The notes below the pieces were generated by a model. It saw only the letters and a list, made by a program, of their open reading frames with translations. It did not search any database and was not told the origin of the DNA. This document shows positions 1 to 64,000 of a DNA stretch of 64,000 nucleotides, one piece after another (position 1 is the stretch's first letter; every line of letters starts with the position of its first letter). The position numbers and the translations under genes were made by a program. The stretch is from Acidobacteriaceae bacterium (lineage in GTDB: Bacteria; Acidobacteriota; Terriglobia; Terriglobales; Acidobacteriaceae). The stretch covers positions 62,001-126,000 of the forward strand of contig JAJPKO010000045.1 of assembly GCA_021323655.1 (NCBI GenBank), read 5' to 3'.

Positions 1-808
1 TGATGCGGGCCAACGCGATTTTGTCTTTCTCGTACTGGTTCTGGGCGGTAATCAGGTTTTGCTGCTGGGTCTGGTAGTCCACGCGGGCGCGCAGCTCGTC
101 GAGAAGCGGGGCCGTGCCCGCCTGGTGGTTTTGTATCGCTTGATCAAGCGATACTTTTGATGTGCTGACCTGGGCCTGCGCGCTGTCAATGCGGGCCTTG
201 TCGGCAATGACCAGCAGGTAGGCGTTGCCGACGGTGAGGGTGACCATGTCGCGAGCGTCCTGCGCGGAGAGCTTTGCGCTCTGGAAGTTATGCTTTGCGG
301 CCAGATAATTCTGGAGCGAAGCAACGTTCACCAGAGACCAGTTGAGGGATGCGCGCAGATCAGTGTATCCAAACGGACCAATGATGGTAGGGAAGCCGGG
401 AATGCGGAGCCCCTGCGCGGCCAGATTGACCTGCTGGACGGACTCTTTGAGCGATGCATTCACGGTGGGCAGGAGGGCCTGCAATTCCTGGAGGCGCGAG
501 CCATTGGCAGACTGGGTGTTCTGGTTGCTCAGGACCAGTCCGAGGTTATATTTCAGGCCGCGCTGAATAGCGTCATCGAGTGACAGCGGCAGGACGGCCG
601 ATGAGGGCTTTTCCTGAACGATGCTGCCCTGGAAGCCGCTTCCACCCTGCTGGGCCGAAGGAATCTGATATGGGCTGGGCAGTGAGGGCGCGCTGCTGCC
701 GGGCTGCTCCTGTGCAAACGCAGCCATGGCCCCGCAAGGAAGCAACAGCAGGCACAGGGCAGCACTCCACCACCTGTTGTACTGGATGATACGCACGAAA
801 CGATTCAC
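1..808 (-). CDS. TolC-family outer membrane efflux protein (5' part, runs off the left edge)
   Basis: The minus strand is open from a GTG at 806-808 to the window edge (269 codons), so the C-terminal part is missing. The N-terminus has a basic start, a hydrophobic stretch and an AFAQ-type signal cleavage site near residue 35, then a low-complexity linker. From about residue 70 the pattern LSLDDAIQRGLKYNLGL is the usual opening of the TolC/OEP fold, followed by long amphipathic Gln/Ala-rich helices with a second repeat start (LTVGNAYLLVIADKARIDSA). Such proteins form trimeric outer-membrane channels for type I secretion or RND/ABC efflux; the partner genes would lie left of the window. An internal ATG at codon 31 is an alternative start but would cut the signal peptide. 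Confidence 0.88.
   Translation of the reverse strand, partial: MNRFVRIIQYNRWWSAALCLLLLPCGAMAAFAQEQPGSSAPSLPSPYQIPSAQQGGSGFQGSIVQEKPSSAVLPLSLDDAIQRGLKYNLGLVLSNQNTQSANGSRLQELQALLPTVNASLKESVQQVNLAAQGLRIPGFPTIIGPFGYTDLRASLNWSLVNVASLQNYLAAKHNFQSAKLSAQDARDMVTLTVGNAYLLVIADKARIDSAQAQVSTSKVSLDQAIQNHQAGTAPLLDELRARVDYQTQQQNLITAQNQYEKDKIALARI
133..154. repeat. 22-bp perfect palindrome inside the TolC-family gene
   Basis: Positions 133-154 read the same on both strands, with 11-bp arms and no spacer, and contain TGATCA at the centre. It lies within coding sequence (codons for KVSLDQAIQ), in the helical part of the protein, so it may be a codon-level coincidence or a protein-binding site. Nothing next to it suggests a promoter. 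Confidence 0.6.
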
Positions 809-912
809 CTTAGTCCCAGGAAAGGCTCTTACCTAAGAAGATTATGGTCTTTGGATGCAGCCGAGCGTAGAAAAAGTTCAGAAAATTGTGGGGAACAAAG
901 AGTTTATGTTCC

Positions 913-1488
913 TCAGGCGGGTTGACCGGCGCCCGCCTGAAGGAGAGAAGTGGCCAGAGAACAAAGCGCCTGGCGGAAGACTTCGCTGACCTTGTCCGGC
1001 GTCCAGCTGGCTGCGCCTGCTCCGCCGCTGGAACGAAGATTTTCTGCTGTGGCGGCATTGTTTTGTCCGAGCATGGCGCGCTCCACGAAGATGGTCCGCT
1101 GAATGGCGGGAAGGTGCTCGAGCCAATTGCGCAGACGGCTGCGGCCTTCGCCTTCCAGCAGCCAGGTCAGGTGTTCCTGAGAGATGCCGGAGGCGGAAAG
1201 GTCGTCACCTTCAATGCAGCTGGCGGGGCCAGCTTCGGACGATTCGGTTACAGCGAAGCCCTGGGGCTCACGCTGGCTCAGGAGACGAATCGCTGCCCGG
1301 ACGACTTCATTCTGTACGATTACGCTGGCTGCTTCGCCGTCTGCACAGGGATCCACCTCCACCCCGGCGATGGCCTCTTCGACGAGACTGACTGCGTCGG
1401 CCTCATTGCCTACCAGCAAGGCCGCTGTCTGGAAAAGCTTTGCTGCTGTGTCCTGCGCCAGCAGTTCGCTACAACCCTGATCTCCCAT
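913..1488 (-). CDS. Degenerate sigma-70-like protein of unknown function
   Basis: A 191-residue ORF with an ATG preceded by GAGGG about 9 bases upstream. Residues 15-45 (LFQTAALLVGNEADAVSLVE) resemble the region-2 helix of ECF sigma factors, and residues 120-150 (RNWLEHLPAIQRTIFVERAM) resemble the start of region 4. The conserved DNA-contacting residues of region 2 and a convincing recognition helix are not visible, and the segment between is acidic and Ala/Gly-rich. It could be a sigma-like protein with regulatory or protein-protein function, or only a distant relative. It is divergent from ppk and on the same strand as the TolC gene, about 100 bp upstream of it. The gene is likely real; the family call is tentative. 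Confidence 0.5.
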   Translation of the reverse strand: MGDQGCSELLAQDTAAKLFQTAALLVGNEADAVSLVEEAIAGVEVDPCADGEAASVIVQNEVVRAAIRLLSQREPQGFAVTESSEAGPASCIEGDDLSASGISQEHLTWLLEGEGRSRLRNWLEHLPAIQRTIFVERAMLGQNNAATAENLRSSGGAGAASWTPDKVSEVFRQALCSLATSLLQAGAGQPA

Positions 1489-1634
1489 AATGGCTAACCC
1501 TCGCAGTTATTTTTATCCTCGTTGAGGAGACATACCCGCGTCAAATTACGACCGGAATGGCCCGGTTTTTTCATATTGTTCATCACATAGGGTGTCGGGA
1601 TTCGGTAAACTTTGCATCTGACTCTGTGATTTTT

Positions 1635-3803
1635 ATGAGCACTCGTTCGAAACAGCCACAAAATCTTTTGATTGGCCGGGATGAGTCCTGGATGCAATTT
1701 AACCGCCGGGTGCTGGAAGAGGCGCAGGATGCCTCGAATCCGTTGCTGGAGCGGGTGAAGTTTCTGGCGATTACGGCCAGCAATCTGGATGAGTTTGTAG
1801 AGATTCGGGTGGCAGGGTTATTGCAGCGGATTGAAGATGGCTATACCGAAGCCGGGCCGGAAGGGATGACTCCGCAGCAGACGCTGGACCTTTTGAATGA
1901 GGACATGCAGTCCTTTGTCGCCGAGCAGTACCGGTGCTGGAACCAGCAGCTTGTGCCTGCGTTACGAGGGGCGGGAGTGCGGGTGCTGGGGTGGGAGGAG
2001 ATGGACGAGGCTGCGCAGGAGTCGGCCACGGCCTTTTATCAGCGGGAAGTAGATCCATTGCTGACCCCGGTGACGATTGATCCGGCGCACCCGTTTCCGC
2101 GCGTGCTGAACAAGGCTCTTTGCATTGCCCTGCTGCTGCGGCGCAAACGTAAGACCACGGCCGGGCCGGTACTGGGAGTGGTTACGGTGCCGCGCGCACT
2201 GCCTCGGCTGGTTCCGCTGCCGTCGAGCCAGGGGACGCATGACTACATTTTTCTGCATGACCTGATTGAGCGCCATGCGGCGGGGATGTATCGGGGATAT
2301 GAGATTCTCTCGAAGGCGGCGTTTCGGGTCACGCGTAACAGCAATCTGTACTTTCAGGAAGAAGAGGCGCGGTCCCTGCTCGAAACAGTGCGCTCAGAGC
2401 TGCACAATCGCCGCAAGGGCGACGCGGTGCGCTTGGAAATTGAACAGAGCGCCGATCCGGAGATTATTGACCGCCTGCGCATGAATTTTGAGCTGGATGA
2501 GTCGCAGATTTATCGCACAGACGGCCCGGTGAACCTGTCGCGACTGATGAACCTTTATAGTGACACGCCGCGCCCAGACCTGAAGTACCAGCCATTCGTG
2601 CCGCATGAGCTGCGCCTGAACCGCAAATCCGCGGACCTGTTTGATGAGCTGCGGCACCGGGACATTCTGCTGCACCATCCGTATGATTCCTACGATGGAG
2701 TGGTGGGCTTTATTGAGTCGGGCGCGTCTGATCCGAATGTGATTTCGATCAAGCAGACGCTTTACCGCACCAGCTCTGATTCGGCCATTTTCAGCGCATT
2801 GATTGAGGCCGCGCAGAGCAAGGAAGTGACGGTCGTGGTGGAACTGACGGCACGCTTTGACGAGGCCTCAAACATTCGCTGGGCGCGTGAGATGGAAGAC
2901 GCGGGCGTGCAGGTTTTTCACGGAATTGTGGGCCTGAAGACGCACTGCAAGCTGGCGCTTCTGGTCAGGCGCGATCCGGATGGCGTTGTCCGGAGGTATG
3001 CGCATCTGGGCACAGGGAACTACAATCCCAACACGGCGCGGTTTTATACAGACATCAGTCTGCTGACGGCCGATCCTGCTATTACGGCAGGGGTGCACAG
3101 TGTGTTCAACTATCTGACTGCGCATTCTGAATCGGACGATTATGCTCCGCTACTGGTTGCGCCTTTAACGTTGGCAGAAAACTTCATCCGTTTGATAGCG
3201 CGTGAAACCGAACATGCAAAAGCCGGACGGCCTGCGCGCATTATTGCCAAGATGAATTCACTTCTGGAGCAGAGCGTGGTGGAAGCGCTCTACGCCGCGT
3301 CGAAAGCCGGAGTGCAGATTGACCTGATTGTGCGCGGCATCTGCTCCCTGCGGCCGGGACTGAAGGAGATGAGCGAGAACATTCGCGTGCGCTCGATTGT
3401 GGGACGTTTTCTTGAGCACAGCCGCATTTTTTATTTCGCCAATGGCGGCGACGAAGAGATTTACTGCGGCAGCGCAGACTGGATGCCGCGCAATCTGTTT
3501 GAACGCTGCGAGGTCGTCTTTCCAATCAAAGACGCGCAATTGCGCGCGCGGCTGCGGAATGAGATTCTTGCGGCCTATCTGGCGGACACGGTCAAGAGCC
3601 GCGTGCTGCAGGGCGATGGAAAATACTTCCGCGTGAGTGAGAGTGCATCGGCAAAATCGCTGCCGCCCTTCAGCGCGCAGGATTTCTTTGTGAAACTGGC
3701 AGAAGGGAAGGCGACGGCCGATGACATTCCCGCGGTTACGGAGCCGCTCGCTGCAAAGCCTGCTGTAAAAAAGGCGCGGCGCAAAGCAGTGGCCGTGGTT
3801 TAG
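1635..3803 (+). CDS. ppk1: Polyphosphate kinase 1
   Basis: A 722-residue protein that reversibly polymerises the terminal phosphate of ATP into inorganic polyphosphate. The N-terminal domain starts with LIGRDESWMQFNRRVLEEA, followed by the PPK middle domain and two PLD-like C-terminal domains. Family motifs are visible: SDPNVISIKQTLYRTS near residue 370, KTHCKLALLVRR near 440, and YAHLGTGNYNPNTARFYTD near 460, which carries the histidine that is autophosphorylated in this family. The length fits PPK1 (about 690-720). The frame is open to an upstream ATG at 1557, but 1635 gives the usual N-terminus; neither start has a strong ribosome site. The C-terminal 40 residues are a Lys/Ala-rich tail. 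No ppx lies beside it. Confidence 0.95.
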   Translation: MSTRSKQPQNLLIGRDESWMQFNRRVLEEAQDASNPLLERVKFLAITASNLDEFVEIRVAGLLQRIEDGYTEAGPEGMTPQQTLDLLNEDMQSFVAEQYRCWNQQLVPALRGAGVRVLGWEEMDEAAQESATAFYQREVDPLLTPVTIDPAHPFPRVLNKALCIALLLRRKRKTTAGPVLGVVTVPRALPRLVPLPSSQGTHDYIFLHDLIERHAAGMYRGYEILSKAAFRVTRNSNLYFQEEEARSLLETVRSELHNRRKGDAVRLEIEQSADPEIIDRLRMNFELDESQIYRTDGPVNLSRLMNLYSDTPRPDLKYQPFVPHELRLNRKSADLFDELRHRDILLHHPYDSYDGVVGFIESGASDPNVISIKQTLYRTSSDSAIFSALIEAAQSKEVTVVVELTARFDEASNIRWAREMEDAGVQVFHGIVGLKTHCKLALLVRRDPDGVVRRYAHLGTGNYNPNTARFYTDISLLTADPAITAGVHSVFNYLTAHSESDDYAPLLVAPLTLAENFIRLIARETEHAKAGRPARIIAKMNSLLEQSVVEALYAASKAGVQIDLIVRGICSLRPGLKEMSENIRVRSIVGRFLEHSRIFYFANGGDEEIYCGSADWMPRNLFERCEVVFPIKDAQLRARLRNEILAAYLADTVKSRVLQGDGKYFRVSESASAKSLPPFSAQDFFVKLAEGKATADDIPAVTEPLAAKPAVKKARRKAVAVV

Positions 3804-4019
3804 CTGAAATAAGCTGAACTTTACCGGAGATTACGGCTTGTGATGAAAGGGATTAAAAGTCTGTGCGCCAGGATGGATGAAATCCTTCGTATTCCGCGTG
3901 GCAACAACAAGCCTGAAGGCGGTCGGTTGCGGCGAGCATGGCATCTTCAGTTGTTCAGTTTTTGCCTCATTCCCGACTGTGCTAACTTTGCCCACAGCAG
4001 ATGATTTGGAGCAATCAGC

Positions 4020-4292
4020 ATGGCCTTTACTGAGACCTTTCATTGTGACGTGTGCGGCAAAGAGAAGAGCGAGGAGTCGGCAGACTGGTGGCTGGCTTGG
4101 GCCGAGCGGTTCTCGCCCCTCCCGGATGGAGATACGCTGCCTCAGCTCCGAGTTGTTCCGTGGAACCTGCTGCTTTCTCACGATGCGCAGGCAAGGCACT
4201 TGTGTGGAGCGCGCTGCGCGCAGACTCTGATGGACCGCTGGATGACCTCGGGTGGCGAATCCATAGAGCTGAAGGGCCCAGACGGGAATTGA
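4020..4292 (+). CDS. Small CxxC protein of unknown function
   Basis: A 90-residue protein with an ATG preceded by TTTGGAG at good spacing. It opens with FHCDVCGKEKSE, a CxxC knuckle, and has a second pair, C-x3-C (LCGARCAQ), near residues 64-68. The four cysteines could hold a zinc ion as in a short zinc ribbon. Between them is a tryptophan-rich stretch (WWLAWAERF). No enzymatic motif is seen. It is a single-gene unit between ppk1 and the convergent zwf, followed by a strong hairpin. A cytoplasmic, metal-binding small protein is the most that can be said. Confidence 0.65.
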   Translation: MAFTETFHCDVCGKEKSEESADWWLAWAERFSPLPDGDTLPQLRVVPWNLLLSHDAQARHLCGARCAQTLMDRWMTSGGESIELKGPDGN

Positions 4293-4369
4293 GGGGTTTT
4301 CCTTCCGATGTTCTGAGGTATGGCGGCAGTGCGGAGAATTTGGAGAATTTTGAGTGCGCCTGGTTGGAG

Positions 4370-4415
4370 GCGACAGAGACCCACGTTAATTCTGCGAAAC
4401 GTGGGTCCCTGTCGC
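4370..4415. terminator. Long hairpin between convergent genes (probable bidirectional terminator)
   Basis: Two 18-nt arms, 4370-4387 and 4398-4415, pair with one mismatch around a 10-nt loop. The hairpin sits 4 bp from the zwf stop codon and about 80 bp past the CxxC gene, where a convergent pair needs a terminator. There is no clear T-run on either strand, so termination or 3'-end protection is inferred from position and stem strength. Confidence 0.55.
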
Positions 4416-4418
4416 TGA

Positions 4419-5786
4419 CTACTGCGGGTTAGACCATCCACCGAAGTCCCGGGTGAGAGCATCGGCCTCTTTGGGGCCCCAGCTTCCGGGCTGGTAGGAA
4501 TGCACGCCGGGGCGGTCTTTCAAGACTGAGTCAAAGATGCGCCAGGCTTCTTCCACATAATCTTCGCGAGCAAACCATGCGGGATTGCCGCGCATGGCAT
4601 CGTCGAGTAGCTCTTCATAGGGGAGCAGGTTGTCTTTGCCACACTCCTGCTCGGCTTCGAGCTCAACCATGCAGCCGCGCAGACGGTCGCCTGCCTCCTT
4701 CACCGAGCCGCCAATGGCGATGAGCGGAACAGGACTAAGGCGGAAACGCACGTAGTTTTGTGGTGGAAGGTCCTCAGAGAAGACTGGCGGCGTTTGCCGA
4801 AACTTTGCGATGACTTCCGTTGCTGTGACGGGCAGTGATTTCCCGGTGCGAATAAAGAAAGGAACATCGCGCCAGCGCCAGGAATTGATATACAGGCGCA
4901 TGGCCGCGAATGTTTCCACCGTTGAGCCGGGCTTGACTCCAGGTTCATTGAGGTAGCCAGCAAACTGGCCCAGTACAAGATTGTCCTTGGTCATGGTCTG
5001 GACGCTTTTGAGGACTTTGACCCGCTCATCGCGCAGCGCTTCCACGTCAGGATTCGGCGGAGGTTCCATGGCAATATTGCTCACTACCTGCATGAGGTGG
5101 TTCTGTACTACATCGCGGACGGCGCCGATGCCGTCATAAAAGGCGCCGCGCCCCTGGACGCCGAAGCTTTCCGACATGGTGATCTGGACGCTTTCGACAT
5201 ACTGACGGTTCCAGATGGGTTCAAGAAACAGGTTGGCAAAGCGGAAGAAGATGACGTTCTGGACCGAGTTCTTGCCGAGATAATGGTCAATGCGGAAGAT
5301 GTTCGTTTCACCAAAGACGCGATGAATTTCCGCAGTCAGCGCACGTGCGGATTCAAGGTCGTGCCCGAAAGGTTTTTCCACAACAATGTGGGCACCGTTG
5401 GCGCAGCCCGAGTCGCGAAGCTGATCAATCACGCGGCCAAACAGGCTGGGTGGAATGGCCAGATAATGCAGGGGACGCTTCGCGTCGCCGAGCTCGTGAC
5501 GCACCTGCTGGAAGGTCGCGGCATCGTTGTAATCGCCATCCACATACCGAAGCTTTTCAAGCAGACGCGGCAATCCTTCGGGATCGGCCCCGCCGTGTTT
5601 TTCCACGCTGTCTTTGGCGCGCGCTTTTAGCTGGTCAAGTGTCCATCCGGCCTTGGCGACGCCGATGATCGGACCATGCAGGCGCCCGCGTTTGGCCAGC
5701 CGTTGCAGTGCGGGGAAGATTTGTTTGTAAGCCAGGTCGCCGGTTGCGCCAAAAAATACGAGCGCATCAGATTGTGTCTGGTCCAT
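4419..5786 (-). CDS. zwf: Glucose-6-phosphate 1-dehydrogenase
   Basis: A 455-residue NADP-dependent enzyme that oxidises glucose-6-phosphate to 6-phosphogluconolactone, the entry to the oxidative pentose-phosphate or Entner-Doudoroff route. The N-terminal Rossmann motif is [17 protein letters not shown], the substrate loop is [13 protein letters not shown] near residue 170 (the classical G6PD signature), and EKPFG lies near 139. TTGAGGCGAC just before the ATG is a good ribosome site. The length is at the short end for the family. No 6-phosphogluconolactonase or gnd is adjacent, so the gene appears as a single unit, with the NUDIX gene 90 bp upstream on the same strand. Confidence 0.96.
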
Positions 5787-5875
5787 GTCGCCTCAATGTT
5801 TTTTTTGCCCTGTACTTTGGATGTTCGTTCCCACGCACAGGAAACATGACAAAACAGCAGTCTATCGTGATTTAT

Positions 5876-6322
5876 TTATGGATGTTCTTCCGTGGACCGA
5901 AAGGCCTTCTCCAGTACCGCAACTGTGAAAGAAGGGATGCGATATTTTCCGTGGGAGTTAAGTTGCTCGCGTGAGGCCCACTCCGCTGAGATGGCATCAC
6001 TGGAGCAGCGCAGTTCGCCTCCGGTGAGACGGCAGAGAAAGTCCACCAGAACATAGTGAAATCGCACTGCGCCGTTCTCATCGTGGGCGATGCGATCGAG
6101 CACTTCGATGATGCGGAGCGGTTTGACTTCAAGGCCGGTTTCTTCGAGTACCTCGCGTTGGATGCCTTCCTGAAGTGTTTCGCCAAGTTCCAAAGCGCCT
6201 CCGGGGATGGACCATTCGCCTTTGAGTGGCTCTTTCCCACGCTGGATGAGTAGGACCTTCCCTTGATGAAGGATGACTGCGCCGACGCCAATGATGGGGG
6301 CTTCAGGATACTCGCGCCGCAT
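5876..6322 (-). CDS. NUDIX hydrolase
   Basis: A 148-residue single-domain protein. The full Nudix box is present from about residue 42: GALELGETLQEGIQREVLEE followed by TGLEV, matching G-x5-E-x7-REUxEExGU, whose glutamates bind the catalytic metal. The N-terminal strand IIGVGAVILHQGKVLLIQRG is typical of ADP-sugar or nucleotide-type members. It cleaves a nucleoside diphosphate linked to another moiety; the exact substrate cannot be read from sequence. It lies on the same strand as, and upstream of, zwf and downstream of the nitroreductase, with short gaps. Confidence 0.9.
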   Translation of the reverse strand: MRREYPEAPIIGVGAVILHQGKVLLIQRGKEPLKGEWSIPGGALELGETLQEGIQREVLEETGLEVKPLRIIEVLDRIAHDENGAVRFHYVLVDFLCRLTGGELRCSSDAISAEWASREQLNSHGKYRIPSFTVAVLEKAFRSTEEHP

Positions 6323-6353
6323 ATCAGGAGATTACAGGATATGCATGTAGTCG

Positions 6354-7004
6354 TTACAGCTTGATGGGCTTTCCGTACTCTTCAGCAAAGACGGTATGGG
6401 GCATGCTGAAGCGGCCGCCAAAGAATTTATCTGGGCCTTTCAGGCGCCCGATTCCAAGCAGTGCAACGACGTGATAACTAAGCGGCAGCTTGAGCACTTC
6501 GCGCACCTTTTCTTCCTCAAAGCCCTCCATGGGGGCCGTGTCGTAACCCAGGGCCTCGGCCATGAGCATCATGGTGGTGTAGGCGATCATGACGTGGCGG
6601 TTGAGCCACATGGGAAAGTTGGGATGGTTGGAAAGATAATTCGGGATATTGCTCTTGGCCTGCTCGGCGTAGTTCTCAGGCATTCCGCCCTCGCGGCCCA
6701 GGCGGAGCATCTCATCGAGGTCACCTTTGCGCCATCCATCGGCGTCACCGCAGGCAACGATGACAACGGAGGCCTCCTCGACCTTTGCCTGGTTGAAGCT
6801 GGCAGCGCGCAGACGCCGTTTCTGCTCCGGCTGGCGGACGACGATAAAGCGCCAGGGCTGCATGTTGTATCCGCTGGGGGCGCGCAGGCCGGCATCCAGT
6901 ATCTTCTTCAGGTCTTCGTCAGGAATGGGAGATCCGTCAAAGCTGGGAGTTGCGCGACGTTGCGCAATCACCTGAGACAAGTTTTTCTCCATTACGTTCG
7001 CCAT
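6354..7004 (-). CDS. Nitroreductase-family flavoprotein
   Basis: A 216-residue FMN-dependent oxidoreductase. The family N-terminus is clear: VIAQRRATPSFDGSPIPDED with the RR(A)T/SxR-type FMN contact, then LDAGLRAPSGYNMQPWRFIV near residue 45, the standard APSGxNxQPW motif. The C-terminal part VVALLGIGRLKG is the usual closing strand. AGGAAGAAT precedes the ATG. These proteins reduce nitroaromatics, quinones or other electrophiles with NAD(P)H; the physiological substrate is unknown. The downstream secreted-protein gene in the opposite frame order (stop at 7018) is only 13 bp upstream of this start, so the two may be co-transcribed. Confidence 0.9.
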   Translation of the reverse strand: MANVMEKNLSQVIAQRRATPSFDGSPIPDEDLKKILDAGLRAPSGYNMQPWRFIVVRQPEQKRRLRAASFNQAKVEEASVVIVACGDADGWRKGDLDEMLRLGREGGMPENYAEQAKSNIPNYLSNHPNFPMWLNRHVMIAYTTMMLMAEALGYDTAPMEGFEEEKVREVLKLPLSYHVVALLGIGRLKGPDKFFGGRFSMPHTVFAEEYGKPIKL

Positions 7005-7017
7005 ATTCTTCCTGAAG

Positions 7018-8004
7018 TTACTGGATTTGGTTCATTGGCTGCTCAATGCCGAAGGGGCGCTGATTGGGAGCGTCAGCGTAGACCCAGAGTCCGTGAAATG
7101 CTTCGCGCAGTTCCGGGTGCTGCGCGAGAAGGGCCTTCATCACATCAATGTTGCGGCTGCGCGTGGCCACAGGGTCAGAGGTATCTGTGGCTTTGTAATT
7201 CACAACCAGATCAAGCTGGCCCAGGGAGCCGTCGGTATGCAGGTTCGTGATTTCGTAGCTCTGCCCGTTTGCTGAAACGACCATCGGTCCTGCTCCAGGC
7301 AGACCGTCTGGCCGGGTGCCGCTCATTTCCTTCTGGAGCTTCTCAAGGTTCGGACTGGTAAGGAAGTCAGCAGGCAGCGCGAGATAGGCTGCCGTTTCGT
7401 AATAGAAATACGCATTCCACGTCTGCTTTTTCTTTGCGAATTCGCGGGCCTGCGTCCAATACCAGACGCTGTCGTGCCCTGCGAGCGTAAGCGGCCGGTC
7501 ATAAAAACCGGCAAGCTTCCACTGCGGGCTTCCAGGCGGGTCGTTGGCCAGAATCATGGCCATTTGCTGGGGCTGCTTTCCGCCTGAAGAGTGGATGAGC
7601 AGGAGCGCATAGTTCCCCGGGGGCAGTTGCGCCAGCGATACCGTGATGAGCACCTCAGAGCCGGGAATGCTGCAAAAGAACTGCGTATCGGCGGGTGCTT
7701 TGATGTCATAAGCATTCAGGGCGTAGATGTTCTGGATCGTAAAAGTTGCACCTTGCAGGTCTGGCGCAAGAGACTGGATGGTGGCGGCAATGGAATCAAA
7801 CTGCGCCGCGACGCTGCTGATGGTGTTGGCCTTTACGGCGGAGACATTTCCGGACTGCACCTCTGTGGTGAGGTTGCGGGCCGCCTGCACGAATGCGGAG
7901 CGCTGTGCCTCGGTCATTTGCGATTGCGTGGTGCACGTAACGGCGCTGGCGGTTATGCCAGGAAGCAGAGCCACGGGAAGAAGGAGCCATCGCCAACGCT
8001 TCAT
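7018..8004 (-). CDS. Secreted protein of unknown function
   Basis: A 328-residue protein from an ATG at 8002-8004. The frame is open to a TTG 33 bp upstream, but the ATG gives a clean signal peptide (MKRWRWLLLPVALLPG, cleavage near ASA). The mature part has a helical segment (TEAQRSAFVQAARNLTTEVQ), then beta-rich sequence, and a C-terminal stretch on self-consistent lines to hypothetical proteins of Acidobacteria. No catalytic motif was recognised. It is not a lipoprotein, since the Cys after the hydrophobic core is not in a lipobox. Divergent from the STN-domain gene at 8094, sharing a 90-bp intergenic region. Confidence 0.7.
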   Translation of the reverse strand: MKRWRWLLLPVALLPGITASAVTCTTQSQMTEAQRSAFVQAARNLTTEVQSGNVSAVKANTISSVAAQFDSIAATIQSLAPDLQGATFTIQNIYALNAYDIKAPADTQFFCSIPGSEVLITVSLAQLPPGNYALLLIHSSGGKQPQQMAMILANDPPGSPQWKLAGFYDRPLTLAGHDSVWYWTQAREFAKKKQTWNAYFYYETAAYLALPADFLTSPNLEKLQKEMSGTRPDGLPGAGPMVVSANGQSYEITNLHTDGSLGQLDLVVNYKATDTSDPVATRSRNIDVMKALLAQHPELREAFHGLWVYADAPNQRPFGIEQPMNQIQ

Positions 8005-8093
8005 AGAGTGAAAAGAAAATTCCGCGAGCAAATTCAAACCACTGCTAGTCTAGTACATAGAGGGATTTTCGCAGGAGCTCTGTAATTTTTCTG

Positions 8094-8783
8094 ATGCGCC
8101 GTATTGTCACATTCGGGCTGATGGCTGCCGTAGCGGCAGGGGCGCAGGTACGTCCTTCTGCGGCAAAACCCGCTGTACAGCAGGCTCCGGCCGCGCCTGT
8201 GCCGCCGCAGCCCTCGTCTCTACTGGACCAGCCAGCGCAGCCTGCCCAGGTGCAGTTTGAGGGCGGAAAACTCTCCGTCAAGGCTGACAACGCCACCCTT
8301 TCCGGCATTCTGCATGAGATTTCCTCGAAGACCGGGATGAAGGTAGATGGCCTATCCGGAGACCAGCGCATCTTTGGCAGCTATGGGCCCGCCAGCCCGC
8401 GTGAAGTGGTGGCTTCGCTGCTCGATGGGCTTGCTTACAACGTGGTGATGGTCGGGCGGATGGGAAATGGAGCGCCCAGGGAAGTGATTCTGAGCCCACG
8501 CTCAGGAGGAATCATCCAGAACAGCCCGGCCATGGTGGCGCGCCAGGTCCAGCAGGATGAGAATGGCGACAGTGGAGACAATGGGGATGACAATACCCCT
8601 CCGGACATGCCCGATACTTCACCGCTTCCGCCGCGTCCGGTGAATTCGCCAGAGATGAACGCAGCGCCGCAGGCGCAATCTGAGCAGGCGCCTGCCAGTG
8701 GTGGAGTGAAGACCCCGCAGCAGCTACTGCAGGAGTTACAGGAATTGCGCTCCCGCCAGATGCAGCAGCAGAATCCGCAGTAA
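8094..8783 (+). CDS. Secreted STN/secretin-N-like domain protein, Pro/Gln-rich tail
   Basis: A 229-residue protein with a signal peptide (MRRIVTFGLMAAVAAGAQ), a Pro/Ala linker, and at residues 60-120 a fold-specific pattern, LSVKADNATLSGILHEISSK followed by TGMKVDG and ASPREVVASLLDGLAYNVVM. This is the layout of the STN domain found at the start of TonB receptors, FecR-type systems and secretins. No secretin channel or receptor barrel follows; the C-terminus is acidic and then Gln-rich (QELQELRSRQMQQQ). It may be a periplasmic adaptor for a secretion or pilus system. The only strong purine run (AGGAG) is rather far, about 17 bp, from the ATG. Confidence 0.7.
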   Translation: MRRIVTFGLMAAVAAGAQVRPSAAKPAVQQAPAAPVPPQPSSLLDQPAQPAQVQFEGGKLSVKADNATLSGILHEISSKTGMKVDGLSGDQRIFGSYGPASPREVVASLLDGLAYNVVMVGRMGNGAPREVILSPRSGGIIQNSPAMVARQVQQDENGDSGDNGDDNTPPDMPDTSPLPPRPVNSPEMNAAPQAQSEQAPASGGVKTPQQLLQELQELRSRQMQQQNPQ

Positions 8784-8813
8784 GGGTGATTCAGAGGCGG
8801 AGGGAGATGGAAA

Positions 8814-8987
8814 TCAGCCGATGCGGGCGATTTCCGGTTTTGCCTGGCGGACTTTTGCGTAGGATCGGGCGTGGATTTTGAGTATGTGGAATGCCGCTCT
8901 GCATATGCCGGATGCGGCCAGCACTCCAAAGGCAAGCGCAGCGACTGCCGCACACATTAATCCAATCAAATTCATGAAGTTTTGCAT
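8814..8987 (-). CDS. 57-residue single-span membrane protein
   Basis: A short minus-strand ORF from ATG at 8985-8987, preceded by AGGAATTGAG as ribosome site, to a TGA at 8814. Residues 4-28 form one membrane helix rich in Ala/Leu/Met (NFMNLIGLMCAAVAALAFGV); the C-terminal half is basic (KIHARSYAKVRQAKPEIARIG), predicting a cytoplasmic tail by the positive-inside rule. It fills the otherwise empty stretch between the STN gene and uvrA. No family was recognised. The start site, membrane helix and charge bias support a real gene, but its shortness keeps confidence moderate. Confidence 0.5.
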   Translation of the reverse strand: MQNFMNLIGLMCAAVAALAFGVLAASGICRAAFHILKIHARSYAKVRQAKPEIARIG

Positions 8988-9151
8988 CTCAATTCCTGGC
9001 TTCCCACTACTCCGATGCTCATTCTCTCAGAAACTCTGGCAGATTGACCCTGTTTTCTATTGCCAACTAAGATACCTATAGTAAACTTCGCTCCACTTTG
9101 AACAGATGCACAGTTAGCCGAGACCGCGAATTTTCTGAATTTTCACACTGC

Positions 9152-11972
9152 ATGTCTATCACCCACATCACAGTACGCGGAGCGCGCCAGCACAATCTGC
9201 GCGACATCAGCGTCCAGATTCCGCGCAACACGCTGACGGTCATCACCGGGCTCTCCGGCTCGGGCAAGTCCTCGCTGGCGTTTGACACGATTTATGCCGA
9301 AGGCCAGCGCCGCTATGTGGAGACCTTATCGGCCTATGCGCGCCAATTCCTGGACCAGGTGGAGCGCCCGGATGTGGACTCGATCGAAGGGCTGAGTCCG
9401 GCCATCTCGATTGAGCAGAAGACGACCAGCCGCAGTCCGCGCTCGACTGTCGGCACAATTACAGAAATTTATGATTACCTGCGTCTGCTCTATGCGTCAG
9501 TAGGCGTGCCGCATTGCCCGAATTGCGGGCGGCCCATTTCGCGCCAGACGCACGAACAAATTGTGGAGCGCATTCTTTCGCTTGCACCCGGTGAGCGCGT
9601 TACCATCTATGCTCCCGTAGTACGCGGCCGCAAGGGCGAATTTAAAGACCTGCTGGACGAACTGGACCAGCAGGGGTTTCGAGCGCGCATTGACGGTGAA
9701 CTGCGCGACTTGTCTGGGCCTGTCAATCTGGAAAAGCGCAAGAACCATACGATTGAGGCCGTCATTGACCGCATTGTGCTCAAGCCTGGAGTCGAGAAGC
9801 GGCTGCAGGAAGCAGTGGCGCGGTCACTCCAGATGGCAAATGGGTTGGTGTTGATTGCGATCTCCGGTGGCAGTGAGCAGCTGTACTCGTCTTCGATGGC
9901 TTGTCCGGATTGTGGGCTGGACGTGCCTAAACTGGAGCCGCGCAGTTTTTCTTTCAATAGCGCTTACGGGGCCTGCCCGGAGTGTCACGGCCTGGGCAGC
10001 ATTTACGACTTTGATCCTGCGAAGATCATCAGCGACTGGTCGAAGCCGCTGCTCGAAGGAGGGCTTGGGCCGGGATCGGCGTCACAGTATCTTCTTAAGC
10101 TGATTCACCTGGCGGCAGAGCGCTACAAGATTGATCTGAAAAAGCCGTTTGAGCAACTCCCTAAGAAGCATCAGGACATCCTGCTCTATGGGCCTGGAAA
10201 AACGGAGGCGCCGCGCACGGGCTTTCACGGAATCCTTGCCTATCTGCGCGATGCGGTTGAAGAATCGAAGTCAGACGCCTACCGCGAGTGGATGCTGGGG
10301 TATATGTCGGCTTCAGAGTGCCCGTCCTGTAAAGGCAAACGCTTGCGGCCCGAGTCGCTGGCCGTGAAAGTTGGTGGGCTTTCCATTGCAGACTTCACGG
10401 CGCTTTCGCTGCGGCGGGCGGTGGAGACGGCGCGCACACTTGAATTTACCCAGCGCGAGGCAATGATCGCCGAACGCCTGCGCAGGGAAATTGTCGAGCG
10501 GCTGGATTTTCTGAACGCCGTTGGCCTTGGTTACCTTTCGCTCAACCGCAGCGCGGCAACGCTCTCGGGCGGTGAAGGGCAGCGCATCCGTCTCGCTACG
10601 CAGATTGGCTCGCGTCTGCGTGGAGTTCTCTATGTGCTCGACGAGCCTTCCATTGGCCTTCACCAGCGCGATAATCAGCGTCTGATTCATGCGCTTGAAT
10701 CCCTGCGTGACCTGGGAAACACCGTCCTTGTGGTCGAGCATGATGAAGACACGATTCGCCATGCAGATTATGTGCTTGATCTGGGACCGGGAGCTGGAAA
10801 GCTCGGCGGCCACGTTGTTGCCGAAGGTCCGCCGCAGCGCATCATGCAGATGCCCGGATCGCTTACCGGGAAATATCTCGCGGGAGAGATCAGCGTGCTG
10901 CACCGCTTGCTGCCACGCACGCCCAATGGTAAGTGGATCACGGTGGAAGGCGCACGCAGCCATAATCTGCAGAACGTAACAGCGAAGTTTCCTCTCGGCG
11001 TGATGACGGTCGTGACCGGTGTCTCCGGTTCGGGGAAAAGCACGCTGGTCAATGACATTCTGTACCGCGCTTTGGCAAAGCAGCTCTATGGATCGCGCGA
11101 GGAACCCGGCGAGCATACGCGCATTACCGGACACGAAAACATTGACAAGGTCATCCGCATAGACCAGTCGCCAATAGGGCGTACGCCGCGCTCGAATCCT
11201 GCAACCTATACAGGCGTCTTCTCAGCGATACGCGATCTTTTTGCCATGCTGCCGGAGTCGCGTGAGCGTGGCTACAAGGCCGGACGCTTTTCCTTTAACG
11301 TCGCTGGTGGACGCTGAGGCCTGCCAGGGTGAAGGGCAGCGGCGTATTGAGATGAATTTTCTGCCCGATGTGTATGTGCAGTGCGAAGTCTGCAATGGGC
11401 GGCGATATAACCAGGAAACGCTCGCCGTAAAATTCAATGGCCACTCCATTGCCGACATTCTCGATCTTGCGATAGAAGATGCGCTGCCGGTGCTTGCCGA
11501 TATTCCGCAGGTAAAGCAAAAGCTGCAAACACTTGTGGATGTGGGGCTGGGCTATATACATCTGGGCCAGTCGGCGACCACCCTGAGCGGTGGCGAGGCG
11601 CAGCGCATGAAGCTGGCGCGCGAGTTGTCCAAGCGGCAGACTGGACGCACGCTCTATCTGCTGGACGAGCCAACGACCGGGCTGCACTTTGATGACGTGC
11701 GCAAACTGCTGGAGGTCTTACATCGGCTCACCGACCTCGGCAACAGCATCATCATTATCGAACACAATCTTGATGTAATTCGCAATGCGGACTGGATCAT
11801 AGACCTTGGTCCGGAAGGCGGCGAGGAAGGCGGTCAGATTGTGGCCGAGGGCACTCCAGAAGAGGTTTCACTGTCGAAGACTTCCCACACTGGCGAGTTT
11901 CTGCGGCGCTATTACGCGAATGGCAACGGCACCGCGAAAGGACGCAGGCAGAAGAAGGTAACGGTGCAATGA
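9152..11972 (+). pseudogene. uvrA: UvrABC excinuclease subunit A, interrupted by a 2-nt frameshift at about 11315
   Basis: This is the damage-sensing ATPase of nucleotide excision repair. From ATG at 9152 the frame encodes Walker A ([20 protein letters not shown]), the Cys clusters CPNCG and CPDCG...CPEC, the first ABC signature [12 protein letters not shown], the second Walker [14 protein letters not shown], and then [11 protein letters not shown], where TGA at 11315-11317 ends it. The expected continuation [20 protein letters not shown] is in another frame and runs to 11972 with [12 protein letters not shown] and [13 protein letters not shown]. Two bases are missing from the codons for the first Cys of the C-terminal zinc module (GGR-C-EACQG). 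Either a sequencing/assembly indel or a true loss-of-function; all else looks intact. The downstream CPBP gene overlaps its stop by ATGA. Confidence 0.93.
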
Positions 11973-12868
11973 TGCTCGACCCTCTCTCACTGACGCCAGT
12001 TGATGCCCACACGCCCCCTCAGGAAGAGGTTCCACTCGATCGGTCACCCGCACCGGACGAGGAAACTCCTGGCTTCGGCCATGCAGTCCTGTTCTTTGCC
12101 CTGAGCGTGCCACTGCTTTTTGTGGGAGAGTCGCTCAGTCTTTTTCTGGTAAAGCTGGTGCCTGCGTTTCATCGCCAGAACTACCGCGCATTGTTCAAGC
12201 TGATGAGCAGTGACGCGCGGTTTGCGATTCCCATGCAGGCCTTTGTGTACCTGCTCATCGGCCTTGTGACGGTGGCGGTCTTCACCGTGCTGTGGCAGAG
12301 ACCATTTTCCGAAGGCATCCACTGGAATGCTGCCATCGCGCGCCGCCGTATCTCCTGGCTTTTTATGCTCGGCATTGGATTAGGGGTGGGCATCACATTT
12401 TTACAGGCGTATTTGCCGATCCCCATGCCGCAGAACCCGCCCATTCTGGAAGACATGGTGCATTCTTCGCTGGGGGCATGGATGATGCTGTTCTTTGGGA
12501 TTTCTTTGGCGCCGCTGATGGAGGAGCTTGCGTTCCGGGGCTTCCTGCTGTCGGGGTTGATTCACGCATTTCGCTGGCTGATGCGAAACCAGGTCCTTTC
12601 TGCTGAAGCCTTCTCCTGGATGACGGTGCCTCTCTCTGTTCTGCTCACAACAATTCCATTTGCGCTTCTGCATGCTGAACAGGTTTCTCGCGCGTGGGGG
12701 CCACTGATGTTGATCGGCCTGGTAAGTGTGGCGTTGTGCGTGGTGCGGCTGCGGCTCCGTTCCGTGGCTGCCAGCACGATTGTCCATGCGGCATACAACT
12801 TCACCCTGTTTGCCGGGCTGCTGCTACAGACGGAAGGCTTTCGGCATCTTGAACGCCTGAACAGTTAG
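11969..12868 (+). CDS. CPBP (Abi)-family intramembrane metalloprotease
   Basis: A 299-residue membrane protein with about eight hydrophobic spans after a 45-residue Pro/acidic N-terminal tail. The three CPBP motifs are present: EELAFRG (EExxxR) near residue 172, FALLHAEQ (FxxxH) near 230, and IVHAAYN (HxxxN/B type) near 270. Members include Rce1/type II CAAX proteases and bacteriocin-immunity proteins; the substrate here is unknown. Its ATG overlaps the uvrA stop codon (ATGA), so translation is coupled to the C-terminal frame of uvrA. It ends 15 bp before the convergent HMG-CoA-lyase gene. Confidence 0.9.
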
Positions 12869-12883
12869 CGCCCTTGCGCGAAG

Positions 12884-13756
12884 CTACTGCTTCGTTGGGC
12901 CGAATTTCTCTGCGATTCCGCGACTTGCAGCGAGGATGCTGTCCAGCGGCTGTAAGGGCGGAAGTTCCGCCCCGAGCCGCTCCAACTCCGCAAGCGCCAA
13001 CTCGGTCGCGATGTTGCCTACCAGCGCGTCCTGCGCAAAAGGACAACCGCCCAAGCCGCCCACGGCCATGTCGAAACGGCGGCAGTCGGCGCGATATGCT
13101 GCCGCAACCTTGCCCGCGACGTCTCCAGGACGGGCATGCAGATGGACACCAATCTCCAGACTGTCATTTACAGAAAGCACAGCACCCACCAGCCGGGAAA
13201 CCTCGTCGGGAGTGGCGAGCCCGACAGTATCCGCCAGTGAAACCTGCTTGATGCCCATGTCGGAAAGAAGATCGCAGGCGGCCACCACTTCCTCTACGCT
13301 CCACGGGTCGTCATATGGGTTGCCAAAGGCCATGGAGATATAGGCCACCAGGTCTAGCCCAGCCTTATAGGCAAGCTGTCCAATGGATTCGAGCACATCG
13401 AGCGACTCTTCCGGAGACTGGCCCTGATTGCGCCTTAAAAATTCCGGCGAGATCGAGTAAGGAAATCCGAGAGTGCGGACAGCTTCTGTTGCAATGGCCC
13501 GCTCCGCCCCTTTTTGATTGACGACGATCCCGATAATTTCCACATCGTCTGGCGGATCAAGATATTCGAGCACCTGCTCGGAGTCGGCCATCTGCGGGAC
13601 GGCCTTCGGTGAGACGAAGGAGACAGCATCAAGGTGTTTAAATCCAGCAGAGATGAGCGCACGCAGGTAGTCGGCCTTGACCTCTGCAGGAATGGTCTTC
13701 GGAAGCCCCTGCCATGCGTCGCGAGGGCACTCGATGATTTTTACGGCGCCGGCCAT
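12884..13756 (-). CDS. Hydroxymethylglutaryl-CoA lyase family protein
   Basis: A 290-residue TIM-barrel enzyme of the HMGL-like family, which cleaves 3-hydroxy-3-methylglutaryl-CoA to acetyl-CoA and acetoacetate (leucine breakdown). The substrate-side motif GGLGGCPFAQDALVGNIATE near residue 232 carries the active-site Cys, and HLHARPG (H-x-H metal ligands) lies near 196. The N-terminus reads IIECPRDAWQGL, where canonical lyases have EVGPRDGLQ: the Arg-Asp pair is kept but the neighbouring residues differ. ATG at 13754-13756 follows GAAGAG; an upstream in-frame extension to 13810 overlaps the preceding gene and was not used. No acyl-CoA dehydrogenase or carboxylase partner is next to it, so the substrate may differ. 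Confidence 0.82.
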   Translation of the reverse strand: MAGAVKIIECPRDAWQGLPKTIPAEVKADYLRALISAGFKHLDAVSFVSPKAVPQMADSEQVLEYLDPPDDVEIIGIVVNQKGAERAIATEAVRTLGFPYSISPEFLRRNQGQSPEESLDVLESIGQLAYKAGLDLVAYISMAFGNPYDDPWSVEEVVAACDLLSDMGIKQVSLADTVGLATPDEVSRLVGAVLSVNDSLEIGVHLHARPGDVAGKVAAAYRADCRRFDMAVGGLGGCPFAQDALVGNIATELALAELERLGAELPPLQPLDSILAASRGIAEKFGPTKQ

Positions 13757-13769
13757 AGAACTCTTCAAT

Positions 13770-14144
13770 TTATAGATGCGCGACGGCGACAGCAATAGCG
13801 GCTGCGCCAAAATGAATGATGGCTGTGGTGATCAGCGCGGTTGCGAAGCCCTTTGCACGCAGCAGTAACGACATGACCAGTCCATAGAGAGGGAATTGCA
13901 GGTACATGAGCGCCTGGGAAAGTGTGCCCGCAATTTCTCCGGAAAAGCCGAGAACATGGGCCTGCACGAGCTGCACCCAGGGATATAGCATGCGCAGAGC
14001 ATCCGGCCCGGCCAGCGCCATGACCCCCGCTGCGCGGACAGTGAGCGGCGTTACCAGAATGCCGAGAACAAGCGGCCACCACGTGATCCACCCCGGGGAT
14101 GATTTTTTCTTCTTTCGCTTGCTGGTGGTCGTGGACGGGCTCAT
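13770..14144 (-). CDS. Small multi-span membrane protein of unknown function
   Basis: About 124 residues from the ATG at 14142-14144; in-frame ATG at 14156 and TTG at 14225 are alternatives and no candidate has a strong ribosome site. A Lys-rich N-terminal tail (TTTSKRKKKKSSPGW) precedes three or four hydrophobic helices, including PLVLGILVTPLTVRAAGVMA and LITTAIIHFGAAAIAVAVAH. No motif was recognised. It ends 13 bp before the HMGL start, suggesting one transcript. The strongly positive tail predicts a cytoplasmic N-terminus. Confidence 0.6.
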   Translation of the reverse strand: MSPSTTTSKRKKKKSSPGWITWWPLVLGILVTPLTVRAAGVMALAGPDALRMLYPWVQLVQAHVLGFSGEIAGTLSQALMYLQFPLYGLVMSLLLRAKGFATALITTAIIHFGAAAIAVAVAHL

Positions 14145-14226
14145 GAGTCTGAGCATACCGTTTGTTCTTGTGGAGAGATGTGGGATGGCGAGGAAAACTT
14201 CTGCACGATGTACCAGAACGTGCAAA

Positions 14227-14656
14227 CTACTGTCCTATGGTCGCCTTCCACTGGAAACAGAGTCCGAAACCGTCCGGTCTTTGAAGTACATTTGCTTCAT
14301 GCCATAGGGTGCAACTTCAGGAGACCGGTCAATGACGACGTCGCGAGTCGTGAACTCGGAGTAGGCGGCATCCACATCCGGACAGCCAAAGAACAGGCAA
14401 ACGTCCCGATGAAGACGTTCACCGAAATCGTCTTCTCGCGTGGGGCGTTCTTCGTCAAACTCGTAGGCCCCGTTCAGCATAAGATCTGCATGGCCCAGGC
14501 GCAGCCAGCACCAGTGAAAATGGTAAGGGTCGTCTCCACTCAGATGGGAGAGTGCTGAACAATGCTAAAGCCGAGCCGGTCCACATAAAAATGCACCGAC
14601 GCGGGCATATCATACACCTCGAAATAAGGACAAACGCCGCGGACTTCCATGGCCAT
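14227..14656 (-). pseudogene. VOC-family (glyoxalase/bleomycin-resistance-like) gene with two frameshifts
   Basis: Read on the minus strand from ATG at 14654-14656, the first frame gives MAMEVRGVCPYFEVYDMPAS then FYVDRLGFSIVQHS, the opening beta-alpha-beta of a VOC domain, and stops at 14540-14542. In a second frame the fold goes on as GDDPYHFHWCWLRLGHADLM, then CLFFGCPDVDAAYSEF and APYGMKQMYFKD. A third frame is then needed for PDGFGLCFQWKATIGQ, ending at TAG 14227-14229; one C is missing from the codons for KDPDG (near 14269-14276). The whole sequence lines up with an ordinary VOC metal-dependent enzyme of about 140 residues, so this is a recently broken gene or a doubly mis-sequenced one. 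Confidence 0.75.
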
Positions 14657-14682
14657 GAATTAAATCAGATCGCATTTTATGC

Positions 14683-14712
14683 TTGACAGTATAAATACCA
14701 TCATGATATGGG
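14683..14712 (+). promoter_or_regulatory. Candidate sigma-70 promoter upstream of the 14760 peptide
   Basis: A perfect TTGACA at 14683-14688 is followed at 18 bp by TATGGG (14707-14712), a weak -10. It faces a short ORF with a strong ribosome site at 14760. The surrounding sequence is AT-rich. The -35 match is good; the -10 is poor, and a nearby GATACT is an alternative at longer spacing. Confidence 0.35.
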
Positions 14713-14759
14713 ATTGGATACTTTGTAAGTATTTTGTGCCGGTATGAGGAGGAAATACT

Positions 14760-14873
14760 ATGCAGCCTCTCTGCGCGCGCGCACATCTTTGGATTCCTGC
14801 ATCGCTGGTTCTTTTTCTGTGTTTTCCAAGCAAGGCCCATGCCATCCAGTTGCTATTTGGTTCTCACCTCTAA
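14760..14873 (+). CDS. 37-residue secreted peptide, or N-terminus of a frameshifted Cys-rich secreted protein
   Basis: ATG at 14760 follows AGGAGG at ideal spacing. The product starts MQPLCARAHLWIPASLVLFL and ends a signal peptide at SKAHA, then stops after 37 residues (TAA 14871-14873). A +1 shift just before the stop opens a frame reading SNSVCCAIYVCPDGTTGGNC, SPCLQAKLNGAPNDYLQCAA, with six cysteines in about 40 residues, as in a disulphide-rich exported protein. That frame runs on past the start of the next gene. I read this as a small exported Cys-rich protein whose reading frame is broken by one indel, but a lone signal-peptide ORF cannot be excluded. No family was recognised. Confidence 0.4.
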   Translation: MQPLCARAHLWIPASLVLFLCFPSKAHAIQLLFGSHL

Positions 14874-15106
14874 TAGCGTATGTTGCGCGATTTACGTGTG
14901 TCCTGACGGCACTACTGGCGGCAATTGCAGTCCCTGTTTGCAGGCAAAGCTGAATGGGGCTCCGAACGACTATCTCCAATGTGCAGCGGAACCCCCAAAA
15001 AGTACTTGGTTGGTTTCAGCGAGTGCGCCAACACTCCACCGTGTCGATCATGTTGGGTCGGGGGGATTTCCGCCTATCGGTATTACAAGTGCGAAGGGAG
15101 ATATCC

Positions 15107-16000
15107 ATGAAAACCGTATCAAAGTATCTTCTGAGTGGAATGATTGTGGGCTTAGTTTTCATGTCTAGTGAAAGGGCCTATTCTGTTACGCAAATCCCAT
15201 TGGCAGTATCAGCTACGCAGCAGGAGATTGTGCTCACTGTGGACAAAGTAGCAGCGGGGGAACACTGGTCAGTTGCGATCCAGCCATCAGAAAGCTTATC
15301 GAATTCCTTTACAGTAAAGCCTGGCAGTGTAGTTTCCATGAGTACTCATCGTGCAGGTACGTATCCTGCAGATGGTATTCAGCCGTTAAGCAAGGCAAAT
15401 TATACCTTGTCAGACAGCAGTTGCCATTTGCATGAACTCTCTGGGATGCAAAAGTCCATTTATCTTATTGCCCAGGTGCCTTTAGGGAAAGTCGTCTCTG
15501 TAGTCCAGAACGGCATCCCTGTTTTTCAGGGGAAAATCACAGTACCAATTCTATTGGTAGATGGGAATATTCTTAGCAACCCCTCGATGGCAGATTTGAA
15601 GGCAGTGATGATGCTGATGGTTCCTCGATTAATTGACGATGAATTTGGCCCTGACTTAACTCAGGATGATAAAGGTGCATGGATTGCGAGCACGGATGCG
15701 CTGAGGAGGCACTTGGTTTCTTTACCAGCTTCCACCGGGCCTTTTACAAATGTTTCTTTTGATCAGGTAAATGGAGAAATGACAGCAGTCCTGCTTCGGC
15801 TCCATATTGATGCAAACGGAAGGGTTACAAACGTTTCAATTGCCAACGGGAATTCTGCCTTGGCTTCAGACGTTTCAGATGCAGTAAGCGGGGCAGTTTT
15901 TAAGCCATTTCTGTTGAACGGTAAACCTGCAGAAGTAGATGCCTTTCTTCAGTACAGCCTCGATAAGAGTGGCACATTGACAACTAATGTCACAGAGTAA
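15107..16000 (+). CDS. Secreted protein with a C-terminal TonB_C-like domain
   Basis: A 297-residue protein; ATG at 15107 follows AAGGGAG at 7 bp, so the upstream in-frame start at 14954 was rejected. It has a signal peptide (KYLLSGMIVGLVFMSSERAYS). The middle is beta-rich and Ser/Thr-rich with no known motif. The last 70 residues (VLLRLHIDANGRVTNVSIAN then SDAVSGAVFKPFLLNGKPAE) match the TonB_C pattern in which a strand with DxxGxV is followed by a helix and FxPxxxNGxPV. There is no N-terminal anchor of a classical TonB and no Pro-rich linker. Base composition is clearly more AT-rich than neighbours, suggesting acquisition by transfer. Confidence 0.7.
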   Translation: MKTVSKYLLSGMIVGLVFMSSERAYSVTQIPLAVSATQQEIVLTVDKVAAGEHWSVAIQPSESLSNSFTVKPGSVVSMSTHRAGTYPADGIQPLSKANYTLSDSSCHLHELSGMQKSIYLIAQVPLGKVVSVVQNGIPVFQGKITVPILLVDGNILSNPSMADLKAVMMLMVPRLIDDEFGPDLTQDDKGAWIASTDALRRHLVSLPASTGPFTNVSFDQVNGEMTAVLLRLHIDANGRVTNVSIANGNSALASDVSDAVSGAVFKPFLLNGKPAEVDAFLQYSLDKSGTLTTNVTE

Positions 16001-16265
16001 TTTGCGTAACTCGTGTTTACCTCCCCGGCAAACTGGCCAATTTGAGAGCTACTGCTTTGTTGGGTCGGGAATTTTTTCGGATTCCGAGTCTTTCGAAGAG
16101 TGCGCTTTCCATGTGCTTAGTCGGGGGAGGCAAGCCCAACCGTGCCCGCCCATGCTCAATGCCCATGTCCCGCAAGGAGCGGCTTTGGCGTTGTCCATGC
16201 GAGCCGCCATTTTACGGGAGCGCCTTTTACACATCGGCAACCCTTAGGCATGGTACGATGCGCCT

Positions 16266-17726
16266 ATGCCCAGAAGACAGTGGTTTCTGTTTGCCTCAGT
16301 GGCGTTGTGTGCGGCCTTTCCTTGTTTTTCGCAAAGCCCTTCCATACAGGAACGGTTGCAGAGGCTGATGGACACGTCCACAGGCGCATGGACAACGGAC
16401 CAGGTGGCCACGATGGGGAAGCTTCGCGACGCTGCGATGCAGGATCCCTACGCGCTCGACGAACTGCGGCACATTACGGACAACATCGGACCTCGGTTGA
16501 GCGGTTCTCCGCAGGCGCAGAAGGCAGTGGAGTATGTGGCCGCAGAGATGAAGGCGCTCGGCGCAGATGTGCACCTGGAAAAAACGATGGTGCCGCACTG
16601 GGTGCGCGGCGTCGAGACGGCTGAGCTGGTTGCTTGGCCCGGAATGGCTGAGGGGACAACACAGAAAATTGTGCTGACCGCGCTGGGCGGAAGCGTGGCG
16701 ACCCCCGCATCTGGCCTGACCGCCGATGTTGTCGTGGCCGATTCTTTTGACGATCTGAAGAAGTTGCCGCAAGGAGCGGTGAAGGGCAAGATTCTTCTGT
16801 TGAATGAAAAATTTGATAAGCGTCTGGCTGCGCAGGGCGATGGGCTTGCGGCATACGGGCAGGCGGTGGTGTATCGCGGAGCCGGGCCGAGTATCGCGGC
16901 CTCGTTAGGCGCGGTGGCGGTGCTTGTGCGCTCCGTTGGGAATGCGGACTACCGTCTGCCACACACGGGAGCGACCATGTACGCAGAGGGATTGCCGAAA
17001 GTTCCGGCTGCGGCCGTCACGGCAGAAGATGCCGATCTTTTGAAGGACCTGGCGCAGCAGGGACCAGTGCGCATGCATCTGACCCTGACTCCGCAAAACC
17101 TGCCGAAAGCGCCAAGCTACAACGTGATCGCCGACTGGAAGGGAAGCGAGCACCCGGAGCAGGTGGTGGTCGTCTCCGGCCATCTCGACTCATGGGACCT
17201 GGCCACCGGCGCGATTGATGATGGCGCGGGCGTCGCCGTTTCCATGCAAACCATTCATCTGTTGCAGAAGCTGGGAATTCATCCAAAGCGTACTGTGCGT
17301 TTTGTCGCGTGGATGGATGAGGAACAGGGCGGGTCTGGCGCGCAAACCTACCTGGATGAGCACACAGCTGAGATGAACAACCATATAGGCGCCATCGAGT
17401 CTGACCTTGGCGCAGGGCATCCCATCGGCATTATGGCGGCAGGCAATCCGCAGCTCGAGGACTGGCTGCGTCCTGTGGCCCATGCGCTCGCGCCGATCGG
17501 AGCGACTGTCGTCACAATGAGCCCCGATGCAGGTGAGGACATTTCCTTCCTCAAAGGAGTGCCGCAGTTTGCCCCGAACCAGGACAGCCGCTTTTACTTC
17601 AACTATCACCACACGGCGGCAGACACATTCGATAAAGTCGTCCCGCAGGAGCTGAATGAGAATGCCGCGGTGATGACCGTGCTGGCATATGCGCTGGCCG
17701 ATTCAAATGAGCCTGCGCCCAGATAG
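16266..17726 (+). CDS. Secreted M28-family zinc aminopeptidase with inserted PA domain
   Basis: A 486-residue exported peptidase. A signal peptide (FLFASVALCAAFPCFSQ) precedes the M28 N-terminal part (ITDNIGPRLSGSPQAQKAVE). A PA domain occupies roughly residues 130-270. The di-zinc catalytic half follows: SGHLDSWDLATGAIDDGAG (His and bridging Asp), DEEQGGSGA (general base Glu and ligand), ESDLGAG (Asp ligand) and YHHTAADT (His ligand), so all ligands are present. It should trim N-terminal residues from peptides in the periplasm or outside. It is a single-gene unit ending 4 bp before the convergent amidohydrolase. Confidence 0.93.
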   Translation: MPRRQWFLFASVALCAAFPCFSQSPSIQERLQRLMDTSTGAWTTDQVATMGKLRDAAMQDPYALDELRHITDNIGPRLSGSPQAQKAVEYVAAEMKALGADVHLEKTMVPHWVRGVETAELVAWPGMAEGTTQKIVLTALGGSVATPASGLTADVVVADSFDDLKKLPQGAVKGKILLLNEKFDKRLAAQGDGLAAYGQAVVYRGAGPSIAASLGAVAVLVRSVGNADYRLPHTGATMYAEGLPKVPAAAVTAEDADLLKDLAQQGPVRMHLTLTPQNLPKAPSYNVIADWKGSEHPEQVVVVSGHLDSWDLATGAIDDGAGVAVSMQTIHLLQKLGIHPKRTVRFVAWMDEEQGGSGAQTYLDEHTAEMNNHIGAIESDLGAGHPIGIMAAGNPQLEDWLRPVAHALAPIGATVVTMSPDAGEDISFLKGVPQFAPNQDSRFYFNYHHTAADTFDKVVPQELNENAAVMTVLAYALADSNEPAPR

Positions 17727-17730
17727 TCAG

Positions 17731-18774
17731 CTATTTCAGCAGACGCAGCGCATTTTCGCGGTACACCTTCCGCAGTACGTCGTCCGGAAGGTATAGTCCG
17801 TAGATGTTCCAGCGACCCTGGCGCGACGCGTGTGAAGGATATTCGAAGTACTCATCGGCGGTTTCCAGAAAGCGGAAATAGAGCCGGTACATCGTTTCTT
17901 CAGGGAGCAGATCGGTGCCGAAGAGGATCTTATCGGCAAAACGCAGGAAGAGGTCTCGCGCACTGTAAGGCTGGCGTCCCAGCTCTGATGCGCGGGCACT
18001 GATGTCAAGGTAGACGTTCGGATACGTTGCAAGCAGGTTTTTCGCCCGGGCCAGGTTTTCTCCGCTTTCAGCCACATGAGCGCACACGAACGTCGTGTTC
18101 GGATGACGCGCAATCACGCGGTCACGCTGGTCTAACAATTCCCGCTTTGAATACTGCGAGCCAGAGAAGCCCCAGTCCGGATGGGCAGCCAGCTCCTCGT
18201 ACCGCTCGTTGTGCTCATCAATGGGCAAAAAAAAGGCATCCGGATCAGCGGTGTGAAACATGACGGTAATGCCGAGTTCTGCGGCTTTATCGAAGAGTGG
18301 AGCAAGGCGCTCGTCGTCAATCCGCAGCAACTCGCCACTTGCATTACGCACGCTCAGGCCCAGGTCTTTCCAGAACTTGATGCCAACCGCGCCGCGCTCT
18401 GCCAGACGCTCCAGGCGGTCGAGCGAACGTGTGATGAAATCAGGATGCGTCACATCTGACCAGTCCATCCAGCCGATCGTGGCGAAGCGGTCTGCGTCAG
18501 CGGAATGATATTTGTCTACCATCCTAATCGCTTCTTCGCCAGTCTTCATGGTGATGTTGACCACCTTCTCGATGCCGCATGCGTCCATCACGCGCAGCAC
18601 ATCATGCGGCTCGAGCGCGTCCAGATGGTTGTGGTAATCAATGGCGGAGAAGCGCGGGCGCTCTGGCAGGTGTTCCTCTGCAACCAACATGGATTTTGGC
18701 TGAAACTTGCTTAACGGCAGGTCTACTTCTGCTTTGGCCCTCACCATGGCCACGAATTTGTCCTGATCGCTCAT
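17731..18774 (-). CDS. Amidohydrolase-2 (COG2159-like) metal-dependent hydrolase
   Basis: A 347-residue TIM-barrel protein of the amidohydrolase superfamily. An N-terminal DYHNHLD motif (H-x-H metal ligands) sits near residue 46; a lysine in GIKFWKDLGL is near 131; VMFHTADPDAFF (His ligand) near 172; FVCAHVAESGENL near 233; and ILFGTDLLPEE supplies the catalytic Asp near 288. The reaction cannot be fixed: relatives are decarboxylases, lactonases and hydrolases. It is the last gene of an operon with a DeoR regulator, PfkB kinase, symporter remnant and 51-residue protein; its ATG overlaps the upstream stop (ATGA), preceded by AAGGAGAAG. A role in sugar or sugar-acid catabolism is inferred from context. 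Confidence 0.85.
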   Translation of the reverse strand: MSDQDKFVAMVRAKAEVDLPLSKFQPKSMLVAEEHLPERPRFSAIDYHNHLDALEPHDVLRVMDACGIEKVVNITMKTGEEAIRMVDKYHSADADRFATIGWMDWSDVTHPDFITRSLDRLERLAERGAVGIKFWKDLGLSVRNASGELLRIDDERLAPLFDKAAELGITVMFHTADPDAFFLPIDEHNERYEELAAHPDWGFSGSQYSKRELLDQRDRVIARHPNTTFVCAHVAESGENLARAKNLLATYPNVYLDISARASELGRQPYSARDLFLRFADKILFGTDLLPEETMYRLYFRFLETADEYFEYPSHASRQGRWNIYGLYLPDDVLRKVYRENALRLLK

Positions 18775-18926
18775 TGCGCTTCTCCTTCGCGTTCTTTGTT
18801 GCTCAAACCAACAAACATGGATCGCAGGTCCTCAAATCCTTTTATGGCGACGATGAGTGTGATGATGGCGAACGCCGCGCCGGAGATCACGAGCCACACG
18901 GCCCAGAAACAAATCCACGCATTCAT
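18771..18926 (-). CDS. 51-residue membrane protein coupled to a symporter gene
   Basis: A short ORF with one strong membrane helix at residues 5-30 (ICFWAVWLVISGAAFAIITL) and a charged C-terminal tail (KGFEDLRSMF, NKEREGEAQ). AAGGAGAG lies just before the ATG; the start overlaps the symporter-remnant stop and the stop overlaps the amidohydrolase start, both as ATGA. This tight double coupling strongly supports translation. Placement directly after a sodium:solute symporter gene recalls small accessory proteins known for some SSS transporters, but no homology was established from sequence alone. Confidence 0.7.
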   Translation of the reverse strand: MNAWICFWAVWLVISGAAFAIITLIVAIKGFEDLRSMFVGLSNKEREGEAQ

Positions 18927-19195
18927 CGCAGCTCTCCTTCCGCCACTGCAACCTTGGCGGGCTTTCCCAGGAGCGAACCAAACAACAAACCAACTGCCGA
19001 TAAGCCGAAGGCTGCGAAGCCCGCAAAGCTCTCCGTAGCGGCCAGCGTTGCAATGCCGATATAGGTGCCCGAGTTCTCGCCCGCCACCCGAAAATGAGCG
19101 GTGTTGCCAACATACTTGCTGCCCAGCAGGCCGATCAGCAATGAAGCACCGAGATATGCGACAACGATGGTCCAGTCTACGGTGACAAAATTCAT
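18923..19195 (-). pseudogene. Sodium:solute symporter with most of the middle deleted in frame
   Basis: A 90-residue ORF. Residues 1-55 are a normal SSS N-terminus (DWTIVVAYLGASLLIGLLGS, then GENSGTYIGIATLAATE), covering the first helix and the start of the second. Residues 56-90 (SFAGFAAFGLSAVGLLFGSL then GKPAKVAVAEGELR) look like the last helix and tail. A full SSS has about 450-550 residues and 13 or more helices, so some 400 residues appear to be missing between LAATE and SFAGF, in frame. Both ends keep their ATGA overlaps with the kinase and the 51-residue gene. It cannot transport as the family does; it may be a deletion allele, an assembly collapse, or a retained miniprotein. Confidence 0.7.
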
Positions 19196-20160
19196 CGTGA
19201 CTGCATCTCCGCAGCAGCAGGAAAGTTGTGCTGCTTCAGGAATGCAGATACAAGCTCGGGGTCGCGGAAGGATTCCGTGCCCCCCGGACGCAAGGTGGAG
19301 AGCGCTCCAGCAATATTGCCAGCCTGGGCGCAGATTTCCAGCGGGAGCATGCGCAGCCACGCAGAAAGAAATCCAGCATTGAAGCTGTCCCCAGCGCCAA
19401 TTGTATCTACCGGAGTTACATGAACAGCAGGTACGTGGATCTGCGTGCCGCCTTCCTGCCCCAGCGCGCCCCGGGCCCCTTGCTTTACCACGATGCAGGG
19501 CACGCGCTTTGAAAGTACGGCGAGCGCTTCTTCCAGCGTGTCGCGTCTCGCTATGCGGCACGCTTCGGCTTCGTTCGGCAGCAAAATATCGATCAGGCCG
19601 AGAAGTTCATCCAGCACTCCATCCCATTTGTCCGCGGGATCATCGTTTGTGTCGAGGGAAATGGTCAGCCCAGCGCGCTTCAGCTCACGAAACAGATGCG
19701 GCAGGTCTGGAGCAAGACCGGTCTGCAGGTAGAGGGAAGACAGATGAAAATGACGCGATGATTTCAGGTAGGAAAGATCAAGATCGCGAAGCGTCATCGC
19801 GCTCATTGTGCCGGGATACGTAAGGATATGCCGCTCTTTGCCGTGTGTCAGCAGTACGGTGACGCCCGTCGTCTGCTTCTTGTCGTAGATGGTCCGGGAG
19901 GTGTCCACGCCGCTCGCCCCGAGCCGTTCCAGTGCGATAGACCCCAGATCATCTGAGCCGATCTGAGTGATAAAGCCTACCTTTGTGCCCAGTACGGCGA
20001 GATTGTGAGCAAGAATGGCAGAAGAACTGCCCAGCGTCGCCTTGAAATCATTCGCAAGCAGCTCTCTTTCCAGGGGCATGTTTTCGGGTAGACCGTAGAG
20101 GATCAGGTCCAGGTTGATTTCGCCTGCAATGGTGACGTCAAACATTCGTGTTACTGGCAT
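19192..20160 (-). CDS. PfkB-family sugar kinase
   Basis: A 322-residue ribokinase-fold enzyme. The PfkB signature 1 region is GSSSAILAHNLAVLGTKVGF near residue 45 and signature 2 is DTIGAGDSFNAGFLSAW near 245, with the catalytic Asp in GAGDSF and the anion hole intact. ATG at 20160 was preferred to an in-frame TTG at 20181; neither has a strong ribosome site. With agaS and an AgaR-like regulator nearby, a tagatose-6-phosphate or N-acetylgalactosamine kinase role is plausible, but PfkB specificity cannot be read from motifs. It follows the DeoR gene by 54 bp and overlaps the symporter start. Confidence 0.88.
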   Translation of the reverse strand: MPVTRMFDVTIAGEINLDLILYGLPENMPLERELLANDFKATLGSSSAILAHNLAVLGTKVGFITQIGSDDLGSIALERLGASGVDTSRTIYDKKQTTGVTVLLTHGKERHILTYPGTMSAMTLRDLDLSYLKSSRHFHLSSLYLQTGLAPDLPHLFRELKRAGLTISLDTNDDPADKWDGVLDELLGLIDILLPNEAEACRIARRDTLEEALAVLSKRVPCIVVKQGARGALGQEGGTQIHVPAVHVTPVDTIGAGDSFNAGFLSAWLRMLPLEICAQAGNIAGALSTLRPGGTESFRDPELVSAFLKQHNFPAAAEMQSR

Positions 20161-20214
20161 TTGCTCATAAATCGAAAGCAAAAGTCAATAAGAGATTAAA
20201 AGAGAAATTAACCT

Positions 20215-21051
20215 TTACACCAGGATAAGCTCAATCCCCAGCCCACGCAGGACTTCGGCATCCGTTTCAGAAAGTCCCCGATCGGTGATCACATAGTGGA
20301 CATCCGAAGGCGGCACAATTCTTGACAGGCTGCGGCGGTGGAACTTGGTGGAATCGCAGACCGCGACCACTTTTCGCGCTGCTTTCACCATGGCCCGGTT
20401 CACTCGCGACTCAAGAACATTGGGAGTGGTCAGGCCAATTTCCAGATCGAAGCCGTCAACGCCCAGAAACAAGATGTCAGCGTGCATTTCATCCAGTACG
20501 TCTTCGGCCAGTGGACCGACCAGAGAAAACGAATTCTTGCGAAGAGTGCCTCCGGTCAGGATCACGTCGAAATCTGTGCCTGCCAGATCGGCAGCAATAT
20601 TGATGGCATTCGTGATGACGGTCAGGTGCGTAAACCGGCGCAGAGCGTGTGCCACTGCGGTCGTCGTTGTTCCGGAGTCGAGCATGATGCACTGGCCTTC
20701 CTGCACCATTTTTGCGGCGGCCACGGCAATGCGCTGCTTCTCCTGCGAGTGCTGCCGCATTTTCTCCTGCAGGGACGGATCAAACATGGCTCCGGCAGAA
20801 AGCGGCAGCGCGCCGCCATGCGTGCGCTGTACAAGACCCTTGGCCTGGAGATAGTCGAGGTCTTTCCGGATTGTGATCTGCGAGATACCCAGACTCTCAG
20901 AAAGCTCATTGACCAGTACGCGGCCCTGGCTCTGCACGAGCGCCAGAATATGCTGACGGCGCTCCTCAATCAGCATGGAATCACCATCAATTTCCTTCTT
21001 GGTTGGCTTGCGCGGCACAGAAATGTCCTCACCTTGCACAATAGAATCCAT
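20215..21051 (-). CDS. DeoR/GlpR-family transcriptional regulator
   Basis: A repressor of 278 residues from ATG 21051; the in-frame ATG at 20976 would give 253, the family's usual length, starting MLIEERRQHILALVQ. The DeoR helix-turn-helix is ELSESLGISQITIRKDLDYL followed by GLVQRTHGGA. The C-terminal ISOCOT-like sensor has MLDSGTTTTAVAHAL and DVILTGGTLRKNSFSLVGP, the phosphosugar-binding loops. Members sense a phosphorylated intermediate of the pathway they control. It heads the kinase/amidohydrolase operon and is the natural candidate to bind the operator-like site in front of agaS, 3.4 kb away. Confidence 0.9.
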   Translation of the reverse strand: MDSIVQGEDISVPRKPTKKEIDGDSMLIEERRQHILALVQSQGRVLVNELSESLGISQITIRKDLDYLQAKGLVQRTHGGALPLSAGAMFDPSLQEKMRQHSQEKQRIAVAAAKMVQEGQCIMLDSGTTTTAVAHALRRFTHLTVITNAINIAADLAGTDFDVILTGGTLRKNSFSLVGPLAEDVLDEMHADILFLGVDGFDLEIGLTTPNVLESRVNRAMVKAARKVVAVCDSTKFHRRSLSRIVPPSDVHYVITDRGLSETDAEVLRGLGIELILV

Positions 21052-21099
21052 CAGAAACCGATTGTAATCGTATGCGAAGCCGTCTGGGAATCAGAGTCT

Positions 21100-21670
21100 T
21101 TATTTACCAGCCGTTTCCGGTAAGGTGATGTCCGGCGCATGCCCGCTGGCTGGCCGATTGAGTACGTCGTTGTATTCGATGGATTCAGGCTTGAACCCTC
21201 CATTGGTCAGATAGAAGCGGTCCCCCACCACACCTGCACCACGGTCGAGGCGGTCTTTGTACTTGCCCACGGCAGTGTGCGTAAAACGGGCCTTCGTCAG
21301 CTCAATCCAGTGGTTGTCAGTGGTCTTGATCCACTGATTGCCGAACTCGGCCAGCCTTTGCTGCTGCCCGTTCGCCCCCCAGAAGTCTTCATTAAAGGAA
21401 TTAAGATGGCGCAGGTATCCACCATCTTTCGGCGCACGGAAGCCGGCAATCAATCCCAATGTCTGCTTTTCCTGGAAATAAAAATACGCTGTGTAGATGG
21501 TTGCTGTACCATCCGGCTGCGCGCTTACGAGGAAGCGGTAAGTTTCGCCGGTCTTCCAGGGATAGACAAGATGGCTGTGTCCGCCCGTGCCTTCATTGCC
21601 GAAGCTTTCCGCTACCACATCCGGTCCTTTTGCCAGCAACTGCACGCGGTCTTCAGCAGTTGCGCTGTAA
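21100..21670 (-). pseudogene. C-terminal remnant of a DUF3472-domain secreted protein
   Basis: About 190 residues in one frame, from AEDRVQLLAKGPDVVAESFG through GNEGTGGHSHLVYPWKTGET, FWGANGQQQRLAEFGNQWIK and VVGDRFYLTNGGFKPES to the stop at 21100. This is the C-terminal half of DUF3472 proteins (a beta-sandwich found in secreted carbohydrate-related proteins). The N-terminal half and start codon are absent: immediately upstream the sequence is TonB-receptor coding in another frame. The gene was therefore fused to the receptor by a deletion. No start codon with a ribosome site exists for the remnant. Confidence 0.75.
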
Positions 21671-24170
21671 TTCAGTAATGCCAGTAAATTGCGGATAGGG
21701 GCGCGCAAGTTGATAATGCGAAATTTTGGCGTTCGTTCCGAGGCTGCCTGCAACGCCTTTTATCCCATAGAAAGGATTCGGGGCAAGACCCTGGCACTGT
21801 CCCTGCGGGTACGGATTGGAAGCCGTGCCAAGAGTTGCGTTGCAGTTCTTGTAAAGGGCCAGATTCGAATCCAGCGCCGTGTAGCTAACATTCATGCCAT
21901 AGCCCTGGCTCATGACATAGCTGATCTCGAACTTGCCATCATGCGGCATGACCTGCTCAATGCCAAGCGATCCATTGATGACCGAAGGCAGCTTGTAATG
22001 CGGATTTGCAAAGGTGACAGATTTTCCGAGGTACGTCATCAGACCCTGTGACGCGCCAGGAATCGGCGGAATTCCAGCGGGAAAACGGGTTGCTGAGGTT
22101 GTCAGGGTAGTACGTGCGTCCGCCATCCGGTGAGTTTGTATATGAGGGATTGTTAGTAAAGCCGGCAGCTTGAGGGTTGTTGGTCGGGCTCATAACAATA
22201 CGGCCCGCTCCTCCGCGCACGACGGTTCCCTGAAGTGCCTGCCATGCAAAGCCAATGCGTGGCTGCCATTTGGTGTAATCCTGCGCCCAGGGCAGACTCG
22301 AATGGGACGTGTTGGGAAACAGAATTCCACCCTTAAGCGTAGGTAGGCCCGTGCTGTGGTCCACCAAATCGTTGATTGGGTTGACTGCGTTAAAGTCGAA
22401 TCCAGTATTTAGCCAGTTATGGCGAGCCGTCGGCGGCCCGTTCAGGTCATAGCGGAAACCAAGATTCAAAGTGAATTTTGGCGTGATCTTCCAGTCATCC
22501 TGGATCCAGGGAGCATAGTAGTGCTGCGTGTAATACGGGAAAAGCTGGTTCTGCACGGCAACGCTGTTCGGCTGCCCGATTAGAAAATCGAGAACGGCGT
22601 TACCGCTGCCGCTTTGTGAAAGCGGGGTCCCATCTGGCAATGCAGGGATGTCATTCGAATCATTCTGGTCCCAATACTCAGATGTAGCAATTCCATTGCT
22701 GGAGAAGGACACGATGTTCTGATATTGGAATATCTGGTTCAAGTGCGAGATGCGGAAGTCAAGTCCAGCGCGAAGATTGTGCTGCCTTTGTTCCAGGTAA
22801 TGGTCGGTGCCAGGTTGTAGCTGTCATCCGGCATGTAATAAAAATCGCGCGACATGGCCAGCAAGTTGTTGTACCCGTTTCCGGTTCCAGTGGACTGCTG
22901 TTGCATGTTGAAGTTGACTTCAGGGAAGCCCTTCTTCAGCGGAAGCTGGCCCAACAGAGAAGCAGGAAATCCTAGCTGCGCCGGATCATAGTTGAGATTG
23001 GCCGCGATGGGACATCGGTTCTCCAGTAGCGCTGATAGCTAACGCGTACATCGGAAATGAGATTTGGCCGGAACGTATGCACCCAATCCAGGCCGGTATT
23101 CATGTGGTATTCGGTGAAGGTGCTGCCATTGAACCACGGAACATTTTCTGGAGTATTTGGCTGATAAGAAGGGTTTCGGCTGCGTATCCAGCTTCCTGAG
23201 ATGTGGTCCCTGCTTCCAAGTACCTGATCAATTTTCAAAACATAGTTCTGAGAACTGGCAGTCTGCGGAATCGTGTTGATCCATATCTGTTCCCACGGCA
23301 GTTCGTTCGGAAAACGCATGGAGGTGGGCTTCGCGGAGGCGAGCATCAGGCTTACGATCTGACCGCGATCGGATTCAGACGGCTCGGATCTACATGATTG
23401 TATTGACCGGCAGAGTTCTGGAAAATCTGGCGGGTCGGGTCCTGCGTAGTAGCGGTAAAAGGGTCAAATACCGGCATCAGAGCGCCAGATGAATCTACGA
23501 AGTTCGAGAAATCACCCTGAAGCCATGCGGCGTTCGGGATGTCGTAGGTCTGGAAGGTGGGCAGTACTTCCTTGAACCGCTCAAAGTTGAACATAAAGAA
23601 GTCTTGTCGTGCCCGTTATACAGCCAGGGAATGTAAACCGGACCGGACACCTCAAATCCATACTGGTCTTCCGTGTGAGCGGGGCGGTTTTGACCCACAT
23701 AGGTTGTTCTCCCAGCTATTGGCGTCCTTAAAGCCGCGCTTGGCAAATTCATATGCTGAGCCATGCTTTTCCGTATCCAGCCCGACCTGATAGCTCTCGC
23801 TGTTTACGGTCACCTCCTGCGCGGCTGAACCGACCTGCAAAATAAAGTCCGCAGTTTGCTTCTGCGAAACGGTCAGGACCACGGGAGGATAAGTCATCTT
23901 CTTGAAGCCGGGTGCTTCGGCACTGACTTCCAGTTTCTGCCCAGGAGTGAGGTAAGGCACAACGTAGACGCCCGCGCTGTTGGTTTGCACCGCAATCGTC
24001 TGGTTCGTGTCCAGATCGCGAACCGTAACTTTTGCGCCAGGAATGACCGCCTTGCTCGGATCAGTTACCGTTCCCGTAATGGTCGCGCGGTAATCCTGCC
24101 CCCAGCAAAGGCCTGCAAGACCAAACGCCAGGAGCGCCATGAGGATAAAGGAGTTGTAACGCCGAAACAT
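21653..24170 (-). pseudogene. Oar-like TonB-dependent receptor, multiply frameshifted and internally deleted
   Basis: From ATG at 24168-24170 (ribosome site GGAGG) it encodes a signal peptide (FILMALLAFGLAGLCWGQ), a carboxypeptidase-regulatory domain (ATITGTVTDPSKAVIPGAKV), then ESYQVGLDTE, where the plug should begin. The sequence jumps in frame to HGSAYEFAKRGFKDANSW, losing most of the plug, then breaks again at NSW. At least five more indels follow on the + coordinates: one T missing near 23598-23601, one A near 23356-23361, one C near 23009-23011, one base near 22764-22769, and an extra T at 22082-22085. Barrel strands are readable between (YYAPWIQDDWKITPKFTLNL, QPRIGFAWQALQGTVVRGGA). It ends at ELQRNC, fused to the DUF3472 remnant, so the last 250 or so residues of the barrel are missing. 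Confidence 0.85.
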
Positions 24171-24485
24171 ATTTCTGCCTCCAAAAATTTCACGTAGCGA
24201 ATAAGGGTGCTCGTTCAGGCTGCCAGACCTGTGAGTGCCGCCAAAATCCAATTACTTCCGCATCTTTTGCAGCAAATTGAAAGTAAAAAATAATTAAAAC
24301 AAATAGAATACTATAGTCAATTTAGAAATCTTGAGGAATGATTCAGTACATAAAAAATATATGTGCATGACTGGCCACAACGAAAATAAGCAATAATTGA
24401 AATTAAGGCACAGGTGCCCCCTGTGCTTCGTATTTCCATGAGCGCGAGTCTCTTTGCCGGCTCGCCCTCAGGGACAAAAAAAATC
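24171..24485. other. AT-rich divergent intergenic region
   Basis: About 315 bp between the receptor start and the agaS operator. It is conspicuously A/T-rich with runs such as AAAAAATAATTAAAAC, consistent with a double promoter region. A small GC hairpin lies near 24408-24426. No ORF of credible composition was found. The minus-strand promoter of the receptor should be here but no strong -35/-10 pair was picked. Confidence 0.5.
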
Positions 24486-24509
24486 AATATTTCTTTTTAT
24501 TTCGCTTGA
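24486..24509 (+). promoter_or_regulatory. AgaR-like DeoR-family operator in front of agaS
   Basis: The stretch 24486-24509 has the T-rich pattern TTTC-TTTT-TATTTC-GCTTG, close to the consensus I recall for the Escherichia coli AgaR operator (TTTC, RTTT, YRTTT, YNYTT), with about 21 of 24 positions compatible. It overlaps the candidate -35 box of agaS, the expected position for a repressor. The regulator encoded at 20215 is of the same family. The consensus is from memory and was not computed against a matrix. Confidence 0.45.
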
Positions 24510-24535
24510 TTACGGTCTGGCCTATCGTGTAATAC
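24506..24535 (+). promoter_or_regulatory. Candidate promoter of the agaS operon
   Basis: TTGATT (24506-24511) and TAATAC (24530-24535) are separated by 18 bp. A start site about 7 bp past the -10 would fall at or next to the ATG at 24542, so the mRNA would be leaderless or translation would begin at the internal TTG at 24569. Confidence 0.4.
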
Positions 24536-24541
24536 AATCAA

Positions 24542-25768
24542 ATGCTGAAGATGGAAGGAGTAAACCGCTTGCAGGACGCGCTCTCAGCCCTGCTTTTATT
24601 GCCCGATGGTGAGAAAAAGGCACGCGGCCTGACGGATACCCCGCGTGAAATCCAGCAACAACCCGAAACCTGGCTCGGTACCCTCGAGCGGCTCAACGCT
24701 GTCCAGGCTCCGCTCTTGAAGTTTCTGGAGGGTTGCGGTTTTTTCGCAGGTTCCGCTGCGCAACCGGATGTGATTCTCACCGGTGCGGGTACTTCCGACT
24801 ATATTGGCCGCGCGGTGGTCCCGGTTCTGCGGCAGCAGTGGAGATGCAATGTCTCGGCTGTTCCCAGCACCACTCTGCTTACCCATATGGAAGAGCACAT
24901 TCTGCCGGACAGGCAATACCTGATGGTCTCCTTCTCGCGTTCGGGACAGAGTTCGGAGGGCATCGCTGTCATGGAGCAGGCGATCCTGTCTTTTCCGGGC
25001 CATGTTCATCATCTGGTAGTCACGTGTAATCAGTACGGCCCGATGGCGCAGTTCCCCGGCGTCTTCACCATCACGCTTGACGACGCGGTAAACGATCGCG
25101 GTCTGGCGATGACCAGCTCATTTTCGAACATGGTCGTAGCTGGACAGTACCTTGCCTTCATTCGCAATTCGCAGAAGTATGCGCCCTTGCTGAAAGAACT
25201 CGTCCGTATGGGTGAAGATCTGCTGCCGCAGGCCGCCAATATGGCTTCTGCTCTGGCGAAAAAGAAGTTCTCGCGCGTGTGCTTTCTGGGTGGTGGGGCA
25301 TTGCAGGGGGTGGCCCAGGAGTCCGCGCTTAAAGTGCTCGAGCTGAATGCCGGAAAAATCCCTACATTGGCCGAGTCGTTTCTGGGTTTGCGCCACGGGC
25401 CCATGTCCTTCCTGAATAAGGAAACACTGGTGGTCGCGTTTCTTTCAGGAGACGAAGACCGCCTGCCGTATGAGCTGGACCTGCTGGATGAGATTCGCAC
25501 CAAAGACCTCGCCGAAGATATGGTGGTGGTTGCCCCGCGCGTTACAAGCCGCGTCCGGCAACTCACCAGCCATGCTCTACCGCTGCACGCAACACTGGAT
25601 TTTCCAGATACCTGCCGTCCTCCGTTGGATGTGATTGCCGCCCAATTGTTGGCCCTCTTCTTTGCCATAGAAAACGGCATTACGCCGGACACGCCCAGCG
25701 CTGGCGCCATCAGCCGCGTAGTTTCCCACGTAAAGATTTATTCCCCCGCCGGAAGGACCGGAAAATGA
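24542..25768 (+). CDS. agaS: AgaS-type SIS-domain sugar isomerase/deaminase
   Basis: A 408-residue protein with two SIS domains. ILTGAGTSDYIGRAVVP near residue 78 and SFSRSGQSSEGIA near 132 are SIS phosphosugar loops; FLGGGALQGVAQESALKVLE and FLGLRHGPMSFLN follow in the second domain; the C-terminal ITPDTPSAGAISRVVSHVKI matches E. coli AgaS closely. AgaS converts galactosamine-6-phosphate to tagatose-6-phosphate with ammonia release. No ribosome site precedes ATG 24542, but GGAAGGAG inside the frame is 7 bp before an in-frame TTG at 24569 (codon 10), which may be the true start. The stop overlaps the glycosidase start (ATGA). Probably repressed by the DeoR regulator. Confidence 0.9.
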   Translation: MLKMEGVNRLQDALSALLLLPDGEKKARGLTDTPREIQQQPETWLGTLERLNAVQAPLLKFLEGCGFFAGSAAQPDVILTGAGTSDYIGRAVVPVLRQQWRCNVSAVPSTTLLTHMEEHILPDRQYLMVSFSRSGQSSEGIAVMEQAILSFPGHVHHLVVTCNQYGPMAQFPGVFTITLDDAVNDRGLAMTSSFSNMVVAGQYLAFIRNSQKYAPLLKELVRMGEDLLPQAANMASALAKKKFSRVCFLGGGALQGVAQESALKVLELNAGKIPTLAESFLGLRHGPMSFLNKETLVVAFLSGDEDRLPYELDLLDEIRTKDLAEDMVVVAPRVTSRVRQLTSHALPLHATLDFPDTCRPPLDVIAAQLLALFFAIENGITPDTPSAGAISRVVSHVKIYSPAGRTGK

Positions 25769-27750
25769 TGAAAGTGAAATTTGCGCCTGTGTGTGCATTG
25801 TTTCTTGCGGCTTCCCTTTATGCGCAGGATGCCGGGAAGGCCACTGCTGTAACACATGGGACCAGCTACAAACTTGCTGACCATGAGATCGAAGCCGCCT
25901 GGAGTGTTGCAGGTGGAAAGCTGGGCGGACTTGCTGTTACAGACAAGCTGAATGGCGAAGTCATTCGCATAAACGATCCTTTTGCCATTCTGCTGAAGGA
26001 CGGCACGATCTATAACGCAGCCAATGTGCATGCAGATGGCCAGCCGCAGATGCGCGCCCTCACACCAGAACCCAATGCCTCGCGCTACTCTGACCGGCTG
26101 CCGGGCAAGAAGTTTGATCTGCCTCTGGTGAGCAACGATGGCAAACTGCATCTCAAATGGTCCGTTGTGTTGCGCGACGGCTCAAATTATGTGCGGCAAA
26201 TGCTGACCATCACCGCGGGGGAACAGGATGCCCCCATCACTCGCGTCGAACTGATTGACGTTGATCTCCCCGGCGCGCGAGTAGATGGTTCCGTAAAGGG
26301 TTCGCCCATTGTTGCAGGAACGGTCTTTCTCGGCTTCGAGCATCCGCTGTGTGACAGCAAAGTGGTTGGCAGTCGCGCCACGGCTGTCATGGACCGCGAG
26401 CTTCCGCTGAAAGCAGGACAGTTGGTCACATATTCATCTGTGATCGGCATAACACATCCCGGACAGTTGCGCCGCGATTTCCTAAACTACATTGAGCGCG
26501 AGCGGGCACATCCATACCGCACCTTTCTGCATTACAACTCCTGGTACGATCTCGGATACTTCAATCCTTACGACGAGGCCGGAGCGCTGGATCGTATCAA
26601 CACCTTTGGTCGTGAGCTACATGAAAAGCGAGGCGTGACGCTTGATTCGTATCTGTTCGACGACGGATGGGACAATCACGCATCGCTTTGGGACTTCAAC
26701 AAAGGCTTCCCGGATGGCTTTACTAAAGTGCATGAAGCGGCGCAGAAGTATGGCGCAGGGCCGGGAGTCTGGATGTCTCCCTGGGGCGGATACGATGGCC
26801 CGAAGAAAGAGCGCGTCGCCTATGGCAAAGAGCAGGGCTATGAGATTGTGGACGGTGGCTTCGCCCTGTCCGGCCCGAAGTATTACGCGCGTTTTCGCGA
26901 TGTCTGTCTGGAGATGATCCGCAAGTACGGCATAAACCAGTTCAAGTTTGACGGCACCGGAAACGCTGATTCTGTGTTCCCCGGCAGCACGTTTGACAGT
27001 GACTTCTCCGCAGCCATTCATTTGATTGGCGAGCTGCGCGAGGCCAAGCCGGACATCTACATCAACCTGACGACAGGTACCTACCCGTCGCCGTTCTGGC
27101 TCCTCTACGCCGATTCCATCTGGCGCGGCGGATGGGACGACAACGTTGCAGGAGTCGGGTCTTATCGCGAGCGCTGGATTACATATCGCGATGCCGATAC
27201 TTACGAAGAAATCGTGAAGGGCGGTCCGCTGTACCCGCTGAATTCGCTGATGCTACACGGCCTGATCTATGCGCAACACCATAAGCACCTCAATGCTGAT
27301 CCTCAAAATGATTTCCGCAATGAGATTCGCAGCTATTTTGGGACTGGAACGCAATTGCAGGAGATGTACATCACCCCATCTCTGCTGAACCAGCAAAATT
27401 GGGACGACCTGGCCGAAGCCGCGAAGTGGTCCCGCGACAATGCCCAGGTGCTGAAAGATACGCACTGGGTAGGCGGTGATCCTGCATGGCTGGAAGTTTA
27501 CGGATGGGCTTCCTGGACGCCGAAGAAAGGCATTCTCGTCTTGCGTAACCCAAGCGACAAGCCGCAGAGTATTCGCATTGATGTGCAGGATGCTTTCGAG
27601 CTGCCGCCAGGAGCTCCGCAAAGCTATACGGCGAAGAGCCCCTGGAAGGACGATGCAAATAAGCCCATCATTGAACTGCGGGCACACACGCCGCACGAGT
27701 TCCAGCTCGCTCCGTTTGAAGTGCTCACACTGGATGCAGAACCGCGCTAG
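25765..27750 (+). CDS. Secreted clan GH-D glycoside hydrolase (alpha-galactosidase / alpha-N-acetylgalactosaminidase-like)
   Basis: A 661-residue protein with a signal peptide (VKFAPVCALFLAASLYAQ), an N-terminal beta-sandwich, a TIM barrel from about residue 250 and a C-terminal beta domain. Motifs fit clan GH-D: YLFDDGWDNHASLWDF near 297; INQFKFDGTGNADSVF near 395, in which the Asp of KFDG is the expected nucleophile; and YADSIWRGGWDDN near 455 for the acid/base. It would release alpha-linked galactose-type sugars outside the cytoplasm. Coupling by ATGA to agaS argues for a GalNAc- or galactosamine-containing substrate. Similar proteins are sometimes mislabelled enterotoxin. The exact GH family was not resolved. 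Confidence 0.82.
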   Translation: MMKVKFAPVCALFLAASLYAQDAGKATAVTHGTSYKLADHEIEAAWSVAGGKLGGLAVTDKLNGEVIRINDPFAILLKDGTIYNAANVHADGQPQMRALTPEPNASRYSDRLPGKKFDLPLVSNDGKLHLKWSVVLRDGSNYVRQMLTITAGEQDAPITRVELIDVDLPGARVDGSVKGSPIVAGTVFLGFEHPLCDSKVVGSRATAVMDRELPLKAGQLVTYSSVIGITHPGQLRRDFLNYIERERAHPYRTFLHYNSWYDLGYFNPYDEAGALDRINTFGRELHEKRGVTLDSYLFDDGWDNHASLWDFNKGFPDGFTKVHEAAQKYGAGPGVWMSPWGGYDGPKKERVAYGKEQGYEIVDGGFALSGPKYYARFRDVCLEMIRKYGINQFKFDGTGNADSVFPGSTFDSDFSAAIHLIGELREAKPDIYINLTTGTYPSPFWLLYADSIWRGGWDDNVAGVGSYRERWITYRDADTYEEIVKGGPLYPLNSLMLHGLIYAQHHKHLNADPQNDFRNEIRSYFGTGTQLQEMYITPSLLNQQNWDDLAEAAKWSRDNAQVLKDTHWVGGDPAWLEVYGWASWTPKKGILVLRNPSDKPQSIRIDVQDAFELPPGAPQSYTAKSPWKDDANKPIIELRAHTPHEFQLAPFEVLTLDAEPR

Positions 27751-27848
27751 GTCCTGCATCCAGCAGTCCATCCTGTAATCTGTGCAGAGCTCAGTGCCTG
27801 AAGAGCAGCGCTTTACTGCGCTACAATCAAAGTTGGCACAGCACAAAA

Positions 27849-29030
27849 ATGTTACGTTTTTCTACTGCAGGTGAGTCGCACGGTGAGAGTCTGATTGCTT
27901 TGGTTTCAGGGCTTCCAGCCGGAATTGAAGTTGACCTCGATTTTATTAACCGTGAATTATGGCGCCGTCAGCAAGGTTATGGGCGTGGCGGACGCATGCG
28001 CATTGAGCAGGACACCGCCCACATCTTGTCCGGGGTGCGCCATGGCAAGACCATTGGCTCCCCTGTGGCCATGGAAATTGAAAATCGCGATTGGAAGAAC
28101 TGGACCGAAGTCCTCCCCGTCGAAAAGGGCGACCCGGCGAAGCATAAGGCCGTAGCTTCTCCGCGCCCGGGGCATGCCGATCTTGCCGGTGCCTTGAAAT
28201 ACGATTTTCCTGATGCCCGCTATGTGCTCGAACGCGCCTCGGCGCGCGAATCTACAGCACGCGTGGCCGCAGGGGCGCTGGCGAAGCTGCTTCTGCTTTC
28301 TCTTGGGATAGATGTCGCAAGCCACGTGATTCGCGTGGGCCATGCTCAGCTCGAGCGGGATGCAGGTTGGGAAGAAATTGCCGCGCTGCGCCAAAAAAAT
28401 GAGGTGCTGCTCGGCTGTGTAGATTCCGAAGCCGAAGCCCGCATGAAGGAAGAAGTAGACAAGGTGCTGCGTACCGGCGACACAGTAGGCGGCGTCTTTG
28501 AGGTCGTCATTCACAACGCGCCAGCCGGTATCGGAACGCATGCCAACTGGGATGAGCGCCTCGACGGAATTCTGACGCAGGCCGTCATGTCCTTGCAGGC
28601 AGTCAAGGCCGTGGAAATCGGCCGTGGAGTTACAGCCGCCGGGTCCTTTGGTTCAGAAGTACACGACGCAATCGGCTACGCCTCTGAGCTGCCAGAGGGA
28701 GCGCGTACCCGCTTTACCCGCGAGCGCAACAATGCTGGCGGAGTGGAAGGCGGCATCTCCAATGGCGAGGACATTATCGTGCGCGGCCACCTCAAGCCGA
28801 TCTCAACGCTGCGCCGCCCGCTGCAATCCGTGCGTTTTGACACGCGGGAAGAGACAAAGGCTGCTTACGAGCGCAGTGATGTCTGTGTAGTGCCTGCCGC
28901 AGGCGTGGCCGCAGAAGCGATGGTCGCGCTGGCCTTCGCGCGGCTGGTTTTGGAAAAGTTCGGTGGTGATTCTTTGCGTGAGCTTAAGCGTAACTATGAT
29001 GGTTACATAGAGCAGATTCGCGCTTATTAG
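27849..29030 (+). CDS. aroC: Chorismate synthase
   Basis: A 393-residue enzyme that eliminates phosphate from 5-enolpyruvylshikimate-3-phosphate to make chorismate, using reduced FMN; last step of the shikimate pathway. N-terminal MLRFSTAGESHGESLIALVS holds the first signature (GESHG), GYGRGGRMRIEQD near residue 42 the second, and RASARESTARVAAGALAKLL near 132 the third. Length is typical of the long-form enzyme. The ATG has no strong ribosome site. Only 14 bp separate it from def, so the two are probably co-transcribed; aroB of the same pathway lies elsewhere in the window at 41.3-42.4 kb. Confidence 0.97.
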   Translation: MLRFSTAGESHGESLIALVSGLPAGIEVDLDFINRELWRRQQGYGRGGRMRIEQDTAHILSGVRHGKTIGSPVAMEIENRDWKNWTEVLPVEKGDPAKHKAVASPRPGHADLAGALKYDFPDARYVLERASARESTARVAAGALAKLLLLSLGIDVASHVIRVGHAQLERDAGWEEIAALRQKNEVLLGCVDSEAEARMKEEVDKVLRTGDTVGGVFEVVIHNAPAGIGTHANWDERLDGILTQAVMSLQAVKAVEIGRGVTAAGSFGSEVHDAIGYASELPEGARTRFTRERNNAGGVEGGISNGEDIIVRGHLKPISTLRRPLQSVRFDTREETKAAYERSDVCVVPAAGVAAEAMVALAFARLVLEKFGGDSLRELKRNYDGYIEQIRAY

Positions 29031-29044
29031 CCAGACAGAAGTAC

Positions 29045-29554
29045 ATGATCCGAGAAATCGTCAAATATCCTGACCCGATCCTGCAGCGCCCGACCGAACC
29101 CGTCACCGAGTTCAACGATGAACTCCGCGCACTGGTGGATGACATGTTCGAGTCCATGTATGCTGCACAGGGAATCGGCCTCGCGGCCCCGCAGATCGGG
29201 GTCTCCAAACGCCTGACCGTCATTGACCTGAGCTTCCAGAAAGACCCGAAGGAAAAGATCGTCCTCATCAATCCGGAAATCATTCACAAAGAAGGCAAGC
29301 AGGTTGAAGAAGAGGGCTGTCTCAGCCTGCCGGACATTCGCGAAAAGGTCTCCCGCGCCTTCAAAGTCCGCGTGCGTGCCCAGGACCTGAAGGAAAATTG
29401 GTTTGAAATAGACGGAGAGGAGCTACTGGCCAGGGCCTTTCAGCATGAAATAGACCACCTTGACGGCGTCCTCTTCATCTTTCGTGTCAGCGCCCTCAAG
29501 CGCGACCTGCTCCTCCGCAAAATCCGCAAATTGCAGCGCGCAGGTGAGTGGTAG
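29045..29554 (+). CDS. def: Peptide deformylase
   Basis: A 169-residue Fe/Zn hydrolase that removes the formyl group from the N-terminal Met of new proteins. The three family motifs are intact: GIGLAAPQIG (residues 43-52), EEGCLSLP (near 93, Cys is a metal ligand) and QHEIDHLDG (near 135, HExxH). It follows aroC by 14 bp. Its functional partner fmt, which adds the formyl group to initiator tRNA, is 6 kb away instead of adjacent as in many genomes. Confidence 0.97.
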   Translation: MIREIVKYPDPILQRPTEPVTEFNDELRALVDDMFESMYAAQGIGLAAPQIGVSKRLTVIDLSFQKDPKEKIVLINPEIIHKEGKQVEEEGCLSLPDIREKVSRAFKVRVRAQDLKENWFEIDGEELLARAFQHEIDHLDGVLFIFRVSALKRDLLLRKIRKLQRAGEW

Positions 29555-29559
29555 CGCGA

Positions 29560-30222
29560 TCACGACTCGTGGTTCAGCCAGTCTGCTGAATGCTTCTCGA
29601 AGGCAATTCGCACCAGTTGACCGCGGGTGCGCACCCCCGCCTTGTGAAAAAGGTCCTGAACCACAGCTTTAATAGCAGTTTCCGAGCTTTGCAGTTTCCC
29701 GGCGATCTCCTTGTTGCTCAGCCCGTCAAGAATGCCTCGCAATACGGCACGTTGACGGCTGGTCAATGCAGGAGAGACCGATTGCGGCTCAGGTGATTCA
29801 TGGGCTGCCGCAATTAAGGACTGCATCGTACTGTTGTCCAGCCACACCTCTCCCCCCGCAACACTGCGAATCGCTGCAATCAGCTGCCCTGGAGCACTGT
29901 GTTTAAAGATCACTCCTGCTACGCCCGCATGGAATGCGTTGCGCGTAACCGTACTGCTCATTCCTGCTGTCACCATAAGGATTCTTGGCTTTTGTGCGCG
30001 GGAAGAGAGATGTTCAAGCAGTTCCGTGCCTGCTTCCTGTCCCAGGTCGTAATCCAGCAGAATAACGTCCACGGCTTCCGTATCAAGCAGGCGGACTGCC
30101 TCTGCAATCGTGGCACAATGCCCGGTAACGCGAAATTCCGGCTCGCCTTCGAGCAGGCGCACCAGGCTTTCACGAAATAAAGCGTGATCATCTACCACAA
30201 GAATGGCGACACGATCGTTCAT
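29560..30222 (-). CDS. NarL/FixJ-family response regulator
   Basis: A 220-residue two-domain regulator. The receiver domain has the acidic pair VDDHAL at the N-terminus and the phospho-acceptor Asp in VDVILLDYDLGQEAG near residue 54, and a Lys in IFKHSAPGQL near 106. The C-terminal LuxR-type helix-turn-helix is LTSRQRAVLRGILDGLSNKE followed by IAGKLQSSETAIKAVVQDL. Phosphorylation by the upstream sensor kinase should drive DNA binding. The ATG overlaps the kinase stop (ATGA), so the pair is one operon. Targets cannot be told. Confidence 0.92.
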   Translation of the reverse strand: MNDRVAILVVDDHALFRESLVRLLEGEPEFRVTGHCATIAEAVRLLDTEAVDVILLDYDLGQEAGTELLEHLSSRAQKPRILMVTAGMSSTVTRNAFHAGVAGVIFKHSAPGQLIAAIRSVAGGEVWLDNSTMQSLIAAAHESPEPQSVSPALTSRQRAVLRGILDGLSNKEIAGKLQSSETAIKAVVQDLFHKAGVRTRGQLVRIAFEKHSADWLNHES

Positions 30223-31613
30223 AGGGCTTTTCCAGATGTGTTTACGGCCGTCAATTCAACAATAAAGCAGGCGCCATTGGGTACCGCGCGGTACCGAAGC
30301 TCGCCTCCAAAAGAGCGCATGAATGCGCGTGAAAGATAGAGTCCAAGGCCGGTGGAGTGCGCCCTTTGTTGAAAAGGCCGGAACAGTTGGTCCGGCTGGC
30401 GGACTCCTCCGGCATTATCTGTAAATTCTATGAGGACGTGGTTGCCCTCTTTTCTGACTTGAACAGACAGTGCCTTATCACTCCTGCCATCCAATGCGCG
30501 GATGCTGTTGGCCGTTAGGTTCAAAAGCACCTGCATCAGGCAACTCCTGTCTGCCCATACCAGCGGAAGATCAGGCGCCATATGCCACGTACTTTCAATG
30601 TCTTTTTCGTGCAGTGAGGGGGCTACCACTATCCGGAACTCGTCCAGCACTGACGTAAGGTCTACCTCAGTCGCCTTGGCTGACGATTGCCTCAGGTCAA
30701 CGTCAGCGATGCGCTCCAGTGCAAGAACAAGATTTCCGAGTGCCTCAAAATCTTTGTTTTGCGTCAGGAGTCCGCTGCGTGCAAGGTTCTGATGGACTGC
30801 GGCAATCGCACCGCATACGTTCCGTATTTCATGCGACACAGCACCTACGGCAATACGTGATCCTGCAAGCACCTGATGCAGACTGGACTCTTCATGATTT
30901 CGAAATTCTTCCGATGCGTCGAGCACCATCGCTGCCAGACGCGATCCGGTATTTGTCTGATACGTAGAAAAGCAGATGTCCGCGAGAAAAACCTCGCCGC
31001 TTTCGCGTCGGCCACGGGACTGCATGACTGCCCGGAAAAGCTGCTGGTCAGCATCGCGGCGCGAAATATTGGAGAGAGCGGGGAAGTACCGGTGGAGAGA
31101 ACGCCCCGGCAGCGTTCCAGGAGCAAGCTCCAGCATGCGGTGTGCAGCTTGATTTGCCATGAGTACGCGCCCGTCCGCATCCGCCGTGATGATGGCGGCG
31201 GGGCTGCTTTCTACTAATATTCGTAATTGTTCTTCTGCGTCCTGTCGTGAATCTCGTTGCCGTTCGATTTCGTGCAGATGCTGCATAACGATCTGCCGGT
31301 TCCGGTTGGCCTCGCAAACAAACAATCCAACGCTGAAAAACGCTGCGAAGTAGAGAACATCGCGCGGCATGCCCGTTGTGAACGTCCACACAAAGGCATC
31401 GAATGCTTCAGTAAGGTACGTGCATAAAGCTGCAAACCCCGCAATCTGCCATGGCCTTAATACTCTCCCAACCAACAGCATGGGGAGCAGGTACAGGAAG
31501 CCAAGCGGCAATTCATTGGTGGAGTACCAGTCTATAAATCCGATGGTCGCAATGAAAAGCACTGCACGCAGCAGAACAGCTGTACGACTGCCTCGAAAGA
31601 AGAAAGAAAACAT
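30219..31613 (-). CDS. Membrane PAS-domain sensor histidine kinase
   Basis: A 464-residue protein. About three to four membrane helices fill residues 10-105 (AVLLRAVLFIATIGFIDWYS, PLGFLYLLPMLLVG, VLYFAAFFSVGLFV). A short coiled linker leads to a PAS domain at about 130-240 (SSPAAIITADADGRVLMANQ). The HisKA box is AVSHEIRNVCGAIAAVHQNL, with His near 256, and the ATPase has N box NLTANSIRALDG, G1 DNAGGV and G2 GLGLYLSRAFMRSFGG. It lacks any large periplasmic sensor, so a membrane-near or cytosolic signal, perhaps redox or quinone, is possible. It pairs with the response regulator by ATGA overlap. Confidence 0.92.
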   Translation of the reverse strand: MFSFFFRGSRTAVLLRAVLFIATIGFIDWYSTNELPLGFLYLLPMLLVGRVLRPWQIAGFAALCTYLTEAFDAFVWTFTTGMPRDVLYFAAFFSVGLFVCEANRNRQIVMQHLHEIERQRDSRQDAEEQLRILVESSPAAIITADADGRVLMANQAAHRMLELAPGTLPGRSLHRYFPALSNISRRDADQQLFRAVMQSRGRRESGEVFLADICFSTYQTNTGSRLAAMVLDASEEFRNHEESSLHQVLAGSRIAVGAVSHEIRNVCGAIAAVHQNLARSGLLTQNKDFEALGNLVLALERIADVDLRQSSAKATEVDLTSVLDEFRIVVAPSLHEKDIESTWHMAPDLPLVWADRSCLMQVLLNLTANSIRALDGRSDKALSVQVRKEGNHVLIEFTDNAGGVRQPDQLFRPFQQRAHSTGLGLYLSRAFMRSFGGELRYRAVPNGACFIVELTAVNTSGKAL

Positions 31614-32006
31614 GCCCCCTCAATGGCCATTCACTCTGGGCCATGTTTTCATTTCACTCTATCATGCATTGTTCGTGCCAGATGAAAAAATACAAATGCC
31701 TGAAAGATAGCCTGTCTGCCCGAAAGGCAGGATGTTCAGCCGTCATTCAGAAACATAATCCACATCTACGGATGGCCGGACTTTCTACGCTTCTAGTGCC
31801 AGTTATTTCGCTCACCAGCGGCCGTGTCGTAGACATTCATGCACGCCTTGCAACTTGAATCCATGGTGGACGCGCAATGATCGAAGGGCGGTAGCGAGAC
31901 AATTTACTGCTGCCATCTATTAGTCGGCATCGGCCTCGTCATCACGTTCCTGCTTTTCAGTATGGCAATGGTGCTGCTTCAGGCCTTTGAACGTAGCGGG
32001 AGTAGA
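31614..32006. other. Intergenic stretch without a supported gene
   Basis: Nearly 400 bp between the sensor kinase start and the arylsulfatase end hairpin. No frame has a credible start, ribosome site and composition. A weak stem (CTGCC-CGAAA-GGCAG) occurs near 31716-31730. The promoter of the kinase/regulator operon must lie in the left-facing part near 31620-31720, but no clear boxes were identified. Confidence 0.5.
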
Positions 32007-32036
32007 CCCGGACGTGGTTGCGAGGCCACGTCCGGG
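32007..32036 (-). terminator. Perfect hairpin after the arylsulfatase gene
   Basis: Arms 32007-32017 and 32026-32036 are exact 11-bp complements around an 8-nt loop, beginning 8 bp past the sulfatase stop codon. The stem is GC-rich. There is no T-run, so termination may need other factors or the stem may protect the mRNA end. Confidence 0.55.
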
Positions 32037-32044
32037 AAGACATG

Positions 32045-33919
32045 CTACTGGTGATCGCTGGGTTTCGTTGTATCCTTGATCGCTTCAGCGAACGGTTTCG
32101 AGTCTTTCGTCCGGTGAATGCGGCCTTGAAATACATCGTCCCATGTAATGTACGGATATAGATGATGCTCCTTGGCCTGCTCCTCAAATTCTGCTTTCAG
32201 AGCAGCCAGTTTCTCCGGATACTTCTTCGCAAGGTCCGTCGTTTCTGTATAGTCATCGTTCAGGTTGTACAGCTCCCACGCGTTCTCATCAAACGGCTGT
32301 TTGCTGGCCGCGTTCCCGGTGATAAAGCTGCTGGAATAAGCCAGTTCTGTCTTCCATCCGTGGTCGTAAATAGAGCGTGAGCCAAAGATGTAGTAGTACT
32401 GCACCGTGTGGCGCGAAGGCGCTTGGGCATCATCAATTGAGTAAGCCAGAGATGTCCCCTCAATGGGCTGCTGCTTTACGTCTCTGATCTCCTCCGGGGC
32501 CTTCAGGCGCACCAGGTCAAGCGTCGTAGGAAGAATATCAATTACATGCCCATACTGGTTGCGGATCCCACCCTTGTCCTTGATGCCCTTCGGCCAGAAT
32601 ACAATCAGCGGATTATGCGTCCCACCTTCACTGTTCGCATCCGACTTCCAATACTTGAATGGAGTGTTTGCAGCCTGCGCCCATCCTAGCGGATAGTTGC
32701 CATTGGTCGCAGCTGCGGTGCCAATCTCGCCAATTTTATTCAGGTTATAGCTGATGTTGTCCTGCTCTGACCTGGTGCGGGCCAGCAGGCTCTGATCAAT
32801 CGTGCCGTTCAACGTGCCTTCTTTGCTCGCTCCATTGTCGCCGATAATGACGAAGATCAGCGTGTTGTCCAGCTGATGGGTTTCCTTAAGATGATTAACC
32901 AGGCGGCCGATCTCAAAGTCCGTGTATGTCAGGTACCCGGCGTACACTTCCATAAACCGCGCATAGAGTTTCTTCTCTTCCGGAGAAAGCTGGTCCCACG
33001 CCTTAATATCAGGATTGCGCGCAGGCAGCTTCGCTTTGGCGGGAATCACCCCAAGCTTCTTTTGCTGCTCAAAGACCTTCTCGCGATACACGTCCCAGCC
33101 TTCATCGAACTTGCCCTTGTATTGGTCACTCCAGTAGCGGTCCACCTGGTGCGGAGCATGCGTTGCTCCCGGTGAGTAGTAGAGGAAGAAAGGCTTGTCT
33201 GGAGCAACCTTCTTCTGCCTGTCAATGTATGCGATCGCCTTGTCCGTAATCTGATCATTCAGGTGGCGGCCATCTGGACGCACATGCGCCTGGTCTTCCA
33301 CCAGATCGGGCTTGTACTGGTCGGTCTGGGACCCAAGAAAACCGAAGAAGTGGTCAAATCCCTTCCCCGTAGGCCAGTGGTCAAACGGACCTGCGTCCGT
33401 CGCTTCTTCGTCGGGAGTCACGCCATATTTTCCAACAGCAAACGTGTTGTAGCCGTTGTCACGGAGAATTTCCGCGATCGTTCCTGCCGTCGCTGGAACT
33501 CTGCCGTCCCATCCTGGAAATCCAGCAGAGAGTACCGTGTGTGAGAATCCGGATTCATGCACGGATGCGCTGTTCCGCCCCGTCAACAGCGCGGCGCGCG
33601 TAGGAGCGCAGATTGCGCAGGTATGAAAGTTTGTGTAGCGCAGCCCATTATTGGCCAGACTGTCGAGCGTGGGCGTAGAAATCAGTCCACCAAAGCTGCT
33701 CGATGCGCCAAAGCCCACATCATCCAGAATGATCCAGACCACGTTGGGCGCTCCGGCAGGGGCCTTTACCGGATCGGGCCACCACTCTTTTGAATCGGCA
33801 AGGGTCCTTCCGACCACTCCCTGATAGGGTTGGGCTGTTTGTGCGTGCAATGCGGACCGTGTGCCCGTTGCAAGAATAAGCGTTGCGGTCAACGCCGTTA
33901 AAACGCGTTTGTCTTTCAT
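32045..33919 (-). CDS. Secreted arylsulfatase (type I sulfatase)
   Basis: A 624-residue enzyme that hydrolyses sulfate esters. A signal peptide (LTATLILATGTRSALHAQ) precedes the alkaline-phosphatase-like fold. NVVWIILDDVGFGASSSFGG supplies the metal-binding Asp pair; CAICAPTRAALLTGRN near residue 106 is the sulfatase signature C-x-P-T-R, whose Cys must be converted to formylglycine; GKYG, HAPHQ and IIGDNGASKEGTLNG give further active-site residues. AGGAG precedes the ATG. The long C-terminus (KPFAEAIKDT) fits the larger arylsulfatase A-type group. The maturase gene lies directly upstream on the same strand, 162 bp away. Confidence 0.94.
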   Translation of the reverse strand: MKDKRVLTALTATLILATGTRSALHAQTAQPYQGVVGRTLADSKEWWPDPVKAPAGAPNVVWIILDDVGFGASSSFGGLISTPTLDSLANNGLRYTNFHTCAICAPTRAALLTGRNSASVHESGFSHTVLSAGFPGWDGRVPATAGTIAEILRDNGYNTFAVGKYGVTPDEEATDAGPFDHWPTGKGFDHFFGFLGSQTDQYKPDLVEDQAHVRPDGRHLNDQITDKAIAYIDRQKKVAPDKPFFLYYSPGATHAPHQVDRYWSDQYKGKFDEGWDVYREKVFEQQKKLGVIPAKAKLPARNPDIKAWDQLSPEEKKLYARFMEVYAGYLTYTDFEIGRLVNHLKETHQLDNTLIFVIIGDNGASKEGTLNGTIDQSLLARTRSEQDNISYNLNKIGEIGTAAATNGNYPLGWAQAANTPFKYWKSDANSEGGTHNPLIVFWPKGIKDKGGIRNQYGHVIDILPTTLDLVRLKAPEEIRDVKQQPIEGTSLAYSIDDAQAPSRHTVQYYYIFGSRSIYDHGWKTELAYSSSFITGNAASKQPFDENAWELYNLNDDYTETTDLAKKYPEKLAALKAEFEEQAKEHHLYPYITWDDVFQGRIHRTKDSKPFAEAIKDTTKPSDHQ

Positions 33920-34081
33920 GGTGCTCCTGTTGGTTGTAGGTGGGTTTGCAGTCAGCAGGAAAACTAGTGGACTGTCGCAGTCAATTCGTTACTGTTCAGT
34001 GGAGGCGAGCGCCCCACGTCTCGGCTTCGAGAGGTGGGCTGGCAACACCTGTTCCGGTAACATCATGCCTGCGACAATCCA

Positions 34082-35329
34082 CTAGCGGGTACAAGCAGAG
34101 AATGCAGCGGCCGCGGTCTCACGCTGTGCGCGTGCCCACTCCATCACCCGCGCGGGCGCGCGATGATGACGAAGTTCATTGGCCATGAACTGCATATATG
34201 GATCAATGTGATGAAAAAAGTGCTTATATCCGGCGCAAAGATAATTCAGCCCGTATTCACCTGACGCCGTCTGCGTAAAGCGATGCTTTGGGCATTCGCC
34301 ATTGCAGGCAAAGCGTACATCGCACTTCTGGCAGTCAGAGGGCAGGGTCGTGGCTTTCGCCGAACCAAAGCGGGCCTGCTGCGGCAGTGAGACCAGCGTG
34401 CCCATCGGCCTCTCCATAATGTTGCCCAGCCGGTTGTCCGGATAAACAAAGTGGTCGCAGGAATACACATCGCCATTATGCTCAACCGCAAGCGCACGTC
34501 CACACTCAGGCGCAAACACGCAAAGCGACTGCGGCACGCCATACCAGGACTCAAGCGCAACATCAAAAATCTGCACAAAGATGCGGCCCACATCCTGGAC
34601 CACCCAGATGTCGAATATTTCCTGCAGAAAGCGCCCGAACTGCAGCGGCTCTACAGACCATTCAGACACTTCAGTCTTTTGCCGCGCGTATGGCTTCAGC
34701 AGCACCAGCCCATTCGCGTCAGGTTCGCTCGCAACCTGCTCCACAATAGGGATGAACTGCATGTACTTGCTGCCAATCTGCTTTAAAAAGCGGTACACCT
34801 CGCCCGCACGGTAGGAGTTGATGCGGTTGATGACCGTGAGTGTATTAAATTCAACGCCGTGTTTCTTCAGCAGATCAAGGCCCTGCATTACACGCGCAAA
34901 AGTCGGCTGTCCGCCTTTGTCTACGCGGTAGGCGTCATGAATATCTTCCGGGCCATCTATGGAAAGGCCAATCAAAAACCGGTTGTGGGCAAAAAACTCG
35001 CCCCATTCGTCATCCAGCAGAGTGCCGTTTGTCTGGAAACCATTCTCGATGCTCTTACCATTCGCGTACTTTCTCTGTAGTTCGACTACGCGCTCAAAAA
35101 ACTGCACGCCAAGAAGAGTAGGTTCGCCTCCCTGCCATGCGAAGTGGACCGTGTCACCTGGCTGTGTCTGGATGTACTGGCGAATGTAATTTTCCAGCAC
35201 TTCATCCTTCATGCGAAAGCCGCGGCCGCTATGAGGGTACAGGTTCTCTTTCTCAAGGTAATAGCAATAGGTGCAATCGAGGTTGCAGATGGGTCCGTGG
35301 GGCTTGGCCATGATGTGAAACGACTTCAT
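34082..35329 (-). CDS. Radical SAM sulfatase maturase (anSME type)
   Basis: A 415-residue SPASM-domain radical SAM enzyme from ATG at 35327-35329, following AGGGAAGA. The SAM cluster motif is PICNLDCTYCYYLEKE near residue 15 (CxxxCxxC); WQGGEPTLLG near 70 and IGLSIDGPEDIHD near 125 are typical of the family. The C-terminal SPASM part has CGRALAVEHNGDVYSCDHFV, CQKCDVRFACNGECPKHR and a final Cys, ligands for two auxiliary Fe4S4 clusters. It converts the sulfatase Cys to C-alpha-formylglycine. Located immediately upstream of the arylsulfatase it should activate. An upstream in-frame extension to 35362 was not used. Confidence 0.94.
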   Translation of the reverse strand: MKSFHIMAKPHGPICNLDCTYCYYLEKENLYPHSGRGFRMKDEVLENYIRQYIQTQPGDTVHFAWQGGEPTLLGVQFFERVVELQRKYANGKSIENGFQTNGTLLDDEWGEFFAHNRFLIGLSIDGPEDIHDAYRVDKGGQPTFARVMQGLDLLKKHGVEFNTLTVINRINSYRAGEVYRFLKQIGSKYMQFIPIVEQVASEPDANGLVLLKPYARQKTEVSEWSVEPLQFGRFLQEIFDIWVVQDVGRIFVQIFDVALESWYGVPQSLCVFAPECGRALAVEHNGDVYSCDHFVYPDNRLGNIMERPMGTLVSLPQQARFGSAKATTLPSDCQKCDVRFACNGECPKHRFTQTASGEYGLNYLCAGYKHFFHHIDPYMQFMANELRHHRAPARVMEWARAQRETAAAAFSACTR

Positions 35330-35660
35330 GCAGTCTTCCCTGGCTCCAGAAGAGTGTGGCAAATCATTTGCGGGATGGCAAAATCTGGGCAGGCGTTTCC
35401 GCGCCGTCCCATGTCTTCAGCAACAGACAGGACGACAACCACACAAGCGGAATTGGGTACGGCGCATCATGCTGGTTGGGTATTCCGATAATGCATGGAA
35501 TGAAATTTCGTGTCAAGCCTCTGAATTTTTTCGCTGAATTCAGAAATCCGAGCTTCTGCGCAACCCCGCGCTCGACGCCAGGAACTATTTCGACTAGGGG
35601 GGAAGAGGGGCAGTGCAAGCGATCGGACGTGCTTCTCCGCGCTCTGGTAAAATCCATCAA
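35330..35660. other. Intergenic stretch between the maturase and fmt
   Basis: About 330 bp with no supported gene. A short plus-strand frame, 35538-35597, ends ELLRNPALDARNYFD before TAG and resembles the tail of a protein, but has no start. A plus-strand terminator follows at 35663. A weak -10-like TAAAAT is at 35648-35653. Confidence 0.4.
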
Positions 35661-35662
35661 AG

Positions 35663-35685
35663 ACCCGCCATTTCGGCGGGTTTTT
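35663..35685 (+). terminator. Rho-independent terminator upstream of fmt
   Basis: Arms ACCCGCC (35663-35669) and GGCGGGT (35675-35681) around a 5-nt loop are followed by a run of T to 35685 on the plus strand, the classical intrinsic terminator. No plus-strand gene ends before it, so it either closes an unannotated transcript or lies in the fmt leader. Confidence 0.8.
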
Positions 35686-35712
35686 GATTCACCGGAGAGT
35701 TCCTGAAACCAA

Positions 35713-36648
35713 ATGCAGCTTGTCTTCTGCGGAACACCTCAATTCGCTGTTCCTACTCTCAAACTGCTCCACAATGCAGGGCACGACATTCGCCTTGTTG
35801 TAACGCAGCCTGACCGTCCGCAGGGCCGCGGGATGAACCTGGTAGCCCCGCCCGTCAAGCAGGCTGCGATTGAGGCCGGACTTCCAGTCGTACAGCCGGA
35901 AAAGATCAGGACAAATGCTGAATTGCAACGGCAGTTGGAGGCCATTCAGCCGGAAGCCATCATCGTAGTTGCCTATGGACGCATCATTCCAAAGTGGATG
36001 CTTGACCTGCCGAAGCACGGCAACCTGAATCTGCACGCTTCGCTGCTGCCAAAATATCGCGGTGCGGCGCCGATTCAATGGGCGATCGCCAACGGCGAGC
36101 CAGTGACCGGCGCAACGACAATGCGCATTGATGAGGGACTGGACACGGGCGATATTCTGCTGCAAAGGGAGCTGCCGATTGCTCCTGACCAAACAAGTGA
36201 AGATATCTCCCCGCTGCTTGCTGCCATGGGCGCAGACCTGATGGCCGAAACGCTTGAGGGGCTTGAAGCGGGAGCCATCGTTTCGCAAAAGCAGGACAAT
36301 GCAAAGGCATCCCTTGCGCCGATCCTGAAGCGGGAAGATGGTCTGATTGATTTCAGCCGTACTGCGCTCGAGATATACAACCGTTGGCGTGGCTTTCAGC
36401 CGTGGCCGGGCATTTACACGCAGTTTCGCGGCAAGAAGTTGGCTTTTCATCGCATGATGCCTCTGGATTTACGCGGCGAGGAAAGCAGACCCGGCCATAT
36501 AGTTGTAGGACCTGATCGTCTTTTTGTGGATTGCGGCAGCAACACGCGGATGGAGTTGCTGGAAGTGCAGCTTGAAGGGAAGAAGCGAATGCCAGCGGCA
36601 GACTTTCTGCGCGGCCACCAACCCAGGAGTGGCGAAAAGCTGGGATGA
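35713..36648 (+). CDS. fmt: Methionyl-tRNA formyltransferase
   Basis: A 311-residue enzyme that formylates Met on initiator tRNA using 10-formyl-tetrahydrofolate. N-terminal QLVFCGTPQFAVPTLKLL, PDRPQGRGM near residue 35, and the catalytic/formyl-folate motif NLHASLLPKYRGAAPIQWAI near 103 (Asn, His and the SLLPKYRG loop) are intact; the C-terminal OB-like domain has WRGFQPWPGIYTQFRGKKL. The rsmB start overlaps its stop (ATGA), a very common fmt-rsmB arrangement. A terminator sits in front of the gene. Confidence 0.96.
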   Translation: MQLVFCGTPQFAVPTLKLLHNAGHDIRLVVTQPDRPQGRGMNLVAPPVKQAAIEAGLPVVQPEKIRTNAELQRQLEAIQPEAIIVVAYGRIIPKWMLDLPKHGNLNLHASLLPKYRGAAPIQWAIANGEPVTGATTMRIDEGLDTGDILLQRELPIAPDQTSEDISPLLAAMGADLMAETLEGLEAGAIVSQKQDNAKASLAPILKREDGLIDFSRTALEIYNRWRGFQPWPGIYTQFRGKKLAFHRMMPLDLRGEESRPGHIVVGPDRLFVDCGSNTRMELLEVQLEGKKRMPAADFLRGHQPRSGEKLG

Positions 36649-37976
36649 AGAACGTTGCACCATCGCGGGCCGCGGCCTTTGAGATTCTGCTGGCCATCGA
36701 ACTCGGCAACGGACGTAGCGATGATCTTTTGCGCAGCCCTGCCGTCAACCGGCTGGCAGAGGCAGACCGCAATCTCGCTACAAACCTGGTGATGGGAACG
36801 CTGCGCTGGCAGATTGCGTTGGACGCTCGCATCGCGACGCTCCTGACGAAACCGAATGCACAAACGGACGCGGCCGTGTGTGTAGCACTCCGCCTGGGTG
36901 CATTCCAGTTGCTCTACCTGGACCGCATTCCTGCCTATGCTGCCATCGGCGAAAGCGTGGAGCTTGCCAAAACAGCAGGGGGCCGCTTCGCTGCCGGAAT
37001 GGTAAATGCAGTTCTGCGGAAGATTGCAGGGCAGGAAAAAGAAATAGTAACTAAACAAGTTGCAAATACTGCGGAGTTAGCATTGGCGTTTGCGCATCCG
37101 CGGTGGATGGTGGAACGGTGGACCGCTAATCTTGGCTTTGAGCACGCAAAGGCCATCTGTGCCTATGACCAACAGCCCGCCCCGGTCTATGTGCGTACCT
37201 CTTCCCGGGTTGAAGAAGCAGCGTATGCAGGTATGGAGTTGGCGTCGGCCAACTTCCTGTCAGGCGTGCGGCGTGTGGTCAGCGGCAATGCCGATGCGAT
37301 GAAACGGCTGCGCATTCAGGACGAGGGCTCGCAACTTGTTGCCGAACTGGCCGGGAAGGGGAGCAGGATTCTGGATGCCTGCGCCGCTCCGGGTGGGAAG
37401 ACGGCGATACTCGCAGAACGCAATCCAGAGGCGGAGATCACCGCCTGCGACATCAGCAACAAACGGCTCCAGGAGATGCGGCGGATTTTCCAGACTGATC
37501 CCAACATGGCTCGTGTGAAATATGTAACTGTTGATGTGGCAAATTCGACGTGGAAGCCAGAATTCGACCTTGTGCTTTGCGATGCGCCCTGCAGCGGAAC
37601 AGGCACGCTGGCGCGGAACCCGGAGATTCGTCATCGGCTTACGGAAGAAGGGCTGCACCGCCAGCATGTGCGGCAGGTAAATATCCTCTCTTCGCTCCTG
37701 CGTGCGGTCACAGACGGAGGGTGCCTGCTCTATTCCACCTGCTCACTTGAGCCGGAGGAGAATGAGTCTGTCATAGAAGAATGCCTGGCGAGAAATCCTG
37801 ATTTCAAGCCGCTTCCGTTAGAACGAGAAATCCACAGGCTGGATCAGGCTGGCATTCTGCAACCGGGGGCAGCGGAAGAGCTCACCAGAACTGCGATCAT
37901 AAATGGATTTCTGCGGACTATTCCCGGTGTGCATAACTGCGACGGCTTCTTTGCGGCCCTGCTGATCAGGGAATAA
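36645..37976 (+). CDS. rsmB: 16S rRNA (cytosine-967-C5)-methyltransferase
   Basis: A 443-residue enzyme. The N-terminal 130 residues are a NusB-like domain (RAAAFEILLAIELGNGRSDD, LVMGTLRWQIALDARIATLL). The catalytic domain has the SAM site LDACAAPGGKTAILAERNP near 243 and two family cysteines, CDAPCSGTGTLARNPEIRHR near 312 and YSTCSLEPEENESVIEE near 365 (nucleophile and release Cys). It makes m5C967 in 16S rRNA. Translationally coupled to fmt and ending 9 bp before the convergent PASTA gene. Confidence 0.95.
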   Translation: MKNVAPSRAAAFEILLAIELGNGRSDDLLRSPAVNRLAEADRNLATNLVMGTLRWQIALDARIATLLTKPNAQTDAAVCVALRLGAFQLLYLDRIPAYAAIGESVELAKTAGGRFAAGMVNAVLRKIAGQEKEIVTKQVANTAELALAFAHPRWMVERWTANLGFEHAKAICAYDQQPAPVYVRTSSRVEEAAYAGMELASANFLSGVRRVVSGNADAMKRLRIQDEGSQLVAELAGKGSRILDACAAPGGKTAILAERNPEAEITACDISNKRLQEMRRIFQTDPNMARVKYVTVDVANSTWKPEFDLVLCDAPCSGTGTLARNPEIRHRLTEEGLHRQHVRQVNILSSLLRAVTDGGCLLYSTCSLEPEENESVIEECLARNPDFKPLPLEREIHRLDQAGILQPGAAEELTRTAIINGFLRTIPGVHNCDGFFAALLIRE

Positions 37977-37985
37977 AGCCGGGTT

Positions 37986-38747
37986 TTAATGAATTACAGT
38001 AAGCTGTACTGGTGTATTCGCATCGACATAATGACCGGCAGGCGGGCTCTGTGCGATCACGCTCCCCGGAGGCAGTGGAGCAGAAGGCATCTGCGCCGAT
38101 GACGCGCCAGGAACCGCCGGGACATTGGCAGGAACATCAATCTCGGGAGCAAGTTTGAGACCAGCACGGGTAATCGCGGCAACGGCCGCTGCACCCATCT
38201 GTCCGGTAAGGTCTGGCATTACATAGCCATTCATGTCGTGCGGAGGGCCATCACTTAGCAGTAGGCCGAGACTTGGCCGCTCCAGGCCTTCAGCATTCGG
38301 CGTCGGGTTTTGCGCAATTACTGTTCCTTCCGGAGCGCCTGCAAACGGCATGCGCGCTACGTTGCCCAGGTCCAGCCCATCGCGGCGCATTTCAATGATG
38401 GCCGTGCGCTCCTGCTGGCCAATGACGTTGGGTATGGGGATGCGTTGTGGGCCGAGGCTTTGCGTGACCCGTATGCGCCACTCGCGCCGAACTACAGTTC
38501 CGGGTGCGGGGGCCTGCGTGAGCACGCGCCCTTCTGGCATCTCAGCGCTGTAAAAGCGATTGTCCACGCTAAGGCTAAGATTAAGCGCTGCTGCCTTGTG
38601 CATTGCATCAGCCACGCTCAGGCCGCGGAAATCCGGAACTGAAACTTCGGCGCCGTGGATGGCAAAGTGCATGGTTGTGATTGCGGACACCATCGCTACC
38701 ACACAAAGCAACAGCACCAGCAATGCCATGCGGAAGAAACGCGTCAT
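37986..38747 (-). CDS. Membrane-anchored PASTA-domain protein
   Basis: A 253-residue protein with one N-terminal membrane helix (MALLVLLLCVVAMVSAITTM) and three PASTA repeats. They begin at VSVPDFRGLSVADAMHKAA, IPIPNVIGQQERTAIIEMRR and YVMPDLTGQMGAAAVAAITR, each closing with the QxPxxG pattern (TQAPAPGTVV, AQNPTPNAEG, AQSPPAGHYV). PASTA domains bind peptidoglycan fragments or beta-lactams, usually on kinases or PBPs; here there is no kinase. It overlaps the OsmC stop by ATGA, so it is the last gene of the aroB-ubiE-CDF-osmC run. Probably a periplasmic cell-wall binding protein. Confidence 0.9.
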   Translation of the reverse strand: MTRFFRMALLVLLLCVVAMVSAITTMHFAIHGAEVSVPDFRGLSVADAMHKAAALNLSLSVDNRFYSAEMPEGRVLTQAPAPGTVVRREWRIRVTQSLGPQRIPIPNVIGQQERTAIIEMRRDGLDLGNVARMPFAGAPEGTVIAQNPTPNAEGLERPSLGLLLSDGPPHDMNGYVMPDLTGQMGAAAVAAITRAGLKLAPEIDVPANVPAVPGASSAQMPSAPLPPGSVIAQSPPAGHYVDANTPVQLTVIH

Positions 38748-39160
38748 GCGCGCGGCTCTCCATCACTGTACTCAATTACGAACTCGATGGTCGCGCTCTT
38801 CTCCAGCATCTTTGAGACGGAGCAGTGCTTGTTTTTAGAAAGTGCAACTGCGTCTTCTACTGCCTTGCGCGACACCTTTCCGCCGACTTTGTAGACAAGC
38901 TTGATATGTGTAAAGACCCGCGGAGGCTCTTCGGCCTGTTTCGCTTCTGCCGAGACGGTGAGGCTGGTAAACGGCTCCCGCTTTTTCTGCAAAATGCTCA
39001 CTACGTCTACTGAAGTGCATCCGCAGAGTGCTGCGAGTACGGCCTCCATGGGACTGGGGCCCGAAGTGTGCGCCGCGTCGGCGTCAAAGTGGATGGTGTG
39101 ACCGCTTTCGGAGCGGCCGTCGAACTGCATTCCCTGCTTCCATTCTGCGTTTGCGATCAT
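38744..39160 (-). CDS. OsmC/Ohr-family peroxiredoxin-like protein
   Basis: A 138-residue OsmC-fold protein. The peroxidatic Cys is in ALCGCTSVDVVSILQKKREP near residue 48; the second Cys is in KNKHCSVSKMLEKS near 112, the usual pair that reduces organic hydroperoxides. The strand FTHIKLVYKVGGKVS between them is typical. It resembles the YhfA/OsmC subgroup more than Ohr. It follows the CDF transporter by 12 bp and its stop overlaps the PASTA start, so it is part of one transcript. Confidence 0.9.
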   Translation of the reverse strand: MIANAEWKQGMQFDGRSESGHTIHFDADAAHTSGPSPMEAVLAALCGCTSVDVVSILQKKREPFTSLTVSAEAKQAEEPPRVFTHIKLVYKVGGKVSRKAVEDAVALSKNKHCSVSKMLEKSATIEFVIEYSDGEPRA

Positions 39161-39172
39161 GGTCTCTTTCTC

Positions 39173-40603
39173 TCAGTGGTGTTGATTATCAGATGCTGGT
39201 TCCGGATGGATTAAAACGCGATGAACTTCGGGGCATTCCATCTTAAAGCGGTCTTCGAGTTCAGTGATGACTTCATGCACACGCTGCATGTCCATGGCGT
39301 CGGGCAGAGTGCAATGGCATGAAACCTGGATCTTGTCCCCAATGCGCCCTACCACGACCTCATGAATATCCATTATGTCAGGCAGAAGTGACGCGGCATG
39401 GCGCAGATGCTCTTCAATGGAGCGCTGGCTGGCGACGATCTCTGTATGTTCGATGGTGGCCGGTTCGCTTTCAATGTGCGTAAGCACAGACTCGACTTGT
39501 GGCAGTTCGCGCCGGATCTGGTCTTCAATACGGCGGACAAATTTGTGCGCTTCCAGCAGAGCCATGTTTTCGGCGACCTCGATGTGCTGCTCCACGCGCA
39601 GTTTTCCTTCGATGGTCTGGATACTCACATCGTGCAGCAGGACATTATTGCGGGCAGCGATGGCGCGTACTTTATCAAAAATGCTCTCCGCTACTGAGGG
39701 GCGCGGCACGGTGTGAATGACTACATCGGCACCAGGAAGCACGCGCTGCACGGCGGCAGTCGCATCTTTTACCAGTTGCTCTGAGTGCTGAAAAGTCATC
39801 TGCCGGGGTAGCGAGATTGTGAAGTCGGCAAAATAAGAATTGCCAGAGCGCCTCATTCGCGCGCGGTCAATGGCTAGAACACCATGCGTATGCCGCAGCT
39901 CATAGAGTACGCGGCGGCGCATTTCCGGCGGGATGGTGTCTACCAACTCAGCAACGGTACGCCGCGCCAGCTTCCACCCAAAGTAGAGAATCATCAATGA
40001 AACGCAGATGGCGGCAATAGCGTCGGCAAAGCGCAATTGCGGGATCCCAAGGTGCGTACCAAGCCATGCGGCAGTCAGGCCAACAAACACCGCTACGCTC
40101 GACCAGATGTCAGATCGAAAGTGCAGCGCGTCGGCCTCGAGCGCCTGGCTTCCATAACGATTGGCGACGGACATCAGATGCTTTGAGCGCCAGTAATCCA
40201 CCGCCATAGAAAGCGTCAGCACGGCAAGCGGCCAGAACGAATACCGGATCTCTACCGGATGAAAGAAGATGCGTTCGATGGCTTCGTAGGTGATCCAGAG
40301 ACTTGACGCCAGCATGAGAAATGTCTCGACGAAGGCCGAAACGTTCTCAATCTTGCCGTGGCCATACGGATGATTTTCATCCGCCGGCCGGTCGGAGGCG
40401 CGGATTGATAAAAACGTAAGCCCCGCGCCGGCAAGATCAATTCCGGAATGCGCTGCATCGGAGAGCATGCCGAGGCTCCCCGTCAGAATGCCCGTCACCA
40501 GCTTCAGCACGGTCATCAGGGTCGCCGCCATCACAGACACCACTGCGACCGAGCGCTTTTCTGCGCCCGCGCGATGGCTGGCGTGTGCGGTTGCAGCCTG
40601 CAT
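39173..40603 (-). CDS. Cation diffusion facilitator transporter with three C-terminal cytoplasmic repeats
   Basis: A 476-residue CDF antiporter. Six helices fill residues 20-210. Metal site A is visible: SDAAHSGIDLAG (H/D-x3-D in helix 2) and DALHFRSDIWSS (H-x3-D in helix 5); the HPYGHGKIENV loop is a standard CDF feature. The rest, about 265 residues, carries three ferredoxin-like repeats ending HTVPRP, THIESEP and LIHPEP, where ordinary CDF proteins have one. It should export zinc, iron or manganese from the cytoplasm in exchange for protons. It follows ubiE by 5 bp and precedes osmC. Confidence 0.92.
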   Translation of the reverse strand: MQAATAHASHRAGAEKRSVAVVSVMAATLMTVLKLVTGILTGSLGMLSDAAHSGIDLAGAGLTFLSIRASDRPADENHPYGHGKIENVSAFVETFLMLASSLWITYEAIERIFFHPVEIRYSFWPLAVLTLSMAVDYWRSKHLMSVANRYGSQALEADALHFRSDIWSSVAVFVGLTAAWLGTHLGIPQLRFADAIAAICVSLMILYFGWKLARRTVAELVDTIPPEMRRRVLYELRHTHGVLAIDRARMRRSGNSYFADFTISLPRQMTFQHSEQLVKDATAAVQRVLPGADVVIHTVPRPSVAESIFDKVRAIAARNNVLLHDVSIQTIEGKLRVEQHIEVAENMALLEAHKFVRRIEDQIRRELPQVESVLTHIESEPATIEHTEIVASQRSIEEHLRHAASLLPDIMDIHEVVVGRIGDKIQVSCHCTLPDAMDMQRVHEVITELEDRFKMECPEVHRVLIHPEPASDNQHH

Positions 40604-40608
40604 CGTAC

Positions 40609-41349
40609 TTAGAGTTTCACACCACGGTAGAGGCCCGCAATGCCAAAGCTGTAAGGCTTCCAGGAAGCTTGCGTAAATCCGGTTTCCCGCATGAGGGCGA
40701 GCATTTCTGCCGGAGGAGGGAAGCGATGCACAGAGGCAGGAAGATAGGCATACGCCCCGGAAACACCCGAGATGCGTGATCCAATCGCCGGAAGAATACG
40801 CCGGAAATAAAAAGCGTACAGTTTGCCCAGGACCCCATCAGGCTCGCTGAAATCAAGGATCCCAACTTGGCCGCCCGGCTTCAGCACGCGGTGAAACTCC
40901 TCGAGTCCTGCGCGATAATTCGCAAGATTGCGGAAGCCGAAGGCAGTGGTAATCAGGTCCAGCGAAGCGTCCGGCAGAGGCAGGTGCAGCGCATCGGCTT
41001 CCACCACCATCGCATTGTGGCCCGCGAGCTTGGTCTTGCCGCGCACCAGCATCTGGTGCGAAAAGTCTGCGGCAATCACGGGTTGCGCGTTCTGAGGACG
41101 CAGACGCAAGAGCGCCAGCGTCATGTCTCCTGTTCCGCAGCAGATGTCGAGAACAACGGCTTCCGGCCGTGCCAGAACATCACGAAACGCGCGCGCCATG
41201 CGTCGCCACCAGATGCGGTCAATATTGCAGGAAAGGATGTGGTTCAGCAGATCATAGCGTGGCGCAATGCTGTCAAACATCTCGCGCACAGCATGCGCTG
41301 CGCTGGACGCGTCCGTCGTTCCCGCTGGTTGCGCTCCCTGCGTCAGCAT
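40609..41349 (-). CDS. ubiE: Demethylmenaquinone/ubiquinone methyltransferase
   Basis: A 246-residue class I methyltransferase, UbiE/MenG family. The N-terminal FDSIAPRYDLLNHILSCNID and the SAM motif VVLDICCGTGDMTLALLRLR near residue 67 are characteristic, with FGFRNLANYRAGLEEFHRVL (post-I and motif II) near 142. It methylates demethylmenaquinone in menaquinone synthesis (menaquinone is the expected quinone in Acidobacteriota). The start ATG 41347-41349 overlaps the aroB stop as TGATG and is preceded by GAGG; an in-frame TTG one codon earlier is not needed. Confidence 0.94.
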   Translation of the reverse strand: MLTQGAQPAGTTDASSAAHAVREMFDSIAPRYDLLNHILSCNIDRIWWRRMARAFRDVLARPEAVVLDICCGTGDMTLALLRLRPQNAQPVIAADFSHQMLVRGKTKLAGHNAMVVEADALHLPLPDASLDLITTAFGFRNLANYRAGLEEFHRVLKPGGQVGILDFSEPDGVLGKLYAFYFRRILPAIGSRISGVSGAYAYLPASVHRFPPPAEMLALMRETGFTQASWKPYSFGIAGLYRGVKL

Positions 41350-42431
41350 CAAATCCTCGCACTCTCGAGGACCCAGTTTGCCGCCTCCAGCAGTTCGGCA
41401 TCGGTCACATCTTCAACCACTTTGGCATTGCCAATGCCGGCTGGAAGAATAAACCTTCGCACGCCTGTGCGGTTTTTCTTGTCATGGCCTGCGGCTTCCA
41501 CCAGCTTTTCCGCACTGGTTTTAAAACGCGGCAATGCTTCCATCACATGAATAAGCCTGTTCATGCGTATCGCTTCTTCGGCGCTTACAGTTCTTCTTGT
41601 CTGGGCCAGATACAGAGCTCCAATCATGCCCCAGCCAACGGCCTCGCCATGTAGCAGCCTTCTGTAGCCGGTGACAGCTTCAATCGCATGGCCAAGCGTG
41701 TGCCCAAAGTTCAGAATCATACGCAGTCCGGATTCGCGCTCATCCATGCCGACCACGTCCGCTTTCATGCGGATGGAAGCTCCAATCACATGTTCCAGCG
41801 CTTCGGTTTCACGGCGCAGGATCGCTCCGGTGTTGCGCTCCATAAATTCGAAGAGTTCCGCGTCGCGAATGATCCCGGCCTTGATGCTCTCAAACAGGCC
41901 CGCGCGCAGCTCACGGTCAGGCAGCGTTTGCAGCAGGTCAATATCGGCATAAACAGCCAACGGATGGTGGAAGCTGCCAATCAGGTTTTTCCCCGTTACC
42001 AGGTTTACCCCCGTCTTCCCGCCTACAGATGAATCCACCTGCGCCAGCAGCGTAGATGGAACCTGCACATAATCAATGCCGCGCATGTAGATGGCTGCAA
42101 GAAACCCGCCTAGATCGCCAACAATGCCGCCGCCAAAAGCAATCAGCAGGGAACTGCGATCTGCGCCAACCGAAGAAAGCTCCGCCGCAAGCCGTTCTAC
42201 CTGCGTGAGCCGTTTATGCCTCTCTCCCGGCGGAAGAAACAAGGTCATCGGCCGCTCGTCCTTAGGAAAGGACGCAAGAAATTGCTTCGACCACAGACCC
42301 CATATCTCCGGCGAGGTCAGGACGAAGAAACGTCTTTGCTTCGGCAGTTTCTCGTACAGATTCGCGAGCAGCCCGCTGCCTACGTGAACGGGATACTCCG
42401 CAGAGACTGTTTTGACCTGGATCGTGCTCAC
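41349..42431 (-). CDS. aroB: 3-dehydroquinate synthase
   Basis: A 360-residue NAD- and zinc-dependent enzyme, second step of the shikimate pathway. [20 protein letters not shown] near residue 90 and [20 protein letters not shown] near 115 are the family core; zinc ligands are in the Glu of [11 protein letters not shown], and [10 protein letters not shown] and [10 protein letters not shown] supply the two His. The start GTG at 42429-42431 gives the normal length; the frame is open to a TTG at 42467, which would overlap nadB's start region. Divergent from nadB by about 40 bp, first gene of a five-gene minus-strand run ending with the PASTA gene. Confidence 0.95.
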
Positions 42432-42472
42432 TCTTCTTTCATCGTATCGCAGTCGTGATAGCCTCAAACGTT

Positions 42473-44020
42473 ATGGCAGATTTTGTTGTTGTGGGCGCAG
42501 GCATAGCTGGTCTGCGCGCCGCCATCGGCCTTGCGGAAGCTGGTCAGGTCCTGGTCATCACCAAAGAGCAGCTTGGCGAATCCAATACCCAATACGCGCA
42601 GGGCGGCATTGCTGTCGCGCTCGGCGGGCCAGAAGACGTCTCTCTGCATCTTGAAGACACCGTGAGCGCAGGCGATGGCCTCGTCCATCGCGAAGCTGCA
42701 AAGGTGCTGGTGGAAGAAGGTCCGCTCCGCGTGGAAGAGCTGCTGGCATGGGGCACCGGTTTCGATCGTGAAAACGGAAAGCTGATGCTCACACGCGAAG
42801 GCGCGCACAGCCGCAACCGCATCCTGCACGCACACGGAGATGCAACCGGCGCCGAAATTGGCCGCTCACTTCTTGCCCATGCGCGCTCCACAAAAAATAT
42901 CACTCTGCTCGAATGGACCATGTGCGTGGACCTGCTCGTGGAAGGCGGCGAAGTTCGCGGCCTTACAGTGCTCGATCGCAACGGCCACATTCGCACCATC
43001 TGGGCCCGTGCTGTTCTGCTGGCAAGCGGCGGAGCAGGCCAGGTGTATAGCGATACCACGAACCCCGCTGTGGCCACAGGCGACGGCATTGCCATGGCCT
43101 ATCGCGCCGGAGCAGAAATCTCCGATATGGAGTTCTATCAGTTTCATCCAACCGCTCTCAGCTTGCCGGGCGTGCCGCGATTTTTGCTCTCCGAAGCATT
43201 GCGAGGCGAAGGTGCTTATCTGCGCAACGCAAACGGTGAGCGGTTCATGGAGCGGTACCATCCACTGCTTGAGCTTGCTCCGCGAGACGTAGTAGCCCGC
43301 GCCATCACGCGGGAGGGAATGGGCGCACATGGAGAAACGCTCCCCGTCTACCTCGACATGCGCCATGTGCAGGGCATGGACCTGCATCAGCGTTTCCCCG
43401 GCATCTCCGGATTTTTGTCAAAGCACGGGCTGGAGTTGGGCCGAGACCTTATTCCCGTGCGTCCCGCAGCCCATTATTTAATGGGCGGTGTCCGCACGGA
43501 TGTTGACGGCAGAGCATCACTGAAGCGGCTCTACGCTGCGGGTGAAGCTGCCTGCACTGGAGTCCACGGAGCAAACCGCCTGGCAAGCAATTCGCTGCTC
43601 GAAGGGCTGGTCTTCGGCGCGCGCGCGGCTGAGGCCATGCGCGAAGAACCAGAGGCCGCGGTATCTTCCACTTCAGATGCGCAGCTTGCTGGAAACTCAG
43701 CGCCTGCTTCAGACAATTTGTTGCGAAGCCTCCAGCAAATGATGTGGCAGAAGGCTGGTCTTCTGCGCGACGCAAAGGGACTCAACGCCGCCGCCGCTAC
43801 TCTTGAGCAAATCAGAGCGCAGTTGCCGCCAGCGACAGATCGCGCCACACTGGAGCTCCGCAACCTTCACGCCGTAGCAGAGTTGATTGTCACATCGGCC
43901 CTGGCCCGCGAAGAAAGCCGCGGCGCGCACTACCGCAACGACTTCCCCAGAAAAGATGACGAACGCTTTCAGAAGCATTCGGTTATAAGCAGAGAGAATC
44001 GTCTCGTAAAGTTTGAGTAG
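42473..44020 (+). CDS. nadB: L-aspartate oxidase
   Basis: A 515-residue FAD enzyme that makes iminoaspartate for de novo NAD synthesis. The FAD motif VVGAGIAGLRAAIGLAEAG opens the protein; GESNTQYAQGGIAVAL, HAHGDATGAEI, FHPTALSLPG, SEALRGEGAYLRNANGERFM and AAGEAACTGVHGANRLASNS follow in the order of the fumarate-reductase/L-aspartate oxidase family. ATG at 42473 was preferred to an in-frame GTG at 42455. No nadA or nadC lies next to it. The promoter must lie in the very short gap to aroB or overlap it. Confidence 0.95.
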   Translation: MADFVVVGAGIAGLRAAIGLAEAGQVLVITKEQLGESNTQYAQGGIAVALGGPEDVSLHLEDTVSAGDGLVHREAAKVLVEEGPLRVEELLAWGTGFDRENGKLMLTREGAHSRNRILHAHGDATGAEIGRSLLAHARSTKNITLLEWTMCVDLLVEGGEVRGLTVLDRNGHIRTIWARAVLLASGGAGQVYSDTTNPAVATGDGIAMAYRAGAEISDMEFYQFHPTALSLPGVPRFLLSEALRGEGAYLRNANGERFMERYHPLLELAPRDVVARAITREGMGAHGETLPVYLDMRHVQGMDLHQRFPGISGFLSKHGLELGRDLIPVRPAAHYLMGGVRTDVDGRASLKRLYAAGEAACTGVHGANRLASNSLLEGLVFGARAAEAMREEPEAAVSSTSDAQLAGNSAPASDNLLRSLQQMMWQKAGLLRDAKGLNAAAATLEQIRAQLPPATDRATLELRNLHAVAELIVTSALAREESRGAHYRNDFPRKDDERFQKHSVISRENRLVKFE

Positions 44021-44024
44021 AGCA

Positions 44025-45989
44025 CTACTCATCCTGTTCGCGCAGTTTGGCAATCACGCTGAAGTCTTCAAGCGTTGTCGTGTCGCCTTTAATTTCACCA
44101 TTGGTCGCCAGCTCGCGCAGCAGGCGCCGCATAATCTTGCCTGAGCGGGTCTTGGGCAGCTGCTCTGTAAACCGGATATCATCCGGCTTGGCCAGCGCAC
44201 CGATCTCCTTCGCCACCCATGCGCGCAGTTCTTCTTTCAATTCCTTCGACGGCTGATGTCCGCTTTCGAGCGTCACAAACGCGGCCACCGCCTGACCCTT
44301 CAATTCATCCGGGCGGCCTACAACGGCGGCTTCCGCCACCTTCGGATGCGCCACCAGCGCCGATTCAACCTCCATCGTCCCCAGGCGGTGTCCGCTCACG
44401 TTCAGCACGTCATCCACGCGTCCCATCAGCCAGAAGCATCCGTCCTCATCTACGCGAGCGCCATCACCCGTAAAGTAAGAGCCTGGAATCTCCGACCAGT
44501 ACGCCTTCACGTAGCGCTCAGGATCATTAAAGATGGTCCGCGCCATTGAGGGCCACGGCTGACGAATCACCAGCAGCCCGCCGTGGCCTGCCGGAACAGG
44601 CCCCCCTTTTTTTGTAACTACTTCAGGCACAATTCCAAAGAATGGACGCGTGGCTGAGCCGGGCTTCGCAGGTACAGCGCCGGGAAAAGGCGCAATCATA
44701 ATGCTGCCCGTCTCCGTCTGCCACCAGGTGTCTACAATCGGGCAGCGCCCTTTGCCAATCACCTCGCGATACCATATCCACGCCTCAGGATTGATCGGCT
44801 CTCCCACTGTTCCAAGCAGGCGCAGGGAATCCAGCTTGTGTTTCTGCACATGCTCATCGCCCCATTTGATGAAGGCACGAATCGCCGTGGGCGCCGTGTA
44901 GAACACGGTCACCTTGTGGTCGTCAATGATCTTCCAGAAGCGGTCCTGGTCCGGAAAATTCGGCGCACCCTCATACATCACCGTGGTCACGCCATTCTGC
45001 AGAATGCCGTACACAACATAAGAGTGCCCGGTGACCCAGCCAATATCCGCCGAGCACCAGTAGATATCATCCTCACGCAAATCAAAGATATATTTGCTGG
45101 TCAGGTAAGTCTGGACAGCATAGCCGCCCGTCGTGTGCACCAGGCCCTTCGGCTTTCCCGTCGTCCCTGAGGTGTACAGAATATAAAGCGGGTCTTCAGA
45201 ATCAAGCTCTTCCGCTGGGCATTCCGGCGCAGCCTTCGCCATCAGATCATGCCACCAGTGGTCGCGCCCTTCCTGCATCTTCACTTCAGAACCCGAGCGC
45301 TTGTAAACCACCACATTCTTTACCGTCGGACACTGGGCCAGCGCTTCATCCACCGTAGCCTTCAGCCTCACTTCGCTTCCCCGCCGATACGCCGTGTCCT
45401 GCGTCAGAATGGCCGAACATTGCGCATCATTCACGCGGTCCACAATGGCATGCGCGGCAAATCCTCCAAAGATGACTGAGTGAACAGCGCCAATGCGCGC
45501 GCACGCCAGAATGGCAATCGCCAGCTCTGGCGACATGCCCATATAAACAGCCACACGGTCGCCTTTTTTAATGCCAAGCCCTTTCAGCACATTGGCGAAG
45601 CGCTGGACTTCGGCAAGCAGATCCCCAAACGTGAGCTTGCGGACCTCGCCCGGCTCGCCTTCCCAAAGAATCGCAACTTTGTCCCGCTTACCGCTGAGCG
45701 CATGACGGTCCACGCAGTTGTAGCAGAGATTGATCTTCCCGCCCACAAACCATTTGGCCCAGGGCCGGTTCCATTCGAGCACCTTCTCCCACGGCTTGAA
45801 CCAGTGCAGCTCCTGCGCCGCATCCGCCCAGAAGCCCTCCGGATCTTCTACGGAGCGGCGGTAAAGCTGCTCATATTCCGCAAGGCTTTTAATGTGGGCC
45901 TTTGCGGCAAACTCCGCAGGAGGAGGAAAAACGCGATGCTCGCGCAGGATGGATTCAAGGTGCGGATTCTGGCTTGTAGTGGACGCCAT
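44025..45989 (-). CDS. acs: Acetyl-CoA synthetase
   Basis: A 654-residue AMP-forming ligase of acetate, ATP and Co[21 protein letters not shown] near residue 268 is the P-loop; [13 protein letters not shown] near 415 is the acetyl-specific WWQTE motif; [20 protein letters not shown] is motif III; and [20 protein letters not shown] near 615 carries the Lys regulated by acetylation. It lets the cell use acetate or recycle it. It ends 4 bp from nadB's convergent stop. No acetylase/deacetylase gene is adjacent. Confidence 0.97.
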
Positions 45990-46216
45990 TGCGTGCTGAA
46001 TGACCTCGTAGAGGAAATTTTCTTTCCATCCACGTTAAAGGCTGTAAGCAACAGGTGGCAAGCTGCGCCATCTCACCCTGAAAACAAATGGTCATACAGA
46101 ACTGGAGCGCTGAGGCGTACAATAGAAAAAGACCGGAACATCCTGCTCGCCTTGCAGCTTCCCTTTGCTCCATACGAGTGCCTCTTCCCAGCAACTCTCA
46201 CCCAGTAAGGAGCTTT

Positions 46217-46432
46217 ATGCGTTCTGAACAAGTCCATCACGCGCTTGCACAAGGATATAACCGTTTTGAAATCTGCCGCCTTGTCTCAAAAGGAGTGAGG
46301 GCGACGCACAAGCCCGGTGCGCGCTTTGAGGATTCCATTGGCGATGTGCTGGAGCATCTGACTCCCGCCGCCCCGTGGCATGCTTCAGAGCAGCAGCCGA
46401 CTCCGGTAAAGGCCATGGCACCTGCTGCCTGA
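46217..46432 (+). CDS. RNA polymerase omega-subunit-like small protein
   Basis: A 71-residue protein; ATG at 46217 follows AAGGAGC at ideal spacing, so the upstream open frame was rejected. SEQVHHALAQGYNRFEICRL and VSKGVRATHKPGARFEDSIG resemble the omega (RpoZ) pattern in Acidobacteria, where an NRFxxCxLxSKxxRxxHKP core is followed by an acidic, TT-like tail and a hydrophobic VLxxL. The Ala/Pro-rich C-terminus is unlike typical omega. Canonical rpoZ usually sits next to gmk/coaBC, which are not here, so this may be a second omega-like protein. Function is inferred only from that resemblance. Confidence 0.5.
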   Translation: MRSEQVHHALAQGYNRFEICRLVSKGVRATHKPGARFEDSIGDVLEHLTPAAPWHASEQQPTPVKAMAPAA

Positions 46433-46709
46433 ATGGTCTCCACAGCGGCGTAGTATAATAAAAGCACGCTCAATGATTTGGATGTGAGCCGTCTCGCCCT
46501 GGAAAGCTAGGCCGCCTTCTAAGTACCCGCCAAAACCTTCAGCGTATTTGAAGTAAGCGAAATACTGTGCGGCAGTGCCGATGCTGGCCCTTCACTTCAA
46601 GGCCCGCAACCCGTCATTCGGAACTCCCCTGCGTCATACTTGTCGTGTCCTGGAATGGAAGTCTTCCGGAACACACCGCTGTTTCCAGTGATCGGAAACC
46701 TAAGGATAA

Positions 46710-47828
46710 ATGAACCAATTTAACGATTTCAATCTTTCTCCGCTGATGAAAAAAACTCTCGCAGCGGCGAATTTTATTGTCCCGACGCCCGTGCAGGCCG
46801 GCGCCATTCCGCCAGCATTGGAAGGCCGTGACGTGCTGGCCACGGCCCAGACAGGTACAGGCAAGACCTTGGGCTTTCTCATTCCCATGCTCGAACGCCT
46901 GGAGAAGACTGCCGTTAAATCCATCCAGACCGTTGTGTTGTTGCCAACGCGCGAGCTGGCCATGCAGGTGCAGGCAACTTACAACAAACTCGGAGCAAGT
47001 CATCGCTCTGTTCTGGTCGTAGGCGGCCTTGCAGAAAGGCCCCAGCTCGACGCCATCCGGCGCGGTGCTTCCGTGCTCATTGCCACACCTGGGCGTCTGG
47101 AGGACTTCCTCAACCGACGTCTCCTAAAGCTGGACCATGTGCGGATGCTGGTCCTTGATGAAGTAGACCGCATGTTGGACATGGGTTTCCGCCCAGCCAT
47201 TCAAAGGATTGTTTCCGTATTGCCCCGCGAGCGCCAGACACTGTGTTACTCGGCCACCCTAGACAAGCAGGTCGAAGAGGTTGTGGGCCAGTATCTCAAG
47301 CAACCTGTTCGGGTCGAGATCGGCCACGTACTCAAACCCTCCGCAAACGTCAAGCTGCGTGCATTTGAAGTCCCGGTGGCCAAAAAACAGGTCCTGCTTG
47401 AGCATCTGTTGCAGTCAGAAGAGGGCAGTTTCCTCGTATTTGTAAAAACAAAGCACGGTGCCGACCGCGTGGCGCAGAAGCTGACACGCTCTGGCTGGGG
47501 AGCCACTCGAATCCATGGTGACCGCACGCAGGCTCAGCGCACCGCCGCCCTACGGAGCTTTTCTCAGGGACAGCACCGCGTCCTTGTTGCCACTGACGTC
47601 GCTGCTCGCGGCATTGACGTGGCCCACATTGCCCACGTCGTGAACTACGATCTGCCAAAGGTTGCCGAAGACTTCGTGCATCGCGTGGGCCGCACCGGAC
47701 GCGCACAAAAACAGGGCATCGCCTCCACCTTCGCAGCACCCGAGGAAAAAAATGATCTCCGGCACCTCGAAAAGAAGCTCAGCATTCAGATGGAGCACTT
47801 TCGCGTAAAGGAAATAGTCGCCTGCTGA
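46710..47828 (+). CDS. DEAD-box ATP-dependent RNA helicase
   Basis: A 372-residue minimal helicase with both RecA domains. Motifs in order: F-N-FNLSPLMKKTLAAANF (Q-motif region), ATAQTGTGKTLGF (I), LLPTRELAMQ (Ia), ATPGRLEDF (Ib), VLDEVDRMLD (II, DEVD for DEAD), YSATLDK (III), FVKTKHGADRV (IV), TDVAARGIDV (V) and HRVGRTGRAQK (VI). There is almost no C-terminal extension, so it is short for cold-shock or RhlE-type members. AAGGA precedes the ATG; a 280-bp leader upstream and a strong terminator downstream mark a single-gene unit. A role in RNA unwinding, such as cold adaptation or ribosome assembly, is general for the family. Confidence 0.95.
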   Translation: MNQFNDFNLSPLMKKTLAAANFIVPTPVQAGAIPPALEGRDVLATAQTGTGKTLGFLIPMLERLEKTAVKSIQTVVLLPTRELAMQVQATYNKLGASHRSVLVVGGLAERPQLDAIRRGASVLIATPGRLEDFLNRRLLKLDHVRMLVLDEVDRMLDMGFRPAIQRIVSVLPRERQTLCYSATLDKQVEEVVGQYLKQPVRVEIGHVLKPSANVKLRAFEVPVAKKQVLLEHLLQSEEGSFLVFVKTKHGADRVAQKLTRSGWGATRIHGDRTQAQRTAALRSFSQGQHRVLVATDVAARGIDVAHIAHVVNYDLPKVAEDFVHRVGRTGRAQKQGIASTFAAPEEKNDLRHLEKKLSIQMEHFRVKEIVAC

Positions 47829-47829
47829 T

Positions 47830-47865
47830 CCCCACATCTCGATACAGAGATGTGGGGAGTTTTTT
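47830..47865 (+). terminator. Strong Rho-independent terminator of the helicase gene
   Basis: Perfect 11-bp arms at 47830-47840 and 47847-47857 with a 6-nt loop are followed by AG and six T. It starts 1-2 bp past the helicase stop codon. On the other strand no T-run follows, so it serves the plus-strand gene; galE ends 5 bp beyond. Confidence 0.92.
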
Positions 47866-47870
47866 GTGGA

Positions 47871-48845
47871 CTACGTCCGCTGATACCGCTCCTGGTGCCA
47901 TTGCCAGGCCGTGGCAATAATTTTGTCCAGCGTGTCGAACTCCGGCTTCCAGCCCATCTCACGGCCAATTTTCTCTGAGCTGGCAATCAAGACGGCAGGG
48001 TCGCCGGGCCGCCGCTCCACTTCTTCCACCGGAATCGGGTGTCCCGTAACCCGGCGCGCCGATTCAATCACCTCACGGATCGAAAATCCCTGTCCGTTGC
48101 CGATGTTATAGATCAGGCGGTCGCGTTCCGATAGGGCCTGAAAGGCCAGCAGATGCGCCCGCGCCAGATCCCATACGTGAATGTAATCCCGGATGCATGT
48201 GCCATCCGCCGTCGGATAATCCGTACCAAAGATCTTAATGCTCTTCCGTCGCCCCTGCGCCACATCCAGCACCAGCGGTATCAGATGCGATTCCGGCTCA
48301 TGCGCCTCACCGCGGCCTTCAATCGCTCCCGCAACGTTAAAGTAGCGCAGGCTGGCATAGCGAAAGCCATGAATGCGATTCAGCCATGTGAGCATCTGCT
48401 CCACCAGCAGCTTTGACTCGCCATAAGGATTCGTAGGCCGCAGAGGAGCATCTTCCGTGATGGGCGTAGACTCCGGCTCACCATAGACGGCAGCCGTAGA
48501 GGAAAACACCAGCTTCTTCACCCCTTTGTCCAGCATCGTCTCCAGCAGTGCGAGCGTTGATGCCGTATTGCTGCGGAAGTAGAGCTCCGGCCTCCTCATG
48601 CTTTCGCCGGCTTCGATTAGAGCGGCAAAGTGCATCACTCCGTCAAAGCCATGCGTATCAAACACTTCCCCCAGTCGCGCACGGTCCGCAATGTCCCCTT
48701 CCACAAAGGGAGCTCTGGAAGGCACAAGCGATCGATGTCCATGGCATAAATTGTCATATATGACGGGCTCGTGACCTTTCTCGAGCAGCAGTTCGGCCAC
48801 AGTTCCCCCTACGTATCCGGCACCACCGGTAATCAGGATCTTCAA
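47871..48845 (-). CDS. galE: UDP-glucose 4-epimerase
   Basis: A 324-residue short-chain dehydrogenase-fold enzyme interconverting UDP-glucose and UDP-galactose. ILITGGAGYVGGTVAELLL is the NAD-binding start; FSSTAAVYGEPESTPI and NPYGESKLLVEQML give the Ser and YxxxK catalytic pair; RYFNVAGAIEGRGEAHE follows. It begins with a TTG (48843-48845), spaced 7 bp after AGGAGA; no in-frame ATG gives a better N-terminus. It supplies UDP-galactose for surface polysaccharide or takes galactose into glycolysis. No other gal genes lie beside it. Confidence 0.95.
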   Translation of the reverse strand: MKILITGGAGYVGGTVAELLLEKGHEPVIYDNLCHGHRSLVPSRAPFVEGDIADRARLGEVFDTHGFDGVMHFAALIEAGESMRRPELYFRSNTASTLALLETMLDKGVKKLVFSSTAAVYGEPESTPITEDAPLRPTNPYGESKLLVEQMLTWLNRIHGFRYASLRYFNVAGAIEGRGEAHEPESHLIPLVLDVAQGRRKSIKIFGTDYPTADGTCIRDYIHVWDLARAHLLAFQALSERDRLIYNIGNGQGFSIREVIESARRVTGHPIPVEEVERRPGDPAVLIASSEKIGREMGWKPEFDTLDKIIATAWQWHQERYQRT

Positions 48846-49289
48846 TCCTATCTCCTTGAAAATTCAGACTTAAGCAGCTGGAACGGGCTCAGCCGCCGCC
48901 CCTTCTCGCTCCCGCAAGCAGCTTAAAGTTTTTAAAGGCGCATCCAAACATGGACTGAAAGTAAAGATTACACGGATGAGTACGATTTGCGGTAATCCTT
49001 ACTAGCCTGATTCTATCTAATCAATTGAAACCGCGAGGGATCGACTTTTATATAGATTGCAATTTCGACTGTCATACAGAATATGCGATAGTAATAAAAG
49101 CTGGTAGGCCGACACTGCTCATGAATTGCTATCTTTGGCAGTCGTTTTGCTATAACGAATCATGGGAATAGAGAAAAGAAGGCAAATTCTGTAAACCTTC
49201 CCGCCTTGGAACAGAGCAGTTTGTGAGTAGGGTACTTTGTTCTTGCGTCTATTTTTAACAGTAAGGTTTACTTTGGTCACTTTGAAGTT
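48846..49289. other. AT-rich intergenic region between galE and the TonB gene
   Basis: About 440 bp with no credible ORF. It is notably AT-rich compared with the genes around it, with stretches such as TTTTATATAGATTGCAAT, and probably holds the divergent promoters for galE and for the TonB/M48-like unit. TATAAC near 49150 is a -10 candidate for the plus strand without a clear -35. Confidence 0.5.
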
Positions 49290-50366
49290 ATGGCGAGCAA
49301 CGGCAACGATCCGCTGAACCGGGCGAATCTGGGTCTCCTGCCTGAAGAGAAGGGTCGCTTTGGGCCTTTTGGCATCAGCACCGCGATCAATATCGTCGCG
49401 GGTGCAATACTTGTTCTGCTCACCATGGCGCAGGTCCACCGCGAGCAGCAGCATAAATATCAGACCACTGAGCTCATTTTTCCCGTCGAGCAGCCCAGGC
49501 CCTATATACCTCCTGCTCCCAGAATCAGAACCATTCCCCCTCCACCTAAAATTGAGCAGCCTAAGATCGTTCTGCCCAAACCGCAGCCAGAACCTCCCAA
49601 GCCAGCTCCCGTAAAGCTGCCTACGCCGGAAGCACCAAAGCTCGCTCCAGCACCGCCCAAGGCGGTAACCCCGCCTCCGCAGCCAAAGGTCGGACTCTTC
49701 AAGAGCGCCGTCCCTACTCGCGTCGCGAATAACAACACCGCCCCCAGTCCCAAAACGGGCGGCTTCGGCGACCCCATGGGAGTTACCCCTAATCCCAAAG
49801 CCAGCCGTCCGGCCACCATCGCTGCCGTCGGTGCGTTTGGAAACGCGCCAGGTCCCGCTACGGGAGCAGGCGCGGCCCGGCAAGGCTCGGTCCACGGAAC
49901 CAGCTTCGGTTCGGGCGTGGCCAACGGCGTTCCCGGCGGAAAGGATCGTGGCACCGTCGCCTCGGCCGGTTTCAGCAACGGCGTTGTCGGCGGTACCGGC
50001 GCTCCCGGGAGCCATGGCACTGTAGCAACTGGAGGCTTCAATACCCCGGTCGGTACTGGCTCCGGAGAGCAGCATGTGGCCCGGGTACAGGAACCGCAAT
50101 CTACTCCCATCGTCATCGTCTCCAAGCCTTTGCCGCAGTACACTGCGGATGCAAGGCAACTGCGTATTCAGGGGGACGTTACCCTCGAGGTTCGATTCAC
50201 TGCCTCGGGCAGAGTAGAGGTATTGCGCGTTGTCAACGGATTAGGTCATGGATTGGACCAGCAGGCCATCCTCGCCGCTGAAAAAATCCGTTTCAAACCG
50301 GCGACAAAAAATGGTGTTCCAGTTGATGAGGTAAGCCTCATCCGTATCACGTTTCAGTTGGCTTAA
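49290..50366 (+). CDS. TonB-family energy-transducing protein
   Basis: A 358-residue protein. One membrane anchor (ISTAINIVAGAILVLLTMAQ) lies near residue 30; a Pro/Lys-rich periplasm-spanning linker (PQPEPPKPAPVKLPTPEAPK) is followed by a Gly/Ala-rich segment with repeats such as RGTVASAGFSNG and HGTVATGGFNTP; residues 275-358 are the TonB_C domain (PLPQYTADARQLRIQGDVTL, then RFTASGRVEVLRVVNGLGHG and IRFKPATKNGVPV). It should link the inner-membrane ExbBD motor to outer-membrane receptors or other partners. ExbB/ExbD genes are not in the window. It opens an operon-like run with the M48-like gene. Confidence 0.9.
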   Translation: MASNGNDPLNRANLGLLPEEKGRFGPFGISTAINIVAGAILVLLTMAQVHREQQHKYQTTELIFPVEQPRPYIPPAPRIRTIPPPPKIEQPKIVLPKPQPEPPKPAPVKLPTPEAPKLAPAPPKAVTPPPQPKVGLFKSAVPTRVANNNTAPSPKTGGFGDPMGVTPNPKASRPATIAAVGAFGNAPGPATGAGAARQGSVHGTSFGSGVANGVPGGKDRGTVASAGFSNGVVGGTGAPGSHGTVATGGFNTPVGTGSGEQHVARVQEPQSTPIVIVSKPLPQYTADARQLRIQGDVTLEVRFTASGRVEVLRVVNGLGHGLDQQAILAAEKIRFKPATKNGVPVDEVSLIRITFQLA

Positions 50367-50489
50367 CAGATGGGGGTGTTCGTCTTGCGTAGCGGGTCTG
50401 ACATTCATCACTTTTGTGCGGAGAAGGCCAACGCCGGCTCTCCCATCTTGCAATCCACTCAAAAATTCAGGCATCTCAGGAGCAAGTCA

Positions 50490-52292
50490 ATGGTTTTTCG
50501 CAAGATTTGGATGACTGCGATGGCAGTCATGTTGACCGCATTTGCTGCGCAGGCAAAAACGCAGAAATTCGCCCCTCCGGTTCCTCTCACTCCTGAGCAG
50601 TCAGCGCTCATTCAGAAGTCCATCGCCCGGGAAAAGGTCACCGTAAAGGCCATCCAGCAACACACGCCGGTCGTGCAGACCTATATCCAGAACATGCGTC
50701 CCGACCCGCAGCTCTACTCTGTGCCCGATTCAGACCAATACATGCTCGGCCGCGTAGATTTCGGCAAGGCCTTCTATAACGAAGGGTATGAGCCTAAGGG
50801 TTCTCATCGCGGATTCTTCAAGGGCTCCGCGAACTTTCTCTCTGGCCTCACCAAGACCTTCGAACTCAGCTATTCTCCCACCGGGTTCATGGACATGATG
50901 TTCCTTGACCCTGTCAGCTTCGATCAGCAGCACTACGACTTCTCCTATGTCCGCCGGGAGTTTCTCGGCAACATTCGCACGGTCGTCTTTGATGTCCATC
51001 CCAAGAAGGGAACTGGCGCAGGCCGCTTCTTCGGGCGTATCTGGGTAGAAGACCAGGACGGAAACATCGTCCGCTTCAATGGGACCTACACCAACAGCAA
51101 AAATTCCGACGTCACCCGCTACTACCACTTCGATAGCTGGCGTCAGAATGTCCAGCCCGATGTCTGGTTGCCGGTCGCCATCTATGCCGAAGAGTCAGAA
51201 GGCGGCACAGGCAAAAAGCGCGCCGGATTCCGCGCCCAGACGCACTTCTGGGGCTACTCTCTCAAACTTCCGCAGCGTGAATCCGAAGCCGAATCCATGG
51301 TGGTCGAAAATGCTCAGGACCAAAGCGAAAACTCCCAGGACGTAGGCCCCCTCGGTGCCAAACGTCAGTGGGTCGCACAGGCCGAACAGAACGTGCTCGA
51401 CCGTCTCGTTCAGGCCGGCCTCCTCGCCCCTCAAAGCGACTTTGATAAGGTACTGGAGCAGGTCACCAACAACATCATCATCGGTAATAAGCTCGATCTC
51501 CCCGGTGATATCCACTGCCGCGTCATCCTCACCTCTCCGCTCGAATCCCTCGCCGTCGGCAACACCATCCTTCTCAGCAAAGGATTGATTGATGTTCTGC
51601 CGACCGAAGAAGACCTGGCAGCCGTCATCAGCTTCCAGCTCGCTCACATCGTGCTGGGCCATCACATTGATACGCGCTATGCCTTCAACGACCGCCTGCT
51701 CTTCCCTGATGAGGCCACCTTCCAGCGCATCAGCATGAACCACACCGTCGCCGACGATGAAGCCGCCGCCAAGAAGGCCGTCGAGCTGTTCGACAATTCC
51801 GTCTATCACGACAAGGCCGCCAGCGTCAGCCTCTTCTTCCAGCAGGTTGTTGGCAGAGAGAAAGCTTTGACTGCTCTGCTGACTCCGCGTCTCGGCGATC
51901 CTCTGCTCAAGGCCGATGGGACACCCTGGCTCTCTGCTTTCCTCAATCGCGGGCCTAAACTCAATATCCAGGACATGAACCAGCAGCTCGCAGCTCTGCC
52001 TCTGGGCAGCCATCTGAAGATGGATCCGTGGGATGACAAGGTATATTCGCTCAATGTCAGGACAGAGCACATCCTGAACCCAAGTGACAAAATGCCTCTG
52101 GAGCTCACGCCGGTATACTTCCGCCTGCAGCGCTATCAGGCGCCCGCCGCCGCATCCAATGCGGCTCCGGTTAACCAGCAGCAGCCTGCGGACAACAATG
52201 CTGCGCCGCCACAGCCTACGGACAATAACGCAGCGCCTCAACAACCCGCGGGCAACAACGCAGCTCCGCAGCCGCAGCAGAATCCGCAGTGA
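50490..52292 (+). CDS. Secreted M48-like protein with degenerate protease active site
   Basis: A 600-residue exported protein (signal IWMTAMAVMLTAFAAQAK); ATG at 50490 follows AGGAG, so the open frame from 50370 was not used. The N-terminal half is a beta-rich domain seen with Acidobacterial M48 proteins. The M48 region spans roughly residues 320-500: NTILLSKGLIDVLPTEEDLA then AVISFQLAHIVLGHHID, where a working enzyme would have AHExxH. The first His and the catalytic Glu are Phe and Gln here; only the second His remains. The C-terminus is a low-complexity tail with three ten-residue repeats. I infer a non-catalytic, possibly scaffolding, periplasmic protein. Confidence 0.75.
   Translation: MVFRKIWMTAMAVMLTAFAAQAKTQKFAPPVPLTPEQSALIQKSIAREKVTVKAIQQHTPVVQTYIQNMRPDPQLYSVPDSDQYMLGRVDFGKAFYNEGYEPKGSHRGFFKGSANFLSGLTKTFELSYSPTGFMDMMFLDPVSFDQQHYDFSYVRREFLGNIRTVVFDVHPKKGTGAGRFFGRIWVEDQDGNIVRFNGTYTNSKNSDVTRYYHFDSWRQNVQPDVWLPVAIYAEESEGGTGKKRAGFRAQTHFWGYSLKLPQRESEAESMVVENAQDQSENSQDVGPLGAKRQWVAQAEQNVLDRLVQAGLLAPQSDFDKVLEQVTNNIIIGNKLDLPGDIHCRVILTSPLESLAVGNTILLSKGLIDVLPTEEDLAAVISFQLAHIVLGHHIDTRYAFNDRLLFPDEATFQRISMNHTVADDEAAAKKAVELFDNSVYHDKAASVSLFFQQVVGREKALTALLTPRLGDPLLKADGTPWLSAFLNRGPKLNIQDMNQQLAALPLGSHLKMDPWDDKVYSLNVRTEHILNPSDKMPLELTPVYFRLQRYQAPAAASNAAPVNQQQPADNNAAPPQPTDNNAAPQQPAGNNAAPQPQQNPQ
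52182..52271 (+). repeat. Three 30-bp tandem repeats in the M48-like gene
   Basis: Three direct 30-bp units encode QPADNNAAPP, QPTDNNAAPQ and QPAGNNAAPQ at the C-terminus of the M48-like protein. Preceding sequence (NAAPVNQQ) is a degenerate fourth. Such tails vary by slippage and likely form a flexible, surface- or wall-facing linker. Confidence 0.85.
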
Positions 52293-52377
52293 GGGACTGA
52301 AGCAGAATATGCCACAACAACAAAAATCAACGAACTTTGTTTTGCTCCTTGGCAGATCACTCTTTAGGAGACAGCAC

Positions 52378-52944
52378 GTGTTCAAGAAACTTCTTGTTTT
52401 GACTCTCTTCTTTACGCCGCTTATTTCCGTGGCCCAGGTCGCTCCCTCAAACCGCGGAGGAGGCCTCTCCTTGTCAGCCGGCGCGGAATTCTCCAGCTTC
52501 GATCCTGACTGGGGAACGCAGCGGGTGGAAGGCATCACCGCGCTCTTTGATTTAGACCATCTCTTCCTGAATAGGCTGGGAGTGGAAGGTGAGGCACGCT
52601 GGCTGCACTTCAACAATTCACAGAAAATTTCGCAGAACCACTACCTTCTTGGCCCTCGCTACAGATTTGTCAGGTTCGGCAACTTCGATCTCTACGGCAA
52701 GTTCCTGCTCGGTGGCGGCTGGATGACCTATCCCGGCAACCTTGGCAGCGGCAGCTACTTTGCCTATACGCCTGGGATTATTCTGGATTACCGGCTCACG
52801 CGGCGCTGGACCGTCCGCGGCGACTATGAATACCAGTTCTGGCCTGCCGCTCCCGGCGACCAATTTACCAAACCCTTCGGCAAAAAGAGCTCCGGTCTCA
52901 GCCCCAGCGGCTTCAGTGTAGGTGTTTCTTACCGTATCTTCTAA
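52378..52944 (+). CDS. Small outer-membrane beta-barrel protein
   Basis: A 188-residue protein that starts with GTG at 52378, 8 bp after AGGAG; an in-frame ATG at 52309 has no ribosome site. A signal peptide (KLLVLTLFFTPLISVAQ) is followed by alternating amphipathic strands (SLSAGAEFSSFDPDWG, GVEGEARWLHF, YLLGPRYRFVRFGNFDLYGK, FAYTPGIILDYRLTRRWTVR, YEYQFWP) and ends in a C-terminal Phe (GVSYRIF), the usual BamA recognition end. It fits an OprF/OmpA-type eight-stranded barrel without the OmpA domain. It follows the M48-like gene by 85 bp and precedes a terminator. Confidence 0.87.
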   Translation: MFKKLLVLTLFFTPLISVAQVAPSNRGGGLSLSAGAEFSSFDPDWGTQRVEGITALFDLDHLFLNRLGVEGEARWLHFNNSQKISQNHYLLGPRYRFVRFGNFDLYGKFLLGGGWMTYPGNLGSGSYFAYTPGIILDYRLTRRWTVRGDYEYQFWPAAPGDQFTKPFGKKSSGLSPSGFSVGVSYRIF

Positions 52945-52950
52945 GCATCC

Positions 52951-52985
52951 GGGGCCGCGAAGCCAGCCCGCGGCCCCAGGTTTTA
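52951..52985 (+). terminator. Rho-independent terminator after the barrel gene
   Basis: GC-rich 9-bp arms at 52951-52959 and 52969-52977 around a 9-nt loop, followed by AGGTTTTATT. It lies 7 bp past the stop codon of the beta-barrel gene, closing the TonB/M48-like/barrel unit. Confidence 0.8.
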
Positions 52986-53052
52986 TTCTCAAACGTCTGA
53001 CCCTGGGCTGGAGTATCATCTTCCTAGCAGCAGCTGCTGTTTGAGTGTGTCC

Positions 53053-54255
53053 ATGTCCAAGGGTTTTAAGCGCGCCATCTTAGCAATTTCCGTACTTCTT
53101 GTTGCCATCGTCTTCATCGGTGGCTTTGGCATGAGTGGCGTGCGCGCTGGTACCCAGAGCGACGTTGCCTATCGCCAGATGGGCGTTTATGAAGAAGTCC
53201 TTCACAAAATTCAGAGCGACTATGTTGTTGAGCCCAACCTGAACAAGGTCACCACTGGCGCGCTCCACGGCCTTCTCGAGTCCCTCGACTCCGATTCCAG
53301 CTATCTCACTCCCGCCGAGTACACCACCTATAAAGCCCATGAGAGTGAGGGTGCAACAGCTCAGGTCGGCCTGAACGTTTCCAAGCGTGGCGGTTACGCC
53401 ACCGTCGTCTCCGTTATGCCCGGCAGCCCAGCCGAACGCGAACAGATTCAGGATGGCGACATCATTATCGCCATTGGAGACCAGCCCACGCGCGAAATGT
53501 CTCTGGCCATGATTCGCCTCCTTCTCGAAGGCAAGCCCGGCACTCAGGTCACCTTCTCGCTCGTCCGTCCCGGCCGCGGCAAGTATGAGCCAGACAAGAT
53601 CACTCTCACCCGCACCAGTCTTCCAGCGCCCGCCATGGGGCAGCAGGAATACGAAAATTCCAGCATTCTCTACCTCAAGCCCGTGGTGCTCACAAAAGAG
53701 CGTGTGGATGAGATTGATTCCCGCCTTCACGCTATGCAGAAAAATGGCAACAAGAAGGTCCTCCTCGACCTGCGCGATGTTGCCCAGGGAGACGAGCAGC
53801 AGGCCGTGCGCCTCGCCAATGCATTCCTGAAAACAGGCACCATCGCCATGCTCGAAGGCCAGAAAGTCAGCAAGCAGACCTTCTCCGCCGACCCATCTAA
53901 ATTTGTCACCAGTGCGCCATTGGTTGTTCTCGTAAACCACGGAACGTCCGGCCCCGGCGAACTGGTTGCCGCCGCCGTATTGGACAACAAGCGCGGCGAC
54001 GTCGTCGGTGACCGCACCTTCGGCGAGGGAAGCGTCCAGAAGACCATCGAGCTTCCCGATGGCGCCGCCCTCATCCTCTCCGTCGCAAAATATGAATCCC
54101 CCTCAGGCAAGAAGATTCAGGATGAGGCCGTAACGCCAAACGTTCTCGTCGCTTCCGAACTCGACCTGCCAGACGATTCAGGCCAGAAGCCCACGCAACA
54201 CCCTGACGACCAACTCAATAAAGCATTGGACCTGCTCAAGCAGAAAAACGCATAA
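53053..54255 (+). CDS. S41-like (C-terminal processing protease) protein lacking the catalytic pair
   Basis: A 400-residue membrane-anchored protein with an N-terminal helix (RAILAISVLLVAIVFIGGFG), a CtpA-type helical part, a PDZ domain at about 90-190 (GGYATVVSVMPGSPAEREQI) and an S41 domain at 200-370. In active Tsp/CtpA the Ser is in N-x-G-[ST]-A-S-A-S-E and the Lys lies 25 residues on, in GKG. Here the same places read NHGTSGPGE and FGEGSVQK: catalytic Ser is Gly and Lys is Glu, at exactly matching spacing. ATG 53053 was chosen over the TTG at 53041. It probably binds or scaffolds substrates through PDZ instead of cutting. Confidence 0.8.
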   Translation: MSKGFKRAILAISVLLVAIVFIGGFGMSGVRAGTQSDVAYRQMGVYEEVLHKIQSDYVVEPNLNKVTTGALHGLLESLDSDSSYLTPAEYTTYKAHESEGATAQVGLNVSKRGGYATVVSVMPGSPAEREQIQDGDIIIAIGDQPTREMSLAMIRLLLEGKPGTQVTFSLVRPGRGKYEPDKITLTRTSLPAPAMGQQEYENSSILYLKPVVLTKERVDEIDSRLHAMQKNGNKKVLLDLRDVAQGDEQQAVRLANAFLKTGTIAMLEGQKVSKQTFSADPSKFVTSAPLVVLVNHGTSGPGELVAAAVLDNKRGDVVGDRTFGEGSVQKTIELPDGAALILSVAKYESPSGKKIQDEAVTPNVLVASELDLPDDSGQKPTQHPDDQLNKALDLLKQKNA

Positions 54256-54551
54256 CGATTCGGCTTTTAATGAGGGGGCGCTATCCGTGGTCATCCTGAG
54301 CGGAGCGCGCAATGCGTAGTCGAAAGCCCTGCACAAACACAGTTGTGCGATGCTTGGCGTAAGTAAGGTCCTTTGCAGGATGGAGACAACCGCCGAATGC
54401 TGGTGACACAGCCTTTCCGAACCTGGGTGGGAGCTGAGGGAACGAAAGAGGATAAGCGCGCCAGAATCTCTGGCCAGAATTCACCCCAACCTCACCCCGC
54501 ATCTCAGCTCTTGAGAACTCGTTAAACTATCCTTTGATCAACAGCACTCAG
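54256..54551. repeat. Intergenic region with an interspersed-repeat-like motif
   Basis: Around 54288-54330 the motif GTCATCCTGAGCGGAGCGCG, followed by GTAGTCGAAAG, resembles the GTCATCCTGAGCG-AGTCGAAGG element that is scattered between genes in many Terriglobia and other soil bacteria (recalled, not searched). The rest of the 296 bp contains no supported gene. It separates the S41-like gene from the PBP gene. Confidence 0.4.
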
Positions 54552-56738
54552 ATGACCCCCAGCCCTTTCCGCCCCGGTGCAGGACGCCGCAAAGTTGCCG
54601 GAGGTGTTGCGTTCACCATTTTGCTCATTCTCGCCGCTGCCGTGGGCTCCCTCAGCGGACTCATGCTCGTCTACACCGTCAATCTTCCCCAGATTGACGA
54701 CCTCATGCGCTATCGCCCCAACACCATCACTGAGCTCTACGACACGCACGGCCGCATCTTCGGTTCCTTCGCCCTCGAGCGCCGCATCCCCGTCAACTAC
54801 GGTGATTTCTCCCCACTCCTGCGCGAGGCCGTCATCTCCATAGAAGACAAGAATTTTGAAAGCCATTGGGGTGTCAATATCTTCCGCGTGCTGGGAGCGG
54901 CTTATCACGATCTCACCTCCAAAACCCGCGCCCAGGGCGCCTCAACGCTCACCATGCAGCTCGCCCGCAATCTCTTTCTGAACAACGAGCGCACCTTTGG
55001 ACGCAAATTACAGGAGGTCCTGCTCTCCATCCAGATCGAGCACGCCTTCACCAAGCAGCAGATATTCACCCTTTACGCCAACCAGATATACCTCGGTCAC
55101 GGTGTCTATGGTTTTGAGGCCGGGGCCGAATACTATTTCAGCAAGCATGCCCGCGACCTCACCCTGCCTGAGGCGGCCCTTCTCGCCGGTCTTCCCAAAG
55201 GCCCGGTCGAATACTCGCCCATTCTGAACCCTGATAAGGCATTCCGCCGCCGCAACATGGTCATCAACGCCATGCTCGAAGACGGCAAGATCACCGCCGC
55301 CCAGGCGAATGTCGCGCGCTCGACTCCGCTTGGGCTGCACATTCAGCCACCCCCCAACAGCATCGCCCCCTGGTTTGTCGAATCCGTGCGCCGCGAGCTG
55401 GAACAGAAACTCGGCCCCGACCAGGTCCACGAAGCCGGACTGAAGGTCTACACCACCCTCGATCTTGATCTGCAACAGGCGGCCAATCGCGCCGTGCTCG
55501 ACGGCCTGGCCAACGATGAGCGCCAGCGCGGATGGCGCGGCCATCTCCTCAACGTGATTGCCGGCGGTGTGGGCATGGAGAGCTTCAAACATCCCGACTG
55601 GATCGTGCCACCGCAACCCGGTGGTTATGTCCACGCCCTCGTGACCGCCGTACTGCCTTATCAGGTTACCGCCCGCGTTGGCGACCATGACCTGCTCCTG
55701 GCACCCGAGGACTGGGTGTGGACAAAGTTCCGCACCGCCGACGCATTCCTTAAACCGGGAGACATCATCTACGTCCATCTCCGCCAGCCCGAGGAGAACA
55801 TTCTCCGCGGCAGTCTCGAGCAGGACACTGGAGTCGAAGGGGCCCTTCTTGCCATGGACAACGTAACCGGCGACGTTCTGGCCATGGTCGGTGGCCGTGA
55901 CTTCTATATGTCGCAGTTCAACCGTGCCACTCAGGCCGAGCGCCAGACCGGGTCATCCTTCAAGCCCTACGTCTACACCGCAGCCGTGGAAGAAGGCGCA
56001 CGGCCAGACGAGATGGTCCTTGACGCTCCCACCTCCTTCGGCAGCTATACGCCGCATAATTACGAAGGCAATTACCTCGGCAACATCACCCTGCTCAAGG
56101 CTTTTGCCGACTCCCGCAACATCCCCGCCCTCAAGCTTGCCGAGCGGGTCGGCATCCGCAAAGTCATTGATGTCGCCCATCATTTCGGAATCACCACCAA
56201 CATCCCCGCCTATCTGCCCATCGCTCTCGGGTCCGTCGAGATCACACTCGAGCAGCAGGTGGCCGCCTATTCCGTCTTTCCCAATGATGGGATCCGCATC
56301 TCCCCCCGCCTTGTCCGGCTCGTCACCACCGCCGACGGCGCCCCGCTGCTTGAAGACAAGCCTGCCGTCAGCGAAGCCACCAGCGCCCGTACCGCCCGGA
56401 CCATGATGACCTTTCTGCGCGAAGTCACCCGCTCCGGCACCGCCGCCGCAGCCGCCTCTCTCAACCATCCCATCGGAGGAAAAACCGGCACCACCAGTGA
56501 TTTCACAGATGCATGGTTCATCGGCTTTTCACCGTCCACCACATGTGGCGTCTGGGTCGGGTATGACAACCGTCAGTCCCTCGGCGAAAAAGAAACGGGC
56601 GCCAGAGTTGCCCTCCCCATCTGGATAGATTTCATGCGCGCCGCCATCGCCGGAAAAAACGACGAGAATTTCCCCGGCGACACCCAACCGTTCCGGCCCC
56701 GTGGCCATCCCCCTTCTGCCGTCCGCGCCACACGCTGA
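54552..56738 (+). CDS. Class A penicillin-binding protein (PBP1A type)
   Basis: A 728-residue bifunctional peptidoglycan synthase. After a membrane anchor (VAFTILLILAAAVGSLSGLM) the GT51 domain has SIEDKNFESHWGV (catalytic Glu), QGASTLTMQLARNLFL, and RKLQEVLLSIQIEH. The transpeptidase domain has QTGSSFKPYVYTAAVEEG (SxxK), DSRNIPALKLAERV (SxN) and GGKTGTTSDFTDAWFIGF (KTG). Together they polymerise lipid II and cross-link the strands. ATG at 54552 was taken; the TTG at 54534 adds six residues. A linker domain with an OB-like stretch separates the two enzymatic parts. No ribosome site was seen. Confidence 0.95.
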   Translation: MTPSPFRPGAGRRKVAGGVAFTILLILAAAVGSLSGLMLVYTVNLPQIDDLMRYRPNTITELYDTHGRIFGSFALERRIPVNYGDFSPLLREAVISIEDKNFESHWGVNIFRVLGAAYHDLTSKTRAQGASTLTMQLARNLFLNNERTFGRKLQEVLLSIQIEHAFTKQQIFTLYANQIYLGHGVYGFEAGAEYYFSKHARDLTLPEAALLAGLPKGPVEYSPILNPDKAFRRRNMVINAMLEDGKITAAQANVARSTPLGLHIQPPPNSIAPWFVESVRRELEQKLGPDQVHEAGLKVYTTLDLDLQQAANRAVLDGLANDERQRGWRGHLLNVIAGGVGMESFKHPDWIVPPQPGGYVHALVTAVLPYQVTARVGDHDLLLAPEDWVWTKFRTADAFLKPGDIIYVHLRQPEENILRGSLEQDTGVEGALLAMDNVTGDVLAMVGGRDFYMSQFNRATQAERQTGSSFKPYVYTAAVEEGARPDEMVLDAPTSFGSYTPHNYEGNYLGNITLLKAFADSRNIPALKLAERVGIRKVIDVAHHFGITTNIPAYLPIALGSVEITLEQQVAAYSVFPNDGIRISPRLVRLVTTADGAPLLEDKPAVSEATSARTARTMMTFLREVTRSGTAAAAASLNHPIGGKTGTTSDFTDAWFIGFSPSTTCGVWVGYDNRQSLGEKETGARVALPIWIDFMRAAIAGKNDENFPGDTQPFRPRGHPPSAVRATR

Positions 56739-56858
56739 GCGGAATACTCGTTGCAACATACAATGTCAGGTGCTCCGCATTCGCAGAGATGTGGGTTTGC
56801 AGAAAAAGCAGGCTGCCAGTATCCTGATCACTATCTCCTGCATCCATGAGAAAGGCTT

Positions 56859-57095
56859 ATGTCTCAGAAACGTGTCATTCTCTACGGCCAGCCGGGATGC
56901 CCTCCCTGCTCAGCGGCCAAACGCTTCCTTACTTCCCTCAAAGTCCCATTTGAATACAAAGATGTAACTGCCGACCATTCCACCCTGAGCGAGCTGGCCA
57001 GGCTGAACAGCCGCTCAACACCTACCATCGTCGTGGGAGATGAAGTAATGATTGGCTTCGATCCTGGGCGGCTGGAGCAATTGCTGAAGAGCTAA
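56859..57095 (+). CDS. Glutaredoxin-like protein
   Basis: A 78-residue thioredoxin-fold protein with the redox motif YGQPGCPPCSAAKRFLTSL (CPPC) at residues 14-17, the cis-Pro stretch SRSTPTIVVGDEVMIGFDPG near 52, and a glutaredoxin-type C-terminus (RLEQLLKS). CPPC is nearer to NrdH/thioredoxin-like glutaredoxins than to the CPYC of classical Grx1. GAGAAAGG precedes the ATG. It probably reduces protein disulphides or supplies electrons to a reductase. Its end overlaps the dapB stop region by 4 bp on the other strand. Confidence 0.9.
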   Translation: MSQKRVILYGQPGCPPCSAAKRFLTSLKVPFEYKDVTADHSTLSELARLNSRSTPTIVVGDEVMIGFDPGRLEQLLKS

Positions 57096-57772
57096 AGCTG
57101 GTTCGCAATTTCACTGAAGTCCCACACCCCTGTCTTTCCGGCAATCCACTCCGCAGCGCGCACCGCGCCTTCAGCAAAGGCGCGCCGCGAGAAGGACTCA
57201 TGCTTCAGCTCGATCATTTCATTCTGCGACCTTGCTTCCACAACGTGAATGCCGGAAACATCGCCCTCACGCTTTGAGATGATCTCGACCTGCAACGAAG
57301 GACTGCACGCTTGCAGCGCCTGCTTCAGCGAGAGCGCCGTACCCGACGGGGCGTCCTTCTTCTGTGCGTGATGGGTCTCTGTGATGCGGAACTCGTAATG
57401 CGGCAGGGAAGCCGCCAGTTCCCGCGCCAGCCGAAGCACGGCCTGTACACCCAGCGAAAAATTCGTACCGTAAAGTAAGCCTGCGTTCTTCCGCGTCGCC
57501 AGCAAACGCATATCGTCCAGATGCTGGTACCATCCTGTGGTGCCGACCACCATCCGCGCTCCATTGGCCAGGCACGCACGCATGTTCGCCACCGCGGCCT
57601 CCGGCGTAGTGAAGTCAATCACCGCGTCATAGCCAGCGAGAAACGGCGCCGTCAGCGCCATCGCATTGCGGTTCTCTTCTTCGCCCACTACCCGGACACT
57701 ATGTCCGTGCTCAGCGGCCACATCGGCCACCACGCGCCCGGTCTTTCCGCGGCCCAGCACAAGAAAAAGCAT
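57092..57772 (-). CDS. dapB: 4-hydroxy-tetrahydrodipicolinate reductase
   Basis: A 226-residue NAD(P)H enzyme of lysine/meso-diaminopimelate synthesis. The Rossmann start FLVLGRGKTGRVVADVAAEH is followed by VIDFTTPEAAVANMRACLAN and VVGTTGW, and the signature ETHHAQKKDAPSGTALSL near residue 132, with the catalytic His and the Lys. It is about 40 residues shorter than E. coli DapB. It lies 2 bp after lysC, so asd, lysC and dapB form one operon feeding the peptidoglycan and lysine branch. Confidence 0.95.
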   Translation of the reverse strand: MLFLVLGRGKTGRVVADVAAEHGHSVRVVGEEENRNAMALTAPFLAGYDAVIDFTTPEAAVANMRACLANGARMVVGTTGWYQHLDDMRLLATRKNAGLLYGTNFSLGVQAVLRLARELAASLPHYEFRITETHHAQKKDAPSGTALSLKQALQACSPSLQVEIISKREGDVSGIHVVEARSQNEMIELKHESFSRRAFAEGAVRAAEWIAGKTGVWDFSEIANQL

Positions 57773-57774
57773 GG

Positions 57775-59244
57775 CTACCTCGCAGTTGCTGCTGTTGCGC
57801 TCTTCCGCGCTTCTACGTCGAAGATTTCCGGATCAGGGTCTTCAAAGAACTCAGCGTGGAGCGAGCGCACCGCCTCTTCCGCATCATCTTCCTCGATCAT
57901 GAAGCTCATGTTGATCTCCGAAGCGCCCTGTGAAATCATGCGAATGTTCACATGACGAATGGCCCCGAAGACCCGCGCTGCAATCCCATTTTGCCCGCGA
58001 ATGTTCTCGCCTACCATGCAGACCAGCGCCTTGCGGCCTTCATATTTCACGTCCGCCAGCCTGCTCAGGTCGGCCGCGATCTCAGGGATTTTCTCCGTTG
58101 TATCCACCGTCAGCGAAACGCTGACCTCTGACGTCGAAACCAGGTCTACCGGCGTGCGATGCTTGTCGAAAACATCAAAGATCGCCTTCAGATAACCATG
58201 CGTCATCAGCATGCGGCTCGCCACCACATCTATAATAGTGACCTTCTTCTTCACCGCAATGGACTTGAACGGACTCTGGCATTTAGGGGCCAGCGAGATG
58301 ATGCGCGTGCCCTCATTCTCAGGATTGCGCGAATTGAGCACCAGCACTGGAATGTTCTTCTGTACCGCTGGAAGAATGGTGGCCGGATGCAGCACTTTCG
58401 CGCCAAAGTAAGCCAGCTCGGCGGCCTCTTCAAAGCTGATGGTCTTCACTCGCAGCGCATCCGGGCACACGCGCGGATCGGCCGTCATGATGCCGTTTAC
58501 GTCCGTCCAGATTTCAATGGCCTCGGCATGGATTCCGCCACCCACCAGCGCTGCCGTAAAGTCCGATCCGCCGCGCCCGAGCGTTGTGGTCACGCCCTTC
58601 TCGGTTGAGCCGATAAACCCGCCCATCACCACCGTCTTGCCAGCATAGGCGTGTGGAAGAACGTACTCTCTCAACCGCTCTTCAATCAGCGCATCCTGGG
58701 GAATGGCTTTGCCATGCTGCGCATCGGTAATAATGCAGCTGCGCGCATCCACATGCACGCCATCCAGCCCGCGCTGGGCAAATGCTTCGGCAATCATGCG
58801 GCTTGAAAGCCGTTCGCCGTACGAAACAATCATGTCGCTGATGCGCGGCGTCAGTTCGCCAACTGCGGAAAGCCCGCGCAGGATCTCATCCAGCGCGTCA
58901 AACTCTGCATCAATCCACGCCTGCGCCGGAGCAAATTCCGGGCCGGTGAAGTCGCTGCAATCCTGTCCCGCTTTGCCTTCGGCCTGTGAAGTGAGCCGGC
59001 AGGTCACTTCCTTGTGTCGGCTCCGCAACCGCGCTGTAATGGCGAGCGCGCCATTGCGATCCCCGCGCGCAGCCGCGTTGGCAGCAGCCAGCAACTGGTC
59101 TGTGACTTTCGCCATCGCGCTGACGACGACAATCGGCTGAAGACCCTGATTGCGCCGCATCGCAACAATGGTCGAGGTCCGGTGAATGGCAACGGCATCC
59201 TCAACTGAGGTCCCGCCAAACTTCATCACGACAAGCTTTTTCAT
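57775..59244 (-). CDS. lysC: Aspartate kinase
   Basis: A 489-residue enzyme making aspartyl-4-phosphate. MKKLVVMKFGGTSVEDAVAI is the family start; SYGERLSSRMIAEAFAQRGL near residue 145, GGFIGSTEKGVTTTLGRGGS near 217 and EIWTDVNGIMTADPRVCPDA near 250 are catalytic-domain motifs. Two ACT domains (VTIIDVVASRMLMTHGYLKA and ALVCMVGENIRGQNGIAARV) form the C-terminal regulatory part that binds lysine in this type. Overlaps asd by ATGA upstream and dapB is 2 bp downstream. Length suggests the long, monofunctional form. Confidence 0.96.
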   Translation of the reverse strand: MKKLVVMKFGGTSVEDAVAIHRTSTIVAMRRNQGLQPIVVVSAMAKVTDQLLAAANAAARGDRNGALAITARLRSRHKEVTCRLTSQAEGKAGQDCSDFTGPEFAPAQAWIDAEFDALDEILRGLSAVGELTPRISDMIVSYGERLSSRMIAEAFAQRGLDGVHVDARSCIITDAQHGKAIPQDALIEERLREYVLPHAYAGKTVVMGGFIGSTEKGVTTTLGRGGSDFTAALVGGGIHAEAIEIWTDVNGIMTADPRVCPDALRVKTISFEEAAELAYFGAKVLHPATILPAVQKNIPVLVLNSRNPENEGTRIISLAPKCQSPFKSIAVKKKVTIIDVVASRMLMTHGYLKAIFDVFDKHRTPVDLVSTSEVSVSLTVDTTEKIPEIAADLSRLADVKYEGRKALVCMVGENIRGQNGIAARVFGAIRHVNIRMISQGASEINMSFMIEEDDAEEAVRSLHAEFFEDPDPEIFDVEARKSATAATAR

Positions 59245-60305
59245 GCCGCGACCGCCACAGGTTCAAGTTTGCCCAGCTTTACCAGAAGCTCCGCATTCAA
59301 CAGCGCCGCTCCCGCCGCTCCGCGAATCGTATTGTGCGAGAGCACGGTAAACTTCCAGTCAAACAGAGTACATGGGCGCAGGCGGCCAACCACAGCAGCC
59401 ATGCCATTGCCTCTCATACGGTCCAGCCTGGGTTGCGGACGGTCATCCGCCGCCACAAACTCTACCGGTTGTGCGGGTGCGGTCGGCAACTCCTGCCCTG
59501 CCAGCGGGCGGAACTCACTCCATACTGCCAGAATCTGCTCGCGTGTGGCCGGCTTGCGCAGCTTGATGCTGACGCTCTCCGTATGTCCATCCTCTACGGC
59601 CACGCGGTTGCAATGGGCTGAAATCTTCGCATCCAGCGGCTGTATGCGCGCGCCGTTCAGTGCGCCCAACAGCTTCAGCGTCTCCTCCTGCATCTTTTCT
59701 TCTTCGCTCTTGATGTAGGGAACGACGTTGCCAAGAATATCGAGCGATGCCACACCCGGATAGCCGGCGCCGCTCACCGCCTGCATCGTACTCACAAAAA
59801 TGGATTCAATGCCAAAGTGCTCTTCCAGCGGCTTCAGCGCCAGCGCCAGCCCAATGGCTGAGCAGTTCGGATTGGTCACAATATATCCGCCAGACTGCTT
59901 GCGCCAGCTCTGGCTCTCCAGCAGCGGCAGGTGGTCGCCGTTGACTTCGGGAATGACGAGAGGCACATCTTCCTGCATGCGGAAAGCGCTGGAGTTGGAT
60001 ATGACCGCGCATCCCGCGGTGGCAAACTTCGGCTCCAGCTCGCGGGCAATGTCAGAGTCGAGCGCGGCAAAAATGATCTTTGGAGCGCCTTCCGGCGTCG
60101 CAGGAGAAACCTGCATCTCCGCAATCTTCGCAGGAATGGCGGTGTCGAGCTTCCACTTTACAGCGTCGCCATAACGCTTGCCAGAGGACTTGTCGCTGGC
60201 CGCAAGCCAGGTAATCTCAAACCATGGATGGCGCTCAAGAAGCTGAATAAATCGCTGGCCGACCATTCCAGTCGCGCCCAGAATGCCAATCTGATGCCGC
60301 TGCAT
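59241..60305 (-). CDS. asd: Aspartate-semialdehyde dehydrogenase
   Basis: A 354-residue NADPH enzyme that reduces aspartyl phosphate. ATG at 60303-60305 follows AAAGAGG; the frame is open for 36 more codons upstream but these were not used. IGILGATGMVGQRFIQLLER is the NADP loop, VTNPNCSAIGLALALKPLEE near 150 carries the catalytic Cys, and KISAHCNRVAVEDGHTESV near 245 the catalytic His region. It belongs to the yeast/archaeal ASADH branch. First gene of the asd-lysC-dapB operon. Confidence 0.95.
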   Translation of the reverse strand: MQRHQIGILGATGMVGQRFIQLLERHPWFEITWLAASDKSSGKRYGDAVKWKLDTAIPAKIAEMQVSPATPEGAPKIIFAALDSDIARELEPKFATAGCAVISNSSAFRMQEDVPLVIPEVNGDHLPLLESQSWRKQSGGYIVTNPNCSAIGLALALKPLEEHFGIESIFVSTMQAVSGAGYPGVASLDILGNVVPYIKSEEEKMQEETLKLLGALNGARIQPLDAKISAHCNRVAVEDGHTESVSIKLRKPATREQILAVWSEFRPLAGQELPTAPAQPVEFVAADDRPQPRLDRMRGNGMAAVVGRLRPCTLFDWKFTVLSHNTIRGAAGAALLNAELLVKLGKLEPVAVAA

Positions 60306-60460
60306 GTGCCTCTTTCCATTCAGCGATGGTGTACACCGCTGCCCATGTCTCTTCGAAGGGCTGGACTGTTCGCTGTACTGAATAGTGTAAACGCTAGTGG
60401 CGCAACCATGCACACCAATTGGAGAGGAACGCTACAAATTCCGGGAACGAAATTCGCTTC

Positions 60461-61222
60461 CTACTTCGCAGCGAACGTAAAGTCCTGCTTCGCCGTCTGC
60501 TTTGCGCCTACCGTCACAGTGGCCGTCTGCTGCCCCAGCACTTCATGGTCAGCAACCACTGTATACGTGCCCGGTGGCAACCCTTTGATCTCGAAGTGTC
60601 CTTCTGCATCGCTGACCGCATAGAAGGGATGGTCCACAACATTGATGAATGCCTGCATCCACGGATGATTATTGCAGCGGACCGGGATCATCAGCTCCGG
60701 CTTTTTGAAGACACGCGTTTCCGGCGCGCCATTCGGCCCCTGCGAGATGTCTGTCGCCTGATTGGAGTCCACCGTGGGCAGCATGTGGACGTTATGCATC
60801 GTCGGATCGCTGTTGGTAAAGCGCACCGGTTGGCCCACCATCGCTCCAATCACGTGTGGCGCATAGCGGCAGCCCTTCTGGTCCATGACCACAGGTATGG
60901 CCGGAGCAGCGTAGACCTTGTTCCCCAGCCCGTCCTTTACATAGATAAAGACATTCCCCAGCCCGCCATCCTTGCCCACATACTGCTCGCTGTAATTTGC
61001 AGGAGAAAGACTGCACACCGGGTCCTGCGCCATATCAATCAGCACAGGCGCAGGCATCTTCCCAGAGAAATGGATTGTGCCCGAGATCGTACCCGCCGTG
61101 TTCCAGTCAATCTGCGTGTATTGTGCAGCCTGCTCGCCGCTTCCGGCTGACGGCTTCCTGCAACCGGCAGCCAGAAGGAAAACACTACAAACAACCGAAA
61201 CAGCAAAAACAGACCGTCTCAT
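60461..61222 (-). CDS. Lipoprotein with cupredoxin-like and regulatory-like domains
   Basis: A 253-residue lipoprotein (VCSVFLLAAGCRKP, lipobox LLAAGC). A first beta-sandwich (GTISGTIHFSGKMPAPVLID) leads to a cupredoxin-like part with NSDPTMHNVHMLPTVD and MIPVRCNNHPWMQAFINVVD: the His, Cys, His and Met are spaced as type I copper ligands. The end, GHFEIKGLPPGTYTVVADH, looks like a carboxypeptidase-regulatory domain. Such proteins occur near respiratory complexes in Acidobacteria, but none is here. Electron transfer or copper binding at the outer face of the inner membrane or outer membrane is inferred. Confidence 0.78.
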   Translation of the reverse strand: MRRSVFAVSVVCSVFLLAAGCRKPSAGSGEQAAQYTQIDWNTAGTISGTIHFSGKMPAPVLIDMAQDPVCSLSPANYSEQYVGKDGGLGNVFIYVKDGLGNKVYAAPAIPVVMDQKGCRYAPHVIGAMVGQPVRFTNSDPTMHNVHMLPTVDSNQATDISQGPNGAPETRVFKKPELMIPVRCNNHPWMQAFINVVDHPFYAVSDAEGHFEIKGLPPGTYTVVADHEVLGQQTATVTVGAKQTAKQDFTFAAK

Positions 61223-61248
61223 AGCTTCTCCAGAAAATATCAGGGTGC

Positions 61249-61273
61249 CCCAGGTCTCCTCAGGAGACCTGGG
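61249..61273. terminator. Hairpin between icd and the cupredoxin-like lipoprotein
   Basis: Perfect 11-bp arms (61249-61259 and 61263-61273) with a 3-nt loop, 5 bp downstream of the icd stop on the minus strand. No T-run follows on that strand, so termination is inferred from stem strength and position. Confidence 0.5.
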
Positions 61274-61278
61274 AGTTT

Positions 61279-62289
61279 CTACAGCGCAGCAATCACCGCA
61301 TCCGCAAATGCTTTGGTTCCTGCAGTTCCACCCACATCGCGCGTGAGCGACTTCTTCTCTTCATAGACCTTCTCCAGCGCAGTCTGAATCCTGTCCGCCG
61401 CGGCGCTTTCATCCATGTGCCGCAGCATCAAAACTGCCGACTGCAGCAGCGCTGTCGGATTGGCGATGTCCTTGCCGGCAATGTCCGGTGCCGAGCCATG
61501 GACCGCCTCAAAGATGGCCGCCTCAGCCCCCAGATTCGCGCCAGGAACCAGCCCGAGTCCGCCCACAAAGGCCGCGCACAGGTCGCTGACGATGTCGCCG
61601 TACAGGTTCTCGAGCAGCAGCACATCGTACTGGTAAGGATTCAGCACCAACTGCATGCAGGTGTTGTCAATAATGTGCTCGCCATAAGTGATTTCCGGAA
61701 AGCCCTTACCCACTTCGCGCGCGCATTTCAAAAAGAGGCCATCGGACATCTTCATAATGTTGGCCTTGTGAATAGCGTGGATCTTCTTGCGTCCATGCTT
61801 GCGTGCGTACTCAAAGGCAAATTTCGCGATCCGCGTCGAGCCCTTTTCGGTAATCACCTTCAGCGACTCAACCACGCCTGGAACGACTTCGTGCTCCAAC
61901 CCGACATACTCACCTTCTGTGTTTTCTCGAATAATAATGAGGTCTACATTGGGGTAGCGGGTCTCAAGGCCAGGAAGGTTCTTGATGGGCCGGAAATTCG
62001 CGTACAGCTCGAACTTCTTGCGCAGAGTGACGTTGATCGAAGAAAAACCGCCGCCAACCGGAGTCGTTACCGGGCCCTTCAGCGCCAGCTTGTTGCGTTC
62101 AATGGATTCATAAAGCTCCTTCGGAATGTACTCCTTGTACTTCTCAAAAGCTTTGGCTCCCGCTGCAAAACGTTCCCAGTCGAACTTCACGCCCGTGGCT
62201 TCCAGAATGCGGACCACCGCATCCGTCACCTCCGGGCCAATTCCGTCACCGGGAATCAGCGTTACTTTGTGTGTTTTGGTATTGGTCAT
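61279..62289 (-). CDS. NAD-dependent isocitrate dehydrogenase (isocitrate/isopropylmalate family)
   Basis: A 336-residue beta-decarboxylating dehydrogenase. VTLIPGDGIGPEVTDAVVRI opens the fold; RENTEGEYVGLEHEVVPGVV near residue 118 has the ENTEGEY-G pattern of NAD-isocitrate dehydrogenases; KANIMKMSDGLFL (Lys), and the NLYGDIVSDLCAAFVGGLGL near 230 (metal-binding Asp residues) are intact. HGSAPDIAGKDIANPTA is the coenzyme loop: it lacks the NADP-type residues. It acts in the TCA cycle; the close alternative, isopropylmalate dehydrogenase, is less likely given ENTEGEY. Single gene or last gene after nrdR. Confidence 0.93.
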   Translation of the reverse strand: MTNTKTHKVTLIPGDGIGPEVTDAVVRILEATGVKFDWERFAAGAKAFEKYKEYIPKELYESIERNKLALKGPVTTPVGGGFSSINVTLRKKFELYANFRPIKNLPGLETRYPNVDLIIIRENTEGEYVGLEHEVVPGVVESLKVITEKGSTRIAKFAFEYARKHGRKKIHAIHKANIMKMSDGLFLKCAREVGKGFPEITYGEHIIDNTCMQLVLNPYQYDVLLLENLYGDIVSDLCAAFVGGLGLVPGANLGAEAAIFEAVHGSAPDIAGKDIANPTALLQSAVLMLRHMDESAAADRIQTALEKVYEEKKSLTRDVGGTAGTKAFADAVIAAL

Positions 62290-62388
62290 AACTTTTTGTT
62301 CGCGCCCGTTCGTGCGCTGTAGCGAAAGAGCAGGAAGCTAAAGCCATATAACGAATGCCCTGATACGCCACAGGCGTGCTAACGTTGT

Positions 62389-62871
62389 TCAGCTGCTTTT
62401 CCCTTTCTTCCCCGTTTCCTTCCCGCTCAGCAGCTGCTCCAGCTCTTCCTTAAACTCGCGTACGTCCTTAAAGTCCCGGTAAACACTGGCAAACCTGATA
62501 TACGCCACCGTGTCCAGCGTCTTCAGGCGGTCCATCAGCAGCGTGCCAATTTCGGCAGTGGTTCGTTCGCGCTCAGGCGAATCCATCAGGAAGCTCTCAG
62601 CCTCGTCCACCAGCGCCTCCAGCTTGCTGGCTGAAACCGGACGCTTCTCACACGCGTGCAGCAGGCCGCTCAGCACCTTCTGCCGCTCAAACCGTTCCCG
62701 GCGGCCGTCCTTTTTCACCACCATGTAGGGAATTTCGTCTATGCGTTCATAGGTGGTAAAGCGCTTGTTGCAGCGCTCGCACTCGCGGCGGCGGCGGATC
62801 GAATCTGCCTCTTTGCTTTCGCGCGAGTCCACCACCCGGTCTTGCGTAAACCCGCAGTAAGGACACTTCAT
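62389..62871 (-). CDS. nrdR: NrdR transcriptional repressor of ribonucleotide reductases
   Basis: A 160-residue protein. The N-terminal zinc ribbon is MKCPYCGFTQDRVVDSRESK followed by RRRRECERCNKRFTTYERID, with two CxxC pairs; the ATP-cone spans about residues 49-139 (VVKKDGRRERFERQKVLSGL, MDRLKTLDTVAYIRFASVYR). NrdR binds dATP/ATP and represses nrd genes. C-terminal tail is Lys-rich. It is divergent from the RNase J gene, and 99 bp upstream of icd on the same strand. Confidence 0.97.
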   Translation of the reverse strand: MKCPYCGFTQDRVVDSRESKEADSIRRRRECERCNKRFTTYERIDEIPYMVVKKDGRRERFERQKVLSGLLHACEKRPVSASKLEALVDEAESFLMDSPERERTTAEIGTLLMDRLKTLDTVAYIRFASVYRDFKDVREFKEELEQLLSGKETGKKGKSS

Positions 62872-62977
62872 CTTGTCTGTTCTTCTCTCATTCTAACAAG
62901 GAGATGGCCCTGACCCTGCGCCTGCCGCTTTTACCTTCTCCCACAACCTGCTAGCATCAAATATTCCGTACAAATAG

Positions 62978-64000
62978 ATGGACGCAAAGCTGCAAATCAT
63001 TCCGCTGGGTGGATTAGGCGAGTTCGGTATGAACTGTCTCGCCATCCGCTATAAAGACGACATCATCGTCATTGACGCCGGGCTTATGTTCCCTGAGTCC
63101 GAACTCCTCGGCGTGGACATCGTCGTCCCCGACATCACTTACCTCGTTGAAAACCGCGAGCACGTGCGCGCCATCATTCTCACGCACGGCCATGAGGACC
63201 ACATCGGCGGCCTGCCCTGGATCCTCTCCGAACTCAACGTCCCCGTCTATGGCACCGAGTTCACGCTCGCCTACGTAGAAGGCAAGCTCGAAGAGCACAA
63301 GCTGCTGGACCAGACTGAGCTGATTGAGATCATCCCCGGCCGGAAGTTTTCTCTCGGGCCTTTCACCGTGGACCCCATCCGCGTTACTCACAGCCTGGTG
63401 GATTGCGTTTCTCTGGCCATTGAATCTCCCGTGGGCGTTATTGTCCATACTGGCGACTTCAAAATTGACCTCTCGCCGCCAGACGGCAAGCCCTTTGACC
63501 TGCACAAATTCGCCGAATACGGCAAGCGCGGTGTGCTCGCACTCCTGCAGGATTCAACCAATGTAGACCGTCCCGGCTATACTCCCAGCGAATGGGCCGT
63601 CAAGCCGCGTCTCGACGAGCTGTTTTCCCGCACCCAAAAGAAGCTCTTCTTCAGTTGCTTCTCCTCTTCCATCTACCGCATCCGAATCGCCGTAGACCTG
63701 GCCTGGAGACATGGCCGCAAAGTCGCCATTGTCGGCCGCTCCATGATCGAATCGGCAGAGATTGCGCAGGACCTCGGCTATCTCGATGTGCCTCCGGGCG
63801 TCCTCATCAACCCCGGCCAGATCAACGACTACGCGCCGGAAGAGGTGATGATTCTCATCAGCGGGACCCAGGGCGAGCCCATGAGCGCCCTCAGTCGCGC
63901 CGCCGTGGACAACCATAAGCACGCGCGCATCCAGCCCGGAGACACCGTCGTCCTCAGCTCGCGTGTTATCCCCGGCAATGAGAAGAGCATCTTTCGCGTC
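62978..64000 (+). CDS. rnj: Ribonuclease J (5' part, runs off the right edge)
   Basis: 341 codons of a metallo-beta-lactamase/beta-CASP RNase, about 60 percent of the usual 550. QIIPLGGLGEFGMNCLAIRY is the family start; LTHGHEDHIGGLPWIL carries the HxHxDH metal motif; HTGDFKIDLSPPDG, LLQDSTNVDRPGYTPSE, ISGTQGEPMSALSRAA and SSRVIPGNEKSI follow in family order. It processes and degrades RNA with 5'-exo and endo activity. ATG at 62978 has no strong ribosome site. The C-terminal domain lies beyond the window. Confidence 0.96.
   Translation, partial: MDAKLQIIPLGGLGEFGMNCLAIRYKDDIIVIDAGLMFPESELLGVDIVVPDITYLVENREHVRAIILTHGHEDHIGGLPWILSELNVPVYGTEFTLAYVEGKLEEHKLLDQTELIEIIPGRKFSLGPFTVDPIRVTHSLVDCVSLAIESPVGVIVHTGDFKIDLSPPDGKPFDLHKFAEYGKRGVLALLQDSTNVDRPGYTPSEWAVKPRLDELFSRTQKKLFFSCFSSSIYRIRIAVDLAWRHGRKVAIVGRSMIESAEIAQDLGYLDVPPGVLINPGQINDYAPEEVMILISGTQGEPMSALSRAAVDNHKHARIQPGDTVVLSSRVIPGNEKSIFRV

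Follow-up and report, generated by a model that had tools for sequence, protein, structure and literature searches.

Remnants of a TonB-dependent receptor gene and a DUF3472 gene as a probable young pseudogene pair in a putative amino-sugar locus of an Acidobacteriaceae bacterium

The analyzed stretch of DNA (the window, 64,000 nucleotides) covers positions 62001-126000 of contig 3 in a 4.59-Mb draft assembly of 65 contigs and carries the broken remains of two adjacent genes, one for an Oar-like TonB-dependent receptor and one for a DUF3472 protein. We read them, with a probability of about 0.88, as a young pseudogene pair, in which the receptor and the DUF3472 gene were inactivated by deletions and indels and a symporter gene of the same amino-sugar locus was lost separately. 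The lesions can be placed in the DNA, relatives show the two genes intact and in a fixed order, and the neighboring genes have whole frames. Such a pair is an ordinary kind of gene decay; the point added here concerns the locus, which has three broken uptake genes and keeps the frames of the rest whole.

The receptor remnant (21659..24170, minus strand) was delimited by Pfam matches of its fragments and by frameshift-aware alignment to the receptors of two relatives, G066 and G128. It keeps the N-terminal CarboxypepD_reg domain (E 1e-18) and part of the OMP_b-brl_4 barrel (E 5e-39), without the plug and without the barrel end, and falls short of an Oar-like receptor defined by CarboxypepD_reg, plug and complete barrel. 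We take the name Oar to apply to these acidobacterial receptors with the Pfam domains CarboxypepD_reg, Plug and OMP_b-brl_4. The C-terminal half of a DUF3472 protein follows on the minus strand (21100..21657; Pfam PF11958, E 3e-59), and its open frame of 217 codons (21100-21753) extends back into receptor DNA. It covers positions 86-268 of the 269 of the profile, against 6-268 in an intact relative; the DUF5077 domain is absent, as is roughly the initial third of DUF3472 itself, and the remaining part is 78.6% identical to the G066 protein over 187 aa. These matches and alignments agree with the preliminary description, which had reported a receptor remnant joined to the C-terminal half of a DUF3472 protein; by the analysis, the former runs from 24170 to about 21658 and the latter from 21657 to 21100.

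Lesions were called by protein-to-DNA alignment allowing frameshifts, against the receptor and DUF3472 protein of G066 and, separately, of G128, leaving out small in-frame differences of one to three residues. Eight lesions were found: two large deletions, four single-base losses and two single-base gains, the six indels being placed identically by the two alignments to within 3 bases. The first deletion, at 23764..23766 (minus strand), is in frame and removes 124 codons (372 bp) that correspond to residues 136-259 of the G066 receptor, numbered from the second Met. They span its Pfam Plug match (170-277 of the 1259-aa frame, or 140-247 counted from the second Met), as expected from the earlier claim that most of the plug was lost in frame. 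Directly past an NSWEN motif, a single-base gain near 23705 (23690..23720, minus strand) shifts the frame by +1. A second in-frame loss had been proposed here, at NSW, and is rejected: beyond the motif both alignments continue through clearly similar residues, and the frame slips by +1 with nothing missing. Four single-base losses follow near 23602, 23357, 23013 and 22787 (within 22770..23620, minus strand; same sites against both relatives to within 3 bases), and the second gain, also a +1 shift, lies near 22085 within a short T run (22070..22100, minus strand). The alignment to G128 called an extra +1 near 21114, in the last DUF3472 residues, that is absent from the alignment to G066; it was taken as an end effect, the C-termini differing there, and left out of the lesions.

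The second large deletion joins receptor codon ~964 to DUF3472 codon ~245 at 21656..21659 (minus strand), with the frame broken. The tract missing at 21658 comprises 509 codons, among them the last 265 of the receptor, and the intergenic gap, which amounts to about 1.6 kb on G066 (795 + 3 + 88 + 732) and about 1.8 kb on G128 (795 + 3 + 234 + 732). The missing barrel end, with a join previously put at about 21655-21670, is thus confirmed, and a single deletion spanning from the receptor into the DUF3472 gene is supported by three relatives (G066, G128 and G302) in which both genes are adjacent, on one strand and in the same order. The receptor frame reaches a stop about two codons beyond the join and the DUF3472 part is in a different frame; the two genes are therefore fused, as formerly stated, in the DNA only, and an in-frame receptor-DUF3472 fusion protein is rejected. 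No stop was found among the aligned codons of the receptor and DUF3472 except the natural DUF3472 end. The preliminary description had proposed a frameshift-aware alignment to the full genes of relatives, and this alignment confirms the remnants and the deletions. Its view of a multiply broken receptor stands, but not its count of seven lesions with five 1-nt indels, as the NSW loss was mistaken and one indel was missed. With six frame breaks and without plug and barrel end, the remnant cannot make a receptor.

In G066, G128 and G302 the receptor gene is followed on the same strand by the adjacent DUF3472 gene, both intact, with receptor open frames of 1,231-1,262 aa. The receptors of G066 and G128 carry CarboxypepD_reg, Plug and OMP_b-brl_4 according to Pfam, and their DUF3472 proteins have 431 and 440 aa, respectively, that of G066 consisting of DUF5077 and DUF3472 domains. 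Family searches were made on samples of genomes with part of the candidates per genome scored, and their counts are lower bounds: the kept barrel part was matched at E<=1e-40 in at least six of 200 family genomes and the DUF3472 part at E<=1e-10 in at least four of 200, own genome included in both. The best barrel matches among the candidates scored were those of G066 (80% identity) and G128 (76%). A DNA search of 398 family genomes matched at least six, own included, and adds G200, where a second receptor-like frame sits between receptor and DUF3472, G302, and G309, with a DUF3472 match only; relatives are about 70-73% alike to the window in DNA. Titles returned by a literature search on DUF3472 included none on its function in bacteria; the name occurs 12 times in the searched text of a paper on centipede venom genes acquired from bacteria and fungi (PMC7864903).

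The draft of the own genome, which may be incomplete, gave no second close receptor copy at E<=1e-40 (13 of 72 candidates scored) and no second DUF3472 copy at E<=1e-10 (4 of 4 scored), and a DNA search of it returned one other match, of 53 bases. The remnants therefore show disabling lesions against intact orthologues and no intact close copy in their own genome, as unitary pseudogenes do; the third mark of these, relaxed selection, was not seen. In the same-genus genome G001, no receptor at E<=1e-40 and no DUF3472 at 1e-10 were found among the candidates scored, nor a symporter remnant at 1e-6 or an AgaS-like protein at 1e-70, so that G001 could not date the losses; its DNA matches of 68-69% fall on part of the amidohydrolase gene.

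A short homopolymer holds at least one of the gains, and the six indels are accompanied neither by a raised number of replacement changes nor by a nonsense substitution, as would be expected if the indels, and perhaps the deletions, were artefacts of a draft in 65 contigs and the genes were whole in the organism. We consider this improbable. The large losses hit the same pair of genes as the small ones, and 19 other window genes (about 23 kb), including those flanking the receptor on both sides, showed no frameshift inside their open frames in the same frameshift-aware alignment to relatives (G001, G066, G070 or G159). Because these 19 genes are free of frameshifts, uniform sequencing error appears unlikely; if indels were evenly spread, the chance that six of six fall in 2.5 of about 25.5 kb is about 1e-6 by simple arithmetic. 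This control took genes with a fetched relative of >=150 aa, E<=1e-30 and identity >=55%, ignored calls <=12 residues from an alignment end and omits three antisense frames (L091_-9892, L092_-10356 and L030_+4515, of which the last had three stops and three frameshifts). The open frames of the window do not include the sites of two further frameshifts, called for L137 (residue 74) and the L030 PfkB (residue 24), nor those of two stops called for L138. Furthermore, at least 59 matches to the OMP_b-brl_4 barrel family were counted in the 4.6-Mb own genome. Of these, 54 were listed, none with a stop inside the match, and four of them lie in open frames shorter than 1,000 aa; a gene that a frameshift had broken into two separate matches would escape this control. 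The number of barrel-family matches is about equal to the 60 listed for a 3.7-Mb genome of the same genus.

Substitutions private to one lineage were counted over 827 columns in which the remaining lineages are identical. The window receptor showed 26 private replacement and 26 synonymous changes (ratio 1.00), lower than the ratios of all four intact relatives, G066 (22/14, 1.57), G128 (39/16, 2.44), G200 (30/13, 2.31) and G302 (62/20, 3.10), and no relaxed selection was thus seen in it; nor does it carry a nonsense substitution. For the DUF3472 part the counts are too small (4 and 0). The intact neighbors in the window, SIS (14/7), the 661-aa gene (10/20), PfkB (3/5) and amidohydrolase (9/12), show no excess either, and for this reason the test does not distinguish retained genes from those lost recently. 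The substitution table of DeoR was left unused, as its L030 row (110 private replacements) came from a wrong overlapping frame. The G302 receptor shows a mild replacement excess (62/20, p 0.03), and the 661-aa gene shows one in L035 (48/9, p 6e-6).

Given neither a replacement excess nor a nonsense change, the decay looks recent. This record speaks against an old pseudogene, giving no sign of long neutral drift, and leaves recent decay, indel-rich decay or unreal indels as the options. The low receptor ratio alone would fit an artefact too; together with the deletions, it fits recent decay.

The third broken uptake gene is the remnant of a symporter (18924..19195, minus strand), recognized by comparison with intact relatives; its frame of 90 aa gave no Pfam match and is what we take to be of the SSF type. 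Four intact relatives have symporters of 499-506 aa, with exactly 410 codons between two conserved Glu codons in all four, so that the remnant of 90 codons results from an in-frame deletion of 1,230 bp, separate from those of the receptor. All four relatives show GARA at both ends of the tract lost in the window, the two ends being identical to each other in three of them, and the window reads GAGA. Under random breakpoints, at least four shared bases are expected about 1.6% of the time (simple arithmetic, for one of three junctions looked at). On these sequence grounds, the symporter deletion would be best explained by slippage or joining at GARA and fits a short-homology deletion. At the plug and receptor-DUF3472 junctions, from none to about five shared bases are possible, with relatives differing at the deciding bases; the expectation that the deletion ends would reveal the mechanism was therefore not borne out for the receptor-DUF3472 deletion, the nearby one in the symporter gene telling more. 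Three large deletions within about 5 kb might also be the work of a mobile element, since departed, which seems very improbable to us, as in the junction contexts compared the sequence on both sides of each join resembles that of relatives. In the reading of the plug junction, nine loci were covered; the context left of the deletion was found in two of them and that right of it in five, L042 being, judged by length, the same contig as L031.

Both the 217-codon DUF3472 frame and the 90-codon symporter frame are open, and the latter keeps its overlaps with the kinase gene before it and the 51-aa ORF after it. A short functional product from either remnant would accord with this preserved frame, with these overlaps and with the conservation of the DUF3472 part noted above (78.6% over 187 aa). 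We nevertheless regard such continued use as highly unlikely: the DUF3472 frame has lost DUF5077 and roughly the initial third of DUF3472, a deletion stays in frame by chance one time in three, and recent decay explains the conservation.

The pair lies between an AgaR-like and an AgaS-like gene in a group with whole frames. On the minus strand these are an amidohydrolase (17731..18774; Pfam PF04909, full length against L091 and L092), a small conserved ORF of 51 aa (18771..18926; 48-76% identity in L091-L095), which in relatives comes next after the symporter, a PfkB-type sugar kinase (19192..20181; profile match and alignment to relatives) and a DeoR-type regulator (20215..21051), which passes the NCBIfam AgaR equivalog cut-off (NF040755, 268.2 vs 260 bits). 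On the plus strand, divergent from the receptor, an AgaS-like SIS-domain protein (24542..25768) reaches 275.7 bits with TIGR02815, below the cut-off of 529.2, and is named AgaS-like only; it is followed by a 661-aa protein (25765..27750), found beside AgaS-like genes in several relatives. This protein has no Pfam, NCBIfam or PDB match at the thresholds used and by eye looks like a glycosidase. Elsewhere in the window, positions 14001-16000 have a GC content of 0.495, against about 0.57 around them, and an ORF at 14954-16000 resembles, on inspection by eye, a TonB C-terminal protein.

The gene order recurs in G159 and G070, two genomes of one genus: SIS and the 661-aa gene diverge from DeoR-PfkB-SSF-small-amidohydrolase, with no intact receptor between SIS and DeoR. 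G302 has DUF3472, receptor, 661-aa gene, PfkB and an AgaS-like SIS gene (49% identical) within about 11 kb. The receptor and DUF3472 of G066, G128 and G200 are on contigs other than those of the best AgaS-like genes, some of these contigs being short, and the tie to the locus consequently rests on the window and G302. From this gene order, the receptor and DUF3472 likely belong to the amino-sugar locus.

The slot of the receptor was surveyed in 45 AgaS-like loci, 40 chosen by score and contig size from matches in 138 genomes and five fetched earlier. A receptor-like open frame of at least 1,000 aa was present somewhere in the stretch in 16 of the 45, receptor pieces lie by SIS in two more (L092 and L035), matches cut by contig ends being left unjudged, and the symporter was found in two (L091 and L092). 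The 783-bp SIS-DeoR gap of G070 (L092, 6188-6970) contains two short collinear receptor matches (23 aa, E 1e-5; 42 aa, E 0.003; very small database) and may hint at a receptor decayed further at the same spot. In G128 (L035, 6248-8180), the receptor by SIS is split, with its N-terminal part on the plus and its barrel end on the minus strand, possibly a rearranged receptor or a misassembly, this genome being a MAG. The SIS-DeoR gap of G159 measures 146 bp and contains no receptor, and G302 keeps an intact receptor in the slot beside the AgaS-like gene. This distribution suggests that receptors turn over at AgaS-like loci.

In the course of events that we propose for the pseudogene pair, the receptor, and with it the DUF3472 protein of the next gene, probably served an AgaR/AgaS-type amino-sugar locus, and once the substrate was no longer used, the uptake genes would have been released and lost. 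The plug deletion, the deletion of about 1.6-1.8 kb across both genes and the six indels would have inactivated the pair, and the separate in-frame deletion would have removed the SSF-type symporter; RecA-independent joining at very short homology may have produced the deletions. A broader and tentative idea, which we hold to be rather doubtful, is that the locus is turning from scavenging to internal use, with the receptor, its DUF3472 partner and the symporter lost separately, the regulator and enzymes kept, and the slot broken or empty in other genera too. It considers the uptake genes identified at the locus; against it, G302 keeps its receptor in the slot, and retained and recently lost genes look alike in the substitution test.

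If the reading as a young pseudogene pair holds, the window would offer a small, datable case of the dismantling of a sugar-use locus in an acidobacterium, in which uptake genes go first and enzymes later or never, through deletions and indels and not through nonsense changes. It would also mark a trap for annotation, in which the remnant frames of DUF3472 and the symporter would pass for short genes. Our searches found no literature on TonB-dependent pseudogenes or TonB-dependent N-acetylgalactosamine uptake in acidobacteria, and one on indels, frameshifts and deletion bias in bacterial pseudogenes likewise found nothing.

Compared with known systems, the window falls short of DUF5077-DUF3472 proteins of known structure (PDB 4qhw; DUF3472 entries 8pmu, 8pn3 and 8pn5): its C-terminal half matches 4qhw over 34-209 (E 7e-38), against 59-423 for the intact G066 protein, the N-terminal domain and about the first third of DUF3472 being absent. 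Against the Oar-like receptors of G066 and G128, its N-terminus and barrel part score with the first and last domains, with plug and barrel end gone and six frame breaks. The N-acetylgalactosamine pathway reconstructed in Shewanella is tabulated with agaS, agaK, an agaA and, for transport, agaP and omp-Aga, and another omp protein, Omp-Bgl, is described in that source as a TonB-dependent transporter (PMC2996990). Similarly, genes for an AgaS-like protein, a sugar kinase, an amidohydrolase, a transporter and a receptor lie together in the window, the kinase and amidohydrolase being putative counterparts by type and the substrate being putative as well. Unlike the Shewanella pathway, whose table row has no 661-aa protein, DUF3472 or regulator, the window has its transporter and receptor broken.
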